Origin: Gemmataceae bacterium
GTDB taxonomy: Bacteria; Planctomycetota; Planctomycetia; Gemmatales; Gemmataceae
DNA length: 64,000 nucleotides
Assembly: GCA_025055795.1 (NCBI GenBank)
Contig: JANWVV010000006.1
Span: forward strand, 1-64,000
Direction: 5' to 3'
A program made the position numbers and the translations under genes. Under the pieces are notes generated by a model, which made no database searches, was not told the origin of the DNA, and saw only the letters and a list, made by a program, of their open reading frames with translations. Positions 1 to 64,000 of the stretch are shown piece after piece; position 1 is the stretch's first letter; every line of letters starts with the position of its first letter.

Positions 1-121
1 CGTACAAGCGGAGGACGTCCCCTGTCCGGGCAGTTCGGATCGGTCGTGCGTAGCACGAAGCATCGCTAGTGGGGCCCATCTTTGACTGAGATGTTTTGCC
101 AGGCTAGCTGAGCGAAACCAG

Positions 122-1663
122 TTAAACCTGAATTCCGCCCGCAGAGGCGGCTGGTACAAGAGGTGACGGTTGCAAGCCACTGGCACGCAGTAACTCGCCT
201 GTACGGATCAGTTCCAGCATGGGTTGTAGATCTTCATGGAACAGATAATCAGCTTCCCGATGGGGAATGGCTGCCCGGATACGTTGATGGGCGGCCTCGA
301 CCCCGCGGCCAGGACGCAACGGCTGACGGTAATCCAACGCTTGGGCGGCTGTCAGTAATTCGATGGCCAGCACAGTTTCAACATTATCGTACACTCGCAG
401 CAGCTTCACCGCTGCAATACTGCCCATGCTCACATGGTCTTCCTGACCCAAGCTGGTCGGGATGGAATCGACGCTGGCTGGGTGACACAACACCTTATTT
501 TCGCTGACCAACGCCGCTGCTGTGTACTGCGGTATCATGAAGCCCGAGTTCAACCCGGTCTCACGCATGAGCAGCCGGGGCAGACCATCGTGTCCTTCCA
601 GTAGCAGGTAGATGCGACGTTCAGCAATCGATGCCAGTTCCGCCAGGGCGATAGCTGTCAGGTCTAGGGCAAGCGCCAGTGGCTGACCGTGAAAGTTGCC
701 GGCACTCACAATGTCGCCATCCTCCAGAACCAGTGGATTGTCGGTAACGCTATTCAACTCTGTTTCCAGGATGGTTGCGGCCCAGGCCAATGCATCGCCA
801 CTGGCTCCGTGTACTTGGGGAACACAGCGTAGACAGTAGGGATCCTGAACCTTGCCGCAGTGGCGATGGGACTCCAGAATCTGGCTTTCCTGTAGCAAAA
901 ACCGGATGTGCTCCGCTACCCGGACCGCCCCTGCAAAAGGGCGTAACGCGATGACACGCTGATCAAATGGTCGGATACTCCCTTGCAAAGCTTCCAAGGA
1001 CATCGCTGCAGCCAAATCGAATAAAGCGGTCAGCGTGTGTGCTTTCTCCAATACGTAGGCTCCGCAGGCACTCATGAATTGGGTGCCATTGATCAGAGCC
1101 AGGCCGTCTTTCGGAGCCAGAGCGAGCGGTTCCCACCCCTCCTGAGCCAGGACCACAGCAGCGGGTAGTTGTCCTGTCCCTGTCGCATCCCAGAAGGTAC
1201 CCTGCCCTATCAGGGGTAGACACAGATGGGCCAAGGGAGCCAGATCCCCCGAGGCCCCCACGCTGCCCCGGCTGGGCACCACAGGGATGCGGTCACGAGC
1301 ATCGAATTCCAGCAACCGCTGAAACGTCGGCAACGACACCCCCGAGTATCCCAACCCCAAAGCGTGGATCTTCAGACGGAGCATCAGGCGGCAAATTTCC
1401 GGTTTCAGTGGCTCCCCTACCCCCACCGCGTGGCTAAGCAGCAGATTCCGCTGCAGCTGCTCCAGTTGCGTCTCCGCAACCCGCTCCCGAGCCAAGGCAC
1501 CAAAACCGGTGTTGACCCCATAAATCGTTGCACCAGTAGTTAACGCCCCTTCCAACCGCTGCCGGCTAGCTACCACCCGTTGCGGATTATCCCGCCAATA
1601 GGCCATGCTGGCTGCCAGATCGCTATACAAATGACTGATGCGTAATCGGGGGATAGCGTCCAT
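122..1663 (-). CDS. hutH: Histidine ammonia-lyase (aromatic amino acid lyase family)
   Basis: 513 aa ORF with MIO-forming GASGDLAPLAHL, YGVNTGFG, and NSVTDNPLV motifs. Confidence 0.95.
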   Translation of the reverse strand: MDAIPRLRISHLYSDLAASMAYWRDNPQRVVASRQRLEGALTTGATIYGVNTGFGALARERVAETQLEQLQRNLLLSHAVGVGEPLKPEICRLMLRLKIHALGLGYSGVSLPTFQRLLEFDARDRIPVVPSRGSVGASGDLAPLAHLCLPLIGQGTFWDATGTGQLPAAVVLAQEGWEPLALAPKDGLALINGTQFMSACGAYVLEKAHTLTALFDLAAAMSLEALQGSIRPFDQRVIALRPFAGAVRVAEHIRFLLQESQILESHRHCGKVQDPYCLRCVPQVHGASGDALAWAATILETELNSVTDNPLVLEDGDIVSAGNFHGQPLALALDLTAIALAELASIAERRIYLLLEGHDGLPRLLMRETGLNSGFMIPQYTAAALVSENKVLCHPASVDSIPTSLGQEDHVSMGSIAAVKLLRVYDNVETVLAIELLTAAQALDYRQPLRPGRGVEAAHQRIRAAIPHREADYLFHEDLQPMLELIRTGELLRASGLQPSPLVPAASAGGIQV

Positions 1664-1997
1664 CGAGGAATTTCCTCCATGCGTGGCTCTGATCCACCTT
1701 TCTAAACCCTTTTCTCGGATTGCCCGCTGTCAGCCCAAACCACCAACAGTTGGAAAACAACATTCCTACACAACGTCGCTAGGCAGTTCTTGGTCAATCC
1801 GCTGATGGCAACCGCTAAGATCTCGGGGCACCCCTACTCTACTCCAACGGCGCGATGATCCCTTTGACGTAATTTCCAATCTTGAATCTGAACTGGAAAA
1901 CAAAGATCGTAAGAACAGACCAATCGTTGTTTCTCTAGTAAGAAGAAAAACCTCCATCGCTCCGGATGGAGGTCGAACGATCAGTGAGGGGCGAGTT

Positions 1998-3509
1998 ATG
2001 CCGCTGCAGCCTAGCCGTCGCGATGTTTTAGGGAGCAGTGCCATGGTTGCCACTGCCATGGGCACGGGGTCCCATTGGTTCGTCAGTGGGGCCTCCCCTG
2101 TCCGATCACGGCTCGTTAGCGAGGAAAACCAGCGTCCTGGTACAACCGACTGGCAACTGACTTACATCAAGTTCGACCCTAACAACCGTCTGCGGCAGAC
2201 GTTGATAGAAGGGTATTGTACTCGCACCTCCGTAGCGGCAGGGGAAAAAATCGGTTTCTGCGTGAGCACGCAACCTGCCTCGCCCTTCCACATCCACATT
2301 TATCGCCTCGGGTACTACGGAGGCACCGGCGGACGGCGGATGACAATCTTGGGACCATTCGAGGGTCAGCCGCAGGAAGTTCCCCCGCGGAGTGACAAAC
2401 GCTTACGCGAATGCCGCTGGAAGGTAGCCGTGGAGTTGGAAGTGCCGCGAGATTGGCTCAGTGGCGTCTACCTGGCCAAGCTGGTTGCTTCCCGACATCG
2501 CTACCAAAGTTACTGTATTTTCATCGTCCGCGATGACCGTCCTGCGGATTTTCTATTTCAATGCAGCACTAATACCTGGCAGGCATATAACAAGTGGCCT
2601 GCAGCCGATTCACTGTATGATAATGATCGGCCTGACCATAAGCCGCTGGTTTCCGGCGTTCGCGTCAGCTTTGATCGCCCTTATGCCCGTTACTGGCAAG
2701 TAACTGACAATCCGCTATCGTTGGGTTCAGGCGAGTTCCTGCTGTTCGAGTTTCCCTTCGCCTACTGGCTGGAACAGCATGGCTACGACGTGACTTACTG
2801 TGCCAATGAAGACATCGACCGGTCACTGGACACGCTGCTGCGTTGCCGGGCCTTTCTGTCCGTGGGTCATGACGAATATTGGACCCGCCGACAGTTCGAC
2901 CACTGCCTGGAAGCGGTCCGACGTGGTGTGCACTTTGGCTTTTTCTCGGGGAACACCTGCTGCTTTGTGCTGGAAGCAACACCTTCCAGTAGCGGACAGC
3001 CCCACCGGATCATTGAGCGTGTCGGACGCTATGGCGGTATCCGACCAGGAGAAGATAAATACATGGCTGACCTGCCCGTAGCAGCCCCCAATGAAGCCAC
3101 TTTGATCGGAGCGCAGACCGTCTCCCCTTTCAATGGCTCAGGCGACTGGATTTGCCGAAAGCCGAACCATTGGATTTTCGAAGGCACCGGCATGCGGTCG
3201 GGGGAGGGCATTCCGGGACTAGTCGGTTGGGAATTCCATGGCGATCCCGCCGATATCCCCGGTTTGGAAGTGGTTGCAGCCGGCAAAACCTGGACGGCCG
3301 GTGAAGCCGAAAGTCATTACGAAGCAACCATTTATTCAGGACCTAAGGGGAACATCATTTTTAATGCGGCCACCATCTTCTGGGCTCAAGGATTGAGTAG
3401 TCCACCAGGACATTGGCTACCCTACGTCCATAACGGCCGCCCACATGGTCCCGACCCCCGCGTCCAACGCATCACCCGCAACCTGCTAGAACGTTGGCGG
3501 CAAAGCTGA
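1998..3509 (+). CDS. N,N-dimethylformamidase beta-subunit-like protein with Tat-like N-terminus
   Basis: 503 aa ORF; N-terminal SRRDVLGSS Tat-like motif; sequence such as YRLGYYGGTGGRRM, GHDEYWTRRQFD and FFSGNTCCF resembles DMFase large subunit-like domains. Confidence 0.75.
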   Translation: MPLQPSRRDVLGSSAMVATAMGTGSHWFVSGASPVRSRLVSEENQRPGTTDWQLTYIKFDPNNRLRQTLIEGYCTRTSVAAGEKIGFCVSTQPASPFHIHIYRLGYYGGTGGRRMTILGPFEGQPQEVPPRSDKRLRECRWKVAVELEVPRDWLSGVYLAKLVASRHRYQSYCIFIVRDDRPADFLFQCSTNTWQAYNKWPAADSLYDNDRPDHKPLVSGVRVSFDRPYARYWQVTDNPLSLGSGEFLLFEFPFAYWLEQHGYDVTYCANEDIDRSLDTLLRCRAFLSVGHDEYWTRRQFDHCLEAVRRGVHFGFFSGNTCCFVLEATPSSSGQPHRIIERVGRYGGIRPGEDKYMADLPVAAPNEATLIGAQTVSPFNGSGDWICRKPNHWIFEGTGMRSGEGIPGLVGWEFHGDPADIPGLEVVAAGKTWTAGEAESHYEATIYSGPKGNIIFNAATIFWAQGLSSPPGHWLPYVHNGRPHGPDPRVQRITRNLLERWRQS

Positions 3510-3968
3510 AAGATCAACTAGTAATATGGTCTTAGTTTTGTTTCCCCTTCGATGCTGGACACCATGCACACCCTAGGACAATATTCCTCCTCCACATTTC
3601 TGGGCAGGAGGATCGCGGTTCCCGCCTTACTACAGCTGCACAGGCTGGGTACTCCTAGGGTGATTCCAATAACTTGACGCCACGTTTCTTGATGCCTGAA
3701 GGGTGAGACACACGGACGTCAGGATGAATGTCCCCCTAGCAAACACACACCCTGAGTTGCTTCCTAGCCAAGCGTGGTGTATTTGCATTCGCACTGATGA
3801 TCCATGAGATGAGGGAGGGTGTATTTCCATGTAATTAGAATGAAATTAGACTTGTCCTTGGTAGTGGGCATTGATGGCACGAATGCCCTCGCTAGAAGAA
3901 TTGACCATAAAATGCCCAAAAAAAGTCCGCTGATTTACATTGTCCTTACCTTCCCTGTAAATTGCGGG

Positions 3969-4481
3969 CTAGTCGCCGTTTCCGATTCCCTTTTTTGATA
4001 TCTCGTGATCTGACTGGCGATCGATGTTCTGCCATGCTCTTAATGTCAGCAGCAGCCAGACAGCCAGGACCAGCCATTGCCCAGTACAAGTCCACAAGTA
4101 CAGCCGATGGACTGGATAAAATGGGGGATGGATGACCACATAACGGCGACCTGGATCCATGAAGCTGACTAATAACAGATAGAAATACAGCAACAAACCG
4201 TGGGCACAGGCTGCAATAATCCAGCAAACCCAACGAATATGGCGAGAACGTCGCTCCGGCTCGACTGCCACGAGCATGTCCCACAGACATGCACCCAGGG
4301 AAATGAAACCCAGCAGATGCAAGATTTCCACCACGCGAGCGGTCACCGCTCCTTGCACCGCAGAAGAACCTAGCACCTCAGTTCCGAGCGGAACCACAAA
4401 GGCGCTATAAAAAACAAATCCCCCTTGCCATACCATCAAGGCTTGTACTAGCAAGTAACGACGCCAAAGAGTCATAAGCAA
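3969..4481 (-). CDS. Hypothetical multi-pass membrane protein (DUF4149-like topology)
   Basis: 170 aa ORF with about four hydrophobic segments; no strong family motif. Confidence 0.6.
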   Translation of the reverse strand: MLMTLWRRYLLVQALMVWQGGFVFYSAFVVPLGTEVLGSSAVQGAVTARVVEILHLLGFISLGACLWDMLVAVEPERRSRHIRWVCWIIAACAHGLLLYFYLLLVSFMDPGRRYVVIHPPFYPVHRLYLWTCTGQWLVLAVWLLLTLRAWQNIDRQSDHEISKKGIGNGD

Positions 4482-5042
4482 CTAATAATTAAAATTATGT
4501 ATAAATGAATCGATCCATTTTAAAATATAGTTATTGGATTCCTCCAGTCATCTATTGTACGCAAGAAAAAAATTTTTCTCAAAGGTTCCAACATTCGATA
4601 TTCATAATTTATGTTATACTAGTTGTAGTTTTTCGGATGAAGTTTATATTACTATAAAACAACAGTCTTATGGTCAATCCGAGGGGTCAAAAACGTAATC
4701 TCTACCATATAGGATGGTCATACTAACAGTCCGAGCTACTAAAGAGCGAACCTGAGGAAAGTATAAAGGCGTAAAGCCAATCGTCTGCTTTTGCAACCAA
4801 AACAAGTCACCGATTTCGATGGGATTAATCTGAGCAAGGTGTAAAATTCTCCCAGAAAGATTTGATTTCCTGAAATGGGCGGGAATACCGCACACAACTA
4901 TTTTATAGTTGTTCCGAATGAAAAGACGATCACGGCTAAATCGAAACAGGAAGTTTTTACTCAATGGTGGCTAAAGGCCGAAAATACTTAAAGTCCATCT
5001 GTCGGAATCTCAGTGACGAGGGCGTGCAGCATGGAGAGGCAA

Positions 5043-6791
5043 TGCATGGCTGTGAGCAGAGGGGTGGACAAGGGGTATCGTCGCAGCGTCCGCGTCGCCT
5101 TACTCATAGGCCTGGTTGCGGGCATTTTTTTAGCTTGGCCGGGGGGTGCAGCTCCTCCAACGATAAGACCAGTCGAAGAACCTCGTATTGGCGGCCTGCC
5201 CCTTTTTGCCGATTGGCCTCGAGAGCAACGGCCAGCCTTGGCTCTTGTGATCAGCGGTCAGACCTATGGATTTTTGCAACCCTGTGGCTGTACCCGTCCG
5301 CAGCTGGGGGGATTAGAACGCCGGGCCCAACTCGTCCAGAGCCTCAAGGCAAAGGGTTGGCCAGTGGCCGGTGTCGACTTGGGCGACATTTACCCCCAAC
5401 ACCTGTATGTTCGACAACAAGGATTACTGCGTTATGAAACAGTCATGCGGGCCTTGCATGCCATGGGTTATCAGGCCGTCGGAATCGGCAAAGCCGATCT
5501 GGAAGCAGAGTTGGATAAACTGCTGACTGCTTACGCCTTACAAGAAGAACGGCCACCGTACTTGTTAGCAGCCAATCTGTTGGGTCAAGTAGATGGCAAA
5601 CCGATATCTCGTCAGGAACGGTTCCAGCCCGCCGGACTGAACCGTCCTCTCGTCGAACGCTTTGAAGTAACCAAAGTTGGATCGACAGTCCTGGGCATCG
5701 TGGGCCTAATCGGCCGGACACTGGCCGAAGAGATCGAAAGCAGTAAGCTCGATCCCAGCATAACGTTCGTCAAAAATGCGCAGGGCAAGATTGATAACGG
5801 CACGGTTCTGCGTGAAGTCCTGACAGCCCTCAGGGGACACACCACACCACCGCAACTATTGGTCCTGCTGTACCAGGGTAGTGCTGATGAAGCTGCTTTA
5901 CTTGCCCGAGACTTCCCGCAGTTTCAGGTGATAGTTTGTCGATCAGATGACTCGGAGCCCCCGCAGTTTCCCCAACGCGTTAATAACGGACGAACTTTGA
6001 TCGTCCAGGTCGGCCATAAGGGACGCTACGTTGGCGTGGTTGGGGCTTTTTCCCAGACCGGCGACGCTTGGCAGCTTCACTATCAACTGGTGCCGCTCAC
6101 CGAGTATTACGTCACCCCAGGCAGCGAAGAGGCGGCCTACAAGAGCAACCCCGTTCTGCCGCTACTGCAAACCTATGCAGAACGCGTGCGGGATCGCAAC
6201 CTACTAGCTGCTGTGGCCAAACGTCCCCATCCGGTTCAGATTCAGCATCCTGACCTGAATCTCAGTTACTACGGCTCGCAACGTTGTCAAAGCTGCCATG
6301 CCGAAGACTACCGCATTTGGGAAAAGACAGCCCATAGCCACGCTCTGGACACCTTAGAACATAAAGCCCGGCGACCTGAGCTGCGGCAATTCGATCCCGA
6401 ATGCGTCGTCTGCCACAGTGTTGGCCTGGAGTATCAGACAGGCTTCGTTAGTGCCACGAAAACGCCATCCCTGAAACACGTCGGTTGCGAAAGCTGCCAT
6501 GGGCCTGGAAGCGGACATGCCACCAATCCTCAACACACGGGGCTCCAACTACTCATGTCCCCCTGGAAACAAGAAGCGACTGATCGTCTTCCTAGTGCGG
6601 AGCAGATGAAAAAACTCGCAGCCTTGCCACCTGTCGAACAGCGCCAGGCCGAACAAGCATTGCCGGCTTCCCAACGCCGGACCGTTGAACGCGTTGCGAC
6701 CATATGCATGAAATGCCATGATCACGATAACGACCCGTACTTCAACCTGTACGTCTATTGGCCCAAAATCGAGCACGGCAGAAAACGGTAA
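5043..6791 (+). CDS. Tetraheme c-type cytochrome fused to 5'-nucleotidase/SoxB-like N-terminal domain
   Basis: ORF track 5013-6791 (GTG start); ATG at 5043 precedes a clear signal segment (VALLIGLVAGIFLAWPGGA). Four CxxCH motifs: CQSCH, CVVCH, CESCH, CMKCH. N-terminal PCGCTRPQLGGLERR. Confidence 0.85.
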   Translation, partial: CMAVSRGVDKGYRRSVRVALLIGLVAGIFLAWPGGAAPPTIRPVEEPRIGGLPLFADWPREQRPALALVISGQTYGFLQPCGCTRPQLGGLERRAQLVQSLKAKGWPVAGVDLGDIYPQHLYVRQQGLLRYETVMRALHAMGYQAVGIGKADLEAELDKLLTAYALQEERPPYLLAANLLGQVDGKPISRQERFQPAGLNRPLVERFEVTKVGSTVLGIVGLIGRTLAEEIESSKLDPSITFVKNAQGKIDNGTVLREVLTALRGHTTPPQLLVLLYQGSADEAALLARDFPQFQVIVCRSDDSEPPQFPQRVNNGRTLIVQVGHKGRYVGVVGAFSQTGDAWQLHYQLVPLTEYYVTPGSEEAAYKSNPVLPLLQTYAERVRDRNLLAAVAKRPHPVQIQHPDLNLSYYGSQRCQSCHAEDYRIWEKTAHSHALDTLEHKARRPELRQFDPECVVCHSVGLEYQTGFVSATKTPSLKHVGCESCHGPGSGHATNPQHTGLQLLMSPWKQEATDRLPSAEQMKKLAALPPVEQRQAEQALPASQRRTVERVATICMKCHDHDNDPYFNLYVYWPKIEHGRKR

Positions 6792-7456
6792 AAAATTCCC
6801 GGACGCTTGAGTAACTCCTATGCGGCCATCCAATATCTGACTTGCCTACAACCTCCAAAGACCTACATAGACTCCAACGCGGGGGGTGGAAAACGGCTAA
6901 TCCAATCTCGCTCCCCTCACGCAGAGGAGTAGGCCGTCGATATTGGTTACGCCCCTAGTGAGCCGCCATGGGTTCACCGACCACAACACGCAAATGATGG
7001 GTGGCATCGTCAAATTGTTTTCGCCCTTGGTAACCGTCCAAAAATGGTGCCAACATGCGTTCTCGTCCCCTCCATGATCCCTATCGGTCATGTTGTTGGC
7101 ACCCCAATTCTCCACGCTGCCGTACAATCCCTTAATGTCTCTCGTTTCCTCACTTCCTTCCATTCCTAATCTGCATATCATAACTTCCCCTTAAAAAAAG
7201 AAAGTGAGGGAGACGTTCTGAACTGCCACTCGCAATGGCGTAACGATTACTTCCCTGGCATTACCCTGCATGACTACCTTTGGCTGTTGTGCGCGATATG
7301 CTAAGGGAACTGAACCTACCCAACTCCCAATGATTAGTACCCTAAACAAGGGTCTAAAATCGTTTTGGCAACGGACAAAAGTAAAAGACGTATCAGATAT
7401 AGTTCCGAAGTTTTGTTTTCTGACTTCGAGATTTAAAACGGATTTCAAAGTAGGTT

Positions 7457-8461
7457 ATGGCCGCGCACCATAGTCTGTCACCATTTGCGGTTACTCCTCA
7501 GGAAGCTGGCCATACACTGGCCAAAGTGCTGCGTGCTCGCCTGGGTGGTCCCTCCTGGACGCAAGTGCGTCGTCTGATCACAGCTCGGCGGGTTCTGGTC
7601 AACGAAAATGTTTGTACTGACGACGCACGGCGATTACAGGAAGGCGAGACGGTGACCTTGTTGGATCATCCTCGACCGCTACCCGCCACAGCTCATCCGC
7701 AGCGGCTAGTGTTGCGCTATTGGGACGAACACATCGTGGTTGTGGAAAAACCCGCGGGAATCAACACCGTTCGCCATCCCCTCGAGCAACACTGGTCGCA
7801 GGAGCGTCGCCGGCGTTCGCCCACCCTGGAAGACCTGACGCAATGGGCCTTGGCCGGTCGCCTACGCCATCCTTGGTACGAACTGCCTCGGCTACGGATC
7901 GTTCATCGTCTGGATCGTGAAACAAGCGGCTTACTCGTTTTCGCACGTACCGCCGAGGCAGAGCGAGCATTAGGGCGGCAATTCCAGCTCCATACAGTGT
8001 TTCGACGCTACCTAGCAATTGTCGTGGGGCAAGTATCGAATCAGACATTCCGTTCCCGCCTGGTCCGGGATCGTGGCGATGGTCGTCGCGGTAGTACATC
8101 GAATCCACACCGGGGAAAAGAAGCCGTCACCCATGTGGAGACCATCGAATACCTGCCTGGCTCGCCGGGATACACGCTGTTGTCTTGTCGCTTGGAAACG
8201 GGTCGGACGCATCAGATCCGCATTCATCTGGCGGAGGCGGGCCATCCCGTCTGTGGCGAAAAAGTATACGTCCGTTGCCTGGATGGCCGACTCCTGCCCG
8301 ATCCCAGCAATGCGCCACGCCTTGCATTGCACGCGGCCGAATTAGGATTTCTCCATCCCGCCACCAGACAACCGCTCCACTGGAGTATGCCCCTGCCCAC
8401 CGATCTGGCTCGATTCCTGGAGAGGCTTAAATGTGAAGCATTTCCCGGCAGATCTACCTGA
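7457..8461 (+). CDS. RluA-family pseudouridine synthase with N-terminal S4-like domain
   Basis: 334 aa; RIVHRLDRETSGLLVFARTAEA catalytic motif, ETGRTHQIRIHLAEAGHPVCGEKVY. Confidence 0.93.
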   Translation: MAAHHSLSPFAVTPQEAGHTLAKVLRARLGGPSWTQVRRLITARRVLVNENVCTDDARRLQEGETVTLLDHPRPLPATAHPQRLVLRYWDEHIVVVEKPAGINTVRHPLEQHWSQERRRRSPTLEDLTQWALAGRLRHPWYELPRLRIVHRLDRETSGLLVFARTAEAERALGRQFQLHTVFRRYLAIVVGQVSNQTFRSRLVRDRGDGRRGSTSNPHRGKEAVTHVETIEYLPGSPGYTLLSCRLETGRTHQIRIHLAEAGHPVCGEKVYVRCLDGRLLPDPSNAPRLALHAAELGFLHPATRQPLHWSMPLPTDLARFLERLKCEAFPGRST

Positions 8462-8555
8462 TGAACGGATCGGCTTTTTGTCAACTGCCCAGGCCGACCT
8501 ATCGCCATTTATCCACTGCCGTCACTTCGGACGTGGGTAGCCACCCTTGCCCTGT

Positions 8556-10529
8556 TCACCCCGTGTCGCGGCTGAGACCGTAAGCTTTGATTTTGCGGTC
8601 TAACGTCGATCGTTCAATTCCCAAAATGGCAGCAGCTTGGGACTTGTTCCACTCGGTGTACTCCAAAGTCGCCCTTATGTGACGTTTTTCCAGCTCCTCC
8701 AAGGATAGCGGCTGGTACGGAGAGGCCCGGCTGCTGTCTGTCAAGGAGTTAGCCGGGCTAGCACTCATGTCCTTGCTTGCTGGGGCGTCCAGTTGCGAAA
8801 GCCAAATGTCAGCGGCATCGATCAGTGATGTGGAAGCCAAGGCAACCGCTCTTTCGATGACGTTTTTCAATTCCCGCACGTTCCCGGGCCAGTGGTACTG
8901 TCGCAGCTTATTCAAGGCCGCGGGCGTGAAGCCTTTGAATTTGCGGCCGGTCTCGCGGCTGAACCGTTTGAGGAAGTGTTCAGCCAATAGAGGGACATCA
9001 TCCATGCGGTCACGCAATGGTGGTACATCCAGTTGCACCACCTGTAATCGAAAAAACAGATCCCGACGAAAAGTGCCCGCTCGTACAGCTTCTTCCAAGG
9101 GACGATTGGTCGCCGCAACCACGCGGACGTCGACATGGATAGGCACGTTTCCCCCAACGCGTTCGAAGGGATGACCTTCGAGCACTCGTAGGAACTTAGC
9201 CTGTGTTCCTAACGACATTTCACCGATTTCGTCCAGGAAGATGGTACCCTCGTCTGCCGCTTCGAATTTGCCGATGAGGCGTTCGGTGGCACCAGTGAAG
9301 GCACCTTTTTCGTGTCCAAACAGCTCGCTTTCGAGCAATGTTTCGGTTAGGGCCGCACAGTTGAGCGTGATGTATGGTCCATCGCGGCGTGGACTGGCCT
9401 GGTGAATGGCTCGAGCGATCAACTCCTTGCCAACGCCGCTTTCGCCGCGAATCAGAACGGTCGCCTTGGTCCGTGCCACGCGTAACGCTTGCTCCAGCAC
9501 ACGTTTCCAAGCTGGACTTTCGCCAATCAATTCGCTTTCGAGCCGCAATTGGGCTCGCAGACTCTGATTCTCCGTGGTCAGCGACACTTCACGACGAAGC
9601 CGATGCCACACCACACCGAACTGTCGAGCCACGGCCAAGGTGAACTCCAAGTCGTCCGCATTCAGGGGCATGGTAGGTGTGGTGCGATAAAGGTGCAACA
9701 ACCCGAGCAGTTGGGTCTCATAAAAGACGGGGGCGCAAATCAGACTGGCCACCCGCAGCTCGGCAATGCTGTCGCGAACCATCAACGTCTGATCCGCCGC
9801 TACGTTTTCCGCCAAGATGGCCTGACGGGCATTCATCACTTCCTGACTGACAAAACTGGAAACCTTATGATAGGTTTGTGGGGCGTGAGGATAGCGGCAA
9901 CGATAAACAACGGGGACCAACTCATGGCCTTCCCTGAGTGCCAAAACGGCGGCGGTCTCCGCTGGCGTGGCACGGAATAAGGCGTCGACCACTAGCTCAC
10001 ACAATTCCACAGGATTGGCACAGTTGGCCATATCCAGGGCCAGTCGGTAGAGCACAGCCAACGCCTGGGTCGGCCCAATCCGAGGACTCGTATGCGTTGA
10101 ATCATCGGTGCCGCTAAGGGGAGGCAAATACCGCGTTTGCCCTAACCGTTTACGTATGGCAAAACCATCCCCTTCCTGGTCCCCCTGACCGCTCGCTGCT
10201 GGAGCCTCAGATAGTTGACCCAATTCTTCGACGAATACAAGCCGTGTCCGGCCGACCCGGATCTCGTCCAGGGGACGCAAGATCCGCTCCTTGCGCAGGA
10301 GTTCGCCGTTAACAAGCGTGCCATTAAGGCTCCCCAGATCGCGAATGGCCCAATCCAACCCTTCAGGGTATATCTCGGCATGTTCCCGACTACACAAATC
10401 ATCCTTGATGACAATTTTGTTGGAGGGTGCACGTCCCAAGCGATGCCGAGTGCCTTCTTGCAAAGCAAAGACGTCTCCATAACCGTCATCACGACGGATG
10501 ACCACGTAGGCTCGAGTTGGAACAGTCAT
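8556..10529 (-). CDS. Sigma-54-dependent transcriptional activator with FHA and GAF domains
   Basis: 657 aa; N-terminal FHA ([24 protein letters not shown]), GAF-like middle, AAA+ with GESGVGKE and [14 protein letters not shown]-terminal Fis-type HTH ([23 protein letters not shown]). Confidence 0.95.
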
Positions 10530-10631
10530 ACCGACACTGCATCTTGAATAGGCAAGCTACATGCAACCTGCATTACCTACCATAAACAGTTCTTGATGCA
10601 CTTGCAAACTGCCATTGAAGACCAGGTAGAG

Positions 10632-11246
10632 TCATCCACGGCGATTGTTGAGGATATTGCGGACACCATTGCCTTTAGCAGCATCCAAAATAGTTGCAAT
10701 GACCCCCCAGGGTACCGCCTTGTCAACATCGAGAATCATTTCCCGCCGACCGGTATTATCCATGATCCGTTTCATCTCTTTACCAAGCTCAGCCAGTGAC
10801 ACTTCTTTATCCTCAATCTTCACGATCGGTTGATTGCCATTCATACGGGCCCGCACAACGAACACCTGATCCTTAATGTCTTTGTATTCTATCTGCGTCG
10901 GTCCTTTCTTCTCCGGGTTGAGAGAGGGTACGTCGATGGCCCGCTCCAACGATGCATAAGTGATCGTCAAAATAAAGAAAATCAGGAGTACCAGGCAGAC
11001 ATCAATCAGCGGATTCATGTCAAGGTGTGTTTCGTCTTCCTGAAGACGCGGTGGTGCTAGAATCTCCTCGATGCGATCGGCGAACTGGGGATGTGTATCG
11101 ATACTCCGCCAATCGTTGTCCGCAGGCCCCTTGACCTCGTCGCTAGGTAACCAATGCCCCTCGCGTAGACCGTTGAGTACTTCTTCGGCACTATAAAGTC
11201 GTAAAGCATGAGGCGAGCCTTCCGGACGTACTAGCCAAACCGACAT
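10632..11246 (-). CDS. exbD: ExbD/TolR-family protein with N-terminal GYF_2-like (DUF4339-like) domain
   Basis: 204 aa; HLDMNPLIDVCLVLLIFFILT is an ExbD TM segment with the conserved Asp; N-terminal WLVRPEG...SAEEVLNGLREGHWLPSDEV...WRSI pattern. Confidence 0.85.
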   Translation of the reverse strand: MSVWLVRPEGSPHALRLYSAEEVLNGLREGHWLPSDEVKGPADNDWRSIDTHPQFADRIEEILAPPRLQEDETHLDMNPLIDVCLVLLIFFILTITYASLERAIDVPSLNPEKKGPTQIEYKDIKDQVFVVRARMNGNQPIVKIEDKEVSLAELGKEMKRIMDNTGRREMILDVDKAVPWGVIATILDAAKGNGVRNILNNRRG

Positions 11247-11425
11247 GATAGCCTCCAGAGCGGCCGATTGCCTCGATCTCTTATGCCTGTCTAATACGTT
11301 TATACCCCTGGACTTGGGTCAAATCGTCACCGTTTAATGCTTCAGCACCCTTTGGTTCGGGTACCCCCCCCACCTGAGGCGGTTAACTGTGGACAGTCGG
11401 TGCTTGAATCCCCTGGCAATGCCGA

Positions 11426-12265
11426 TTACTCCCGTGGAGCTTCTACGACGGTGGCCACATAGGAGTTGATGATGTTTTTTTTACGCCGGTCCTCCAACTC
11501 GGGCTGTAATTCCAGGATCCGCTCATAAGGCAGGTCCTTATGGCAGGCGATCCGAACCTCTGGAGGGCGGGAAGCCCGCGTAAGCACTTCGTCTAATGCC
11601 CGAACAGCGGCTTCGGGAGTGGGCAGTAAATTATGGTGCGACTGGGGGGCTGATGTACCCTGTCGCACTGCATAATACACTTGCTCATCGTTCAGTTTGT
11701 CGATGACAATAGTGATGGCATCCGGGTCGGCGGTAAGATTGCCGGCGTAACGCATTTCGGGTACGTCTACGGGTGCCAAGGCCCCTGCCGCACGAATCAT
11801 GATGAAAAACACTAACAGCACCATGCTGATGTCGATTAAAGGCACCATATCGACTTCTTCATCGTCGTCGCTGCGGTGATACAAGGGAGCCGAGGCATGC
11901 TCAAAGAGCTCTTCCGCCGATGCTGGTGAAAGCGAGGCACCCCCGGATGTACTGGTCGAAGCATCGTCAGGTGTCACAGTGTCGCCTGCTCTACCGGTAT
12001 CCGGTTCTGTAGAACTAGCGGCTCCTGATATTGGGGGCTCTGCTACTGCAATCGGAGCTTGGCCGATGAGAGGCGACAGATAATCAGCGAGCAAAGGGTG
12101 TTCCTGAACCGTAATCCATTGGTTCGCACCGCTAGGTGCAACCCGATCGTGTGCGGCTAAGCGCCCCTGCTGGATCCACCCGGCCACTACCTCATAGGGT
12201 ACCTTTTTGTACACCGTGTTGACGCGGACAAACCAAACGTCAAAGTGTTTAGGTGTCTCCGCCAC
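11426..12265 (-). CDS. exbD: ExbD/TolR-family protein with N-terminal GYF_2-like domain
   Basis: 279 aa; EVDMVPLIDISMVLLVFFIMI TM segment; N-terminal VWFVRVNTVYKKVPYEVVAGWIQQGRLAAHDRVAPSGANQWITV. Confidence 0.85.
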   Translation of the reverse strand: MAETPKHFDVWFVRVNTVYKKVPYEVVAGWIQQGRLAAHDRVAPSGANQWITVQEHPLLADYLSPLIGQAPIAVAEPPISGAASSTEPDTGRAGDTVTPDDASTSTSGGASLSPASAEELFEHASAPLYHRSDDDEEVDMVPLIDISMVLLVFFIMIRAAGALAPVDVPEMRYAGNLTADPDAITIVIDKLNDEQVYYAVRQGTSAPQSHHNLLPTPEAAVRALDEVLTRASRPPEVRIACHKDLPYERILELQPELEDRRKKNIINSYVATVVEAPRE

Positions 12266-12435
12266 CTGAGCTCACCTCATCGTAAGACGATCAACTTCCC
12301 ACTTGCTTGTCTCGCTCGATAATTAACGAGCCAAGAGAATCCGCGATTACTGATGCATCAGGCTCGCTGTCGGCTGTGATTGCCAATAGGGACGTTGGTA
12401 TACTGTTTTGTTATTCTGTCATCAGTTATATGAGA

Positions 12436-13239
12436 TCAAGTCCCTCGACCACTCTGCGGTACTGGCCGTGCTGCTCCACCAACCGGCGTCGGCGGTATTG
12501 GCGGGGGGGCAACTACCGGAGCCGCCGAACCGGTCGTTCCTGGAGTGGCAACTGGCCGGGACGGCTGAGGTATGCCGGGTAATGGGCCATCCAGCAGCCG
12601 GGGATCCTTCTTGTAGTTGGTAACCAAGGTGATCAGCTTCTGGGTTGCCAGTTTGATTTTCACTTCAAAGCGAGTGATCCATGCCTTGAAGAGCACATGA
12701 CTGAACACCAGGGGGATGGCCGTGAACAATCCAATGGCTGTGGCGAACAAAGCCAAGCCAATTTTTGAGGAGTGGCCCCCGATTTCCTTGACCTTACCTG
12801 CCGCCGACTCGCGACCGATGGCATCGAAGGTATTGATCATGGAGATAACGGTGAAAAACAAGCCGACCATCGTCGCAATTTTGGCGATGGCCAGAATACT
12901 CGGCAACAAAAAGTGCAAGCGGGGCAGCACTTGCAACTCTACTTCATTGGCAATGCTGCGTCGCATGGCCGCTGCTCCTTGTTCAGCAGCCTCCAACCCT
13001 GCCACAAACACCAGATTCGGAATCAATCCTTTTTCCCGTTTGCATAACTCTATGGCCCCACGGATGCCGTTTTTGCGTAGTACTTGCTGAAAGAGTGGCA
13101 GGAATTCATCCATGTCCGTGTTGGCCGAGATGTTCAGCAATATGCGCCAGATGACCAAAGCCGCTCCCACCAGCGACATAGTCACCAACGGCAAGGCGAA
13201 ATACCATTCGCCGATAAAAAAGTCCTTGACCGCTTGCAT
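12436..13239 (-). CDS. exbB: MotA/TolQ/ExbB proton channel family protein
   Basis: 267 aa; three TM segments with typical TolQ/ExbB spacing (LHFLLPSILAIAKIATMVGLFFTVISMINTF...IGLALFATAIGLFTAIPLVFSHVLF); Pro/Gly-rich C-terminal tail. Confidence 0.88.
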   Translation of the reverse strand: MQAVKDFFIGEWYFALPLVTMSLVGAALVIWRILLNISANTDMDEFLPLFQQVLRKNGIRGAIELCKREKGLIPNLVFVAGLEAAEQGAAAMRRSIANEVELQVLPRLHFLLPSILAIAKIATMVGLFFTVISMINTFDAIGRESAAGKVKEIGGHSSKIGLALFATAIGLFTAIPLVFSHVLFKAWITRFEVKIKLATQKLITLVTNYKKDPRLLDGPLPGIPQPSRPVATPGTTGSAAPVVAPPPIPPTPVGGAARPVPQSGRGT

Positions 13240-13333
13240 GAAGTATCCCTGACTCCGGTTAATTCGGGCATAGATAGGGTAATGGGGGTAACAGAGGCTA
13301 CCCGCCGTCGCTACGGATTCATTTCAATCATAC

Positions 13334-13400
13334 CAGAAAAAGCCGGCAGGGTCCAAGCTTCCCCTTTACTCTGAGACCCGGAAACTTGGGGGACCCTGCC
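13334..13400 (-). terminator. Rho-independent-like terminator downstream of the EF-G-like gene
   Basis: Inverted repeat GGCAGGGTCC (13345-13354) / GGACCCTGCC (13391-13400), extended by AAG/CTT and TTCC/GGAA pairing; on the minus strand it is followed by a CTTTTTC tract. Confidence 0.6.
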
Positions 13401-13455
13401 CGAGGAGCTGTCCAACTGTTAGCACAATCGTCACAAGACCAATCGAGGGCGGCCT

Positions 13456-15600
13456 TTATTCTTCCTCTTCTTCCTTAAGCTGAGCCTTGCTGACAATTTG
13501 TTGTTGGATGTTTGGCGGCACGATCTCGTAATGGCTGAATTCCATCGAGTAGGAGCCACTGCCCTGAGTCAGGCCACCCAATTGGGCGGCATAGCGGCTC
13601 ATCTCTGCCAGCGGCGCCCGGGCGTAGATGACGGTCAGGTCCCCCGGTAGGCTCTCCTGATTTTCGACTTGTGCCCGTTTGGTGGGCAGATCACTCAGTA
13701 CAGCCCCCGTGTACTTACTAGGTACCGTGATCTCAACGCGGACAATCGGTTCCAACAGCACGGGTCGAGCACTTAGGAAAGCCTTCTTGAATGCCTGACG
13801 CGTGGCGATTTTGAAGGCCGCTTCTGAAGAGTCCACCTCGTGGTGTTTACCGAAGTACACCTCCACGGCCACGTCCTGTATGCGGTAACCGGCTAGCACT
13901 CCCCGTTCGAGCATTTCCTTGCATCCCTTTTCCACGGCCGGGATGAAATTGTTGGGAATGACACCACCGACGATGTGATCAATAAAGGCAAAGTTGAAAT
14001 TCGGATCGTAATGACAAGCACGCATTTTCTCAAAGCGACTTTTGTTGGCAAAAACCGCTTCACATTGGGCCTGGTCCTTGATATCGCGGGGCAAAGGATA
14101 GATCCGCAGATGCACTTCGGCAAACTGACCTCTTCCGCCGGTTTGCTTTTTATGTCTGTAATCCCCTTGCCCTTCCGCTGTTACCGTTTCGCGATAGGGT
14201 ATCTTGGGCTCCTTGGTATTGATTTCCAAGCCAAAGCGGGCCTTCAGGCGTTCCCGGATGACATCCAAATGCAATTGGCTGATGCCACTGACCACCAGTT
14301 CATTGGTCTGCGGGTCATGGGCCACTTTAAGTGTGGGATCTTCCGCGGCTACCTTCTGCAGACTTTGAGAAATTTTCTGTTCGTCGCCTCGATTTTTCGG
14401 TTCTACGGCGACGCCAAACATCGGAGTGGGAAAGATAGGCACAGGTAATTTGGGGGCCTGAGGTGAGTAGGACAAAGTATCACCGATTTCCAACCCATCG
14501 ACCTTGGCCACCGCAACGATGTCACCGGGAACGGCCTCCCCTATGGGCGACGTTTTAGTTCCTTGCACCTCATAAATGTGAGCGATACGGAGGGATTGGC
14601 CACTCCGCAGGTTGATCACCGGATGATTGGGTTCCAGCTTGCCGCACAACACACGGATGTAACTTAGATTACCGACGAACTTGTCATTAACCACCTTGAA
14701 GACCTGCCCTATAAACTCTTCGGTTTCGCTAGGTTGTAGCGGATGTTGCTGACCGTTGGTGGTGATGACATAATCAGCCAGCCGTTTGCCAGCGAACTGC
14801 GGCGACGGAGCATATTGACAAAGAGCATCCAGTAGTTCACGGATTCCGATACCCTTTTTGGCGGATGTACATAAGATTGGGATCAACGTGCCTGCTTCGA
14901 TAGCGTGGGGAACCGCGGCTTCCAATTCAGCGTCAGATATGGTTCCCTCGGAAAGGTATTTTTCCATCAGGGCTTCGTCACATTCCACAACAGCATCTAT
15001 CAGTTGCGTGCGAGCACTTGCGACGTCAATGGGGAGCGTGCTGGGGAGTTGCCCAGGAGGTCGTAACAGGCTGATTACCTCGCGCAGTTCAGGACCCACT
15101 GCGTTGGGAACGTTGAACAAGACACAGTTTTTGCCAAAAGCTGTTTGCAAACTCTTGACAACGCCAGCAAAGTCGATTTTGTCCGCATCCAGCTTGTTAA
15201 TAATCATCATGCGAGCAAGGCCACGCTTGGATGCCTCTTGAAACATCCGGCGGGTGTTCATCTCCACGCCATTGATTGCGGAAACGACAATAACGGCGGT
15301 TTCGACGGCGGCTAGCGATTCCAAGGCCGCACCAATAAAGTCTGGGTAGCCGGGAGCGTCGAGCAGATTGAGATGTTTACCATTGTGCGATAGATGTAGA
15401 ACATGTGTGTCAATGGAGAAGTGATGCTTGCGTTCCTCTTCATCAACGTCGACCGCTGAGGTCCCTTCATCGACATTACCCATGCGGTCAACCACCCGTG
15501 TATGAAACAAAAGGGCATCGGCCAGGGTGGTTTTTCCAGAAGCGCGATGCCCTACCAAGGCAATGTCCCGGATGTTCTCCACCAAGTGCTTGACAGCCAT
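13456..15600 (-). CDS. Elongation factor G-like GTPase (EF-G2 type)
   Basis: ORF 13456-15711; start at 15600 (MAVKHLVENIRDIALVGHRASGKTTLADALL) fits the family better. P-loop GHRASGKT, switch II DAPGYPDF, NKLDAD, EF-G C-terminal domains. Confidence 0.92.
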   Translation of the reverse strand: MAVKHLVENIRDIALVGHRASGKTTLADALLFHTRVVDRMGNVDEGTSAVDVDEEERKHHFSIDTHVLHLSHNGKHLNLLDAPGYPDFIGAALESLAAVETAVIVVSAINGVEMNTRRMFQEASKRGLARMMIINKLDADKIDFAGVVKSLQTAFGKNCVLFNVPNAVGPELREVISLLRPPGQLPSTLPIDVASARTQLIDAVVECDEALMEKYLSEGTISDAELEAAVPHAIEAGTLIPILCTSAKKGIGIRELLDALCQYAPSPQFAGKRLADYVITTNGQQHPLQPSETEEFIGQVFKVVNDKFVGNLSYIRVLCGKLEPNHPVINLRSGQSLRIAHIYEVQGTKTSPIGEAVPGDIVAVAKVDGLEIGDTLSYSPQAPKLPVPIFPTPMFGVAVEPKNRGDEQKISQSLQKVAAEDPTLKVAHDPQTNELVVSGISQLHLDVIRERLKARFGLEINTKEPKIPYRETVTAEGQGDYRHKKQTGGRGQFAEVHLRIYPLPRDIKDQAQCEAVFANKSRFEKMRACHYDPNFNFAFIDHIVGGVIPNNFIPAVEKGCKEMLERGVLAGYRIQDVAVEVYFGKHHEVDSSEAAFKIATRQAFKKAFLSARPVLLEPIVRVEITVPSKYTGAVLSDLPTKRAQVENQESLPGDLTVIYARAPLAEMSRYAAQLGGLTQGSGSYSMEFSHYEIVPPNIQQQIVSKAQLKEEEEE

Positions 15601-15732
15601 GCCTGGTCTCCGAAGTGGGGAAAGGAACACCTCACCGACCGTGGAATGTAACAGTCGGTCAATAGCTTGGGGCGGCCACTGACCGTGTGTATGTGTCCAC
15701 GCCCGTTCCACCCCGAATGACCCAACGAGCGT

Positions 15733-16458
15733 TCAGGAAGCAGAAGCGGAGCGGGCTAACGCAATGGCTTCGCTCAGGTGAATCGTGCCCTCGTACAGAG
15801 CACGCCCAATAATGCATCCCCAAGTACCTAGTTCGATTAATCGCCGTACGTCTTGCAAGGAGGCCACGCCCCCGGAGGCGATAACAGGCCAAGGGGAAAC
15901 CTGCTGTATTTCCCTTAACGCGGCTTCATTAGGGCCACTTAATGTCCCATCGCGTTGGATGTCGGTGTAAGCAATGGCAGCCAAAGGCATGGACGGCAGA
16001 CGTCGCACCAGATCAATAGTTGTTAATCCAGCCTGTTGGCGCCAACCCTCGACGGCAATTTGGCCGTTGCGGGCGTCGAGTGCCAGGACAATCCGTCCTG
16101 GCCATCGCTCCGTCACTTTCATCAACCAATCGGGCTGCCGCAGGGCTCGTGTACCCACGACGACCCATTGGACGCCATTATCGAGCAGATCAGCTATGTC
16201 TGCTTCTGATCGCACTCCACCGCCCACTTGAACCGGTATACCGACTTGTACGATACGACGGACGATTTCCTTATGGACGGGATACCCTGACCGAGCACCG
16301 TCCAAATCAACAACGTGCAAACGGTCGGCCCCTTCACGCTGCCAGCGATGAGCCACGGCCACGGGATCATCCTCATAAACCGTTTCCTGAGCGTAATCCC
16401 CTTGCCGCAACCGCACGCAGCGACCACCACGAATGTCAATAGCAGGGTAAATGAACAT
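15733..16458 (-). CDS. hisA: HisA, phosphoribosylformimino-5-aminoimidazole carboxamide ribotide isomerase
   Basis: 241 aa TIM barrel; YPAIDIRGGRCVRLRQGDY, VQVGGGVRSEADI, YTDIQRDGTLSGPN, VIASGGVASLQDV. Confidence 0.95.
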   Translation of the reverse strand: MFIYPAIDIRGGRCVRLRQGDYAQETVYEDDPVAVAHRWQREGADRLHVVDLDGARSGYPVHKEIVRRIVQVGIPVQVGGGVRSEADIADLLDNGVQWVVVGTRALRQPDWLMKVTERWPGRIVLALDARNGQIAVEGWRQQAGLTTIDLVRRLPSMPLAAIAYTDIQRDGTLSGPNEAALREIQQVSPWPVIASGGVASLQDVRRLIELGTWGCIIGRALYEGTIHLSEAIALARSASAS

Positions 16459-17073
16459 GATGATCCCTTCATGTCTTCCAGCATTGTGAGCGAGTCAAGA
16501 AGTAATGGCAAGGTCGAGATGTAGGGAAAATTGGCTTTCCCGCTAACCTTGCTGATCCAAAGCCCAGGAGTGCCCTTGCTGAACCTAAGCAAAATCGATT
16601 GAATGACGAGGCCTAAGTACAATACTGAACGAATCCGACTGGACAAACTCAGGCAAAGCGAACCATTTTCAGCATTCACAATCAGCACATCAATTCCGAA
16701 GATAACCTAGGGAACCGGGAAGCTGCAAATAAGCAGCCCTTCAGAGAGGAGCCTTATTTTTTCACGGATTTATTAAAAAAACGAAACTCGAGTTGACCGT
16801 TGATGAATCCTCCTTCATAATATCCGTAATAAAAAAAGTGGCGAGCTGGTCGTGACTGTCGCCTGCACGGACTCTCCCATAATCCACCCCTCTTCCCGCA
16901 GACGACAACATAGCTACCAGCCCAACACCACTGCCTCATCCCCACATGCTTTGTTACCATCGTTGTGTCATAACTTGTGAAACCGACATGGAGGTTGGTT
17001 ACGCCTGAATCTGTAGGGAACAACCAACGGACAGCGTTGTTTCCTTGCTTACACCTGTGGGAGGTCTGTCGTC

Positions 17074-18054
17074 ATGATCCGTTTCATCGACCCACGACGA
17101 CGCGGTTTTACCCTGATCGAACTGCTGGTGGTGATTGCCATCATTGCCATCCTGATCGGCTTGTTGCTGCCCGCCGTGCAAAAAGTTCGCGAAGCCGCCG
17201 CCCGATCAACTTGCCAGAACAATTTGAAACAAATTGCTTTGGCAGCTCATAACTATGAAAGCGCAAACAATCGTCTGCCTCCGGGGTTTTTGGGACCAAT
17301 GCCAACTGATCTACCGTTTGGTACCGATACTGGAATCCACACTATAAATTACAATGCACAAACTATCGGAACTTTAGTATTCCTATTACCTTTTGTAGAG
17401 CAAGATAATCTATTTAGACAACTGATGGCAGGAGCTCCTTCTGATTATCTAGACCCGGATAGGAGTTACCCTGCTTATTGGAATTATCCCAGTTTTTGGA
17501 ACAACAAGGGCGCCCGAATCAAAACGTTTCTATGTCCCTCGGACGATGCGGAGAACCAACCTTGGGATGCGTTTTTTAGTCCGTTCAGGTTATCTAGTAC
17601 CTCATTTAGCATGGTACTGATAAGTTTTGGAAATGCGAATCATGTTTTCGGACGAACCAACTACCTAGGGATAGCGGGTCGCTCAGGTCTGAATGGTGAT
17701 ATTTACAGGGGGGCATTCTTCAATCGCAGCAAAAGCGTGTTAAGTAAATTTGCAGATGGTACGAGTAACACATTTTTATTCGGTGAGTATGCTTCAAAAG
17801 CTGCCCCAACCTCAGGCTGGCAGCCAATTTCCCCACAATGGATGGCTGCAAGTTACTTCCCAACAGCTTGGGGGTTACATCCACAACCTCCTGCAAATAA
17901 CCAATGGTGGATGTTAAACAGTAAGCATCCTGGTATTGTACAGTTTGCAATGGGTGATGGATCGGTCCGAGGAATTAGGTATATCGGGAGTGACGCGAAT
18001 TACCAATTCTTTGCAGGTACCAGCGATGGCCAAGTCATAACTTATAATGAGTGA
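17074..18054 (+). CDS. DUF1559 domain protein with type IV pilin-like N-terminal methylation motif
   Basis: RRGFTLIELLVVIAIIAILIGLLLPAVQKVREAAARSTCQNNLKQIALAAHNYE and C-terminal HPGIVQFAMGDGSVR motif typical of planctomycete DUF1559 proteins. Confidence 0.95.
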   Translation: MIRFIDPRRRGFTLIELLVVIAIIAILIGLLLPAVQKVREAAARSTCQNNLKQIALAAHNYESANNRLPPGFLGPMPTDLPFGTDTGIHTINYNAQTIGTLVFLLPFVEQDNLFRQLMAGAPSDYLDPDRSYPAYWNYPSFWNNKGARIKTFLCPSDDAENQPWDAFFSPFRLSSTSFSMVLISFGNANHVFGRTNYLGIAGRSGLNGDIYRGAFFNRSKSVLSKFADGTSNTFLFGEYASKAAPTSGWQPISPQWMAASYFPTAWGLHPQPPANNQWWMLNSKHPGIVQFAMGDGSVRGIRYIGSDANYQFFAGTSDGQVITYNE

Positions 18055-18148
18055 ATTTACAGAAGTAGATCCCAGTCGATGATATGGGTTCACGCAAATC
18101 AAGGCCTAAGTAAGCAATGGTTTACAGGCTACCAGGGGAGAGATTAGA

Positions 18149-18349
18149 ATGGCGGAAATGAGTAAGTTACAGTGGTCTTCGGCAATTCTTTCGCTCTTGT
18201 TGTTGGGTTGCATGTTACTAAATATGGGATGCGGTAGTAATAAAACCGGGGGCAAGACTACAACACCTGACAACCTAAAAGGTGCACCGCCATCGGGAGA
18301 TGTCCTAACTCCGCCTCCACCCCCACCTCCACCTGAACCCAAACGTTGA
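18149..18349 (+). CDS. Small proline-rich predicted lipoprotein
   Basis: 66 aa with lipobox-like LLNMGC and PPPPPPPEPKR tail; directly follows the DUF1559 gene on the same strand. Confidence 0.65.
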   Translation: MAEMSKLQWSSAILSLLLLGCMLLNMGCGSNKTGGKTTTPDNLKGAPPSGDVLTPPPPPPPPEPKR

Positions 18350-18408
18350 AAAATTTGGAGCAAACTCCTTACAGGGAAGAAGGCAGGACGTATGAAATCG
18401 ATATATGT

Positions 18409-19644
18409 TCAGAGCATGCCGCCGTTGATGTGAATGGTCTGGCCGGTCACGTAGCTGGCCTCGGGACTAGCTAACCAAATGGCGGCGGCAGCGACATCTT
18501 CCGGCAAACCCCAGCGGGCTAAGAGGGTCTCCCGACGCACCCGCTCCTGCCAATATTGTGAAGCCATTTCGCCCCATGCTGTGCGAATCCAACCCGGGGC
18601 TATGCAGTTAACCCGCACTTCAGGTGCCAGACTACGCGCTAAACTTCGGGTAAATGCCATTACTGCTGCTTTGGTGGCAGCAAAAAGCTGACCACTATCG
18701 CCTTCCATGCCCGTTTCAGCCTGGTCCCAGCCGATGGTCAAAATGCACCCGTGCCCCCGCTCTTTCATCCGTTGCCCGATGAGCCGAGCCAACACTATCG
18801 TGGCCCGCACGTCCACAGCCCAAAGCGCCTCGAGCTTCTGCTCAAAAGGCCAATGAGCCGCTGACCCCGTCAAAACATCAACACCAGCATTACAAACCAA
18901 AATGTCCAAGCCTTCGCTCCCCCACGCGCTCGCGGCAAGCGTATTTACTGCTGCTGGATCACTCAGATCGGCCCCAAACACCCCATTGCCGTCGCCAACG
19001 GGATGGCGACCGTGCCGCAATACCGTCGCCCCCTCCCGCTCAAAGGCCGCGGCAATCGCCGCTCCAATCCCTCGGGTAGAACCGGTGACCAAGGCTCGTT
19101 GGCCGCGTAATCGCCCGTGACCTTGCGATCGTACCAACTGATAGGGACGCACTGTCGCTCGGGCATCCGCCGATAAACCAGCAACTAGCTCGCTGACTGT
19201 GCACTGCAACTGAGGATGAAACCAGTCGCCAGCTATGTCGGCCAAGGGGATTAACACAAAAGGCCGCTCTGCCAAGCGAGGATGAGGTAAGGTGAGTTCT
19301 GGCGTAGACAGGATCAGTTGATCGTAGAACAGAAGATCGAGATCGATAGTTCTGGGGGCATGGCGTTGGTCTCGAACACGCCCTAATCGGCGCTCGATGG
19401 CCAACAACCGGCAGAGCACCTCGTGCGGGGGGAGTTCCGTCTCGATCAAAGCTACTGCATTCAGGAAATTGGCAGAGTCAGGGGGACAATCAATCGGTGT
19501 AGTTTCGTAGATCGGGGAGCAGGCAACAAGACGGAGACCGGGCTCCGCACGCAATCGCCGTAGAGCAGTCTGCAGGTAATCTTCCCGATCACCCAAGTTG
19601 CTGCCTAGTGCCACAGCGACGCGGGATGCCATACGGACACGCAA
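18409..19644 (-). CDS. folK: Fusion of 2-amino-4-hydroxy-6-hydroxymethyldihydropteridine diphosphokinase (HPPK) and short-chain dehydrogenase/reductase
   Basis: 411 aa single ORF. N-terminal HPPK: VAVALGSNLGDRE, RLGRVRDQRHAPRTIDLDLLFYD, LPHPRLAERPFVLIPLADI. C-terminal SDR: ALVTGSTRGIGAAIA, NAGVDV, ATKAAV, VNCIAPGWI, YVTGQTIHINGG. Confidence 0.9.
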   Translation of the reverse strand: MRVRMASRVAVALGSNLGDREDYLQTALRRLRAEPGLRLVACSPIYETTPIDCPPDSANFLNAVALIETELPPHEVLCRLLAIERRLGRVRDQRHAPRTIDLDLLFYDQLILSTPELTLPHPRLAERPFVLIPLADIAGDWFHPQLQCTVSELVAGLSADARATVRPYQLVRSQGHGRLRGQRALVTGSTRGIGAAIAAAFEREGATVLRHGRHPVGDGNGVFGADLSDPAAVNTLAASAWGSEGLDILVCNAGVDVLTGSAAHWPFEQKLEALWAVDVRATIVLARLIGQRMKERGHGCILTIGWDQAETGMEGDSGQLFAATKAAVMAFTRSLARSLAPEVRVNCIAPGWIRTAWGEMASQYWQERVRRETLLARWGLPEDVAAAAIWLASPEASYVTGQTIHINGGML

Positions 19645-19677
19645 GTAAAAGACCGCTCGGTGAGGAGTGACCGCATG

Positions 19678-19941
19678 TTACTTCTTTGCCGGCGGGGTGG
19701 ATTTGGCGGCTGTGCCGGCGGACGCGGCCGTCCCTGCTGTAGCAGTCGCTGCCGCTTCCTCCTTCTTGGACCGCTTCTTCAGCACCACCTTCTGCACCCG
19801 TGTTTTGGGCAGGCCATACGGACTGCGTCCTTCTGTCCAAGTGCCATCAGCCATCATCTTGAGCACACGTTCAGCACGAGTCAGCACGCAGCGAACCTGT
19901 GTCTTACCCCCGCGACGCTTCAAACTTTTATCGATCGACAT
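19678..19941 (-). CDS. PVC-superphylum small basic signature protein with Ala/Thr/Lys-rich tail
   Basis: MSIDKSLKRRGGKTQVRCVLTRAERVLKMMADGTWTEGRSPYGLPKTRV matches the small basic protein recalled from Planctomycetes/Verrucomicrobia/Chlamydiae; followed by a low-complexity tail. Confidence 0.8.
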   Translation of the reverse strand: MSIDKSLKRRGGKTQVRCVLTRAERVLKMMADGTWTEGRSPYGLPKTRVQKVVLKKRSKKEEAAATATAGTAASAGTAAKSTPPAKK

Positions 19942-20100
19942 GCTCGTTCTCCATCGTACGGATTAAAATTACTTAGCTGCCTGTGATGCCTGAATACGTA
20001 AGATGTAACACTATAACAGTATCGGGGCTATGGCAAGGCAATCAATCACCTTGCATCAACCATCCCAACAGCACACCACAATTTTGTTCACACAGAGGCT

Positions 20101-21381
20101 ATGAAAGTTAAACTCGATTACGGTAAGACCGGTCTGGAAGTCACCTTGCCCGACGAGCGGTTGATTGGGCCGCCTTTGAGCATCCGGCCGGTCCCCCCGC
20201 TCCCTGACCCATCGGCAGCCATTGAACGCAGCCTTCGCGAACCGATCGGCACCCTGCCCTTGGCAGAATTGGCCCGAGGTAAACGCACGGCCTGCGTGGT
20301 TGTGTGCGACATTACCCGCCCTGTGCCTAATCAGTTGATCCTACCCCCACTGCTCAGAACAATCGAGGAAGCGGGTGTGCCTCGAGACGGCATCACTATT
20401 CTCATTGCGACTGGCCTGCACCGGCCCAACCTGGGCGACGAACTGGTCGAACTGCTCGGCGAACAGATCGTTCGTCAATACCGTTGCGAAAATCATTACG
20501 GAAAGCGTCTGGACGAACACGAGTATCTGGGAACCACCCCTAACGGAGTACCCGTCTGGATCGATAAGCGGTACACTCGGGCCGAGTTGAAAATTACTAC
20601 GGGGTTGATCGAACCACACCTGATGGCTGGATTTTCCGGAGGCCGCAAGGTGATCTGTCCGGGCATTGCGGCCCTGGAAACGGTCAAAGTCTGGCACGGC
20701 CCGCGGTTTCTCGAGCATCCTAAGGCGGACTGCGGCATTCTCGAAGGTAATCCGGTCCATGAAGAAAACACCCGTATCGCCCTGATGACCGGCTGCGATT
20801 TTATCGTGAACGTCTGCATTGATGGGCAGCGTCGGATCACCGGGGTTTGGTCCGGTGACATGATCCAAGCCTGGGAACAAGGCGTGCGTTTCTGCCGGGA
20901 CGTGGTGGCCGCTGGGGTCCCTCATCCGGTGGACATCGTCGTAACAAGTTGCGCCGGCTACCCCTTGGACACCACCTGGTATCAGGCGGTCAAAGGCCTC
21001 ACAGGTGCGCTGCCGATTGTTAAACCCGGGGGCACAATCATCCTGGCTGCCAGTCTGACCGAAGGACTAGGAAGTCCGGAATTCCAGCAGCTTATCCGCG
21101 AGAATCCCGATCTGCAGGCCTTCAAAAAGCGGATTCTGGAAACGGACTACTTCGTTATGGATCAATGGCAACTCGAAGAGCTTGCTAAGGTACTAGCCAA
21201 GTGCAAAGTGAAGGTCGTCACGCATGGTTTGCCGCCGGAAACTCTCCGAGCGTGCCAGGTAGAACCGGCACCCAGTGTTGAACAAGCCGTCGCAGACTCA
21301 TTGAACGAATACGGTCCCCAGGCCCGCTTGGCTGTTATCCCCAAAGGGCCTTACGTTCTCCCGTACGTCATGACCGCATGA
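20101..21381 (+). CDS. larA: Nickel-dependent lactate racemase family protein (LarA-like)
   Basis: 426 aa; [47 protein letters not shown] (conserved His/Lys of the LarA family). Confidence 0.88.
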
Positions 21382-21813
21382 ACATAACTATTCGCAAGCG
21401 AGAGCCTTAGATGTTGGTGCCCGGCTTGGTGCATCCAAAGAGGGCCGTTTTACATATGATAGCGCACCCTTCTCAGACCAACCAACTGCTTCCTTTCAAC
21501 GCTACTCTGACAACGGTGCCGTGGACACGACAAATCATCGGGAAATGAATCTGACGGACCCTAAACGTGGCCTGTTCATTGGACCGCAACCACTTTTGCC
21601 AGGCATCTTCGGGCTTGGCAAGTGGGATGATTGCCGTCTAACTAGTTCGATCAATATCCGCAACCTGTGACACATCCTTAGCTAGACAGTGGCATCTCTT
21701 GCCACCGCGTTGGTGCGGTTGCATTACGGCGGCCAGGTTCGGGAGAGTGGTCGCCCCTCTTGATTTACGGCTATCTATTGCGATAATTTCTGATGCCAGA
21801 CCAAGGATATCCT

Positions 21814-21897
21814 GCCCGGGTGGCGGAACTGGCAGACGCACCAGCTTGAGGGGCTGGCGAGGGCAACCTCGTGCAGGTTCAAATCCTGTCCCGGGCA
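21814..21897 (+). tRNA. tRNA-Leu (anticodon GAG)
   Basis: Acceptor GCCCGGG/CCCGGGC, class II long variable arm, anticodon arm CCAGC-TTGAGGG-GCTGG, T arm CAGG-TTCAAAT-CCTG; CCA not encoded. Confidence 0.95.
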
Positions 21898-22213
21898 CTA
21901 AACCAACTCTCAAACCATAGCCTCGGTTCCAGATCACGTCATGACATCCCAAACAGGGGCAAGCTGAGTCAGACGAAAGCTTTCATCAGCCGACTTACAC
22001 GATCCCCTCCTGCCAGGCTCGATCAATGTATGCTATGCATGGGACCTCATCACAGAGGCGACAACATGACCGGCTTTTGTAGGTATTGGCCTTCGCTGGA
22101 TGTCCAGATAGTGGCTACGGCCGTTTCCGCTGTGCAGGCTTGACTCCTACAATCACGATGACCCAGAGAAGTCCGAGTGCATAAGTTCATCTGGGAACAA
22201 GCAGGGAACAGCC

Positions 22214-23512
22214 GTGCGCGTAGCCCATTTTGATTGCTTTAGCGGCATCAGCGGCAACATGGTACTTGGGGCCTTACTGGATGCCGGCGTGCCAATCGAA
22301 CCGATCCAGGCAGCCTTGGCCTCGTTGCAACTTCCACTGCGCCTGGAGGTCCGTACAGTCCAGCGGGCAGGCTTTCGCGCTGTCCACGTCGAGGTGCATG
22401 CCGAAGAGCAACCCAGTCATCATCGTTATGTAGAGGAAATCGAACAGCTCATCCGTCGTGCAGCTGTCACCCCGACTCAGCGTGAATTGGCCCTCAAGAT
22501 CCTTCACCGCTTGGCCCAAGCAGAAAGTCACGTGCATGGTATTGCTGTTGAGCGCGTTCACCTCCACGAAGTAGGGGCCTTGGACAGCATCGCCGACATT
22601 CTCGGTGCTGCCGTGGCTATTGATTTGCTGGGTGTGCAGCAATTTACCAGCAGCCCCGTACCCACAGGGCGAGGAACGGTCCAGACAGCCCATGGTCTGA
22701 TGCCCGTACCAACGCCCGGAACGCTTGCCCTGCTCCAGGGAGTGCCCTTGGCTCCCAGCGACGTCGAGTACGAACTGACAACTCCGACCGGAGCGGCTAT
22801 CCTGACCAGCGTCGTGCAACACTACACCGCGACACCGGCCATGCGTGTGGAACGGGTGGGTCATGGGGCGGGCACCAAAAATTTCCTCGATCGGCCCAAC
22901 ATCCTGCGTGTGTGGGTGGGCGAATCAGCACAGACTCAACCCGGTAACTTTTATGAAGGCGACTTCGTTGTTGTGCTGGAAACCAATCTGGACGATGTTA
23001 CCCCCGAAGTTCTGGCCTATTGCCAGGAACGTTTGTTGCAGCACGGCGCCATGGATGTTTTCATCAGTTCCGGACTGATGAAAAAAGGGCGGCTCGGTTA
23101 CCGCGTGACCGTGTTGGCTCCCCCCGCACTCGTAGCTTCCTTACAAGAAGTGTTGTTCCGCGAAACCGGAACGCTAGGCATTCGCCGAAGCTGGTGCGAA
23201 CGGGTCAAATTACCCCGACAATACGTGCAACATCAGATCGATCGGCATCGCGTGCAATTTTCGCAGGCCCGCTTGCCCGACGGGACACCAGTCGGCAAAC
23301 CGGAATACGAAGATTGTGCACGCACGGCACGGGAAACGAATCTCCCCCTGCGACAGGTGATGCTCGATTGCTATGCCCGCATGGTTTCTCCCTCCTTGGC
23401 TAACAACAACGCACCCCCCATCACAGCCGCCCAGGATGAAGCAACGCCACCATCAACGGAAGTTGCTCAATCGGCTCATGCCGGCCCGACAGGACAACAG
23501 AGCAGTGATTGA
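22214..23512 (+). CDS. larC: LarC, nickel-pincer cofactor biosynthesis protein
   Basis: 432 aa; FDCFSGISGNMVLGALLDAGVP, VHLHEVGALDSIADILGAAVAIDLLG, TPTGAAIL, ETNLDDVTPEVLAY; C-terminal extension. Confidence 0.92.
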   Translation: MRVAHFDCFSGISGNMVLGALLDAGVPIEPIQAALASLQLPLRLEVRTVQRAGFRAVHVEVHAEEQPSHHRYVEEIEQLIRRAAVTPTQRELALKILHRLAQAESHVHGIAVERVHLHEVGALDSIADILGAAVAIDLLGVQQFTSSPVPTGRGTVQTAHGLMPVPTPGTLALLQGVPLAPSDVEYELTTPTGAAILTSVVQHYTATPAMRVERVGHGAGTKNFLDRPNILRVWVGESAQTQPGNFYEGDFVVVLETNLDDVTPEVLAYCQERLLQHGAMDVFISSGLMKKGRLGYRVTVLAPPALVASLQEVLFRETGTLGIRRSWCERVKLPRQYVQHQIDRHRVQFSQARLPDGTPVGKPEYEDCARTARETNLPLRQVMLDCYARMVSPSLANNNAPPITAAQDEATPPSTEVAQSAHAGPTGQQSSD

Positions 23513-23608
23513 CACTCCCTGACGCGTCCACCTACTGTCTGCATATATAGACCACAATCGTTCCAACAGTGTGTCGCCCTCGTTCCCTGGTGCCTTCAGG
23601 TTGCTGCC

Positions 23609-26317
23609 ATGCTGACATCGCGTGAAATCCGCCAGCAGTTTATCGACTTTTTCTGCCAAAGGCACGAGCATGTTTTCGTGCCTTCCTCGCCTGTGGTGCC
23701 TGTTAACGATCCGACGCTGCTATTTACCAACGCGGGCATGAACCAATTCAAACCCTTCTTCCTCGGAACGGAAAAGCCACCCTACAAGCGGGTCGCTAAC
23801 ACGCAGAAGTGCATCCGGGCAGGAGGCAAGCACAACGACCTGGATGACGTCGGCAAGGATACCTACCACCATACCTTTTTCGAAATGCTGGGGAACTGGA
23901 GTTTCGGTGACTATTTCAAAAAGGAGGCCATTACTTGGGCTTGGGAACTACTAACTGAAGTATGGCAGCTGGACCCGGACCGGCTGCACGTTACCGTCTT
24001 CGAAGGCGATAGCGACAATCATATCCCGCGGGATGACGAAGCGGCTGCCTATTGGCAGAGCGTGGGCGTTCCCCGGGAGCGTATCCACTACGGCAGCAAA
24101 AAAGACAATTTCTGGGAAATGGGTGACACGGGACCATGTGGACCGTGCACAGAAATCCATTACGATCGCACGCCCGACAAAAGTGGCAGTCAACTTGTTA
24201 ACCGGGGCACCGATCGCGTCATCGAAATCTGGAACCTGGTGTTTATCCAATTCAATCGCAACGAGGATCAAACTCTCACACCGCTTCCAGCCCGACATGT
24301 CGATACGGGCATGGGCTTCGAGCGTATTTGTGCTGTTCTGCAGGGAAAGGAGAGCAATTACGACACAGACGTATTCACTCCACTGTTTGCAGCAATCAAG
24401 GACGTTACTGGTGCCGCACCTTATGGAGGACGCTTGGATGACCTGAAAGATGTCGCCTACCGCGTTATTGCTGATCACATCCGCACATTGACGTTCGCGC
24501 TGACAGACGGGGCAGCCATCGGAAACGTGGGACGGGATTATGTGTTGCGGCGTATTCTCCGTCGGGCGGAGCGCTATGGCGTCCAGTATCTTGGCACGCA
24601 GGAACCTTTTCTGTATCGTTTGGTCCCTGTTCTGGTTGAACAGATGGGGGACGTTTTCCCCGAATTGCGACGGCAGCCAGACCACGTCCAGGAACAGATT
24701 CGGGAGGAAGAAAAATCATTTCTACGCACCTTGCATCGGGGTTTGAAGCTATTCGAGCGGATTGCCGAGGAAACGCGGCAAGCCGGTCGTGCAACGATTA
24801 GCGGAGAAGATGCCTTCAAGCTACATGACACCTACGGGTTGTTTATCGACATCACGCAACAGATGGCAGCAGAGCAAGGATTAGGGGTGGACGTGGCTGG
24901 CTTTGAGCAAGCCATGGAGCAAGCCCGTGCTAAAGCCCGTGAGGCGGGCAAGAAGGTCCATATTTCTGCAGTCAGCGGGGAACTAGTCCCCACCGATGAT
25001 CATTACAAGTATCTGCCAGAACCACTGCATGCCCGGGTTATCGGCTGGCTCCAGGATAATCAAGTGATAACGGACGGCGTCCTGCAGGCGGGGGCCAAAA
25101 CGGCTCTGCTACTCGATCGTACCAATTTCTATGCGGAACAAGGTGGCCAGGTCGGCGACACGGGTTGGATCCGCATTCCGCACGATGGGGCCGTTTTTGT
25201 AGTTGAAGATACGCAACGCCTCGGCGATAGCGTTCTGCACATCGGCACCTTACAACAAGGGGAACTGCGCCCCGGTGTGGAGGTGGAAGCCATTTACGAC
25301 GCCCCGCGGCGGTTAGCTATCATGCGCAATCATACCGCCACTCACCTGCTCAACTTTGCCTTGCGTCGGGTATTGGGAAGCCACGTCGAACAGCGTGGCT
25401 CATTGGTGGACGACAACAAAACCCGCTTCGATTTCAGTCATGACAAACCCCTGACTGCCGAACAGTTACGGCAAATCGAACATATCGTCAACGAGTTTAT
25501 CCAGCGTGATGAGCCAGTGATAGCAGTGTATAAGCCGTTGGCAGCAGCTCGGGAAATTCCCGGGGTACGAGCCGTGTTTGGGGAAAAGTACCCCGATCCT
25601 GTGCGAGTGGTCATCGTCGGCACGCACTCACCGGAGCGGGTCACGGTGGACCACCCGACAGAGTTTTGCGGGGGTACCCACGTGGCCCATACCGGACAGA
25701 TCGGGTGCTTCAAGATTGTGTCTCAAGAGGCCGTCGCCAAGGGAGTGCGTCGGCTGACCGCTGTTACTGGACCAGCGGCTTTCACCCTGTGGCAGACTCG
25801 GGCCTATCTGCTAGAAGATCTAGCCCTGCAGTTACAATGTCGCCCCGAAGAAGTCCCTCAACGGGTTGCTCAGTTGCAGGAGCAAATGAAAAAGCTGCAG
25901 GAACAATGGAAAAAGGGGAACGTATCGGACCTGACAGCCGTTGTCGATCGCCTGATGACAGAGGCCCCCGTTATCCAGCAGAGCCGTTTAGTTGTAGGGC
26001 AACTCCCAGCCGATACCGCTGCGGAAGCAGTTCGGATGCAGGTCGATCGCCTACGCAAGAAACTTCCTTCTGCCCTGGTAGTGTTCGGATGGGTAGAAGC
26101 CGACTCCAAGGTGCCACTGATCGTCGCCGTGACTTCCGATCTAGTCCAAAAGGGTGTCAAGGCCAACGAGCTAGTCAAACCGCTGGCTGAGGTGGTGGGC
26201 GGCGGTGGTGGGGGCCGACCCGACTTTGCCCAAGCCGGCGGCAAGTGGCCAGACAAACTAGCCACTGCGTTAGAGTTGGCCCGCCAGCTCGGACGACAAC
26301 GCTTAGAGCAGATCTGA
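23609..26317 (+). CDS. alaS: Alanyl-tRNA synthetase
   Basis: 902 aa; MLTSREIRQQFIDFFCQRHEH, TNAGMNQFKPFFLG, QKCIRAGGKHNDLDDVG, HTATHLLNFALRRVLG, CGGTHVAHTGQIG. Confidence 0.98.
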   Translation: MLTSREIRQQFIDFFCQRHEHVFVPSSPVVPVNDPTLLFTNAGMNQFKPFFLGTEKPPYKRVANTQKCIRAGGKHNDLDDVGKDTYHHTFFEMLGNWSFGDYFKKEAITWAWELLTEVWQLDPDRLHVTVFEGDSDNHIPRDDEAAAYWQSVGVPRERIHYGSKKDNFWEMGDTGPCGPCTEIHYDRTPDKSGSQLVNRGTDRVIEIWNLVFIQFNRNEDQTLTPLPARHVDTGMGFERICAVLQGKESNYDTDVFTPLFAAIKDVTGAAPYGGRLDDLKDVAYRVIADHIRTLTFALTDGAAIGNVGRDYVLRRILRRAERYGVQYLGTQEPFLYRLVPVLVEQMGDVFPELRRQPDHVQEQIREEEKSFLRTLHRGLKLFERIAEETRQAGRATISGEDAFKLHDTYGLFIDITQQMAAEQGLGVDVAGFEQAMEQARAKAREAGKKVHISAVSGELVPTDDHYKYLPEPLHARVIGWLQDNQVITDGVLQAGAKTALLLDRTNFYAEQGGQVGDTGWIRIPHDGAVFVVEDTQRLGDSVLHIGTLQQGELRPGVEVEAIYDAPRRLAIMRNHTATHLLNFALRRVLGSHVEQRGSLVDDNKTRFDFSHDKPLTAEQLRQIEHIVNEFIQRDEPVIAVYKPLAAAREIPGVRAVFGEKYPDPVRVVIVGTHSPERVTVDHPTEFCGGTHVAHTGQIGCFKIVSQEAVAKGVRRLTAVTGPAAFTLWQTRAYLLEDLALQLQCRPEEVPQRVAQLQEQMKKLQEQWKKGNVSDLTAVVDRLMTEAPVIQQSRLVVGQLPADTAAEAVRMQVDRLRKKLPSALVVFGWVEADSKVPLIVAVTSDLVQKGVKANELVKPLAEVVGGGGGGRPDFAQAGGKWPDKLATALELARQLGRQRLEQI

Positions 26318-26402
26318 ACGTTTTTCCTGAATCTTTTCCCACTTGTCACAAGTTCAGATAGAACTCCTGTTGCATAACTAAACCACTTTCAGGGCACTAT
26401 AC

Positions 26403-27239
26403 CTAGGCCGCTTTGATCATCGACTTGTTGCGTGATCGCGCGACCAGTTGTTCGCTAAATTCCAAGGCTTGCAGCCGTTTACGAATCTGGTCCGCATAGG
26501 CCTCGGATAACTCACACCCCCAATAGCGGCGACCCAGTCGTCGGGCGACGGCTAGCGTTGTTCCGCTACCAGCAAACGGGTCCACCACTAGATCACCCGG
26601 CTGGGTGGCCACACGGACAATTCGTTCCAACACGGCTTCCGGCATCTGACAAGGATGGCCGGTACGCTCCCGGAAGGTACCACATACCCGGGGAACATAC
26701 CAGGTATCCTGATCAGGCCGGAAATGTTTATGACTTTCCTGTGGGCGGAGAACCCAGACGTCGTCGGGCAGCTTCCCCTTCGGATTGGCACGGGGGTCTG
26801 CGTATGTGGTCAGCCGGGCACTTGGGACGCGAATGGCATCGGCATTAAACGTGCAACGTTTGGCATCTCGCACGTAGTAAAGAATGTGGGTATGTGAACG
26901 CGAAAATTTCCTGGTACAGGCTACGCCGAATGTGTAATGCCAAATTACCCAATTTCTTAGGGTTAACCCCAATTGGTCAAGGCGTACCTTGTACTCGGCA
27001 GCATATTCGTCGCCGATGGCCAACCACAATGAACCCGTAGGTTTGACAAGCCGGACCGCCTCCTTCAGCCACTGCTCGGCCCAGGTCAGGTACTCTGTAC
27101 GAGAGCGCCGGTCATTGTACACATCATAGTCGTATCCAATGTTGAAAGGTGGATCGGCAAAAACAAGATCGGCACACGCAGAGGGCAATTGACGCATCCA
27201 TACCACGCAATCGCCGACGCATACGGTGTTGATCTCCAT
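26403..27239 (-). CDS. Site-specific DNA methyltransferase (N6-adenine/N4-cytosine type, beta-class motif order)
   Basis: 278 aa; motif IV FADPPFNIGYDYD near the N-terminus and motif I VDPFAGSGTTLAVARRLGRRYWGCEL near the C-terminus. Confidence 0.92.
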   Translation of the reverse strand: MEINTVCVGDCVVWMRQLPSACADLVFADPPFNIGYDYDVYNDRRSRTEYLTWAEQWLKEAVRLVKPTGSLWLAIGDEYAAEYKVRLDQLGLTLRNWVIWHYTFGVACTRKFSRSHTHILYYVRDAKRCTFNADAIRVPSARLTTYADPRANPKGKLPDDVWVLRPQESHKHFRPDQDTWYVPRVCGTFRERTGHPCQMPEAVLERIVRVATQPGDLVVDPFAGSGTTLAVARRLGRRYWGCELSEAYADQIRKRLQALEFSEQLVARSRNKSMIKAA

Positions 27240-27545
27240 ACAAGCCGGACTCCTTCCCTGGCGGTGAGGGCCATATCCTGGGTGCCATTACGTGCACTTA
27301 CCCCTGTCCCAGCTCAACCCTTGTGGGACCGTTTGCTGGGTCAGGCGATGTTATCGGGACTTGGCTCCTGCTGCCTAAAAATGGCTCAGGAACCAGCCTC
27401 GAGCCAGAAAATAAGCATGTCCCCCGACAATTTGGCAAGATCTGTCTGGCGGACGGCAATCCTACCAGTTGAATATGCCGTTTCTTCCTGAAATGAGTCC
27501 TGCTCCCGGGGCTACACCAGCTAAACGGCGTGCAGTGGAGGGAAT

Positions 27546-28391
27546 TCAATCCTCCTGGGGACGAGGGCGATTGGCCCAATGCGCTGGCGGCTCGCCTGCA
27601 ACGACCACTCCTTTCTGATCCCATCCCAAATACGCACGCACATCGCCCGGCGCATAACGCAAGGTCAGACCACAACGACGCCGTGACGAATGGTTGGCCT
27701 CTGACCCGTGCAACAGCAAATCGGAGTGAAGAGACGCTTCCCCTGCTTTCAATTCCACATACACAGGTGTGCCATATTTCTCGACATCCGGTACCACTTG
27801 ATTGAGGACATGCGCCGGATCATTTTCCGTCAGTTGATAGGTGAGATGCCCCAGCACGTGTGTTCCAGGAATGTACTTCATACAACCGTTATCCCGGTCA
27901 GCATCGTCGATCGCTAGCCAGACGGTGACCGCCTTGCTAGGTGTCAAGGGCCAGTAACTGGCATCCTGATGCCAACTGACCACCTTGCCGTCACCTGGCA
28001 ATTTGCAGAAGAAGTGAGCGCCCCAAGCGACCACACTGGGTCCTAGTAAGTCGCGGACTATGGCCACGATCCGCGGATGGGTCAAAATGTCCCACACTCG
28101 GCCATGCCGCAAATGAGCTGAACTGATGGAATAACTATCTTTGCCCTCGGCCAGGTAACGTTGCAGCAATCGATCGAAATAAGCGCGGATGTCGGCGATC
28201 TCTTCCGGGGAAAAAATACGCAATGGCATCAAATAACCGTCACGGTTGAATCGTTCCACCTGTTCACGGGTCAAAATTTGAAAGGGACCAGCCGTTGAAC
28301 ATGGATGAAAAGTCAGGTCGCGTGGTAGGGAGGCCAACTGGTCATGTTCCGGGATTGTCGCGAAGGTTGTAGGACCGGAAGACGCCGTCAT
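27546..28391 (-). CDS. Phytanoyl-CoA dioxygenase (PhyH) family protein
   Basis: 281 aa; WHQDASYWPLTPSKAVTVWLAIDDADRDNGCMKYIPGTHVLG with HxD, distal His in SLHSDLLLHGSEANHS and RRCGLTLRY. Confidence 0.9.
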   Translation of the reverse strand: MTASSGPTTFATIPEHDQLASLPRDLTFHPCSTAGPFQILTREQVERFNRDGYLMPLRIFSPEEIADIRAYFDRLLQRYLAEGKDSYSISSAHLRHGRVWDILTHPRIVAIVRDLLGPSVVAWGAHFFCKLPGDGKVVSWHQDASYWPLTPSKAVTVWLAIDDADRDNGCMKYIPGTHVLGHLTYQLTENDPAHVLNQVVPDVEKYGTPVYVELKAGEASLHSDLLLHGSEANHSSRRRCGLTLRYAPGDVRAYLGWDQKGVVVAGEPPAHWANRPRPQED

Positions 28392-28522
28392 CGCCGCAAC
28401 TCCTTGATAGATTGGTTCCAGCCTACAGATACTCTAATCGACCCGTCTCTCCCTCCCTGTATAAACGATGACACAGTCCCATCGAGGCTGGCATGGAACA
28501 TGCATGGAGATAGTCGCTTCGA

Positions 28523-30007
28523 TCATATAATCTGCCAAATTGGTTCGGCCCCTTCGACCCCAACGAGTTTCTGATCAAGACCACCGTAGAAGTAGGTGAG
28601 CTTGTTGGGATCCAATCCCATCTGCCAGAGGATGGTGGCGTGCAGATTTTTAACATGGAAGCGATTTTCGACGGCCTCGTTGCCTAGCTCGTCGGTAGCC
28701 CCCACGCTCACACCGCCCTTGATCCCACCCCCGGCTAGCCACATGGTAAAGCCGTAGGCGTTGTGGTCCCGCCCAGTACCCTGTTCGTATTCGGCAGTAG
28801 GCTGGCGTCCGAACTCGCCACCCCAGATGACTAACGTGGAATCCAGCAGGCCCCGCCGCTTCAGGTCCTTGAGCAGCCCAGCAATCGGTTTATCGGTGTT
28901 CCCGGCATGGAGCGAGTGGTTTTTCACCAGGTCGCCGTGGGCATCCCAGTTGTAGTCATTGTGGTTGCCGCCAGAGTAAATTTGAATGAAACGGACCCCC
29001 CGTTCCACTAACCGCCGAGCTAGCAAACACTTGCGACCAAAATCGTCGGTCCGTTTCTCGCCGATACCGTACAACCGCAACGTTTCTTCTGTTTCTTGTG
29101 AAAAGTCGACGGCCTCCGGAGCATACTGTTGCATCTTGAAGGCCAGCTCATAGCTGGCAATGCGGGCCATCAGCTCACTGTTGTCAGCCCGACTAGTCAG
29201 ATGTTGCTCGTTTTTCTCCTTCAAGCGGTCCAGGATAAGGCGTTGTTGAGCCCGACTGATCCCCGGTGGCGGCGACAGATCGTGAATGGGATTAGCATCC
29301 GCCCGCATCACCACCCCCTGATAAGCAGCCGGCATGAAGCCACTGGACCAGTTCTTCGGACCGTTAATCGGACCACCCGACTTATCCAACATGACTACAA
29401 AAGCTGGCAAATTCTCATTTTCACTCCCCAAGCCGTAGGTGACCCAACTCCCCAAGCAAGGACTGCCCGACAACAGCCGACCACTATTCATCATGAATAA
29501 ACCAGAACCATGAATTGGAGACTCCGCATAAAATGAGTGCACAAATGCAATGTCATCTACGCACTGCGCCAAGTGAGGGAAAAGATCACTTACCCACTTG
29601 CCACACTGACCATACTGCTTAAAGGCAAACTTAGGGCCCACTATCCGTCCTTCGTTGCGATGACCAGCTCGACCGAAGGTCTTGATCTTGATGGTCTTGC
29701 CGTCATATTTGAATAGTTCAGGTTTGTAGTCAAAGGTGTCCACATGACTTGGACCACCATACATGAACAAGAAAATGCAGGCCCTGGCCTTCGGCTTGAA
29801 ATGGGGCTTTTTCGGCGCCAAGGGATTAGTATAGCGCACTGGGGCATTGGAGGAGGCCTGTGTTGTGCCCACGTCCGCCAGCAGGGGATCGTCATGGAGT
29901 AGAGCGGTCAATCCCACCGCACCAAAACCCGCACCAATTTCCCACAAAAATTCCCGACGCGTCCGGCCACAAAAGTTCTGACTCGCCTGACGATTGCGCT
30001 CGGCCAT
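28523..30007 (-). CDS. DUF1501 domain-containing protein (planctomycete sulfatase-like fold)
   Basis: 494 aa; TRREFLWEIGAGFGAVGL Tat-like signal, KARACIFLFMYGGPSHVDTFDYKPE, VIWGGEFGRQPTAEYEQGTGRDHNAYGFTMWLAGGGIKGG. Confidence 0.93.
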   Translation of the reverse strand: MAERNRQASQNFCGRTRREFLWEIGAGFGAVGLTALLHDDPLLADVGTTQASSNAPVRYTNPLAPKKPHFKPKARACIFLFMYGGPSHVDTFDYKPELFKYDGKTIKIKTFGRAGHRNEGRIVGPKFAFKQYGQCGKWVSDLFPHLAQCVDDIAFVHSFYAESPIHGSGLFMMNSGRLLSGSPCLGSWVTYGLGSENENLPAFVVMLDKSGGPINGPKNWSSGFMPAAYQGVVMRADANPIHDLSPPPGISRAQQRLILDRLKEKNEQHLTSRADNSELMARIASYELAFKMQQYAPEAVDFSQETEETLRLYGIGEKRTDDFGRKCLLARRLVERGVRFIQIYSGGNHNDYNWDAHGDLVKNHSLHAGNTDKPIAGLLKDLKRRGLLDSTLVIWGGEFGRQPTAEYEQGTGRDHNAYGFTMWLAGGGIKGGVSVGATDELGNEAVENRFHVKNLHATILWQMGLDPNKLTYFYGGLDQKLVGVEGAEPIWQII

Positions 30008-30256
30008 GACTTACTCTCCATACCGTAGTATGCCGCACCCCTGTTAACTATCTCGATAATCCAATTCTGCATAGTCACTAACTGTCACTCATTCGTAGCT
30101 GATGATCCTGGGTTAGTTGGCGGCTCGCGGTCAGCCTGAGATCATTTTCCCACCAGTTTCTTTTGTCTTTACAGTATGCGGCACCATGACATTTGTTCGA
30201 TTATCAACGAATCAGCACGTTAGCTACGTTCCGATATACTCCCATTTGCAGGATAA

Positions 30257-32875
30257 TCAGTCCAAATAGATGAATTCATTGGTATTGAAGCATAACAAGC
30301 AATAGCGGCTTAAAGCCGTGAGGTCATCCAATTGGTGTTCCTGACGCAGGCGTTGGAGGAAGCGGAGGTCGGCCTGCACTTCCGCGTCCGTCGGCCACCG
30401 GCCGGTGGTCAGACGGATGGCACGGCGGATCTGCGCTACCGGGTCGTTGGGGGATTCCCGCTGCAAGCGTTGGGCGAATGCCACAGCTTGTTCATGGGTG
30501 AAGCTACCATTGAGTAGCCCTAAAGCTTGTGTGGGTACAGTTGTGACATAACGGACCGGACAACTGCTGTCCGGATCTGGCTGATCGAAACCAACCAATA
30601 TGGGAACGCGTAAGGACCGCTTAACGTGAACATAGACGCTTCGGCGGCACGCCTGCTCCGGAGGTGAGGTCGGCCAGCCCTGTCCAGGAACAGATTGACC
30701 CGCTAGCACCTCTGGGGGCAGAGGCGGATAAACGCTCGGGCCATACAACTGCCGATTCAGTTGACCGCTGACCGCTAGCATCGAGTCGCGTATCTCCTCG
30801 CCCGTCAGGCGTCGCATATTAAACCGCCACAGCAGCACATTGGCGGGGTCCTGACGCAAATTATCCGGATCACTACGGGACGACAACTGGTATACTTGTG
30901 ACATCATGATGAGCTTATGCAAGCGTTTGATGGTCCAGGGGGATCCCGGGACAGCCCAGGGATGGCCGGCGTCGACCGGCGTGGGCTGGACAAACTCAGC
31001 GGCCAGCCAGTCCAACAGGTCCGGGTGAGAAGGCGGTTCCCCGAGCTTGCCGAAATCATTAGCCGTGGGTACCAGACCGCGACCAAAATGGTATTGCCAA
31101 ACGCGATTAACCAGAACGCGGGCAGTCAAGGGATTTTCTGAGGATGCGATCCAGCGGGCCAGCACGGTGCGTCGCCCACTGGTTTTAGCACCAGGTGCTG
31201 GCGGCGGTATGACCGGATCTGCTAGCCCGAACAATTGCGGAAAGCCCGGAGCTACTTCCTTCCCTTTGGCCTGGGGCGAACCACGAATCAGGATGTGTGT
31301 AGGTGGCGGGGGGAACCAGCAGTTATTGACAGACAACGCCAATTCCTGACCGCTAGGGGAGCGACGGCGTTCAAGCTCGTTCCGCTCCTTACGCAAGGCC
31401 TCATACACCTTTTTCTGTTCACCGCCAAGTAGGGGAATGATCTTGGCTACCACTTTGGGCCGCTCCGGTCCTTCTGCCGCCCGCTGGTCTTCAGCGGGAA
31501 GCTGACGGATGGCCGCATCTTCGATAGCGGTCATTTGCCGCTGGATCTCCGCCAGGCGAGCTTGCCGTTTTTGCCACTCCTGTTCATATCGAGCCCGTAG
31601 CTCCGGCGGTGAAATGTCGGTCAGGTTGTTCGGAGAACGCACGTCCCGCGTCTCGGAAAACGGACGGATCTCCCGGAAAAATGCCAGCAGGCGATAATAG
31701 TCCGCCTGGGGAATCGGATCTGCTTTATGCTCGTGGCACCGAGCACAGTTGATGGTCATTCCCAAAAAGGCCTGACCAACCGTGGTGACGATGTCATCGT
31801 AATGGTCATAGAGGGCCTGTTGGGGGTCAGCTGGTTCGTCGTCCCACAGTCCCAACCGATAAAAGCCGGTGGCTACAATGGCTTCGGGGTGATAACCGGG
31901 TATTTCATCTCCGGCAAGTTGCTCGATGATGAAACGGTCGTAGGGTTTATCGTCGTTGAAAGATCGAATGACATAATCCCGGTATTTCCAAGCGAACGGC
32001 TTGGGGCCATCCCGCTCAAAGCCATTGGTTTCCGCGTAACGGACTACGTCCAGCCAGTGGCGTCCCCATTTTTCCCCGTAATGCGGACTGGCCAGCAGCT
32101 GGTCCACCAGCTTTTCCCAGGCGTCCGGTGAGTTGTCGTTGACGAAAGCATCGATCTGTTCCGGAGTGGGGGGCAGGCCCAGCAGATCATAGTAAGCCCG
32201 GCGTACTAAGACGATTTTGTCAGCTGGTGCCACCGGCTTGAGGCCGCGTTCTTCCAGACGTGCCAGAATGAAAGCATCGATTGGTGTTCGGACCCACGCC
32301 GGATTGCGGACCTGTGGTATAGGGGGACGACGCACCGGCTGATAAGCCCAGTACCTTTTCGCCTCCTCCACTGGTGTCGTTTTGCCTGCAGTGGTCGGGC
32401 GAGCTGATTCCGCCGGCATTGGCAGTCCGATAGCGACCCACTTCTCCAACACGGCCATGGCCTCGGCTGGCAATTTCCCTTTTGGCGGCATGCGGAGGTG
32501 TTCGTCCTGGTAGCGGATCGCCCGTAGCAACAAACTGTTAGCCGGCTGCTGCAAATCGACGGCTGGTCCGTTATCTCCCCCCTCCAGGATGGCGGCACGA
32601 CTGCGCAAGTCCAGACCACCACGGAGCTTCGCCGGATCTTCGCCATGACACTTCAAACAATGCTGACGCAGCACAGGCTGCACCTGTTTCTCGTAGAAAG
32701 CCAACTGCTCGACGGAAAATGACGGTGTCTGCTCCTTGGTCTGCCCATAGGCACCGGCACTCCACTTTCCCGCCAGCATCGCGCTTGCCGCGCTCAGTAG
32801 GACGAGAACCGCGACCCGCGACAAGGCGATGACCCAAACTCGGGCCGGTTCGTGCAGGGCTGGTACCATAGACAT
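30257..32875 (-). CDS. PSD1 and planctomycete cytochrome C domain protein (PSCyt1-DUF1549-DUF1553)
   Basis: 872 aa; CLKCHGEDPAKLRGGLDLRS, NCARCHEHKADPIPQADYYRL, ARVLVNRVWQYHFGRGLVPTANDFGKLGEPPSHPDLLDWLA. Confidence 0.95.
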   Translation of the reverse strand: MSMVPALHEPARVWVIALSRVAVLVLLSAASAMLAGKWSAGAYGQTKEQTPSFSVEQLAFYEKQVQPVLRQHCLKCHGEDPAKLRGGLDLRSRAAILEGGDNGPAVDLQQPANSLLLRAIRYQDEHLRMPPKGKLPAEAMAVLEKWVAIGLPMPAESARPTTAGKTTPVEEAKRYWAYQPVRRPPIPQVRNPAWVRTPIDAFILARLEERGLKPVAPADKIVLVRRAYYDLLGLPPTPEQIDAFVNDNSPDAWEKLVDQLLASPHYGEKWGRHWLDVVRYAETNGFERDGPKPFAWKYRDYVIRSFNDDKPYDRFIIEQLAGDEIPGYHPEAIVATGFYRLGLWDDEPADPQQALYDHYDDIVTTVGQAFLGMTINCARCHEHKADPIPQADYYRLLAFFREIRPFSETRDVRSPNNLTDISPPELRARYEQEWQKRQARLAEIQRQMTAIEDAAIRQLPAEDQRAAEGPERPKVVAKIIPLLGGEQKKVYEALRKERNELERRRSPSGQELALSVNNCWFPPPPTHILIRGSPQAKGKEVAPGFPQLFGLADPVIPPPAPGAKTSGRRTVLARWIASSENPLTARVLVNRVWQYHFGRGLVPTANDFGKLGEPPSHPDLLDWLAAEFVQPTPVDAGHPWAVPGSPWTIKRLHKLIMMSQVYQLSSRSDPDNLRQDPANVLLWRFNMRRLTGEEIRDSMLAVSGQLNRQLYGPSVYPPLPPEVLAGQSVPGQGWPTSPPEQACRRSVYVHVKRSLRVPILVGFDQPDPDSSCPVRYVTTVPTQALGLLNGSFTHEQAVAFAQRLQRESPNDPVAQIRRAIRLTTGRWPTDAEVQADLRFLQRLRQEHQLDDLTALSRYCLLCFNTNEFIYLD

Positions 32876-33041
32876 CCCCTCCCGTGGTAAGGGAAAGCAG
32901 TCGAGGTAGGAACCGCGGTTGTCGCTGGGTATGCGATGGCAATCGCAATCGTATTAGAATCCGCAGTTTTGAGGACTAAGGCAGATCAATCGTTCCCAGC
33001 GTCAAATGCTCCACGGTTACAGGCGGGGTTTTATGTTTATC

Positions 33042-36000
33042 CTAAGGGGTCTCGACAGTGACCGCTACGATAAGTGGTGCAGTCCGGTCGGGGCCCTTAA
33101 TAAACTCAATCGCTTGCAGTTCCGCCTCAGGACGTTTAACAGGTATGCTCAGATAGCGTACTTGCTGACTCCGTAAGGCGAAGGCAAACTTGGAACCCGG
33201 AACGTCAAAGCGTCCGATATAGTCGGCAAAATGGACGCCGTTGCGGAGTTCGTGATCCTCCGTACTTCCGTCGGCATAATGCAGCCGCACAATCATGCTG
33301 ACAGTGCCATTAGCCAATGGACGTTGGGCAGCCCAGCCGCCGATACCGCTCAGAAGATGGATCGCCTTGGCCTTACCCGCATACGGCAGTGACACGCGGC
33401 GGGGCATCTGGGGTGGAATAACCCCCTGCGGACCGTAGAGCATAACCACATTTTTGACCGTGTCCTTTTGCGGATCTACCAGCACAAAGGGTACCCCTTC
33501 GAACACCTTCGGTTTCCAATCGGGAAAGATCAGACGTTCGGCCGTACCGCCACGGTCGAAAAACATATCCTTGGTGCTGATGACGGTGGCTACCCGATCC
33601 AGAGGCAACGGTACATATTTGCCTTTGTGCGTCAGGAACTCCAGAAGATCGATCAATTCTTCAATGGACATGACCTTTTCGAAACCCTCAGGCATGAGGG
33701 ATTTATCGGTTTCAACCAGGCTGGCGATCTCCTCTTTGGCCAATACGTGCCGACGTGCTTCCCCGTCTATCAGCTCGAGGGTGGTCGCTGTTTGGGCGCC
33801 AATAATTCCAAGGAGGGTGCGTTCATCGGTCGTCATGACTCGATAGGCCTTGAAGTTCCCCTCTACGCTGCGGGAAGGATCTAGGACATGGATAAGAATT
33901 TCTTCTTTCGGGTGAACGGCAAAGCCGGTCAAATCGGGGCCAATGGCAGTTCCTTCCCCAGAATGTTGATGACATTTAGCACAATGCTGAGTAAAGACTT
34001 TTTTGCCACGCTGGACATCGCCATTTCTGGTTAGAACGACTGGCTTGAGTTCCTCAATCACTTTCTGGCGATCGGGATTGGGCAACCCGCCTCCCAAATC
34101 AAGCAACTTGCGGGCGCGTGTAGCAATCGTTTTATCGGGGTGCGACGCCAGGGCAATACGCTGGTCGAGGGCAAGCCAGTCGAAGCGTGCCTCCCCCTTG
34201 TCGACAGCATCCAACCAGGCACGAATGGCTTCGGGGCGTTCCAGAATCAGGGCTAAGGCACGTCCGCGACTTGCCGGCGGCAGCTGCTTAAGCGAGTTAG
34301 CCAAAGCAAGCCCCCAACTGGGAGCGCGTGACCCGCGCAGGGCCTCCAGCACGGCATCGGCTAGGGCCGGACTGGTTTGTGGATTGATAATAGCCAGGAC
34401 GGCACGCACGGTAGCATCGTCCTGCGGCAGAAGTTCAACAAGCAGGCGGGCGGCCGCTGCTCGTGCCGACTCGGGTTGTTGTGTATCGGCCAGATCCTGG
34501 CGAGCTTTTTCAAGCAATTCACGCCACTGACCATCCAGACCACGTACTCCCCACGCGGTTGCCAGCTTGATGAGCTGGGCCCGGCTGTCAGCCGACAAAC
34601 GTCCTAGGAGGGGCGGAAGCAACGGGGCAATCGCATCACCCGCTGTCAGTGCTTTATCCTTGGGCCAGCCGGTAGCTAGTCCCGAAAGCAAACGCTCGAC
34701 CAAAACTGGGGCAGCCGTAGCCGCTGCCTTGATCACTGCGGCCAGGTCAGCGCCATCAGCCCGGGCTGCATAATGCCGGGCGACCCGTTCGACGATCGCT
34801 TGGCACTCCGGAGTTGCTGGCAGATCAGCAAGATGCGCCAGGAAGTAACGATCGTGGCTTGCGCCGGCAATCGTCAGGGCGGTAAGGAGATCGGTATCCT
34901 GGAACGGCCAGGTTTTCCAGGCCAGGGTCAGCAGTCGTGCAGCATCGGCGTGCGGGGCAAACTCGCTGAGAGTCAGCACTGCCTGCAATTGGACGAAAGG
35001 CCAGGCTTCCTCGGACCAGGCCCGTTGGATTTGGGGGAGCAAAGCCGGGTCACGCGGCAGAACCTGCCAAGCCGCGGCACGGACTTCGGGCTGAGGATGT
35101 CGCAAGGCATCCAGGACCGCTGCCGTGGTTGCCATATCCTTGCCATCAAGCCGCCCTAACCCGTGCAGTGTCCACAACGCATGCAAGGGTGCAAAGCCGC
35201 GTTGGTTCAGACAACCCCGTAAGGCAGCGACAACGTCATCGCGACCACGCTCGACCAATAGACGCTGGGCATGCAATCGCCAGGTGAGGTTCGGATGCTC
35301 CAGGGCTGCCACCCAGGCGGCAGGATCATCACGGGTCAGATCGGGTTTGTGCTGCTGAGCTGCTGCCGTGTAGACAACTCGATAGATGCGACCGTGCTTT
35401 TTGTCTCGTAACTCTGTTTCATAGGCGTTGCCGCGTCCTGTGCGATACCCCGCCGGGGTAGGATTGTGCTGCACGATAAAGTTGTACCAGTCAATGATCC
35501 AGACATGTCCGTCCGGTCCCACTTGCGCATCGATGGGGGCACACCATTCATCGTCACTCGCCAGCAGGTTCCAGCCATAGCGAGCACGCACGGTCGAACC
35601 GTGGTCCTGTAGCACGAAAGTAGCTGTCAGGTGCCCTGTCGGATCAGATACGAAGGCAGCCCGGTTCCAATACTCTGGCGGATAGGTACGGGCCGTGTAG
35701 ATCGCCAGATGCGAGGCCGCCGTAAACCCGCCATGCCAATCGACCTGCCGGACCTTGTTCGTGATCGGTTCAAAGTGGTAATCCGGTGCGATATTGGCTA
35801 GCACTGTCGGAGACAAGCCACGCACCTTCTCATAGTACCGGTTGGCGATAGGCATGTGCACCAAAGGACAACCATTGGCTGTGCTGCCAAACAAGCGTCC
35901 CCACTCGTCAAAGTTCAATCCCCAGGTATTGTTGCTAGTACTACGGAGAAACTCGAGAGCAGTGACCGTGAGCCGCTCATCCTGTCCCGTCCCGCTTACT

Positions 36001-37427
36001 TCAATCCGGAAACGATAGAACCCCTGACGGAACCGATGGCGTTGACCGGCCACAGTGCCATTGAACCCCGCATATCCCACCGCTCCATAGATCCAGTTAT
36101 CAAAACCATAGCGCAAGTTACTCGGTCCCGCGTGGGTATCGTCGACTCCCCAGCCACTTAGCAGAACATCGCGGCGGTCTGCTCGCCCATCTCCATCAGT
36201 ATCCTTGAGAAAAAGAGTGACCGGCGGCTGGTGCACAATCAATCCCCCGCGGTAAGGCAACAGACTGGTCGGGATGCTCAACCGCTCGGCAAAGGTAGTA
36301 ATGCGGTCGGCCAGGCCGTCGCCATCGGTGTCCTCGCACAGCACGATACGGTCACGTCCTTGTCCCGGGGGTTGCAACTCGTTGGGGTAGTCATAGGTGA
36401 GAGCCACATAGAGCCGACCCCGCTCATCCCAGGTCATGGCCAGCGGCTTCCCTCCTAGTTGTTGCTCGGTCACAAATGGCCGCACCTCAAACCCTTGGGG
36501 GGTTACCATCCGCTGGACACTGACCGCAGCCGGTAGGGGTTTTTGCATCCGGTTGAGGGGTTCCGCCTGCTTGCCCCATACCTTGGAAGGCGGATAAAAC
36601 GGCACCTTGGCCGGGACGTATTCGAACGGCTCAGCCCCCGCAGGCAGGCGGGTCATGTCGGGTTTATCGCGGTAGGCCCCGGCCAAGGTCGGATCCTGAC
36701 CGCATGCCCAACGAATACCCCGTTCCAACAAATTATGAAAACCGGGGTGGCTCCAGGTGCGCTGATCGTGCCCCCACGCCGTGTAAAACACCCGGCCTTG
36801 GCCATGTTGCCGGACCCACGTCCATGGCTCACGGGTCTCCCCATCCGTGCGTACTTCCAGCACGGTACGCCCTTCTGTGTTGTGCCGAGTGTGCACATAT
36901 GTTTCATCCCAACTACTGAAGGGTTGATACCCTTGCATGATGGGATGATCCGGCTGCACAACCATGGGGCGGAAAACACCTGTACCATGACTACGGAACT
37001 GGGCGCCCACCAACGCCACATACCGGGGCGAATTCAGGAAACAGTAACTGGCACAATGAATAGGGATGAAAGCCTTGCCCGACGCGACATATTCCAGCAA
37101 AGCTTTCTCTTGGTCCGGTGTGATTTGCGGATGGTTGGCATAGATAATCAGGCCATCGTAACGGCTGAGCTTTTCGGGCCGCAGGACGTCGAGGGTATCG
37201 GCATACTCCAGATGAATGCCACGAGCCGCCAGAACCGGGCGAATAATCTGGTAGCGGGTCCAAGGCTGATGGCCCGCTTGATCCCCTAAAAACAGCAGCC
37301 GAAGCGGAGCCGGCCCAGAAGCGGTAACCCTTTTTCCCCCCTGATTGATTTGAGCCATAAGACCTGGAGCAACAGCCAGTGCAGTTGTCAGCAATCCAAG
37401 GCTAAGGGCTGAAACGATCCTCCGCAT
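33042..37427 (-). CDS. PVC-type heme-binding CxxCH protein with N-terminal ThuA-like domain
   Basis: 1461 aa; ThuA-like start (LLFLGDQAGHQPWTRYQIIRPVLAARGI...HCASYCFLNSPRYVALVGAQF), beta-propeller dehydrogenase-like region, HEAT-like repeats, GKKVFTQHCAKCHQHSGEGTAIGPDLTG. Confidence 0.92.
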   Translation of the reverse strand: MRRIVSALSLGLLTTALAVAPGLMAQINQGGKRVTASGPAPLRLLFLGDQAGHQPWTRYQIIRPVLAARGIHLEYADTLDVLRPEKLSRYDGLIIYANHPQITPDQEKALLEYVASGKAFIPIHCASYCFLNSPRYVALVGAQFRSHGTGVFRPMVVQPDHPIMQGYQPFSSWDETYVHTRHNTEGRTVLEVRTDGETREPWTWVRQHGQGRVFYTAWGHDQRTWSHPGFHNLLERGIRWACGQDPTLAGAYRDKPDMTRLPAGAEPFEYVPAKVPFYPPSKVWGKQAEPLNRMQKPLPAAVSVQRMVTPQGFEVRPFVTEQQLGGKPLAMTWDERGRLYVALTYDYPNELQPPGQGRDRIVLCEDTDGDGLADRITTFAERLSIPTSLLPYRGGLIVHQPPVTLFLKDTDGDGRADRRDVLLSGWGVDDTHAGPSNLRYGFDNWIYGAVGYAGFNGTVAGQRHRFRQGFYRFRIEVSGTGQDERLTVTALEFLRSTSNNTWGLNFDEWGRLFGSTANGCPLVHMPIANRYYEKVRGLSPTVLANIAPDYHFEPITNKVRQVDWHGGFTAASHLAIYTARTYPPEYWNRAAFVSDPTGHLTATFVLQDHGSTVRARYGWNLLASDDEWCAPIDAQVGPDGHVWIIDWYNFIVQHNPTPAGYRTGRGNAYETELRDKKHGRIYRVVYTAAAQQHKPDLTRDDPAAWVAALEHPNLTWRLHAQRLLVERGRDDVVAALRGCLNQRGFAPLHALWTLHGLGRLDGKDMATTAAVLDALRHPQPEVRAAAWQVLPRDPALLPQIQRAWSEEAWPFVQLQAVLTLSEFAPHADAARLLTLAWKTWPFQDTDLLTALTIAGASHDRYFLAHLADLPATPECQAIVERVARHYAARADGADLAAVIKAAATAAPVLVERLLSGLATGWPKDKALTAGDAIAPLLPPLLGRLSADSRAQLIKLATAWGVRGLDGQWRELLEKARQDLADTQQPESARAAAARLLVELLPQDDATVRAVLAIINPQTSPALADAVLEALRGSRAPSWGLALANSLKQLPPASRGRALALILERPEAIRAWLDAVDKGEARFDWLALDQRIALASHPDKTIATRARKLLDLGGGLPNPDRQKVIEELKPVVLTRNGDVQRGKKVFTQHCAKCHQHSGEGTAIGPDLTGFAVHPKEEILIHVLDPSRSVEGNFKAYRVMTTDERTLLGIIGAQTATTLELIDGEARRHVLAKEEIASLVETDKSLMPEGFEKVMSIEELIDLLEFLTHKGKYVPLPLDRVATVISTKDMFFDRGGTAERLIFPDWKPKVFEGVPFVLVDPQKDTVKNVVMLYGPQGVIPPQMPRRVSLPYAGKAKAIHLLSGIGGWAAQRPLANGTVSMIVRLHYADGSTEDHELRNGVHFADYIGRFDVPGSKFAFALRSQQVRYLSIPVKRPEAELQAIEFIKGPDRTAPLIVAVTVETP

Positions 37428-37577
37428 GGCAGCGCCTCTCCTGAAATTTAGTACAGAACTGCGACGTCCTTGCTAAAATATGTGCGTCCCGAACTCCTTT
37501 TTGTTCGAACGAACGGGTCGTCTTACCTCCAAGACATTTCCCAACCATTTCGGTTAGTTTGCGTTTGCAATCCCAGC

Positions 37578-38783
37578 TCAGGTGATCCGCGGAGCCACAG
37601 CATCCGTGAGGGCCTGAATGATACCGGCAATAGCCCCCTGATATTTCGTGCCTTGGGCCCGTGCGATCTGACACTGAGCGAACGACGGCGGCAGCGTCCG
37701 CTGCTGGGTGTGCCAAATGACACGCTGAAGCAGATCAGGCTCGATATCGACCAGCGGCGTATGGATAAAAACGGCTGCGGGATTGAATACATTAATCACT
37801 GTGGCCACAGCCAGGGCCAAATAACCGGCCATCTGATCCAATTCAGCAGACAGATCAACCAGTTTATTACGGGCCAATTCGATAACTTCGTCGCCCCGGA
37901 CGAGACGCCCCAGCTTTTGTGAGGCATGCCAAGCCAGTGCCGTATCGCTGACCACTGTTTCCAGACAACCGGTATTGCCACAGCCGCAGCGTCGTCCCCC
38001 TTGCGGTACCACCGTCATGTGTCCAATTTCGCCCGCCAGACCACTATGACCGGTGAACAACCGCCCGCCCATCATCACTCCTAAGCCGACGCCCGTAGCC
38101 ACATCTAGCACGGCAAAGTCTTCTATCTGTCGAGCCAGACCGTAATGTCGTTCAGCCAGGCATAAGGCATGTGATTCCTGCAAAAGCACAGCCGGCAACT
38201 GCAAGCGGCTGCCTAGATCCACCGCCGGTGTGTGACCATTGGTCATTGGGACATTAGGTGACAGAATACCCCGACCCGTGCGACTATCCACCAAACCAGG
38301 CAGGCTTATCCCTACACCGAGAGTCTGGATACCCTCGACCATGTACTCCCGGGCTGCCGCTTCCAGGACGGTCAGAAGTTCTTCATAACTAGCTGGCGTT
38401 GTTACACGACGCACAGGGCACCGCAGCACACCATCCAGCCCGGCAGCCGCCACCCAGCAATGGTCGGCGTCGACAGCAATCCCCAGAACCTGGACCCGCG
38501 ACCGGGCCAACCGCACCTTGGCTGCCGGCCGACCACGCCCCGTCTCGGTCGCTTCTTCCTCCTCTACCAGACCAGCTCGCAACAGGGATGAAACCGCCTT
38601 TGAAACCGTCGGTGCACTCAAACCACTCACCCGCACCACTTCCGCCCGCGACAATGGACCATGCCGCTGCAATAGTTGCAAAACCAAACGCTCGTTCAGC
38701 CGACCTACCAATGACGGCCAACTTAACGTGACTGTACCCTGTCGTTGGCCGGAAACCAACCGGCTGCTTTTGGCCATTTGCAT
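37578..38783 (-). CDS. ROK family transcriptional regulator/sugar kinase-like protein
   Basis: 401 aa; N-terminal winged HTH (RHGPLSRAEVVRVSGLSAPTVSKAVSSLLRAGLVEE), ROK motifs and Zn-site CGCGNTGCLETVVS. Confidence 0.92.
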   Translation of the reverse strand: MQMAKSSRLVSGQRQGTVTLSWPSLVGRLNERLVLQLLQRHGPLSRAEVVRVSGLSAPTVSKAVSSLLRAGLVEEEEATETGRGRPAAKVRLARSRVQVLGIAVDADHCWVAAAGLDGVLRCPVRRVTTPASYEELLTVLEAAAREYMVEGIQTLGVGISLPGLVDSRTGRGILSPNVPMTNGHTPAVDLGSRLQLPAVLLQESHALCLAERHYGLARQIEDFAVLDVATGVGLGVMMGGRLFTGHSGLAGEIGHMTVVPQGGRRCGCGNTGCLETVVSDTALAWHASQKLGRLVRGDEVIELARNKLVDLSAELDQMAGYLALAVATVINVFNPAAVFIHTPLVDIEPDLLQRVIWHTQQRTLPPSFAQCQIARAQGTKYQGAIAGIIQALTDAVAPRIT

Positions 38784-39112
38784 ACCTACAATCTACAACC
38801 CCCGGATAATTTGTAAAGGACATTTACTAAAGAAATCTAAAAAATTTCCTCTTCCTTACGCAACTTCTTTAAACACCAAAACATAGATTCAGCATATCTC
38901 AGACCGTCATACTTGATCTGAACCTCAGGGGATTGACTGCGAATTGATCTAGCGGAGTCAATTTCAGTATCAGCTATTTGATCGGTATTCATTTCGATAA
39001 ACACAAACAAACGTTTTGGCGACCAAGTCATACAAAAGGGATCGAGGGCATGATTGGACTCTTATAACTATTTAACGTGAGATAAAAAGACATGGAAAGG
39101 TGTTCGTACAGC

Positions 39113-40885
39113 TTAATCCTTGCGAATCAGGCGGAGGGGTTGACGGAGCTGCTCCAGAACTGGGGGTGTCAGAGTGCTCACACCAAAGGCCAGAGCATTC
39201 CGATCCAATGCTTCATGACACAATTCCCCCAAGGAAGGATAACGCAACAGCAGTGGTTGGAGGGTTTGTAGCCCTCGGTCATAACGGTCAAATTTGGGAT
39301 TTTTGGGTGGCGAGGCAGCCAGTTCGAGGGCTTTGAGGAATTGCTCATGGGAGCGTTGGGCTGCGTCCGGGAACGGACGGAAAGCTGTGATTGCGGCTCG
39401 AGCCAACCGACTTAAGTGCGGAATGCTGCGTGCCAGGGAGAACGTCTTTTCCATCTTGGCAGACAATTTGTCCCCCTTGCTCCAAGGTGCACGCTCGGCA
39501 AACTCCCGCTCCAGAAAGTCCAAACGCTGTTCCGCCTGATCTAACCGCCTCTGATGAACATACAAACCGACGAGTTCCAAGGTAGCCGCAACCACTTCCT
39601 CAGGCTTACTGCCGCGACTTTGCAATATGGCAAGCAGTTCCCGCTCCCGTCGCGGAATCAATGGGGTGGGGTAATGGAATTCGCCATTGGGCGCTGCAAC
39701 CTGACCATTGGTCAGTGGATTTTCGTTCCCCGGCTCAGAAGATGGGCCGGTAGCTACTACTATGGCCAGAATGCTCCCAAGCACAATTCCTAATAACACA
39801 GCAAACACCGCCTTGATCCAGACAAAGCGTATACCAGCAGCAGCATTGACCTGTTGCTGATACCCCTCATTCAACCGTGGGTCTGGCGCTGCCGATATCA
39901 CCGATGGTGGTGGGACAGTCTGTACACTACTGCCTGGTCCGCTGATTGACAGATGCGGCTCGGCAGCCGGGAACGCGGACGGAACATCTGGATTGCCGGA
40001 TGGTGTCAATCGTTCCCGCAGACGGTTCAAATCACGAAGAATCTCGCGTACTGACTGATAACGCTGCTCCGGTTGCTTGGCCATCATCTTGTGAACCATG
40101 GCCACCAGCTCCGGAGGCAGATCGGGGCGCAAAGCGGACAATGGTGGAGGCTCTTCGTGCACATGCTTCAATGCCACGTCAAATGCCGTTCTGCCCTGGA
40201 AGGGCGGTTCCCCGGTCAGCAAATGATAACACGTTATCCCAAACGAGTAGATGTCACTTCGGTGATCCACAGGTTTGCCTTGCACCTGCTCCGGCGACAT
40301 GTACAACGGTGTTCCTAACGTCATGCCGCTTTGTGTTAGATGCAAAGCAGGTTGCGCGGCAGCACATAACCGGGACAATCCGAAATCGGTGACTTTCACC
40401 TCTACCTTACGCGTCAGTAAAATATTTTCTGGTTTGATGTCCCGATGAATGATGCCCTCTTCATGGGCTTTTTGCAAAGCCAGGGCCACCTGACGCATAA
40501 TGCTCAGACAGATCGCCAGGTCCGGCGGTCCCCTCCGCTCGAGATAGTGTCGCAGGTTGCGGCCTTCGACATATTCCAGAACCATAAAGCGGAGGCCATC
40601 CACTTCTCCCACTTGGTAGATTTGCACGATGTTCGGATGTTTTAGCCGGGCAACCGTTTCGGCCTCCCTTTGGAAACGCTTCAAGGCTGTATCCGCGTCG
40701 GCCACATCGAAACGGATGAGCTTGAGCGCGACCTCCCGTTTCAAGGAGAGCTGCTCGGCCAGGTACACTTGGCCCATGCCGCCACTCCCCAGTCGGCGGA
40801 GTAACCGATAATCACCCAGGATACGCCCCGACAGGTCCGGCACCGCTGCTGCCCTCGATCGATCTGAAGAGGGGGTATCCGGCAT
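39113..40885 (-). CDS. Membrane-anchored Ser/Thr protein kinase (Hanks type)
   Basis: 590 aa; YRLLRRLGSGGMGQVYLAE, IIHRDIKPENILL, VTDFGLSRL, APE-like MSPEQ, one TM segment (AVFAVLLGIVLGSILAIVVA), extracytoplasmic C-terminal domain. Confidence 0.95.
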   Translation of the reverse strand: MPDTPSSDRSRAAAVPDLSGRILGDYRLLRRLGSGGMGQVYLAEQLSLKREVALKLIRFDVADADTALKRFQREAETVARLKHPNIVQIYQVGEVDGLRFMVLEYVEGRNLRHYLERRGPPDLAICLSIMRQVALALQKAHEEGIIHRDIKPENILLTRKVEVKVTDFGLSRLCAAAQPALHLTQSGMTLGTPLYMSPEQVQGKPVDHRSDIYSFGITCYHLLTGEPPFQGRTAFDVALKHVHEEPPPLSALRPDLPPELVAMVHKMMAKQPEQRYQSVREILRDLNRLRERLTPSGNPDVPSAFPAAEPHLSISGPGSSVQTVPPPSVISAAPDPRLNEGYQQQVNAAAGIRFVWIKAVFAVLLGIVLGSILAIVVATGPSSEPGNENPLTNGQVAAPNGEFHYPTPLIPRRERELLAILQSRGSKPEEVVAATLELVGLYVHQRRLDQAEQRLDFLEREFAERAPWSKGDKLSAKMEKTFSLARSIPHLSRLARAAITAFRPFPDAAQRSHEQFLKALELAASPPKNPKFDRYDRGLQTLQPLLLRYPSLGELCHEALDRNALAFGVSTLTPPVLEQLRQPLRLIRKD

Positions 40886-41193
40886 GACGCTGCTAACCCT
40901 CCCTAAGGTGTGTATGCCTTTACCCTTAACTTAATAAGTTAACATGCTCCACCCAACCCCGCTGCGTCTACTTCATCCCATGAATCATGATTCATCGCCA
41001 ATCCGTATAATTATGAACGTTCTCCATAACTTGAGTTGGCATCGACAACATGATACTAGTAATCGAACAAAGCTTCCCAATCGCATCTTACCCGCGTTAA
41101 ATTTCCCGAGCTCGGTGCGATGTTAAAGGCTTGAAACATACAGAAAACTTGTAGGATAAAGGTGCCTGCTAACAACAATATTGAGCAACCGAT

Positions 41194-41955
41194 TTGATAA
41201 GAAAGGTTTCACTCTCCCACCTACGGACTAGCATGATTAACCGTAGCCTGCCTTGGCGTAACCTCACGCTTTGTAGCATCTTATGTAACCTGATGGCATT
41301 GCAGTCTGGGACGGGCATGGCCACAATTACGCTCTCACAGAATACCGTTCAGGCCGACCGTCTCCGCCAAATACTCGCTCCTTGGAAGGCAACCGTGGAG
41401 CTGGATCCTTCGTTACCTCAGGAGGCACCACTGCGGGTTGTTTTCGATTCTGCCAACGACCAGGCCTTGCAAAAGTTATCTGCGCAGGGGGGAGTTGGAG
41501 CCATCGAGATCGCCAATGCTCGTCTTTGTACAGCTAAAGGATTCAGTGCTCTGAAGGCACTACCCCATTTGCGTCAACTAAAATTGGAACATGCCAATCT
41601 GACCCCGGCCAGCCTCCAGGCTATCGCCGAATACTCTCAACTTCGACATCTGAGTTTGATCGATGCTGGACTGAACGATAATCATTTGACCATTTTGAAA
41701 TCCCTTCGACGTCTCGAACATCTTAACCTGAGCAACAATCCGAAAATCTCAGATAATGGTTTGAAAGCCATAGCGGCCCTGGAACGCCTCCGCAGCTTGC
41801 ATTTGGCCCACACGGCTATCACCGACAAGGGGCTTCAGGAATTGAAGGCGCTCGACGCCTTGCGGACTCTTAACGTTGTTAACACCCTGGTTACCCAAGA
41901 AGCTTTGGAGCAATTCGCCGATGCTATGCCTAACCTGCGTAACATCCGCCGCTAA
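41194..41955 (+). CDS. Leucine-rich repeat protein, probably exported
   Basis: 253 aa; repeats such as LRQLKLEHANLTPASLQAI, LRHLSLIDAGLNDNHLTIL, LEHLNLSNNPKISDNGLKAI, LRSLHLAHTAITDKGLQEL. Confidence 0.85.
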   Translation: MIRKVSLSHLRTSMINRSLPWRNLTLCSILCNLMALQSGTGMATITLSQNTVQADRLRQILAPWKATVELDPSLPQEAPLRVVFDSANDQALQKLSAQGGVGAIEIANARLCTAKGFSALKALPHLRQLKLEHANLTPASLQAIAEYSQLRHLSLIDAGLNDNHLTILKSLRRLEHLNLSNNPKISDNGLKAIAALERLRSLHLAHTAITDKGLQELKALDALRTLNVVNTLVTQEALEQFADAMPNLRNIRR

Positions 41956-42120
41956 TGATATTCTCAAATAGCGTCTTACCAGGCAAGTAACCCCTTTAGG
42001 CTCATGAACTCTGGATTCACCGGACAAAAGGACTTGAAAATTGACCCATTTCACGCAACTTCACGCTGAGAGAGCACTGAAACTTCGCTTCGTCAAAACT
42101 TCGTCCAAGGGATTATTCCG

Positions 42121-45100
42121 ATGCTGATAAACCATGTGCGGTTAATTATCAGAACCCTGCTAGCATCGTCCGCCATTGCTGCTCTAGTAGGTGTATGGCC
42201 AGTTAGTAGCAGTTGGTCGTCAAAGGGGCAGGCTGTGGATCAAGCTGCCTCCGTCACTCCCCCTCCCCTGATTGCCCCTACCGAACCTCTGACGCCCGAA
42301 GCTGAGCGACAGGCCTTAATGGTCCCTGCGGGGTTTGTGGTGCAACTGGTCGCCTCTGAACCCCAGATTGACAAACCGATCCAAATGGCGTTCGACGGCC
42401 AAGGACGTCTTTGGGTCACCACTAGCCGTCACTATCCATTCCCCGCTGAACCGGGGAAAGCCCAAGACAAGGTCTTCGTACTGTCCGATTTCGATCCCCG
42501 AACTGGTCGGGCCCGCTCGATTCAGGTATTTGCCAATGACCTGAATATCCCCATAGGGATCCTACCCCTACCCGACGGGCGGAGTGCCCTGATATCCAGT
42601 TGTGGCGAAATCCGTAAATACCTCGATCACGATGGCGACGGTCGGGCCGATACCTATCAGGTCCTGTTCCGCGGCTTCGGCTTCCGCGACACTCACGGTA
42701 TGTACAACTCATTCACTCTTATGCCTGATGGGTGGGTCTATGCTTGTCATGGATTTGCCAACGACAGCACCGTAACAGGTCGTGACGGGGGCACGGTTCG
42801 CATGCATTCGGGTCATACCTTCCGCTTTCGTCCAGACGGTTCACGCATCGAAATTTTCACCTCGGGTCAAGTGAATCCTTTCGGCATGGCCGTCGACCCG
42901 AACGACCGACTGTACACCGCCGACTGTCATTCCCGTCCCATCACTCAGCTGATCCCACACGCTTACTACGAAAGTTTTGGTAAACCCCACGATGGTCTGG
43001 GGTTTGCCCCTCACGTCACCCGCCACGATCACGGCAGCACCGCCCTTTGTGGTCTGGTGTGGTACCAGGCCGACCACTTCCCGAAGGACTGGCAACACCA
43101 CATGTTCCTAGGAAACGTTGTCACCAATCGCATCAATTGTGATCGCATCGTCTGGAACGGATCCACACCGGTTGGGCAGGAGTGCCCGGATTTTCTGATC
43201 AGTCGTGATCCATGGTTCCGGCCAGTCGATCTGAAGCTGGGGCCCGATGGCGCGTTATACGTGGCCGACTTTTACAACCGGATCATCGGACATTACGAAG
43301 TGGATTTGCGGCATCCTGGACGGGATCGCGAACGTGGTCGCCTCTGGCGTATTGTCTGGCGTGGGCAGAACTCCGCAGGTGTTTCTCCACCGCAGGTCCC
43401 TTTCCGTGATTTGACAAGTGCCTCACTGGAAGAATTGCTCCGTCTGAGCCGGCATGCCAATCTGACCGTGCGTCTGTTAGCCCGACAGCACCTAGCCACT
43501 CGCTTTCCCGAAGCCTGGCGGCGGACCGAACCACCGCTAGATGCCCTACATGCCTGCCGCATCATTGCCCAGGATAACGATCCCCAGCACTGCCGTCAGG
43601 CTGTGGATTATTTGATCCTCCACCCCACGGCTCAGGCTATCGTACCCTTGTTATCCCTGCTGCACCGCATTTCACCCCAGGATACTCATCTGCGGCATGC
43701 TAGCCGCATCGCCTTGCGGAACGCACTGCGGGACACACCTGATGGTTGGAATACCGCCCGTGAGCACCTGCAGGAACACCCGACGGGCCTGCCCCGCTTG
43801 CTTGACATATTGCCCGGCATCCCTGGCCCAGCCGCCGCAACGTTTTTGGCCCATCACTGGCGTGAGGGAGGCCTCAGCCCTACTGCCCTGCACAAGCGGT
43901 TCGCTCTATCATTAGACGCTTATCTCCAAGGTGTGACCCTGCTTGCTCAGCATGCCTCTTTGGAAATCCTTCGTCCACTTGGGGGCATGTTGGAACCATC
44001 GGCTCAGGTGGAACCCGTTGTCACGTTGCGTATTGCCCAAACATTTTATCGCAACTATGCAGGACGTTCGTTGCCCGACGAATTGCTACCACCGAGCCTG
44101 GAAGATCTCCTGCGTACCACCCTGCAGCAGCCCACAATAACAGACGCTCACTCCCTGGCTGTCGATGTACTTACCCGTGCACGCCCCTTACTACCCGCCG
44201 GGGAGCGACGCAATCGCTTGGATACCTGGGCGGCTGAATCTGTCACCGCCTTGTTACTGAACAGTCAAGCCCCCCTTCCCCTGCGGCAACAGCTAATCCA
44301 CCTGGCGGTGCGTGATTACTTGAATAAAGCGCAAAACGTGCTGATCCGCTTGCTCAACGAGCCACAAGAGCCAGCGGCGTTACGAGAGCACCTTCTAGTG
44401 ACCTTAGCCGCTCACCCCGCGGCGCTGCAACTATCTGCATTACAAGAGTCATTTCGCAGGGCACTGCACCATTGCCCCTATCGCGTGGTTCAGGCCGTTG
44501 CTTTACAACTAGCTACCAGCAAGGGCGGTGCAGAATTGCTATTACAGATGGTCCAAAAGCAGCAACTGCCGCCCGTTGTCCTCCGTGAAAATGCAATCCG
44601 TGAACGGTTACTGGCCCACCGGCAGCCGCAGCTGGAAAATCGTTGGAAGGAGCTTACGCGAGACCTCCCACCGTTCGATCAGCAACTTCAACAGTTGATT
44701 CGGCAACGGGCCACTGCCTTTACTCGTCACGTTCCCGATCGGGCTGCCGGGGCCCGTTTGTTTGTGCAACATTGTGCCCCCTGCCATCGGCTCGGCGGTC
44801 AGGGTGCTACCTTTGCCCCACAGTTGGACGGTATTGCCCAACGGGGACCTGAACGCCTATTAGAAGACATTCTGGACCCCAATCGTAACGTGGATCCAGC
44901 CTTCCGGGCTCGAATTATCGTTACAACGGATGAACGAACCTTGACCGGCTTGCTTGTCCGTGCCGAAGCTGATCAGCTGGTCCTGATCGACTCGACAGGC
45001 AAGGAAATACGCTTGTCCACCCGTGAAGTGGCTTCCAACCGCGAAACACCTCTGTCACCAATGCCCACCAACTTCGCCCAGCTTCTGAGCGAAAAAGAAT

Positions 45101-45159
45101 TATTCGACTTACTCGGTTACCTGTTACATGCCGCAGCACCGACCCCGCCGAAGCATTGA
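42121..45159 (+). CDS. PVC-type heme-binding CxxCH protein (membrane-bound dehydrogenase-like)
   Basis: 1012 aa; N-terminal signal, PVC beta-propeller (PAGFVVQLVASEPQIDKPIQMAFDGQGRLWV), C-terminal GARLFVQHCAPCHRLGGQGATFAPQLDG. Confidence 0.93.
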   Translation: MLINHVRLIIRTLLASSAIAALVGVWPVSSSWSSKGQAVDQAASVTPPPLIAPTEPLTPEAERQALMVPAGFVVQLVASEPQIDKPIQMAFDGQGRLWVTTSRHYPFPAEPGKAQDKVFVLSDFDPRTGRARSIQVFANDLNIPIGILPLPDGRSALISSCGEIRKYLDHDGDGRADTYQVLFRGFGFRDTHGMYNSFTLMPDGWVYACHGFANDSTVTGRDGGTVRMHSGHTFRFRPDGSRIEIFTSGQVNPFGMAVDPNDRLYTADCHSRPITQLIPHAYYESFGKPHDGLGFAPHVTRHDHGSTALCGLVWYQADHFPKDWQHHMFLGNVVTNRINCDRIVWNGSTPVGQECPDFLISRDPWFRPVDLKLGPDGALYVADFYNRIIGHYEVDLRHPGRDRERGRLWRIVWRGQNSAGVSPPQVPFRDLTSASLEELLRLSRHANLTVRLLARQHLATRFPEAWRRTEPPLDALHACRIIAQDNDPQHCRQAVDYLILHPTAQAIVPLLSLLHRISPQDTHLRHASRIALRNALRDTPDGWNTAREHLQEHPTGLPRLLDILPGIPGPAAATFLAHHWREGGLSPTALHKRFALSLDAYLQGVTLLAQHASLEILRPLGGMLEPSAQVEPVVTLRIAQTFYRNYAGRSLPDELLPPSLEDLLRTTLQQPTITDAHSLAVDVLTRARPLLPAGERRNRLDTWAAESVTALLLNSQAPLPLRQQLIHLAVRDYLNKAQNVLIRLLNEPQEPAALREHLLVTLAAHPAALQLSALQESFRRALHHCPYRVVQAVALQLATSKGGAELLLQMVQKQQLPPVVLRENAIRERLLAHRQPQLENRWKELTRDLPPFDQQLQQLIRQRATAFTRHVPDRAAGARLFVQHCAPCHRLGGQGATFAPQLDGIAQRGPERLLEDILDPNRNVDPAFRARIIVTTDERTLTGLLVRAEADQLVLIDSTGKEIRLSTREVASNRETPLSPMPTNFAQLLSEKELFDLLGYLLHAAAPTPPKH

Positions 45160-45208
45160 AACCGCCTTTGATTACAGGATCCAGAAATGAAACACAAACG
45201 AGACAAGA

Positions 45209-45637
45209 TTAGTAAGAGCTACGCAAAGCGGTCAGGGCCTCCTGGGGTGTATCGTAGATGGCCCAGAGCATGTCTAGGGCCGTTGTGTGTAATAACTCGC
45301 GAATCGGGGAATCGGCTTTCACTCCAGCCAGTACCAACTCGCTCCCCCGCGGTTTGACTATTTCGTAGCAACGTAGCAGGAAAGTGATAAACGAAGAGCC
45401 GAAGTAAGAAACGTTGGACAGGTCCACCACAATATGTTCGGGTGGGTCACGCCGTAGGGGTTCCAGGACCATTTGTGCCGCTGGCTGAAGCAAGGTTTCG
45501 GCCAAGTGCTCAATCTGAGCTGTTGGCACAATGACAGCCACTTCCCCGTGTCGCCGGACCTGGAAAAACTCGGCACTCCAGTCCGGTGGTGACTCGTGGT
45601 GCTCACTTGGATCCTTCGGAACGGGCTCTTTAACCAT
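45209..45637 (-). CDS. STAS domain protein (anti-sigma factor antagonist-like)
   Basis: ORF to 45712; start at 45637 (MVKEPVPKD) likely. HIVVDLSNVSYFGSSFITFLLRCYEIVKPRGSELVLAGV is STAS-like with Ser at the phosphoacceptor region. Confidence 0.82.
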   Translation of the reverse strand: MVKEPVPKDPSEHHESPPDWSAEFFQVRRHGEVAVIVPTAQIEHLAETLLQPAAQMVLEPLRRDPPEHIVVDLSNVSYFGSSFITFLLRCYEIVKPRGSELVLAGVKADSPIRELLHTTALDMLWAIYDTPQEALTALRSSY

Positions 45638-46111
45638 GATTATACCCCCGTATGTGCGGGCGTGGTCTGCTGCTAGCGTCTTCAGCCTAACCTGTATACG
45701 TGCGACTTGCAAGCAATGTCTATCGCCAGCGGCGTTCCTGGGTGGATCATACCCGCAATCCGATTGGCATTACTCGTTAGCGACTGCGCCGACGGTTGCC
45801 ATCAAAGTGATAATTGCCTGATCCGCCCTAGTTACCCTCTTCACAAAAAATCACTGCTATAGCCGCAAGCATGTATGTATAGAACAGCCGAACGCTGGAC
45901 TTGGACAAACTCTATGGACCGTATTAGCCAATAGTCCAATCGTTTGGGGGAACTTCGAATCCTCCATCTTCGTTTACATATAGTAAGAGCCCGTTGACTT
46001 AGCCGCGGACAGTTGACGGGTGATGCAAAGTGCCTTCGATTTCAGAATGCGAAATTCATGAAGCTCCTATTTGAAAATAGCTGGGGTTCAAGGTAAGGTG
46101 TAAAACCTGCT

Positions 46112-46669
46112 TTGGGCGGAGGTGTGGCTATGCCACGGCAAGATGTTATGCGTGTAGTGTTAGGCGGGTGGTTACTGTTTGCCGGTCTGGTGTATTTGGG
46201 CACCTTACCGGAGTCACTTTGGGCCGCACAGGTCAAAGAAGCCAAAAAGTATACAGAGCAACTCAAGTCGGCGCGGACGCCCAAGGAAAAGGTAGTTGCC
46301 TTGCAGGAACTAGGCCGGCTAGCGGCCATCCAAAAGTCCTTGGTTGTGGAGGCCTTGCCGCACATCTACAAGGCCCTGGAGGATAAAGATCCGGAAGTCC
46401 GGGGTGCTGCAGCTCACTGTTTGGGTCAGTGCGACGAGCCGCCTGAGAAAGCGGTTCCCCTGTTGCACAACCTGCTCAAGGACGAAAAACAACCGGAGGT
46501 GGTGCGGATCGGTGCAGCCCGAGGGCTGGCCGCCATGGGTGCTCAAGCCAAAGTGGCGCTTCCCACGTTGCGTTCCATTGCTAAAAACGCCGATAAGAAA
46601 GACCGCCTCGGTAAAGAAGCCCAACAAGCGGCCAAGGCTATTGTCAGTCTGCTCAAGGATAGCAAGTGA
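46112..46669 (+). CDS. HEAT repeat domain protein with N-terminal signal/TM
   Basis: 185 aa; EALPHIYKALEDKDPEVRGAAAHCLGQC, AVPLLHNLLKDEKQPEVVRIGAARGLAAMG. Confidence 0.82.
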   Translation: MGGGVAMPRQDVMRVVLGGWLLFAGLVYLGTLPESLWAAQVKEAKKYTEQLKSARTPKEKVVALQELGRLAAIQKSLVVEALPHIYKALEDKDPEVRGAAAHCLGQCDEPPEKAVPLLHNLLKDEKQPEVVRIGAARGLAAMGAQAKVALPTLRSIAKNADKKDRLGKEAQQAAKAIVSLLKDSK

Positions 46670-46760
46670 CGCCCAAGCACTGCTGAGCGAACCGCAGGAC
46701 CGCTCGGGTAATATTCCAGGTTCCCTCAGTTTTGCCAAGAGGTTTTCAGGCTGGCAGTTT

Positions 46761-48062
46761 TCAGGTAATCAAACTGGTAAAGGGATTGGCCTTCTCCACA
46801 ATTCGGATGGGGCGACCGGTGGGTGTTTCGTTCTGACGGGTATGGTCAATCCCGAGCAGTTCGCAAATAGTGGCGAGGAAATCCTGAGCCGTAACAGGCC
46901 GGTCGATCACCGTAGCTCCTTCTTTATCAGTTTTACCAACGGTACCTCCGGCGCGAATACCTCCGCCCCACATCACGGTGCTCCAGGCGCGTGGATAATG
47001 ATCCCGTCCCGGGTTGGGGCCACGATTATTAATGTGCGGTGTACGGCCAAACTCGCCCATCCAAACCACAAGCGTAGTATCGAGCAAGCCCCGCTCTTGC
47101 AAATCGGTGATCAGAGCGGCAATGGGTGTGTCGATCTGGGCCGAAAGGGCTTTGACCCGCTCAAAATTGTTCTGATGGGTGTCCCATCCACCTAGCGTAA
47201 CCTCGACAAAGGGAACACCAACTTCCACAAGGCGACGGGCCATCAGGACGCCATCAGCGAACCGTCCCGAGCCGTATCTGCTGCGGCTACTTGGTGGTTC
47301 CGCACTCAGGTCAAACGCTTTGGCCTGCCGCGATGACATCAGTTGAAAGGCCCGCTGGTAGGTGGTATGGTGGTCGCGGATGATATCCGCATCGTATTCG
47401 CGGTAAAAGGCCCGTTCCATCCGTTCAAGCAAACCAAGACGACGCTGGAGCTGTTGGGTGGACACGGCCGCTTTCAAATCCTCGACGCCACGGTTCGGAT
47501 CGGTGATCAACAGGGGTTGATGCCGAGGACCGAGAAAACCAGCACCGTAACTTCGGCTATTGATGGCCACGTAGTTGGGCATCGGGCTGTCTGGGTCACC
47601 GATCTCCTTCGATACGATGGCACCGAGCGAGGGGTGGATGATTCCCCCCTGTCCTTCACGATAGCCGGTGTGCATGTAGTATTTGGCTCGCGGGTGGGCA
47701 CCCTCTGGTGTGGTCATGCCACGCACAATCACCCCTTTGTCGAGAGTCTGGGCAATTTTGGGCAAATGTTCGCTGATGTACACTCCTGGCACTTTAGTGG
47801 CGATAGGCTTGAATTCACCAGCTCCTTTACTGTCCGGCTTTGGATCAAAGGTATCCTTGTGGCTGGGTCCACCATCCATCCATAGCAGGATGCAGGCACG
47901 GGCCTTACCTTTGCCTCCTTGCGGAGCGGCATTGGCCAGCACAGGAAGCCAACCGGATAGCGTCGGGGCAAACACACCCGCGGCACTCAATCGCACAAAA
48001 TCCCGTCGGCTATACCACTTCATCATCCCGGGTAGCATACTGGTTTCTCCATTCAAACTCAT
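46761..48062 (-). CDS. DUF1501 domain-containing protein
   Basis: 433 aa; SRRDFVRLSAAGVFAPTLSG Tat-like signal, KARACILLWMDGGPSHKDTFDPKPDS, VVWMGEFGRTPHINNRGPNPGRDHYPRAWSTVMWGGGI. Confidence 0.93.
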   Translation of the reverse strand: MSLNGETSMLPGMMKWYSRRDFVRLSAAGVFAPTLSGWLPVLANAAPQGGKGKARACILLWMDGGPSHKDTFDPKPDSKGAGEFKPIATKVPGVYISEHLPKIAQTLDKGVIVRGMTTPEGAHPRAKYYMHTGYREGQGGIIHPSLGAIVSKEIGDPDSPMPNYVAINSRSYGAGFLGPRHQPLLITDPNRGVEDLKAAVSTQQLQRRLGLLERMERAFYREYDADIIRDHHTTYQRAFQLMSSRQAKAFDLSAEPPSSRSRYGSGRFADGVLMARRLVEVGVPFVEVTLGGWDTHQNNFERVKALSAQIDTPIAALITDLQERGLLDTTLVVWMGEFGRTPHINNRGPNPGRDHYPRAWSTVMWGGGIRAGGTVGKTDKEGATVIDRPVTAQDFLATICELLGIDHTRQNETPTGRPIRIVEKANPFTSLIT

Positions 48063-48136
48063 TTTTAGTTAAGCATGGTCTATTGATCCGCCCGCGAAGA
48101 TAGCTCACTGCTCCTCTCTCCCCTGCCCCCGTTGTC

Positions 48137-49861
48137 TCAACGGACCATGGTAAACTCACTGCTATTAAGCAACGCCCACAGAATGTCGCTATAGGCGGTG
48201 GCCGGGTCGCCATTCATCCGGACGTAGGCAGTCAAGTCATTCAACTCGGTAGCAGTGGGGCGTCGACTGAGAGTAGCCAGATAAAGGCGTTCGATAGCCA
48301 CGGCTGGTGGGGTAGCCATAGATCCAACCAGGCTGCGAACCAGAGCCGGATTGTTCGTCAAAGAAGCGTTCATAAGGCGGAGGGCCTGAGGAATACCCGC
48401 CTCGTAACTAGTGATGCTAGGTTGTTCCGCACCGGCAAGGAAAAAGTTCACGAACTGGGCACGGGCATTCTGCCCCCCCAAGCGACCGGCTGCTTTTTTG
48501 GCAGCCTTACCCGCAGCACCGCTTGCAGCGGCACGACCAACCACTTGGGCTAGTGAATCGTACAGTTGCTCTGGCGTCATTACCTTCACGCGCATGTGGC
48601 TATACAGTGTTTCATCTTGCTTGTTCTCGGGCAAGGGCCGGCTGGTACGCTGATAGGCCTGGCTTAGACAGATGGCCTTCAACAGATATTTCTGATCAAA
48701 GCCTCCGACAGTAGCCATATGACGAGCCAGTGCGTCGAGCAGTTCCGGATGTGTTGGCACGTTTTCTTCAAGCATGTCATCGACGGGCATCACCAGGCCA
48801 CGGGCAAATAAGTGGGCCCAAAGCCGATTGACCATAGCACGAGCGAAAAAGGGATTATCCGGGGCGGTCATCCAGCGGGCCAGTACAGGTCGATACGGCT
48901 CTGTGGGGTGCACTTTGGCCTCTGGGCCCCCAAGAAACGTCGGGGCTACTATCTTGGTAGCTTCGGGGAAAAAGTCTTTCTGCTTGCTGCGACTGGGAAG
49001 TTCCCGTACTCCGGGCGCCGGAGCATCGGGCACTTGCTTCGGATTTTTCGGATTATCTGCTCGTACCTTCGAATAAAAAGCGGCAAATCCCCAGTATTCA
49101 ATCTGCTTCCAACTGGAGAAGGGATGGTTATGACACTGGGCACATTGCAGTTGCACTCCCAAGAAGTGCTGCGTGGTGGTATCTGTCAAACGGTCGATCG
49201 TACGATTGGCTAGGAAGTAGATTACTGCAGGGTTTTCATCGGCGGTGCCCGTGGCCGTAATCAGTTCGGTCACCAATTGGTTCCATGGGGTATTTTTGTT
49301 GAACTGTTCCGCTAGCCAGGCATGGAAGGGCTCCTTGGGCACAAACCGGTTTGCCGAATCGAAGGGAAACAGCTTAGCTGTCCAGATGTCGGCCATGCGA
49401 CGACCGTGGTTGGGATCGGCCAGAAGTTCGTCGATCAGCTTTTCCCGCTTGTTCGGGTCGGTGCTTTCCAGAAAAGCACGTGCCTTGTCCGCTGTGGGGA
49501 TTACACCGGTCAGGTCCAAATACACGCGACGCAGAAATTCAGCGTCGTCACTACGGGGTGAGGGCCGGATCTGGGCCTGGGCTAATCTGCGATCCACCTC
49601 GGCATCGATCAGACGGGCCAAAGCGGCGGGATCCTTGACAGTAGGGGCCGGCACCACCGTCGGCAATGGCTGTGCCGGTGCCGCTGGAGGTGTGGGATCC
49701 TTCACGTGCAAGACCGTCTCGGCTACCTCCTTCTTATTAGCTTTCTTTGATTTCTTTTGTAACACTGCCTGGGCGCCGACCGGTTCCTGGCTCCCAAGCC
49801 AGACGACCAGACCGGCTATCAGTGCCGCTATTACCACCCCGCGATACCGCATAATCTTCAC
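48137..49861 (-). CDS. DUF1549/DUF1553 domain protein
   Basis: 574 aa; FLRRVYLDLTGVIPTADKARAFLE, VQLQCAQCHNHPFSSWKQIEYW, FARAMVNRLWAHLFARGLVMPVDDMLEENVPTHPELLDALARHM. Confidence 0.93.
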   Translation of the reverse strand: MKIMRYRGVVIAALIAGLVVWLGSQEPVGAQAVLQKKSKKANKKEVAETVLHVKDPTPPAAPAQPLPTVVPAPTVKDPAALARLIDAEVDRRLAQAQIRPSPRSDDAEFLRRVYLDLTGVIPTADKARAFLESTDPNKREKLIDELLADPNHGRRMADIWTAKLFPFDSANRFVPKEPFHAWLAEQFNKNTPWNQLVTELITATGTADENPAVIYFLANRTIDRLTDTTTQHFLGVQLQCAQCHNHPFSSWKQIEYWGFAAFYSKVRADNPKNPKQVPDAPAPGVRELPSRSKQKDFFPEATKIVAPTFLGGPEAKVHPTEPYRPVLARWMTAPDNPFFARAMVNRLWAHLFARGLVMPVDDMLEENVPTHPELLDALARHMATVGGFDQKYLLKAICLSQAYQRTSRPLPENKQDETLYSHMRVKVMTPEQLYDSLAQVVGRAAASGAAGKAAKKAAGRLGGQNARAQFVNFFLAGAEQPSITSYEAGIPQALRLMNASLTNNPALVRSLVGSMATPPAVAIERLYLATLSRRPTATELNDLTAYVRMNGDPATAYSDILWALLNSSEFTMVR

Positions 49862-50267
49862 CTCTGTCCGGCAGTTCCCCAGCTAAGATTTATCCTTTCG
49901 CCCATGTCACGGAACTTCATGTGTGAACACTGACAAACTTCCGGCACGCTATCATTCGGTGCGTTCGCTCCCCGGTTGACGCATTAATCCAGCTTCTGAC
50001 ATTCTAACCCCATCTCTACTGTGCTGGTTCCGCCATTATGGTATTGTTTCACACTCCCCGCTCTAGCTGATTGCTCACGCCTTCTCACCGGGAATATTCG
50101 TAATTACTGGCATCCCAACTACTTCAGCTTAGGAGTAAGAGTTGGTTTTTTCACTCGTGCTGTGCGGCTTCGACTAGTTCAGCCCCGACACCGTTCGTAC
50201 AATAGTTTGAACCACCAGAGGGGCACAATCTCTACAACCTTCAGGCAGGTCTAGGAAAAAACACGGC

Positions 50268-50741
50268 ATGCGTGCGATTGCATTAGGAGTTGCAACAGCA
50301 GCGTTTGTTGGCTGGCTAGGCTGGTTAACTTATGCAGCTTTGACCAAGGAGCGTGGCCCGATTTTATCCCGCAGTCTGATCGCCGTGGCCACCCATCCCG
50401 TGGTGGCTGAGCTAAGGGAGGATGCCACAGTCGCTGGGGCACCCGCTACGGAAGTTGTTGTGCATCAAGCACTAAGTGATCGGGGCCCACCACCAGAAAG
50501 CCGGATCGAGGTGGTTAATCTGCCACGGGCCCGTTTGTGGGACGGCCCGGGTGAATACCTCCTGCTGTTAGTACCAGTACCAGCCACCGAGGGAATGGCC
50601 CCTGCGGGGAGTTCTCCTCGCTACCGCTTGGTCAGCCAGCCCCGTTCCGCCGGCTACGATCCCTATGACCCGCCCCCCGTGATTTATCGCTGGAACGAAT
50701 CACTCCGCCGTCAGTGGCAGGCCCTGTTTTCCCCTCCCTAA
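50268..50741 (+). CDS. Hypothetical protein with N-terminal TM segment
   Basis: 157 aa; hydrophobic start (IALGVATAAFVGWLGWLTYAAL), coding-like composition, no recognised family. Confidence 0.6.
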   Translation: MRAIALGVATAAFVGWLGWLTYAALTKERGPILSRSLIAVATHPVVAELREDATVAGAPATEVVVHQALSDRGPPPESRIEVVNLPRARLWDGPGEYLLLLVPVPATEGMAPAGSSPRYRLVSQPRSAGYDPYDPPPVIYRWNESLRRQWQALFSPP

Positions 50742-51276
50742 AGACAACAGCGGGAAATCCCCAACAATCCGTCTAGCAAAGATTGATAATCAGCAGCCTA
50801 AGGGGATTGCTGCAGTAGACACCTGACAAACGGTTGCCGAGCTAGTTCGGTGTTACGGGAGCTGTGTTCAGGCGGCTATCGTAACACTCAGCGTGTATCG
50901 AACGCAAGCAGAAGCAGAACTCTCGGTCATGTTTGGGGTGACAGAAACGATTGCGTTTGTTCGTATCATCACGCCAGATTTCAGGTTCGATAATGAATGG
51001 ATGTTAAATCAGACAAATCACGGCAGAGGTACTGACGCCGCTATGCCCTTGCATTAAGATAAGAAGTACGCTCCCTGAGAAATGTCTGATGCGGGCGTTG
51101 ATTAGGACGCTGTAGAATGCGTTAACGTCGGTCATAACTGTTTCTATTAATGAGCAGGAGCTAACAATTATCACTCCGTGTTAGTATGGCAAAGTGATCC
51201 AGGCACCTACTGGCGATCAGAATAGGTTAGGGAAATCGCGATAGGAGCTAGTAGTAATTCAACATATGGATTGTTG

Positions 51277-51349
51277 GCTCGCGTAGCTCAATTGGCAGAG
51301 CAGCGGTTTTGTAAACCGCAGGTTGTGGGTTCGAGTCCCACCGCGAGCT
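51277..51349 (+). tRNA. tRNA-Thr (anticodon TGT)
   Basis: GCTCGCG/CGCGAGC acceptor, anticodon arm GCGGT-TTTGTAA-ACCGC, T arm GTGGG-TTCGAGT-CCCAC. Confidence 0.96.
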
Positions 51350-51569
51350 CTTGAGAAAGTTGTAGCAAGTGTTATACAAACATAAGTATGTTCCAAGTTC
51401 AGACAGCAAATGAACGGCTAGGGAAAACAAGTACCGATTCATGTTCTGCTTCTGGCCTTGGAGTCTGCTTATGGTCAACCATTAGATGAATACCCTATTC
51501 CAGGCAGTGAACGCCAGACTGTCGGCCAACCCAACCACCCCTTGAGAAATATCGATACGTGAGTAGAGG

Positions 51570-54500
51570 CTGAACTGACAATAATGACATGTTATGACAG
51601 TTACTGTCGTCCTGTTCTGTTAATCTTAAGTATGAAGATTTCTGGCATCTCATCTCATGAGAATTATATTGCTGAGATAGAATTATCCAATTATATACAA
51701 TATTTATGATATGTATAAAATTTAAGTCATAATTCCATTCTCATTATTTATGGTCATGGTGAATAGTTAAGCAATAAATATAACATAATATCGTTTATTC
51801 CATATATCAATACATATTTTCCGGTATTGAATAAAAATATATAAGTAGTTATAGTTTAGTAAAATATAAACTCGGCTAATTTGCGCAATAGTTCACATAC
51901 CTATACCAATTAGGAATGGATACAGATCTAGGAGAGCCATGGTCGGTCTATACCCCTCGTGATATTGAGCCAAAGAAACTTTTCAATCAATATTTATTTA
52001 GTATTTTAGAGTATTATAGAGATAACTTATATTATCTGTCATAGATCGTCAATTCAATCATTGTATCATTAGCGATTAGACTAAGAATGTGGTCTATTGA
52101 CGAAATTATAGCATGAATTATTTATAATCATTTGTACTGATCGTTTCGGTCAATCATTGTAGGCTCAATCCAAACAGGTGGTTGGCCTCATGGGCCTCGT
52201 CTAGCCCAACCTCTTGCACGAAACAGCACAATACTGACATAAATCGGGCTGAATTGCTCAGGCACAAAAGCCAAACAGACAAATGGCCCTCAGGGTCTTC
52301 CCTGCTTTGCTTGCAGAAATGAGAAATCACATGGCAGGCACAATTGCTTGCGTGATTTGCTTAGAATTTAAGCTTAACTGATGCATTGCTTACCGTGCTT
52401 GTTCTAATTCGCATGCACTTATGAATCAGTGAACAATCTAGGTATTACACTAATAACCTTATTATGATTTAGATTAAATCGTTGAATTACCTCCAGTATT
52501 GTTACAAACTTGCTTTTTCAATTATGGTTTGGATCGCCTATGTGGCAAATAGTGCAACTTGGTTACAAGTCAGAGAAAATTTAGTAATAGCTTGTGCAAA
52601 CTTTTCTGATTTACCTTGTACAATCAAGCTTTGTATACCTTTGCGATTGCCTGCCTAGATAGGTCATTATTCACTCTAAAAAATAAGAATATTTATTTGA
52701 ATGATTGGCACGGCTCGAATTAAGTGGAGTAGATGCATAAACGAAAACTCGTAGTTCAGCCAAGCTATAGCTAATTGCAAAGTTTGCTGTTGTGTGTCCT
52801 TGGTGATCTTGACGGTACGTCCTTGAAACGGTCCTGAAAGGGCTGCAATAAATTTTTTTAGCTCGCGTAACTAAACGCACCAATGCCTGCAATGTGGCCT
52901 CGCTAGTCGACTCCTCGCTCGTAAATACTTGTGCTATCTGCCGACCAATTCCTCTCATGAGTCGTAGCCTGTCGATTTAAAGCAAGTACTTGGCCAAAGC
53001 TCTCCGTCGCCAGGTTCATATAGCACCCAATGCCTTGACTTGTTCCTCGTAGCTAGCTTTAGAGAGATTGAACTTGCGAATACGAATAGTGACCGCTTCA
53101 ATATTTTCGACTCGAGGTTGAACACAACTCGTGACACAAACCGTTGTAACACTCGGGAATCTCCCGAAGTACGCGGTCATATAAAGCGTGGAGAGATTCC
53201 AGTAACCCGTACAGCGTGGGATTAGTCCATACCTATGAGGTTTGCCCATTAAGTTTCGTAACACAGCCTCGTCTTTCGTGTAATACTGTTTCGAGCCCTG
53301 AGCAGCAAAGTGTTCCTAGTACATTTCGTGGGAGAAGACTAGCTCTTCACCGCTGTCCGTTAGCAGATTGGCTATCGCCAACTTCCCGGATAAACTTGGC
53401 TGAGTCCAATAAAAAGCCATTTTCTTGGCACCTCTGACGGAGGATGTGCCAAGCGAATGTGCGGGTAAAGCTAGTGCAACCGCTTAAACGGGTCTATTAG
53501 GCTAATTAGTTTAGCAAGTCGAGTTGCACATCGCAGGGAGCTTGCAGACACTTGTTCTCTTCGCGTTTGAGAATATGTTCAGTAAATAACCTTAATAATT
53601 GACTGCTATTCTTAGGCAGTCCACCTTTGCTCTCAATTCCAGTTGAATAAGCAACCAGAGTTGTAACAGGTTGCACACCTATTCCCAAAGTGCCCTGAGC
53701 TTTTTAAGTGTGTGGTAGAAGGGCTGACCTTCACACTGTCCAGTCGGAGCGAAATGGCATGTGATGAACTCTAGATTTTGTCTTCGGTTGAATAGTCCAG
53801 ACTGAATATTGGCAATCGAAAACGCTCCAGAGCCAAATCCATACAGCAAGTGAGAAATAAAGGCACATCTGGGTATTCGCTAGACAGAGCCTCAATATCT
53901 CGAAAACATCGCTCCTGCAAGTCGGCCCGGGCCTTATTCAAACCGTCCAGCAACACATACCACTTCTGAGGATGGAGCTGTTGTGCCAAGGCATGCTCTT
54001 GTTCTTGACAAGCCTGACATAATGATTGTTTCAAGTCACCTCGTTAATATCGTAGCTCCACATAAAAAGGCAAATGCTCGAACTTCCGCGGGTCGTTCTG
54101 AAACTGTTACGCCTTTTCAAAGGTGAAGTACTCTAGCGGCGTCGTCTTACCTGCGCCAGCGTCTGCGGCTAGGATAAGGCGCTTTACCTCTCGAAATAAG
54201 TCGTGAACAGGATCGTACCCAGAGATGCCACCAAGTTGAGGAGGTTCCATTTGCTCATCAACGGATACGACACCTTCCTCGCTTGAGGATATTACATCAT
54301 CAGAACTTTCTGTTGGTTTGTCAGTGGCTCCGTATAAACGAGTTTAAGGGTATTTCCCCAGCGGTGAGTTGTATAAGCATGTCTTCTTGGAAAAGTTCGC
54401 CAGCTTCCAGCACTAACCATCGGCGCATATGTTACTTTCAACGTTGCCATACACTTTGAAAATACTCCCGTCGCGGCCCAATAAAAAGTACACTTCAAAG

Positions 54501-56110
54501 TACACCTCCTAGTTCGTGAGCATACTCGTCTATGGCCCACTGCATGCACGACAACAGGTCTATTAGAGCTAGCACCAAGTCCCTAAGTGGTGAATTGACC
54601 AATTCCTTTTGTTTGATGAACCGTGAGCGATCTCATTTTGCAAATGCCACAAATTTGCACAGACCTGAGCAATACGCCTCGGTGCTAGCCAGAAACTGAA
54701 ACCCAATTCTCCACCAAATCATGTAAGGTGGGATGATAAACAGGTTTAATCCAAACTAGAGGCGGCCGGTGTAATCTAGTCAAACGTTCGGGGTCGCAAC
54801 TTGCCAATAATAGATGTCTTAAATAGGGCTGAATTGTAGCAAACAAACGGTCAGGGACTACAAAACGTCGACGGCTCTTGCTTAAAAAACCTACGATGCC
54901 TCGTTGAAAATTTATGAAAGAGCTAGGTGGAGTTTTTCCGTCTAATGTGGGACTTAACAAGGTCTGTACAAACAGGGTAACGACAGTCTCGAGGCCGTGT
55001 GTCATCACATCTTCAACCAATCGGGGGGTGACACTCTCGCTGGATCATCTCACACAACACGCTCTCCAAGACTATTGTGCCGAGCATAAACTCGCCGCCT
55101 ATTACCTTAACTATCCGATCGCGTATACTCATCTGTTTATCGATTTAACGAAAGATCATCAAGGATATACTAGACATTTCTCAAAATATTAATTATATAT
55201 AGTATATTATCATATGATCTGATAACAATAGTATTTATAAAATTCCCAAATTTATAAAAATATATCATATTTATAATAACACATTAACTAAAGTAGTCTC
55301 ATAAGGCAATTTTTCTGATGGACAAGCACTGTATCACTGTCGTTTCGGCGGCGAACTGCAGGATCGAGGCACCCAATATGTAATGCGTTGTGAACTCACA
55401 AAATCAAGTCATAATTCATTTAGTATATGATATTAAGAATGTCTATAATACAGCTATTGAAGATAGTTACATTCCATTAGGACCAGAAATATGAGTAGGT
55501 TAAGAAATATGAATACAAAAGAATATGATTTACTGTAAACTATTCAAAATATCTAACAGCTTCATTTAGATGATAAAATTTTATTGAGTATGCAGTTGTC
55601 AAACTATAATGAGTGTTATTCATATCCGGCATTCTTTAATCCTCCAGACAGGGGCATGAGTGTCTCGGATTTAAACACGGTCATTTTACGCCTAACTCAG
55701 TAAAGTGGAGGAATTATTCCTTAGTCTACTATAAGATTACATATACTATAAACAATAATCTTGATATATTAATATCCCATCAAAATATATAAATTATTTT
55801 ATTAATATAGTAATAGTAATAAGTATATACTCGGTCCAACGATACAGAAAGCAATGCGGAATCGGACACTATGGGGATCTGGCACTACACGGCACGGTGC
55901 GATATATCGTACATCAACGTGTGAGTGTTGAAGCAGATGCGGCCAAAAAGTCTTAAGTAAGCCGTGTTTTAGATGAAAACCGTTTTGACTCCATTCTGCC
56001 TTATCGCTCACTCAGGCGAATTATGCCCTGGTTTCAGGTTAGTTATTGTTCTGACCATCGGCCCTTTCGCTTTACATCGGATGTAACGGTTCCAAGGATT
56101 ACGGGGACAA
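51570..56110. other. AT-rich, gene-poor island downstream of tRNA-Thr
   Basis: Long stretches of very low GC (e.g. 51640-51860, 55180-55290, 55720-55830) and no ORF above 111 aa, against a GC-rich coding-dense background. Borders are approximate. Confidence 0.75.
53290..54250 (-). pseudogene. Decayed NACHT (STAND) NTPase
   Basis: Minus-strand reading from 54250: MEPPQLGGISGYDPVHDLFREVKRLILAADAGAGKTTPLEYFTFEKA*QFQNDPRKFEHLPFYVELRY*RGDLKQSL...YVLLDGLNKARADLQERC...YPDVPLFLTCCMDLALERF...DYSTEDKI* (Walker A and B). Other frames continue with EFITCHFAPTG..., then GGLPKNSSQLLRLFTEHILKREE (53506-53688), then EELVFSHEMY*EHFAAQ near 53318. At least three stops and three frame changes. Confidence 0.8.
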
Positions 56111-56131
56111 ATTAGTCGTGCGGGTTGCACC

Positions 56132-57352
56132 TTGATGTCCAGACCGGATTGTAACGTTAGGCCCAGGATCATTACTCTAACTTCTGGGGAAGATATTCGC
56201 ATTGCACCGAGTGACACCATGACATTATTTGTGTGGCCAATAACCGTGGCAGCATTCGGGGGAATCGTGACGCTGACCACGGGCGGAATCGAATCACCTT
56301 CGGATGAAGCGTGCCGATCTGCTCCGTTCGGGTATCTTTACGCCCCCGCCTTCAGTTTACAGGTGGAATTGCGGCAACCTTTGAGCGTATACACGCCTCA
56401 GGCAGGCGACGTCCTGCTTATGAGCGATACCGATTGTTTCTGGACTCTGATGTACCGTTTCGCACTGACCGGTGCACCGGGTCATGCTGGGATCGTGGTT
56501 CCGCTTCCCGATGGTCGCCTAGGCCTACTGGAGGCCGGATACAACGAAACCTTGTGGACACGCATCACGCCCCTAGCCGAACGCTTACCCGAATACCCCG
56601 GTTTTATCTGGGTTCGCCAACGGCAGATGCCGCTGACGCTCGAACAGCAACAGCGACTGATGGAATTTGCCTTGGCCGCGGCTGATCTACCCTATGCTAC
56701 GGGACGGGTGCTTCTGCAGGTCACACCATTTCGCAGCCGGGGTCCTTTACGGACCTATGTGCTAGGCCGACCGCGCGGAGCCGGTCGGCGGTATCAGTGT
56801 GCCGAAGCGGTGATCGAGGCCTTGGTCTATGCCGGTGTCCGCGACGGCCGGACTGCCCGTCCCGCGGCAACCTATCCGCAAGACCTGTTCTACGACCGCT
56901 CGTGGAACCGCTATTTGGATCGGCATCCGCCCTTGGGACCCGACTGGAACCCTCCCGCCTTATGGACACCCATTCCTAGTGTTGCTCTCAAGGGCCGAAC
57001 ACGTAAGGCTCTGGCCGCTGCTGGCCTGTTGCCAATCGCATCGCTAACGTCTGAAAAGGCGGGTCAGCCGGATGCTCTCGGCCTGTCTCACCAGTCAGCA
57101 GGGACCAATTCAGCAACTGCCAGTGTCGTTCGAAGCTGCGGTAGCGACGGAAGCGGTGGCTGCGGCACTGCAGCGATCCGGACAAGCGGGGTCAACCAGC
57201 TCCAGCCAGGCACGGGCGTCGTGGAGCAGGCGAAGGCGCAGTTCGTCGTGCCTTTGCTCGGCGCGGAAGCGCCAGCGGTCGCACTCGTGGAGCAGCCGCT
57301 CAAGCGCCTGGGTCTGTTCGATCGTCCACCCCGCTTGGGTCGCCGCCGCTAG
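56132..57352 (+). CDS. YiiX/YaeF-like permuted papain-like (NlpC/P60-related) protein
   Basis: 406 aa; GDVLLMSDTDCFW...GAPGHAGIVVPLPDGRLGLLEAGYNE (His first) and RRYQCAEAVIEALVYAGV (Cys later), the permuted order. True start may be near 56219; C-terminal 80 aa may not be genuine. Confidence 0.7.
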   Translation: MMSRPDCNVRPRIITLTSGEDIRIAPSDTMTLFVWPITVAAFGGIVTLTTGGIESPSDEACRSAPFGYLYAPAFSLQVELRQPLSVYTPQAGDVLLMSDTDCFWTLMYRFALTGAPGHAGIVVPLPDGRLGLLEAGYNETLWTRITPLAERLPEYPGFIWVRQRQMPLTLEQQQRLMEFALAAADLPYATGRVLLQVTPFRSRGPLRTYVLGRPRGAGRRYQCAEAVIEALVYAGVRDGRTARPAATYPQDLFYDRSWNRYLDRHPPLGPDWNPPALWTPIPSVALKGRTRKALAAAGLLPIASLTSEKAGQPDALGLSHQSAGTNSATASVVRSCGSDGSGGCGTAAIRTSGVNQLQPGTGVVEQAKAQFVVPLLGAEAPAVALVEQPLKRLGLFDRPPRLGRRR

Positions 57353-58159
57353 TAGTTCGGCCGTGGTCCAGCACGGCGCCGGCCAACCCCAACGCCGCCG
57401 GATGTACTCACGCACAATCGCGGATACTTCAGCCGCGATCCGCCCAATCCCCAGCGTGCGTACCTCATACTCCTGCGGCCACTTGCGCGTTAACCAGTAC
57501 TCCCATTCGCCGAGCTTTTGCCAGGCCCATTGACGAGGTGATAATCGGACCGAGCGTCGCTGGCAGCTCCAGACTAGTCCCGCCGCCCCCATCAACACCA
57601 GCCCGGCGCTGAGCACTCCAGTCCATCCCCATCCGGTCCACTGCGGTGGTGGGGTGAATGCTGGATCCTGCTCCTCGGCAGGCCAAACCACCGAACCAAT
57701 CTTGTCTTTCTGGGGATCCACACCGGTCAACACGTCTACTTCCAGAACCGGCCCGGGATATTCACGCCCATTGACGCGCATAGGGGCAAAAGCGATCAAC
57801 TGCGTGGTGCCCGGCACAAACGGCTCCATACGTAAATGCTGGACCCAGCGTTCCCTCTGAGATCCGATAGAGTGCAGGCGGTGCGTTCCTACAGTCATCA
57901 CTCCCCAATCACGCTGGCTGGCAACCGTCAACCAGGATGACGATGGCTCGACTTGCAACGGTGCCGGACCTTCCACTACGAGTTCCACCTCTAGCGTATC
58001 CGATAATTGCAACCTGGCGCGAGCAGGCGACAGTCGGATCGTCACCTCACCATCACTAACTGCCCCACTGGATTGCCCCGCAAGCACTCCAAAAACGGCA
58101 AGCACCAACGTCCAATGCAATTCCTGGAAAAGGCTTTCTCCCTGTTGTTGCGGTTTCAT
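57110..58159 (-). CDS. Membrane protein with BatD-like N-terminal domain, downstream of DUF58
   Basis: 349 aa; signal-like start, VTIRLSPARARLQLSDTLEVELVVEGPAPLQV, central TM (GWTGVLSAGLVLMGAAGLVWSC); overlaps the DUF58 stop by 4 nt. Confidence 0.75.
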   Translation of the reverse strand: MKPQQQGESLFQELHWTLVLAVFGVLAGQSSGAVSDGEVTIRLSPARARLQLSDTLEVELVVEGPAPLQVEPSSSWLTVASQRDWGVMTVGTHRLHSIGSQRERWVQHLRMEPFVPGTTQLIAFAPMRVNGREYPGPVLEVDVLTGVDPQKDKIGSVVWPAEEQDPAFTPPPQWTGWGWTGVLSAGLVLMGAAGLVWSCQRRSVRLSPRQWAWQKLGEWEYWLTRKWPQEYEVRTLGIGRIAAEVSAIVREYIRRRWGWPAPCWTTAELLAAATQAGWTIEQTQALERLLHECDRWRFRAEQRHDELRLRLLHDARAWLELVDPACPDRCSAAATASVATAASNDTGSC

Positions 58160-59040
58160 CGTCGACGCCCTTGTTGCTCACGCTGACGCAGGAACTGTGC
58201 CACGGCTTGAATGTGTCCACCCGTTGTCTGGACCGTAATTACGTCCGCCTCTGCTTGTGCCGCCAGCCGGTACAACCGGTCGACAAAGCGGTTGCGTTGC
58301 TGCTCGAACTCAAAACGGACTCGCCTGTCGTTACAATCCACCAGCTTCTGCTGACCGGTTTCCGCATCTTCCAGCCAGGCCAGTCCCACGGGCGGACAAC
58401 TTTGCTCCCAAGGATCGATCAGGTGGACGGCAATCAGATCGTGTCGGTAAGCTACCCGCAGGAAGGCAGGAGCATAATTGTCGGTGAGAAAATCGCTGAT
58501 CAGAACCACGATGGCCCGCCGCCGTTGTGTCCGCAACACCCACTGCAGTAACGGGTTCAGATCCGTTCCCCGTTGAACCGGTTCGTAGGCCAGCAGGTCA
58601 CGCAACAAACGTTGGAGATGCCGATTTCCCTTGGCCGGAGGGATGTACCGCTCCACGTCCGTTGTCCCGAGGACCGCTCCGACGCGGTCGTGATTGACAG
58701 CAGCACATAAGGCGAACAGCGCACCAATTTCGGCTCCTGCCCGGCGTTTACTCTGGCCGCTACTGCCAAAGCCTAGACTGGCCGACACATCCATCAGTAC
58801 AAGTACGGTCGTTTCCCGTTCTTCTACAAACCGTTTGATAAACGGTCGGCCCATGCGGGCTGTTACGTTCCAGTCGATACTTCGCACGTCATCACCCGGC
58901 TGATACTCCCGAACCTCTTCGAAGGTCAGTCCTGCCCCTTTGAATGCGGAATGGTAGGCCCCCCCCAAACGTCCCAAAGCCAGTCGGCGGGCGTAGAGGT
59001 GTAATCGGCGCACCTGCCGGAGCAGTTGGGCACTCAGCAT
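58156..59040 (-). CDS. DUF58 domain-containing protein
   Basis: 294 aa; GAGLTFEEVREYQPGDDVRSIDWNVTARMGRPFIKRFVEERETTVLVLMDVSASLGFG. Confidence 0.95.
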   Translation of the reverse strand: MLSAQLLRQVRRLHLYARRLALGRLGGAYHSAFKGAGLTFEEVREYQPGDDVRSIDWNVTARMGRPFIKRFVEERETTVLVLMDVSASLGFGSSGQSKRRAGAEIGALFALCAAVNHDRVGAVLGTTDVERYIPPAKGNRHLQRLLRDLLAYEPVQRGTDLNPLLQWVLRTQRRRAIVVLISDFLTDNYAPAFLRVAYRHDLIAVHLIDPWEQSCPPVGLAWLEDAETGQQKLVDCNDRRVRFEFEQQRNRFVDRLYRLAAQAEADVITVQTTGGHIQAVAQFLRQREQQGRRR

Positions 59041-59355
59041 CCGGATGGCCCCCTAGCGACGTGCGACCATTGTAAACACCAGGTCAGATCCTTCGTTCCA
59101 CCACACCATCATTGCACCCTGAACACAGCAACCACCAGAAGCAACCCCAACAGCGACCCAACACCATACGTCTGTAATAACTCACAAGTGGCTTCGTTCG
59201 GCCAGGACGCGTTTTAAACGGCGACGTACGGCAAAAGGGTAGCGGTCGCCGGTTGTCGCCTTGCTCCAGCATCAGGGCAAGGTGTGTATTTGACCGCGGT
59301 GTCTTGTCTGACCTCCGTAGCGGACGGCTCTTGTGATCCGTCCATGGGGTTGGTC

Positions 59356-60861
59356 CTAGCGGGCGAAACTCAGAACAGCCTGGATGGCTTTGTTCCAGGC
59401 GTGCCGTTTATCTTGTCGCTGTTGCGGGGACCACCGGGGTTCGAAACGGGCCGCCGCTTGGGTATAGTGTCGCAGATTGGCTTCATCGGTCAGTCCGGCA
59501 CCGACAGCGGCCAGGAAGGCGGCACCGTGGGCCGTTGCTTCGATCTGAGCGGCCCGCACGACGGCCCGGCCCAATAGATCCGCCTGCCGCTGCAGAAACC
59601 AATCGTTGCGTGCCATCCCACCATCAACGCTCAGCGGAGTTGAAGTAGCAACGGCACTGTGCCCCCGCCAGTCGTTCCAGGCGGCCTCGACCAGATCGAC
59701 CACTTGCAAGGCAACCCCTTCGAGCACGGCTCGTGCCAGATCGGCGGCCGTCGTGGCTCGCGTCAAGCCCAAAATGGCGCCACGGGCTGCTGGCTCCCAA
59801 TGCGGGGCTCCCAAGCCGACAAACCCCGGCACGCACACCACTGGCTCGTCCTCGCGGGAATGCCGGACCAGCTCCTCCACCTCGGCGGCCTGTCGGACCA
59901 GACGCAGACCATCTCGCAACCATTGCACTGCCGCTCCCGCTATGAACACTGCCCCCTCCAGGGCATATTGAGGCACGGCTCCGCTCATGGCCGCTGGCGT
60001 TGTCAACAGTTTGTGATGGGACGTTACCGCTTGCGTTCCGGTGTGAAGCAGGTAAAAGGCACCGGTGCCATAGGTACACTTGCTTTCCCCCGCAGCAAAG
60101 CACCCCTGACCATACAACGCGGCCTGCTGGTCACCCGCTATGCCGCGAATGGCTATTCCATCGGGCAGAAAGCCCAGACCATGGGTAACGCCGAAGTCTG
60201 CGACACTGGGTCGAACGGCTGGCAGCATAGCAGCCGGAACGCCGAAATAGCGTAACAGGTCGTGATCCCACTGCAAGGCGTGGATGTCGAACAGCAGGGT
60301 CCGTCCAGCGTTGGTTACGTCCGTCGCATGGCTTCGGCCTGCGGTTAAACGCCACAGCAGGAACGAATCGATGGTCCCTGCTGCTAGCCGACCCGCTTCC
60401 GCAGCGGTCCGTACCCCGGCAACGTTATCCAACAACCAACGGAGCTTGGTTGCGGAAAAGTATGGGTCGAGGAACAACCCGGTTTTGCTGCGGATCAGGG
60501 GCTGGTCCCCCGCATGCTGCTGGCAGAAGCGGGTCGTCCGTCGATCCTGCCACACGATGGCCCGGTAGACAGGTTGCCCCGTTTCCCGATCCCACACGAC
60601 CACCGTTTCCCGTTGATTGGTGATGCCGATGGCCACAACTGCCTGCCCTTCCACCGCGGCTTGGGCCATTGCTTCCCGGGCCGTCGTCACCGTCGTCTGC
60701 CAGATCTCCTCCGGATCGTGCTCCACCCACCCATCATCGGGGAAATACTGCCGGATTTCCTTCTGAACCGCTGCCAGCGGCATCAATGTCCCTGCGTCAT
60801 ACACCACGCTCCGCGTGCTGGTCGTTCCCTGATCGATGGCCAGTATTACCCGTCGATTCAT
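59356..60861 (-). CDS. glpK: Glycerol kinase (FGGY family)
   Basis: 501 aa; ILAIDQGTTSTRSVVYD, GWVEHDPEEIWQT, GITNQRETVVVWDRETGQPVYRAIVWQDRRT, YGTGAFYLLHTG, VDGGMARNDWFLQRQADLLG. Confidence 0.95.
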   Translation of the reverse strand: MNRRVILAIDQGTTSTRSVVYDAGTLMPLAAVQKEIRQYFPDDGWVEHDPEEIWQTTVTTAREAMAQAAVEGQAVVAIGITNQRETVVVWDRETGQPVYRAIVWQDRRTTRFCQQHAGDQPLIRSKTGLFLDPYFSATKLRWLLDNVAGVRTAAEAGRLAAGTIDSFLLWRLTAGRSHATDVTNAGRTLLFDIHALQWDHDLLRYFGVPAAMLPAVRPSVADFGVTHGLGFLPDGIAIRGIAGDQQAALYGQGCFAAGESKCTYGTGAFYLLHTGTQAVTSHHKLLTTPAAMSGAVPQYALEGAVFIAGAAVQWLRDGLRLVRQAAEVEELVRHSREDEPVVCVPGFVGLGAPHWEPAARGAILGLTRATTAADLARAVLEGVALQVVDLVEAAWNDWRGHSAVATSTPLSVDGGMARNDWFLQRQADLLGRAVVRAAQIEATAHGAAFLAAVGAGLTDEANLRHYTQAAARFEPRWSPQQRQDKRHAWNKAIQAVLSFAR

Positions 60862-61111
60862 CTGTCTGTCCCCATAATTACGTGGTGTCGATCCACCGTG
60901 TGACGATTCAACTGCTCTCTAACAATTGGTTCTGGCCGCGGAGCAAGGCCTCCCCGGTTGCGGCTATCCACCTTTCGTGTTGAGGGCCGCTTTGCTTTGG
61001 CCGTACCCCTTCCCCCTGCGTTGCTGCTCCCCCCTTTCATGACACCCAGTATAATAGTGCCATTGTTGGTAACGTTGTGGGCTTTGCCGTACTGTACCTG
61101 CCGATTGGCCG

Positions 61112-61477
61112 ATGATGTCTTTTTGCCAGACGGATTCGGTGAGCTGGGAACCGACCGCGGCGTCGCCCCCTTGCTCATCTGCTAATGGGTTGGCGACAGA
61201 GTGGGCTGTCCGCTACGAAATCTGTTGTTCGTTTCTGATCGCAACGTTGGTGTGGCATACCCCCCCACACCGGCTCCGCTCCCGCTGGCAGCGACTCGGC
61301 TATGGCATCGCCTATTCTTTGCTGTGCCTGCTCCTAGGGCCTTGGGGCCTACCATGGGGGTTAGTGTACACGGTACGGGCCATTGCCGTGAATCTGCTGG
61401 GGGGCCTGCGACAACGTCCAATGTCCCACCTCTGTGCAACCGAGGCAACGGAACCTTCCGTTTCCCAGGCGGCTTGA
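61112..61477 (+). CDS. Small hypothetical membrane-associated protein
   Basis: 121 aa; RLGYGIAYSLLCLLLGPWGLPWGLVYTVRAIAVNLLGG hydrophobic core resembles segments seen in planctomycete membrane proteins. Start uncertain. Confidence 0.4.
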   Translation: MMSFCQTDSVSWEPTAASPPCSSANGLATEWAVRYEICCSFLIATLVWHTPPHRLRSRWQRLGYGIAYSLLCLLLGPWGLPWGLVYTVRAIAVNLLGGLRQRPMSHLCATEATEPSVSQAA

Positions 61478-61610
61478 AGTGGGCCGTTGCTGGAACTGTG
61501 AGCCTTCTGAGGCTTATTCGAACCCAACCTCCGATCATGCGGCTTGCTTTCCGCCACGCCATTCGTTGCACTTGTGTGCATGGCAGCCTGGCCAGAATCC
61601 GTGGATCGGC

Positions 61611-62543
61611 TCACCGCCGACGCCACACGTCATCGGCACGCAACCCCTGCTGGCGGAGGAAAGGAACTATCCGAGTGTACCAGTGTCGGGCGTGGGGGAG
61701 ATACCCGCTGGTGCAGGGCAAATCCGGCAACAACCGTTGCCAGTAACGATTGAACTGACGCATGCAAATTTCCCGGACGTATTTGGCTAGCATCGAGGCC
61801 AGGGCTACTGCCACAGATTGACTTTCCGCTTCCGGCTGGAAACAAACCATGATTCGCCGCTCGTCTTCCTCAAGACAGTACCGGCTTTCCACGGCCCCCT
61901 CCTGCAGCGGCGTAACCCACAAGTGGGGGAAACATGCCGCTACCAGCCCCGCATAGTAGTGCCGTCCTCCCAGTTTATCGCTGAGTATCAACACGTCTTG
62001 ACCGTCTGCCCTGGACAGGGATGGCTGGTCAGCCGTCACTGTAAACAGGGAACGGACCAGCTCGATCCATCCCTGGCCAAGGGTCTCCGCCTTGTTCCCC
62101 AACTGATCACAAGCCCAGTTGAACACCGCAGGCGTCAGGATCCGCACGCGGGCCCAAACAGGAAATGGCTCCTCTGTCAGCGGCGGCCAATCCTCCTCGG
62201 GGTAGGTTTCCTGGGGCTGGAACCATGGTTCCTTTTTTAGTGCGGCCACCGTTCCGGCCACCCCCTGCCGCATTAACCATTGCAAAAGCGGCTGCTTGGA
62301 CCAATGGAGCGTTCGTGCCACGCCACACTCCAGTGCCGACCAGCCATACCGTCCATAAACCTGCTTGGAATCATCAATGAGCACTCGATGATCAGCCGGC
62401 TCCGCCACGCGGCGAATCAGGCTTTGGAGCGTCTGCCAGCCGCTCGGGTCCTCCGCTGGCAACCGCACAACCACCGCCGCCTGGACCAGCGGGCCCAGCA
62501 CCGGACCGTATCCTGCTTCGTCGATTCCTACTACCCACGGCAT
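61611..62543 (-). CDS. Divergent RNase HII-like protein
   Basis: 310 aa; VVGIDEAGYGPVLGPLVQAAVV (cf. RNase HII GIDEAGRGPLAGPV), IDDSKQVY, LILSDKLGGRHYY, SVAVALASMLAKYVREICM (cf. AAASIxAKVxRD), TSGYLPHARHWY. Confidence 0.75.
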   Translation of the reverse strand: MPWVVGIDEAGYGPVLGPLVQAAVVVRLPAEDPSGWQTLQSLIRRVAEPADHRVLIDDSKQVYGRYGWSALECGVARTLHWSKQPLLQWLMRQGVAGTVAALKKEPWFQPQETYPEEDWPPLTEEPFPVWARVRILTPAVFNWACDQLGNKAETLGQGWIELVRSLFTVTADQPSLSRADGQDVLILSDKLGGRHYYAGLVAACFPHLWVTPLQEGAVESRYCLEEDERRIMVCFQPEAESQSVAVALASMLAKYVREICMRQFNRYWQRLLPDLPCTSGYLPHARHWYTRIVPFLRQQGLRADDVWRRR

Positions 62544-62785
62544 CCCTATCCTCCTGCCGGACTCGGCCCTCTACCAGGTTGGTACCCACCCGCTTGACGA
62601 TTACAAGGCCGCTGCTCGCCGCCTTAAAAGGGGGTGCCTATCATAGCCAACACTACCGGGCCACTCAAGCGTCAAAACGCGGCCCCCATTTGGCACTTGC
62701 TCTCCGGTGACGGCACACACAACCCGCGAGATACACAAGGCTTCCTTCTGGTTATCACTTGACCACTCTCAATGGGAACCTCGCC

Positions 62786-63130
62786 ATGATGACCGACAAC
62801 GTCTTCATGAAGATCATCCAACGGACCATCCCTGCCCGTATCGTCTACGAGGATGATCTTAGCCTGGCTTTTCACGACATTCACCCCCAGGCCCCCGTGC
62901 ACGTCCTGATCATCCCTAAAAAAGAAATCCGCACTCTGGACGATGCCAGCAAGGACGACCAGGCGTTACTAGGACATCTACTGCTAGTGGCCCAACAACT
63001 GGCCCGGCAACTGAATCTGGACAAAGGCTATCGCCTGGTCATCAACTGTAAGGAGCAAGGGGGACAAACGGTACCCCATTTGCATGTTCATTTGTTGGGC
63101 GGTCGCGCCATGACCTGGCCCCCCGGCTGA
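62786..63130 (+). CDS. HIT (histidine triad) family protein
   Basis: ORF 62759-63130; ATG at 62786. CDS contains DNVFMKIIQRTIPARIVYEDDLSLAFHDIHPQAPVHVLIIPKKEI and the triad HLHVHLLGGRAM. Confidence 0.95.
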   Translation: MMTDNVFMKIIQRTIPARIVYEDDLSLAFHDIHPQAPVHVLIIPKKEIRTLDDASKDDQALLGHLLLVAQQLARQLNLDKGYRLVINCKEQGGQTVPHLHVHLLGGRAMTWPPG

Positions 63131-63343
63131 AACCCGATGCGCCCACCCTCACGGGATATGCTTGACAGTTGTCTGCCTATGACGTTGCTCGACCTGCAAC
63201 CATTAAGGTCCGTCAGGCCGGGACCAACCTCTGTTCCCACGACTGGCAAGCATTCGGGCAAGCCGCACCTTACCGGGAACCTGCAGGGCCGTAAAACCAG
63301 GTTTGAATCCTGACCATTACCCGCTTTGTTGTCCAAATCATCC

Positions 63344-64000
63344 ATGACTCATTCGGTGTCCGAGATTGTGCAGCAGCGGCTGCAAGAGGTTCGACAACGG
63401 ATCGCCCAGGCCGCCGGACGCAGCGGTCGCTCGCCAGACGATGTCACCATCGTGGCTGTCACCAAGACGGTGTCCACAGCCACGGCCGCTGTGCTTCCGA
63501 CGCTGGGAGTGCTCGATTTAGGTGAAAACCGGCCCCAGGAACTCTGGAAAAAAGCACCGGCCCTGCCGCAAGTTCGCTGGCACCTCATCGGCCATCTGCA
63601 GCGTAACAAAATCGAACGCACCGTGCCCTTGACCACCCTGATCCACTCTGTGGACTCCCTGCGACTGCTGAATGCTCTCCACGCATTTGGCCAGCAGCGG
63701 GGTCAACCCGTCCACATCCTGCTCCAGTTCAACTGCAGCCGCGAACCGAGCAAGCAAGGGTTTGCCCCTGCCGAAGTCGACACACTGGCTGAGCAACTCC
63801 CCGGCTTCACCGGTGTGGTCGTCCGTGGGGTTATGACCATGGCCGCATTCACCGCTGATCCGCAACAGGTCCGCCCCACCTTCGTTGAACTGCGGCAATT
63901 ACGCGATCGCCTCCAGCAACGCTCGGGGTTACCTCTGCCCCACCTCTCCATGGGCATGAGCAACGATTTTGAAGTTGCCATCGAAGAAGGGGCCACCCTG
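63344..64000 (+). CDS. YggS/PROSC-family PLP homeostasis protein, 3' truncated by the window end
   Basis: Open frame from ATG 63344 to window end (219 codons, no stop, so absent from the ORF track): MTHSVSEIVQQRLQEVRQRIAQAAGRSGRSPDDVTIVAVTKTVS...LGENRPQELWKK...WHLIGHLQRNKI...HSVDS...GVMTMAAF...LSMGMSNDFEVAIEEGATL. Confidence 0.93.
   Translation, partial: MTHSVSEIVQQRLQEVRQRIAQAAGRSGRSPDDVTIVAVTKTVSTATAAVLPTLGVLDLGENRPQELWKKAPALPQVRWHLIGHLQRNKIERTVPLTTLIHSVDSLRLLNALHAFGQQRGQPVHILLQFNCSREPSKQGFAPAEVDTLAEQLPGFTGVVVRGVMTMAAFTADPQQVRPTFVELRQLRDRLQQRSGLPLPHLSMGMSNDFEVAIEEGATL

What the first reader, a model, noticed from the sequence alone, without database searches (positions are those of the whole stretch)
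53290..54250. Remnant NACHT/STAND NTPase (possible defense or NLR-like gene) with several in-frame Gln-to-stop lesions
Seen directly: the ORF track shows only small unrelated-looking ORFs, but joined minus-strand frames read as one NACHT module in the right order. The blocks are Walker A (LILAADAGAGKTTPLEYF), Walker B (YVLLDGLNKA), FLTCCMD (cf. LLTSR), STEDKI/EFI, GGLPKNSSQLLRLFTEHILKRE, and FSHEMY*EHFAAQ (cf. FxHQxxQEYFAA). Stops at 54107-54109, 54044-54046 and 53316-53318 fall where Gln (CAA/CAG) fits, i.e. C-to-T changes. Established: NACHT STAND ATPases occur in bacterial antiphage systems such as Avs. Inference: a horizontally acquired defense-like gene is decaying here under AT-biased mutation.
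Basis: partly seen in the sequence, partly recalled or inferred. Interest (0 to 1): 0.7.

Follow-up and report, generated by a model that had tools for sequence, protein, structure and literature searches.

The report
Dead NACHT immune-type gene in planctomycete
This stretch is the broken, no longer working remains of a bacterial gene for a NACHT-type immune-sensor protein; one uninterrupted relative is known in another planctomycete, so the finding is real but is a relic of a known kind of gene rather than a new system.

Summary
On the minus strand, 52742-55042 is a pseudogene of a NACHT STAND NTPase. The NACHT core, read in one frame across two stops, hits PF05729 (E 4.8e-5, 23.7 bits, below the 26.7 cut-off). 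A frameshift-tolerant alignment to an uninterrupted 1519-aa homologue scores 762 against a shuffled maximum of 47, over 744 aligned residues at 36% identity, with 15 frameshifts and 11 stops. The same method finds no lesion in four neighbouring genes. Relatives: Thermoguttaceae SKYB5 (open frame) and Pirellulaceae KatS3mg110 (apparently damaged too), the only hits in a pattern scan of 84,980 species genomes. Architecture: helical N-terminus with a HEPN-like motif (weak), central NACHT, PPR/Frigida-like solenoid C-terminus; a bNACHT/NLR-like plan, unmatched in PADLOC. Acquisition from outside is likely but unproven; an antiphage role of the ancestor is inferred. Ordinary decay of a rare defence-type gene; low to moderate interest.

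The parts
52742..55042 (-). Pseudogene of a NACHT STAND protein (aligns with residues 34-802 of a 1519-aa homologue); 15 frameshifts, 11 stops
   Evidence: Frameshift-aware alignment, score 762 vs shuffled maximum 47
54519..54984 (-). Remains of the helical N-terminal (putative effector) domain
   Evidence: Alignment to P0004 residues 53-202; sub-threshold HEPN_MAE_28990 hit E 0.075
54623..54640 (-). QNEIAH, aligned with RNRSSH of the G207 homologue: candidate HEPN Rx4H motif with the Arg replaced
   Evidence: Read; motif definition PMC3710099; weak
53774..54214 (-). NACHT core, readable in one frame across two stops
   Evidence: PF05729 E 4.8e-5
54140..54166 (-). Walker A (ADAGAGKTT)
   Evidence: Conserved in both homologues
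53930..53959 (-). Walker B (YVLLDGLNKA; relatives LLLDGLNEV, Glu to Lys)
53837..53857 (-). FLTCCMD, place of the sensor-1-like SR of relatives (Arg lost)
53295..53640 (-). Helical part after NACHT, up to FSHEMY*EHFAAQ; several stops
   Evidence: 34/90 and 20/44 identical to P0004 in the two segments
52742..53162 (-). Start of the C-terminal helical-repeat region; the rest is not recognisable
   Evidence: tail search negative
52161..52280 (-). Short stretch resembling the relic's own N-terminal part (54740-54850); perhaps a fragment of a second tandem copy
   Evidence: DNA score 51 vs 200-shuffle maximum 42; weak, found after the fact
51277..51350 (+). tRNA-Thr(TGT), left border of the AT-rich stretch

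Best explanation
The region is a dead gene. Its ancestor coded for a large (about 1500 aa) bacterial NLR-like STAND protein: a helical N-terminal effector (possibly a HEPN ribonuclease), a central NACHT ATPase switch, and a long PPR/Frigida-like helical-repeat C-terminus as sensor. By analogy with tested bNACHT and Avs proteins, detection of an infection signal by the C-terminus would let NACHT bind ATP and oligomerise, switching on the N-terminal effector. Here frameshifts, stops, loss of most of the solenoid and of Walker B and sensor residues exclude a working product. Shown: homology, domain order, lesions. Inferred: HEPN effector, antiphage role, acquisition from another planctomycete followed by decay.
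For: Alignment score 762 vs shuffled maximum 47, 15 frameshifts and 11 stops; NACHT E 4.8e-5; homologues at E 7.6e-50 and 1e-43 in other families; homologue P0004 has NACHT over the Pfam cut-off and helical repeats; four neighbouring genes are intact by the same method; no second copy in the genome; composition.
Against: HEPN assignment is weak: no hit for the intact homologues, sub-threshold for the relic piece, low-confidence model. The homologues do not lie among recognisable defence genes in their listed neighbourhoods. No experiment on this family. Loss in relatives could replace acquisition.
Confidence: 0.93

Rival explanations
1. The gene is intact and the broken frame comes only from assembly or sequencing errors.
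For: It is a draft genome in 267 contigs; the reads were not available.
Against: 15 frameshifts and 11 stops in 2.3 kb, the C-terminal half missing and active-site residues changed, while four neighbouring genes show none.
Confidence: 0.02
2. The region held a tandem pair of such genes, and 52161-52280 is the rest of the second copy.
For: DNA similarity score 51 vs a 200-shuffle maximum of 42; another planctomycete has two NACHT genes about 4 kb apart (G450).
Against: Only about 120 nt, picked after the fact; the intact homologues do not match this piece above shuffles.
Confidence: 0.3
3. The gene was inherited vertically and lost in nearly all relatives, rather than acquired from outside.
For: Relatives exist in other families of the same class, and one of them is also damaged.
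Against: Absent at the thresholds used from the sister genome and nearly all of 298 class genomes searched; would need many losses.
Confidence: 0.25

Closest known systems
Uncharacterised NACHT protein of MAG Thermoguttaceae bacterium SKYB5 (JANXBW010000017.1; L037:8001-12557)
   Same: Collinear over residues 34-802, 36% identical
   Different: Uninterrupted 1519 aa with a complete solenoid; the window copy is dead and truncated
NACHT gene of MAG Pirellulaceae bacterium KatS3mg110 (BPJU01000001.1; L038:8001-12486)
   Same: 212/516 aligned residues identical; same motif spacing in the N-terminus
   Different: Near-identical C-terminal tandem repeats; a stop and an out-of-frame stretch, so also damaged or misread
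bNACHT proteins, for example bNACHT25 (PMC12169576)
   Same: Effector - NACHT - C-terminal sensor plan
   Different: bNACHT25 has a PD-(D/E)XK nuclease and an NCH1 domain; neither was found in the Pfam scans here
EruA antiphage protein (NF058535)
   Same: NACHT part of the G207 homologue matches locally, E 1.2e-11, 43.6 bits
   Different: Far below the family cut-off of 1000 bits, 162 of 1318 profile positions: not a member
HEPN-STAND fusions described in PMC3710099
   Same: N-terminal putative HEPN before a STAND NTPase
   Different: HEPN is not established here; Arg of the motif is Gln in the relic

Membership tests
NACHT domain proteins (PF05729) | Profile match over the curated cut-off | tested here: inconclusive
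   Relic 23.7 bits, E 4.8e-5, cut-off 26.7; both homologues pass with 29.6 and 27.2 bits
NACHT domain proteins (PF05729) | Walker A and Walker B in order | tested here: met
   Both present; Walker B Glu replaced by Lys
Pseudogene | Multiple disabling lesions against a homologue, absent from neighbouring genes | tested here: met
bNACHT / NLR-like defence protein | Effector - NACHT - C-terminal sensor architecture | tested here: inconclusive
   NACHT and repeat C-terminus found in the homologue; effector not identified
bNACHT / NLR-like defence protein | Protection against phage | not testable with these tools
   Needs an experiment with the intact homologue
HEPN domain | Rx4-6H motif in a helical fold | tested here: inconclusive
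   RNRSSH in G207, QNEIAH in the relic; PF18737 E 0.075; model pLDDT 40
Avs (AVAST) and other PADLOC systems | Match to a PADLOC model | tested here: not met
   No NACHT-system match for relic or homologues
EruA (NF058535) | Score over the equivalog cut-off | tested here: not met
   43.6 of 1000 bits

The most novel reading that the evidence does not exclude
The relic belongs to an undescribed, rare family of planctomycete NACHT sensors (putative HEPN, NACHT, PPR-like solenoid) whose C-terminal repeat array is re-cut by recombination, as the near-identical repeats of the G207 copy suggest, and which is repeatedly gained and lost.
Probability: 0.25. Interest if true: 0.5.

Novelty: new member of a known kind. 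Interest (0 to 1): 0.27.

Why it matters
It records the loss of an NLR-like gene in a planctomycete and points to one uninterrupted homologue that could be tested. The family has no model in PADLOC, so such genes are missed by a scan with that library. For the window itself it explains an AT-rich gap as gene decay.

Tried and rejected
Pfam, PADLOC and NCBIfam scans of the three raw frames with X at stops: nothing; the full joined reading also gave no Pfam hit, the core alone does. PDB sequence searches of the joined relic and of the N-terminal profile: chance only. Phage records and viral contigs: no relative of the joined relic; the homologue meets only a local NACHT match in two Vibrio phage records. 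Structure prediction of the homologue's first 760 residues: pLDDT 40, so no fold search was made. tRNA-Thr-directed integration was considered: the repeat search of 50700-56300 gave no convincing second copy of the tRNA 3' end; no search for an integrase was made. Stop-codon recoding rejected: neighbouring genes read through with the standard code.

Full report
What was checked. The window is part of contig C234 of a 4.41 Mb draft genome in 267 contigs. Between the gene ending at 50741 and the gene starting at 56132 lies a 5.4 kb stretch, poorer in GC than the rest, with a tRNA-Thr at 51277-51350 and no long open frame. I translated the minus strand in all three frames with X at stops and joined the readable pieces by hand for searches.

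The 184-residue single-frame piece that covers the NACHT core, with two stops, matches PF05729 at E 4.8e-5. The joined 356-residue reading finds two genomes of other families of the class at E 7.6e-50 and 1e-43; a third, marginal hit in the same family as the window (E 0.008) covers the NACHT part only. Whole raw frames give no Pfam hit, so a plain scan misses this relic.

Extent and lesions. I wrote a frameshift-tolerant protein-to-DNA alignment and ran it on 50800-56200. The 1519-aa homologue P0004 (G194, one open frame) aligns from residue 34 to 802 with window 55042 to 52742: score 762, 270 of 744 residues identical, 15 frameshifts and 11 stops. Thirty shuffled versions reached at most 47, the plus strand 42. 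The 701-aa piece P0005 of G207 gives 750 against 49. The exact number of lesions depends on the gap penalties. The same method on four neighbouring genes, with sister-genome proteins, gives no stop and no frameshift. This is decay of one gene, not general noise. The remaining 700 or so residues of the solenoid have no recognisable counterpart in 51351-52760.

The stops. 53316-53318 aligns with Gln in both relatives. 54107-54109 aligns with Lys or Thr; 54044-54046 aligns with Tyr in G207 and lies at a gap edge in G194. The Gln-to-stop pattern is therefore true for one of three. Other stops align with Trp, Glu, Tyr, Lys or Arg (read). AT-biased decay is plausible from composition but is not shown by the stop codons.

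What the ancestor was. The homologue has a NACHT core over the Pfam cut-off, a PPR repeat over the NCBIfam cut-off and ELYS/Frigida-like helical repeats. The G207 copy carries near-identical tandem repeats in the same region. The N-terminus is poorly conserved; its best lead is the aligned motif RNRSSH (G207) / QNEIAH (relic) and a sub-threshold HEPN_MAE_28990 hit for the relic piece. HEPN domains are marked by an Rx4-6H motif and are known to be joined to STAND NTPases in bacteria (PMC3710099). I treat HEPN as a guess. bNACHT proteins have a C-terminal sensor, a central NACHT and an N-terminal effector (PMC12169576); I infer the same logic here.

Where it came from. A pattern scan of one genome for each of 84,980 species returned only two relatives, with names: Thermoguttaceae SKYB5 and Pirellulaceae KatS3mg110. 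That these come from hot springs is my recollection, not a tool result. The scan needs short conserved peptides and can miss divergent members. Wider homology of P0004 in planctomycetes and on cyanobacterial and other plasmids is limited to the NACHT and the region next to it. Absence from the sister genome and from nearly all of the class genomes searched favours acquisition; loss is not excluded.

Surroundings. In the sister genome the tRNA-Thr(TGT) stands with tRNA-Tyr, -Gly, -Thr(GGT) and tuf; in this genome tRNA-Gly, tRNA-Thr(GGT) and tuf lie on contig C11, and tRNA-Thr(TGT) stands alone beside the relic. The two flanks of the relic lie about 220 kb apart on opposite strands of one contig in the sister genome. 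The relic thus sits at a rearrangement point; whether it had a part in that is unknown.

Verdict. A real, well-supported pseudogene of a known kind of protein, from an unmodelled family. Interest is modest.

Noticed in passing
window 51277-51350 to 56132; L039, L040, L041: Synteny break: in the sister genome the two flanks are about 220 kb apart on opposite strands, and the tRNA-Thr(TGT)-Tyr-Gly-Thr-tuf cluster is split in this genome; tRNA-Tyr was not found beside the tuf part on C11.
   Followed up: partly
L038 10726-10955 and 10969-11518: Near-identical 93-bp and 102-bp tandem repeats inside the C-terminal repeat region of the G207 NACHT gene, which suggests recent repeat expansion in a putative sensor.
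   Followed up: partly
L038 6453-6816 and 12915-13641: Arrays of a 36-bp repeat on both sides of the G207 NACHT gene, in inverted orientation to each other.
   Followed up: no
L038 8001-12486: The G207 homologue has an in-frame stop near its N-terminus and a stretch of about 37 codons out of frame: damaged too, or misread.
   Followed up: partly
window 52161-52280: Possible fragment of a second copy of the relic's N-terminal part.
   Followed up: partly
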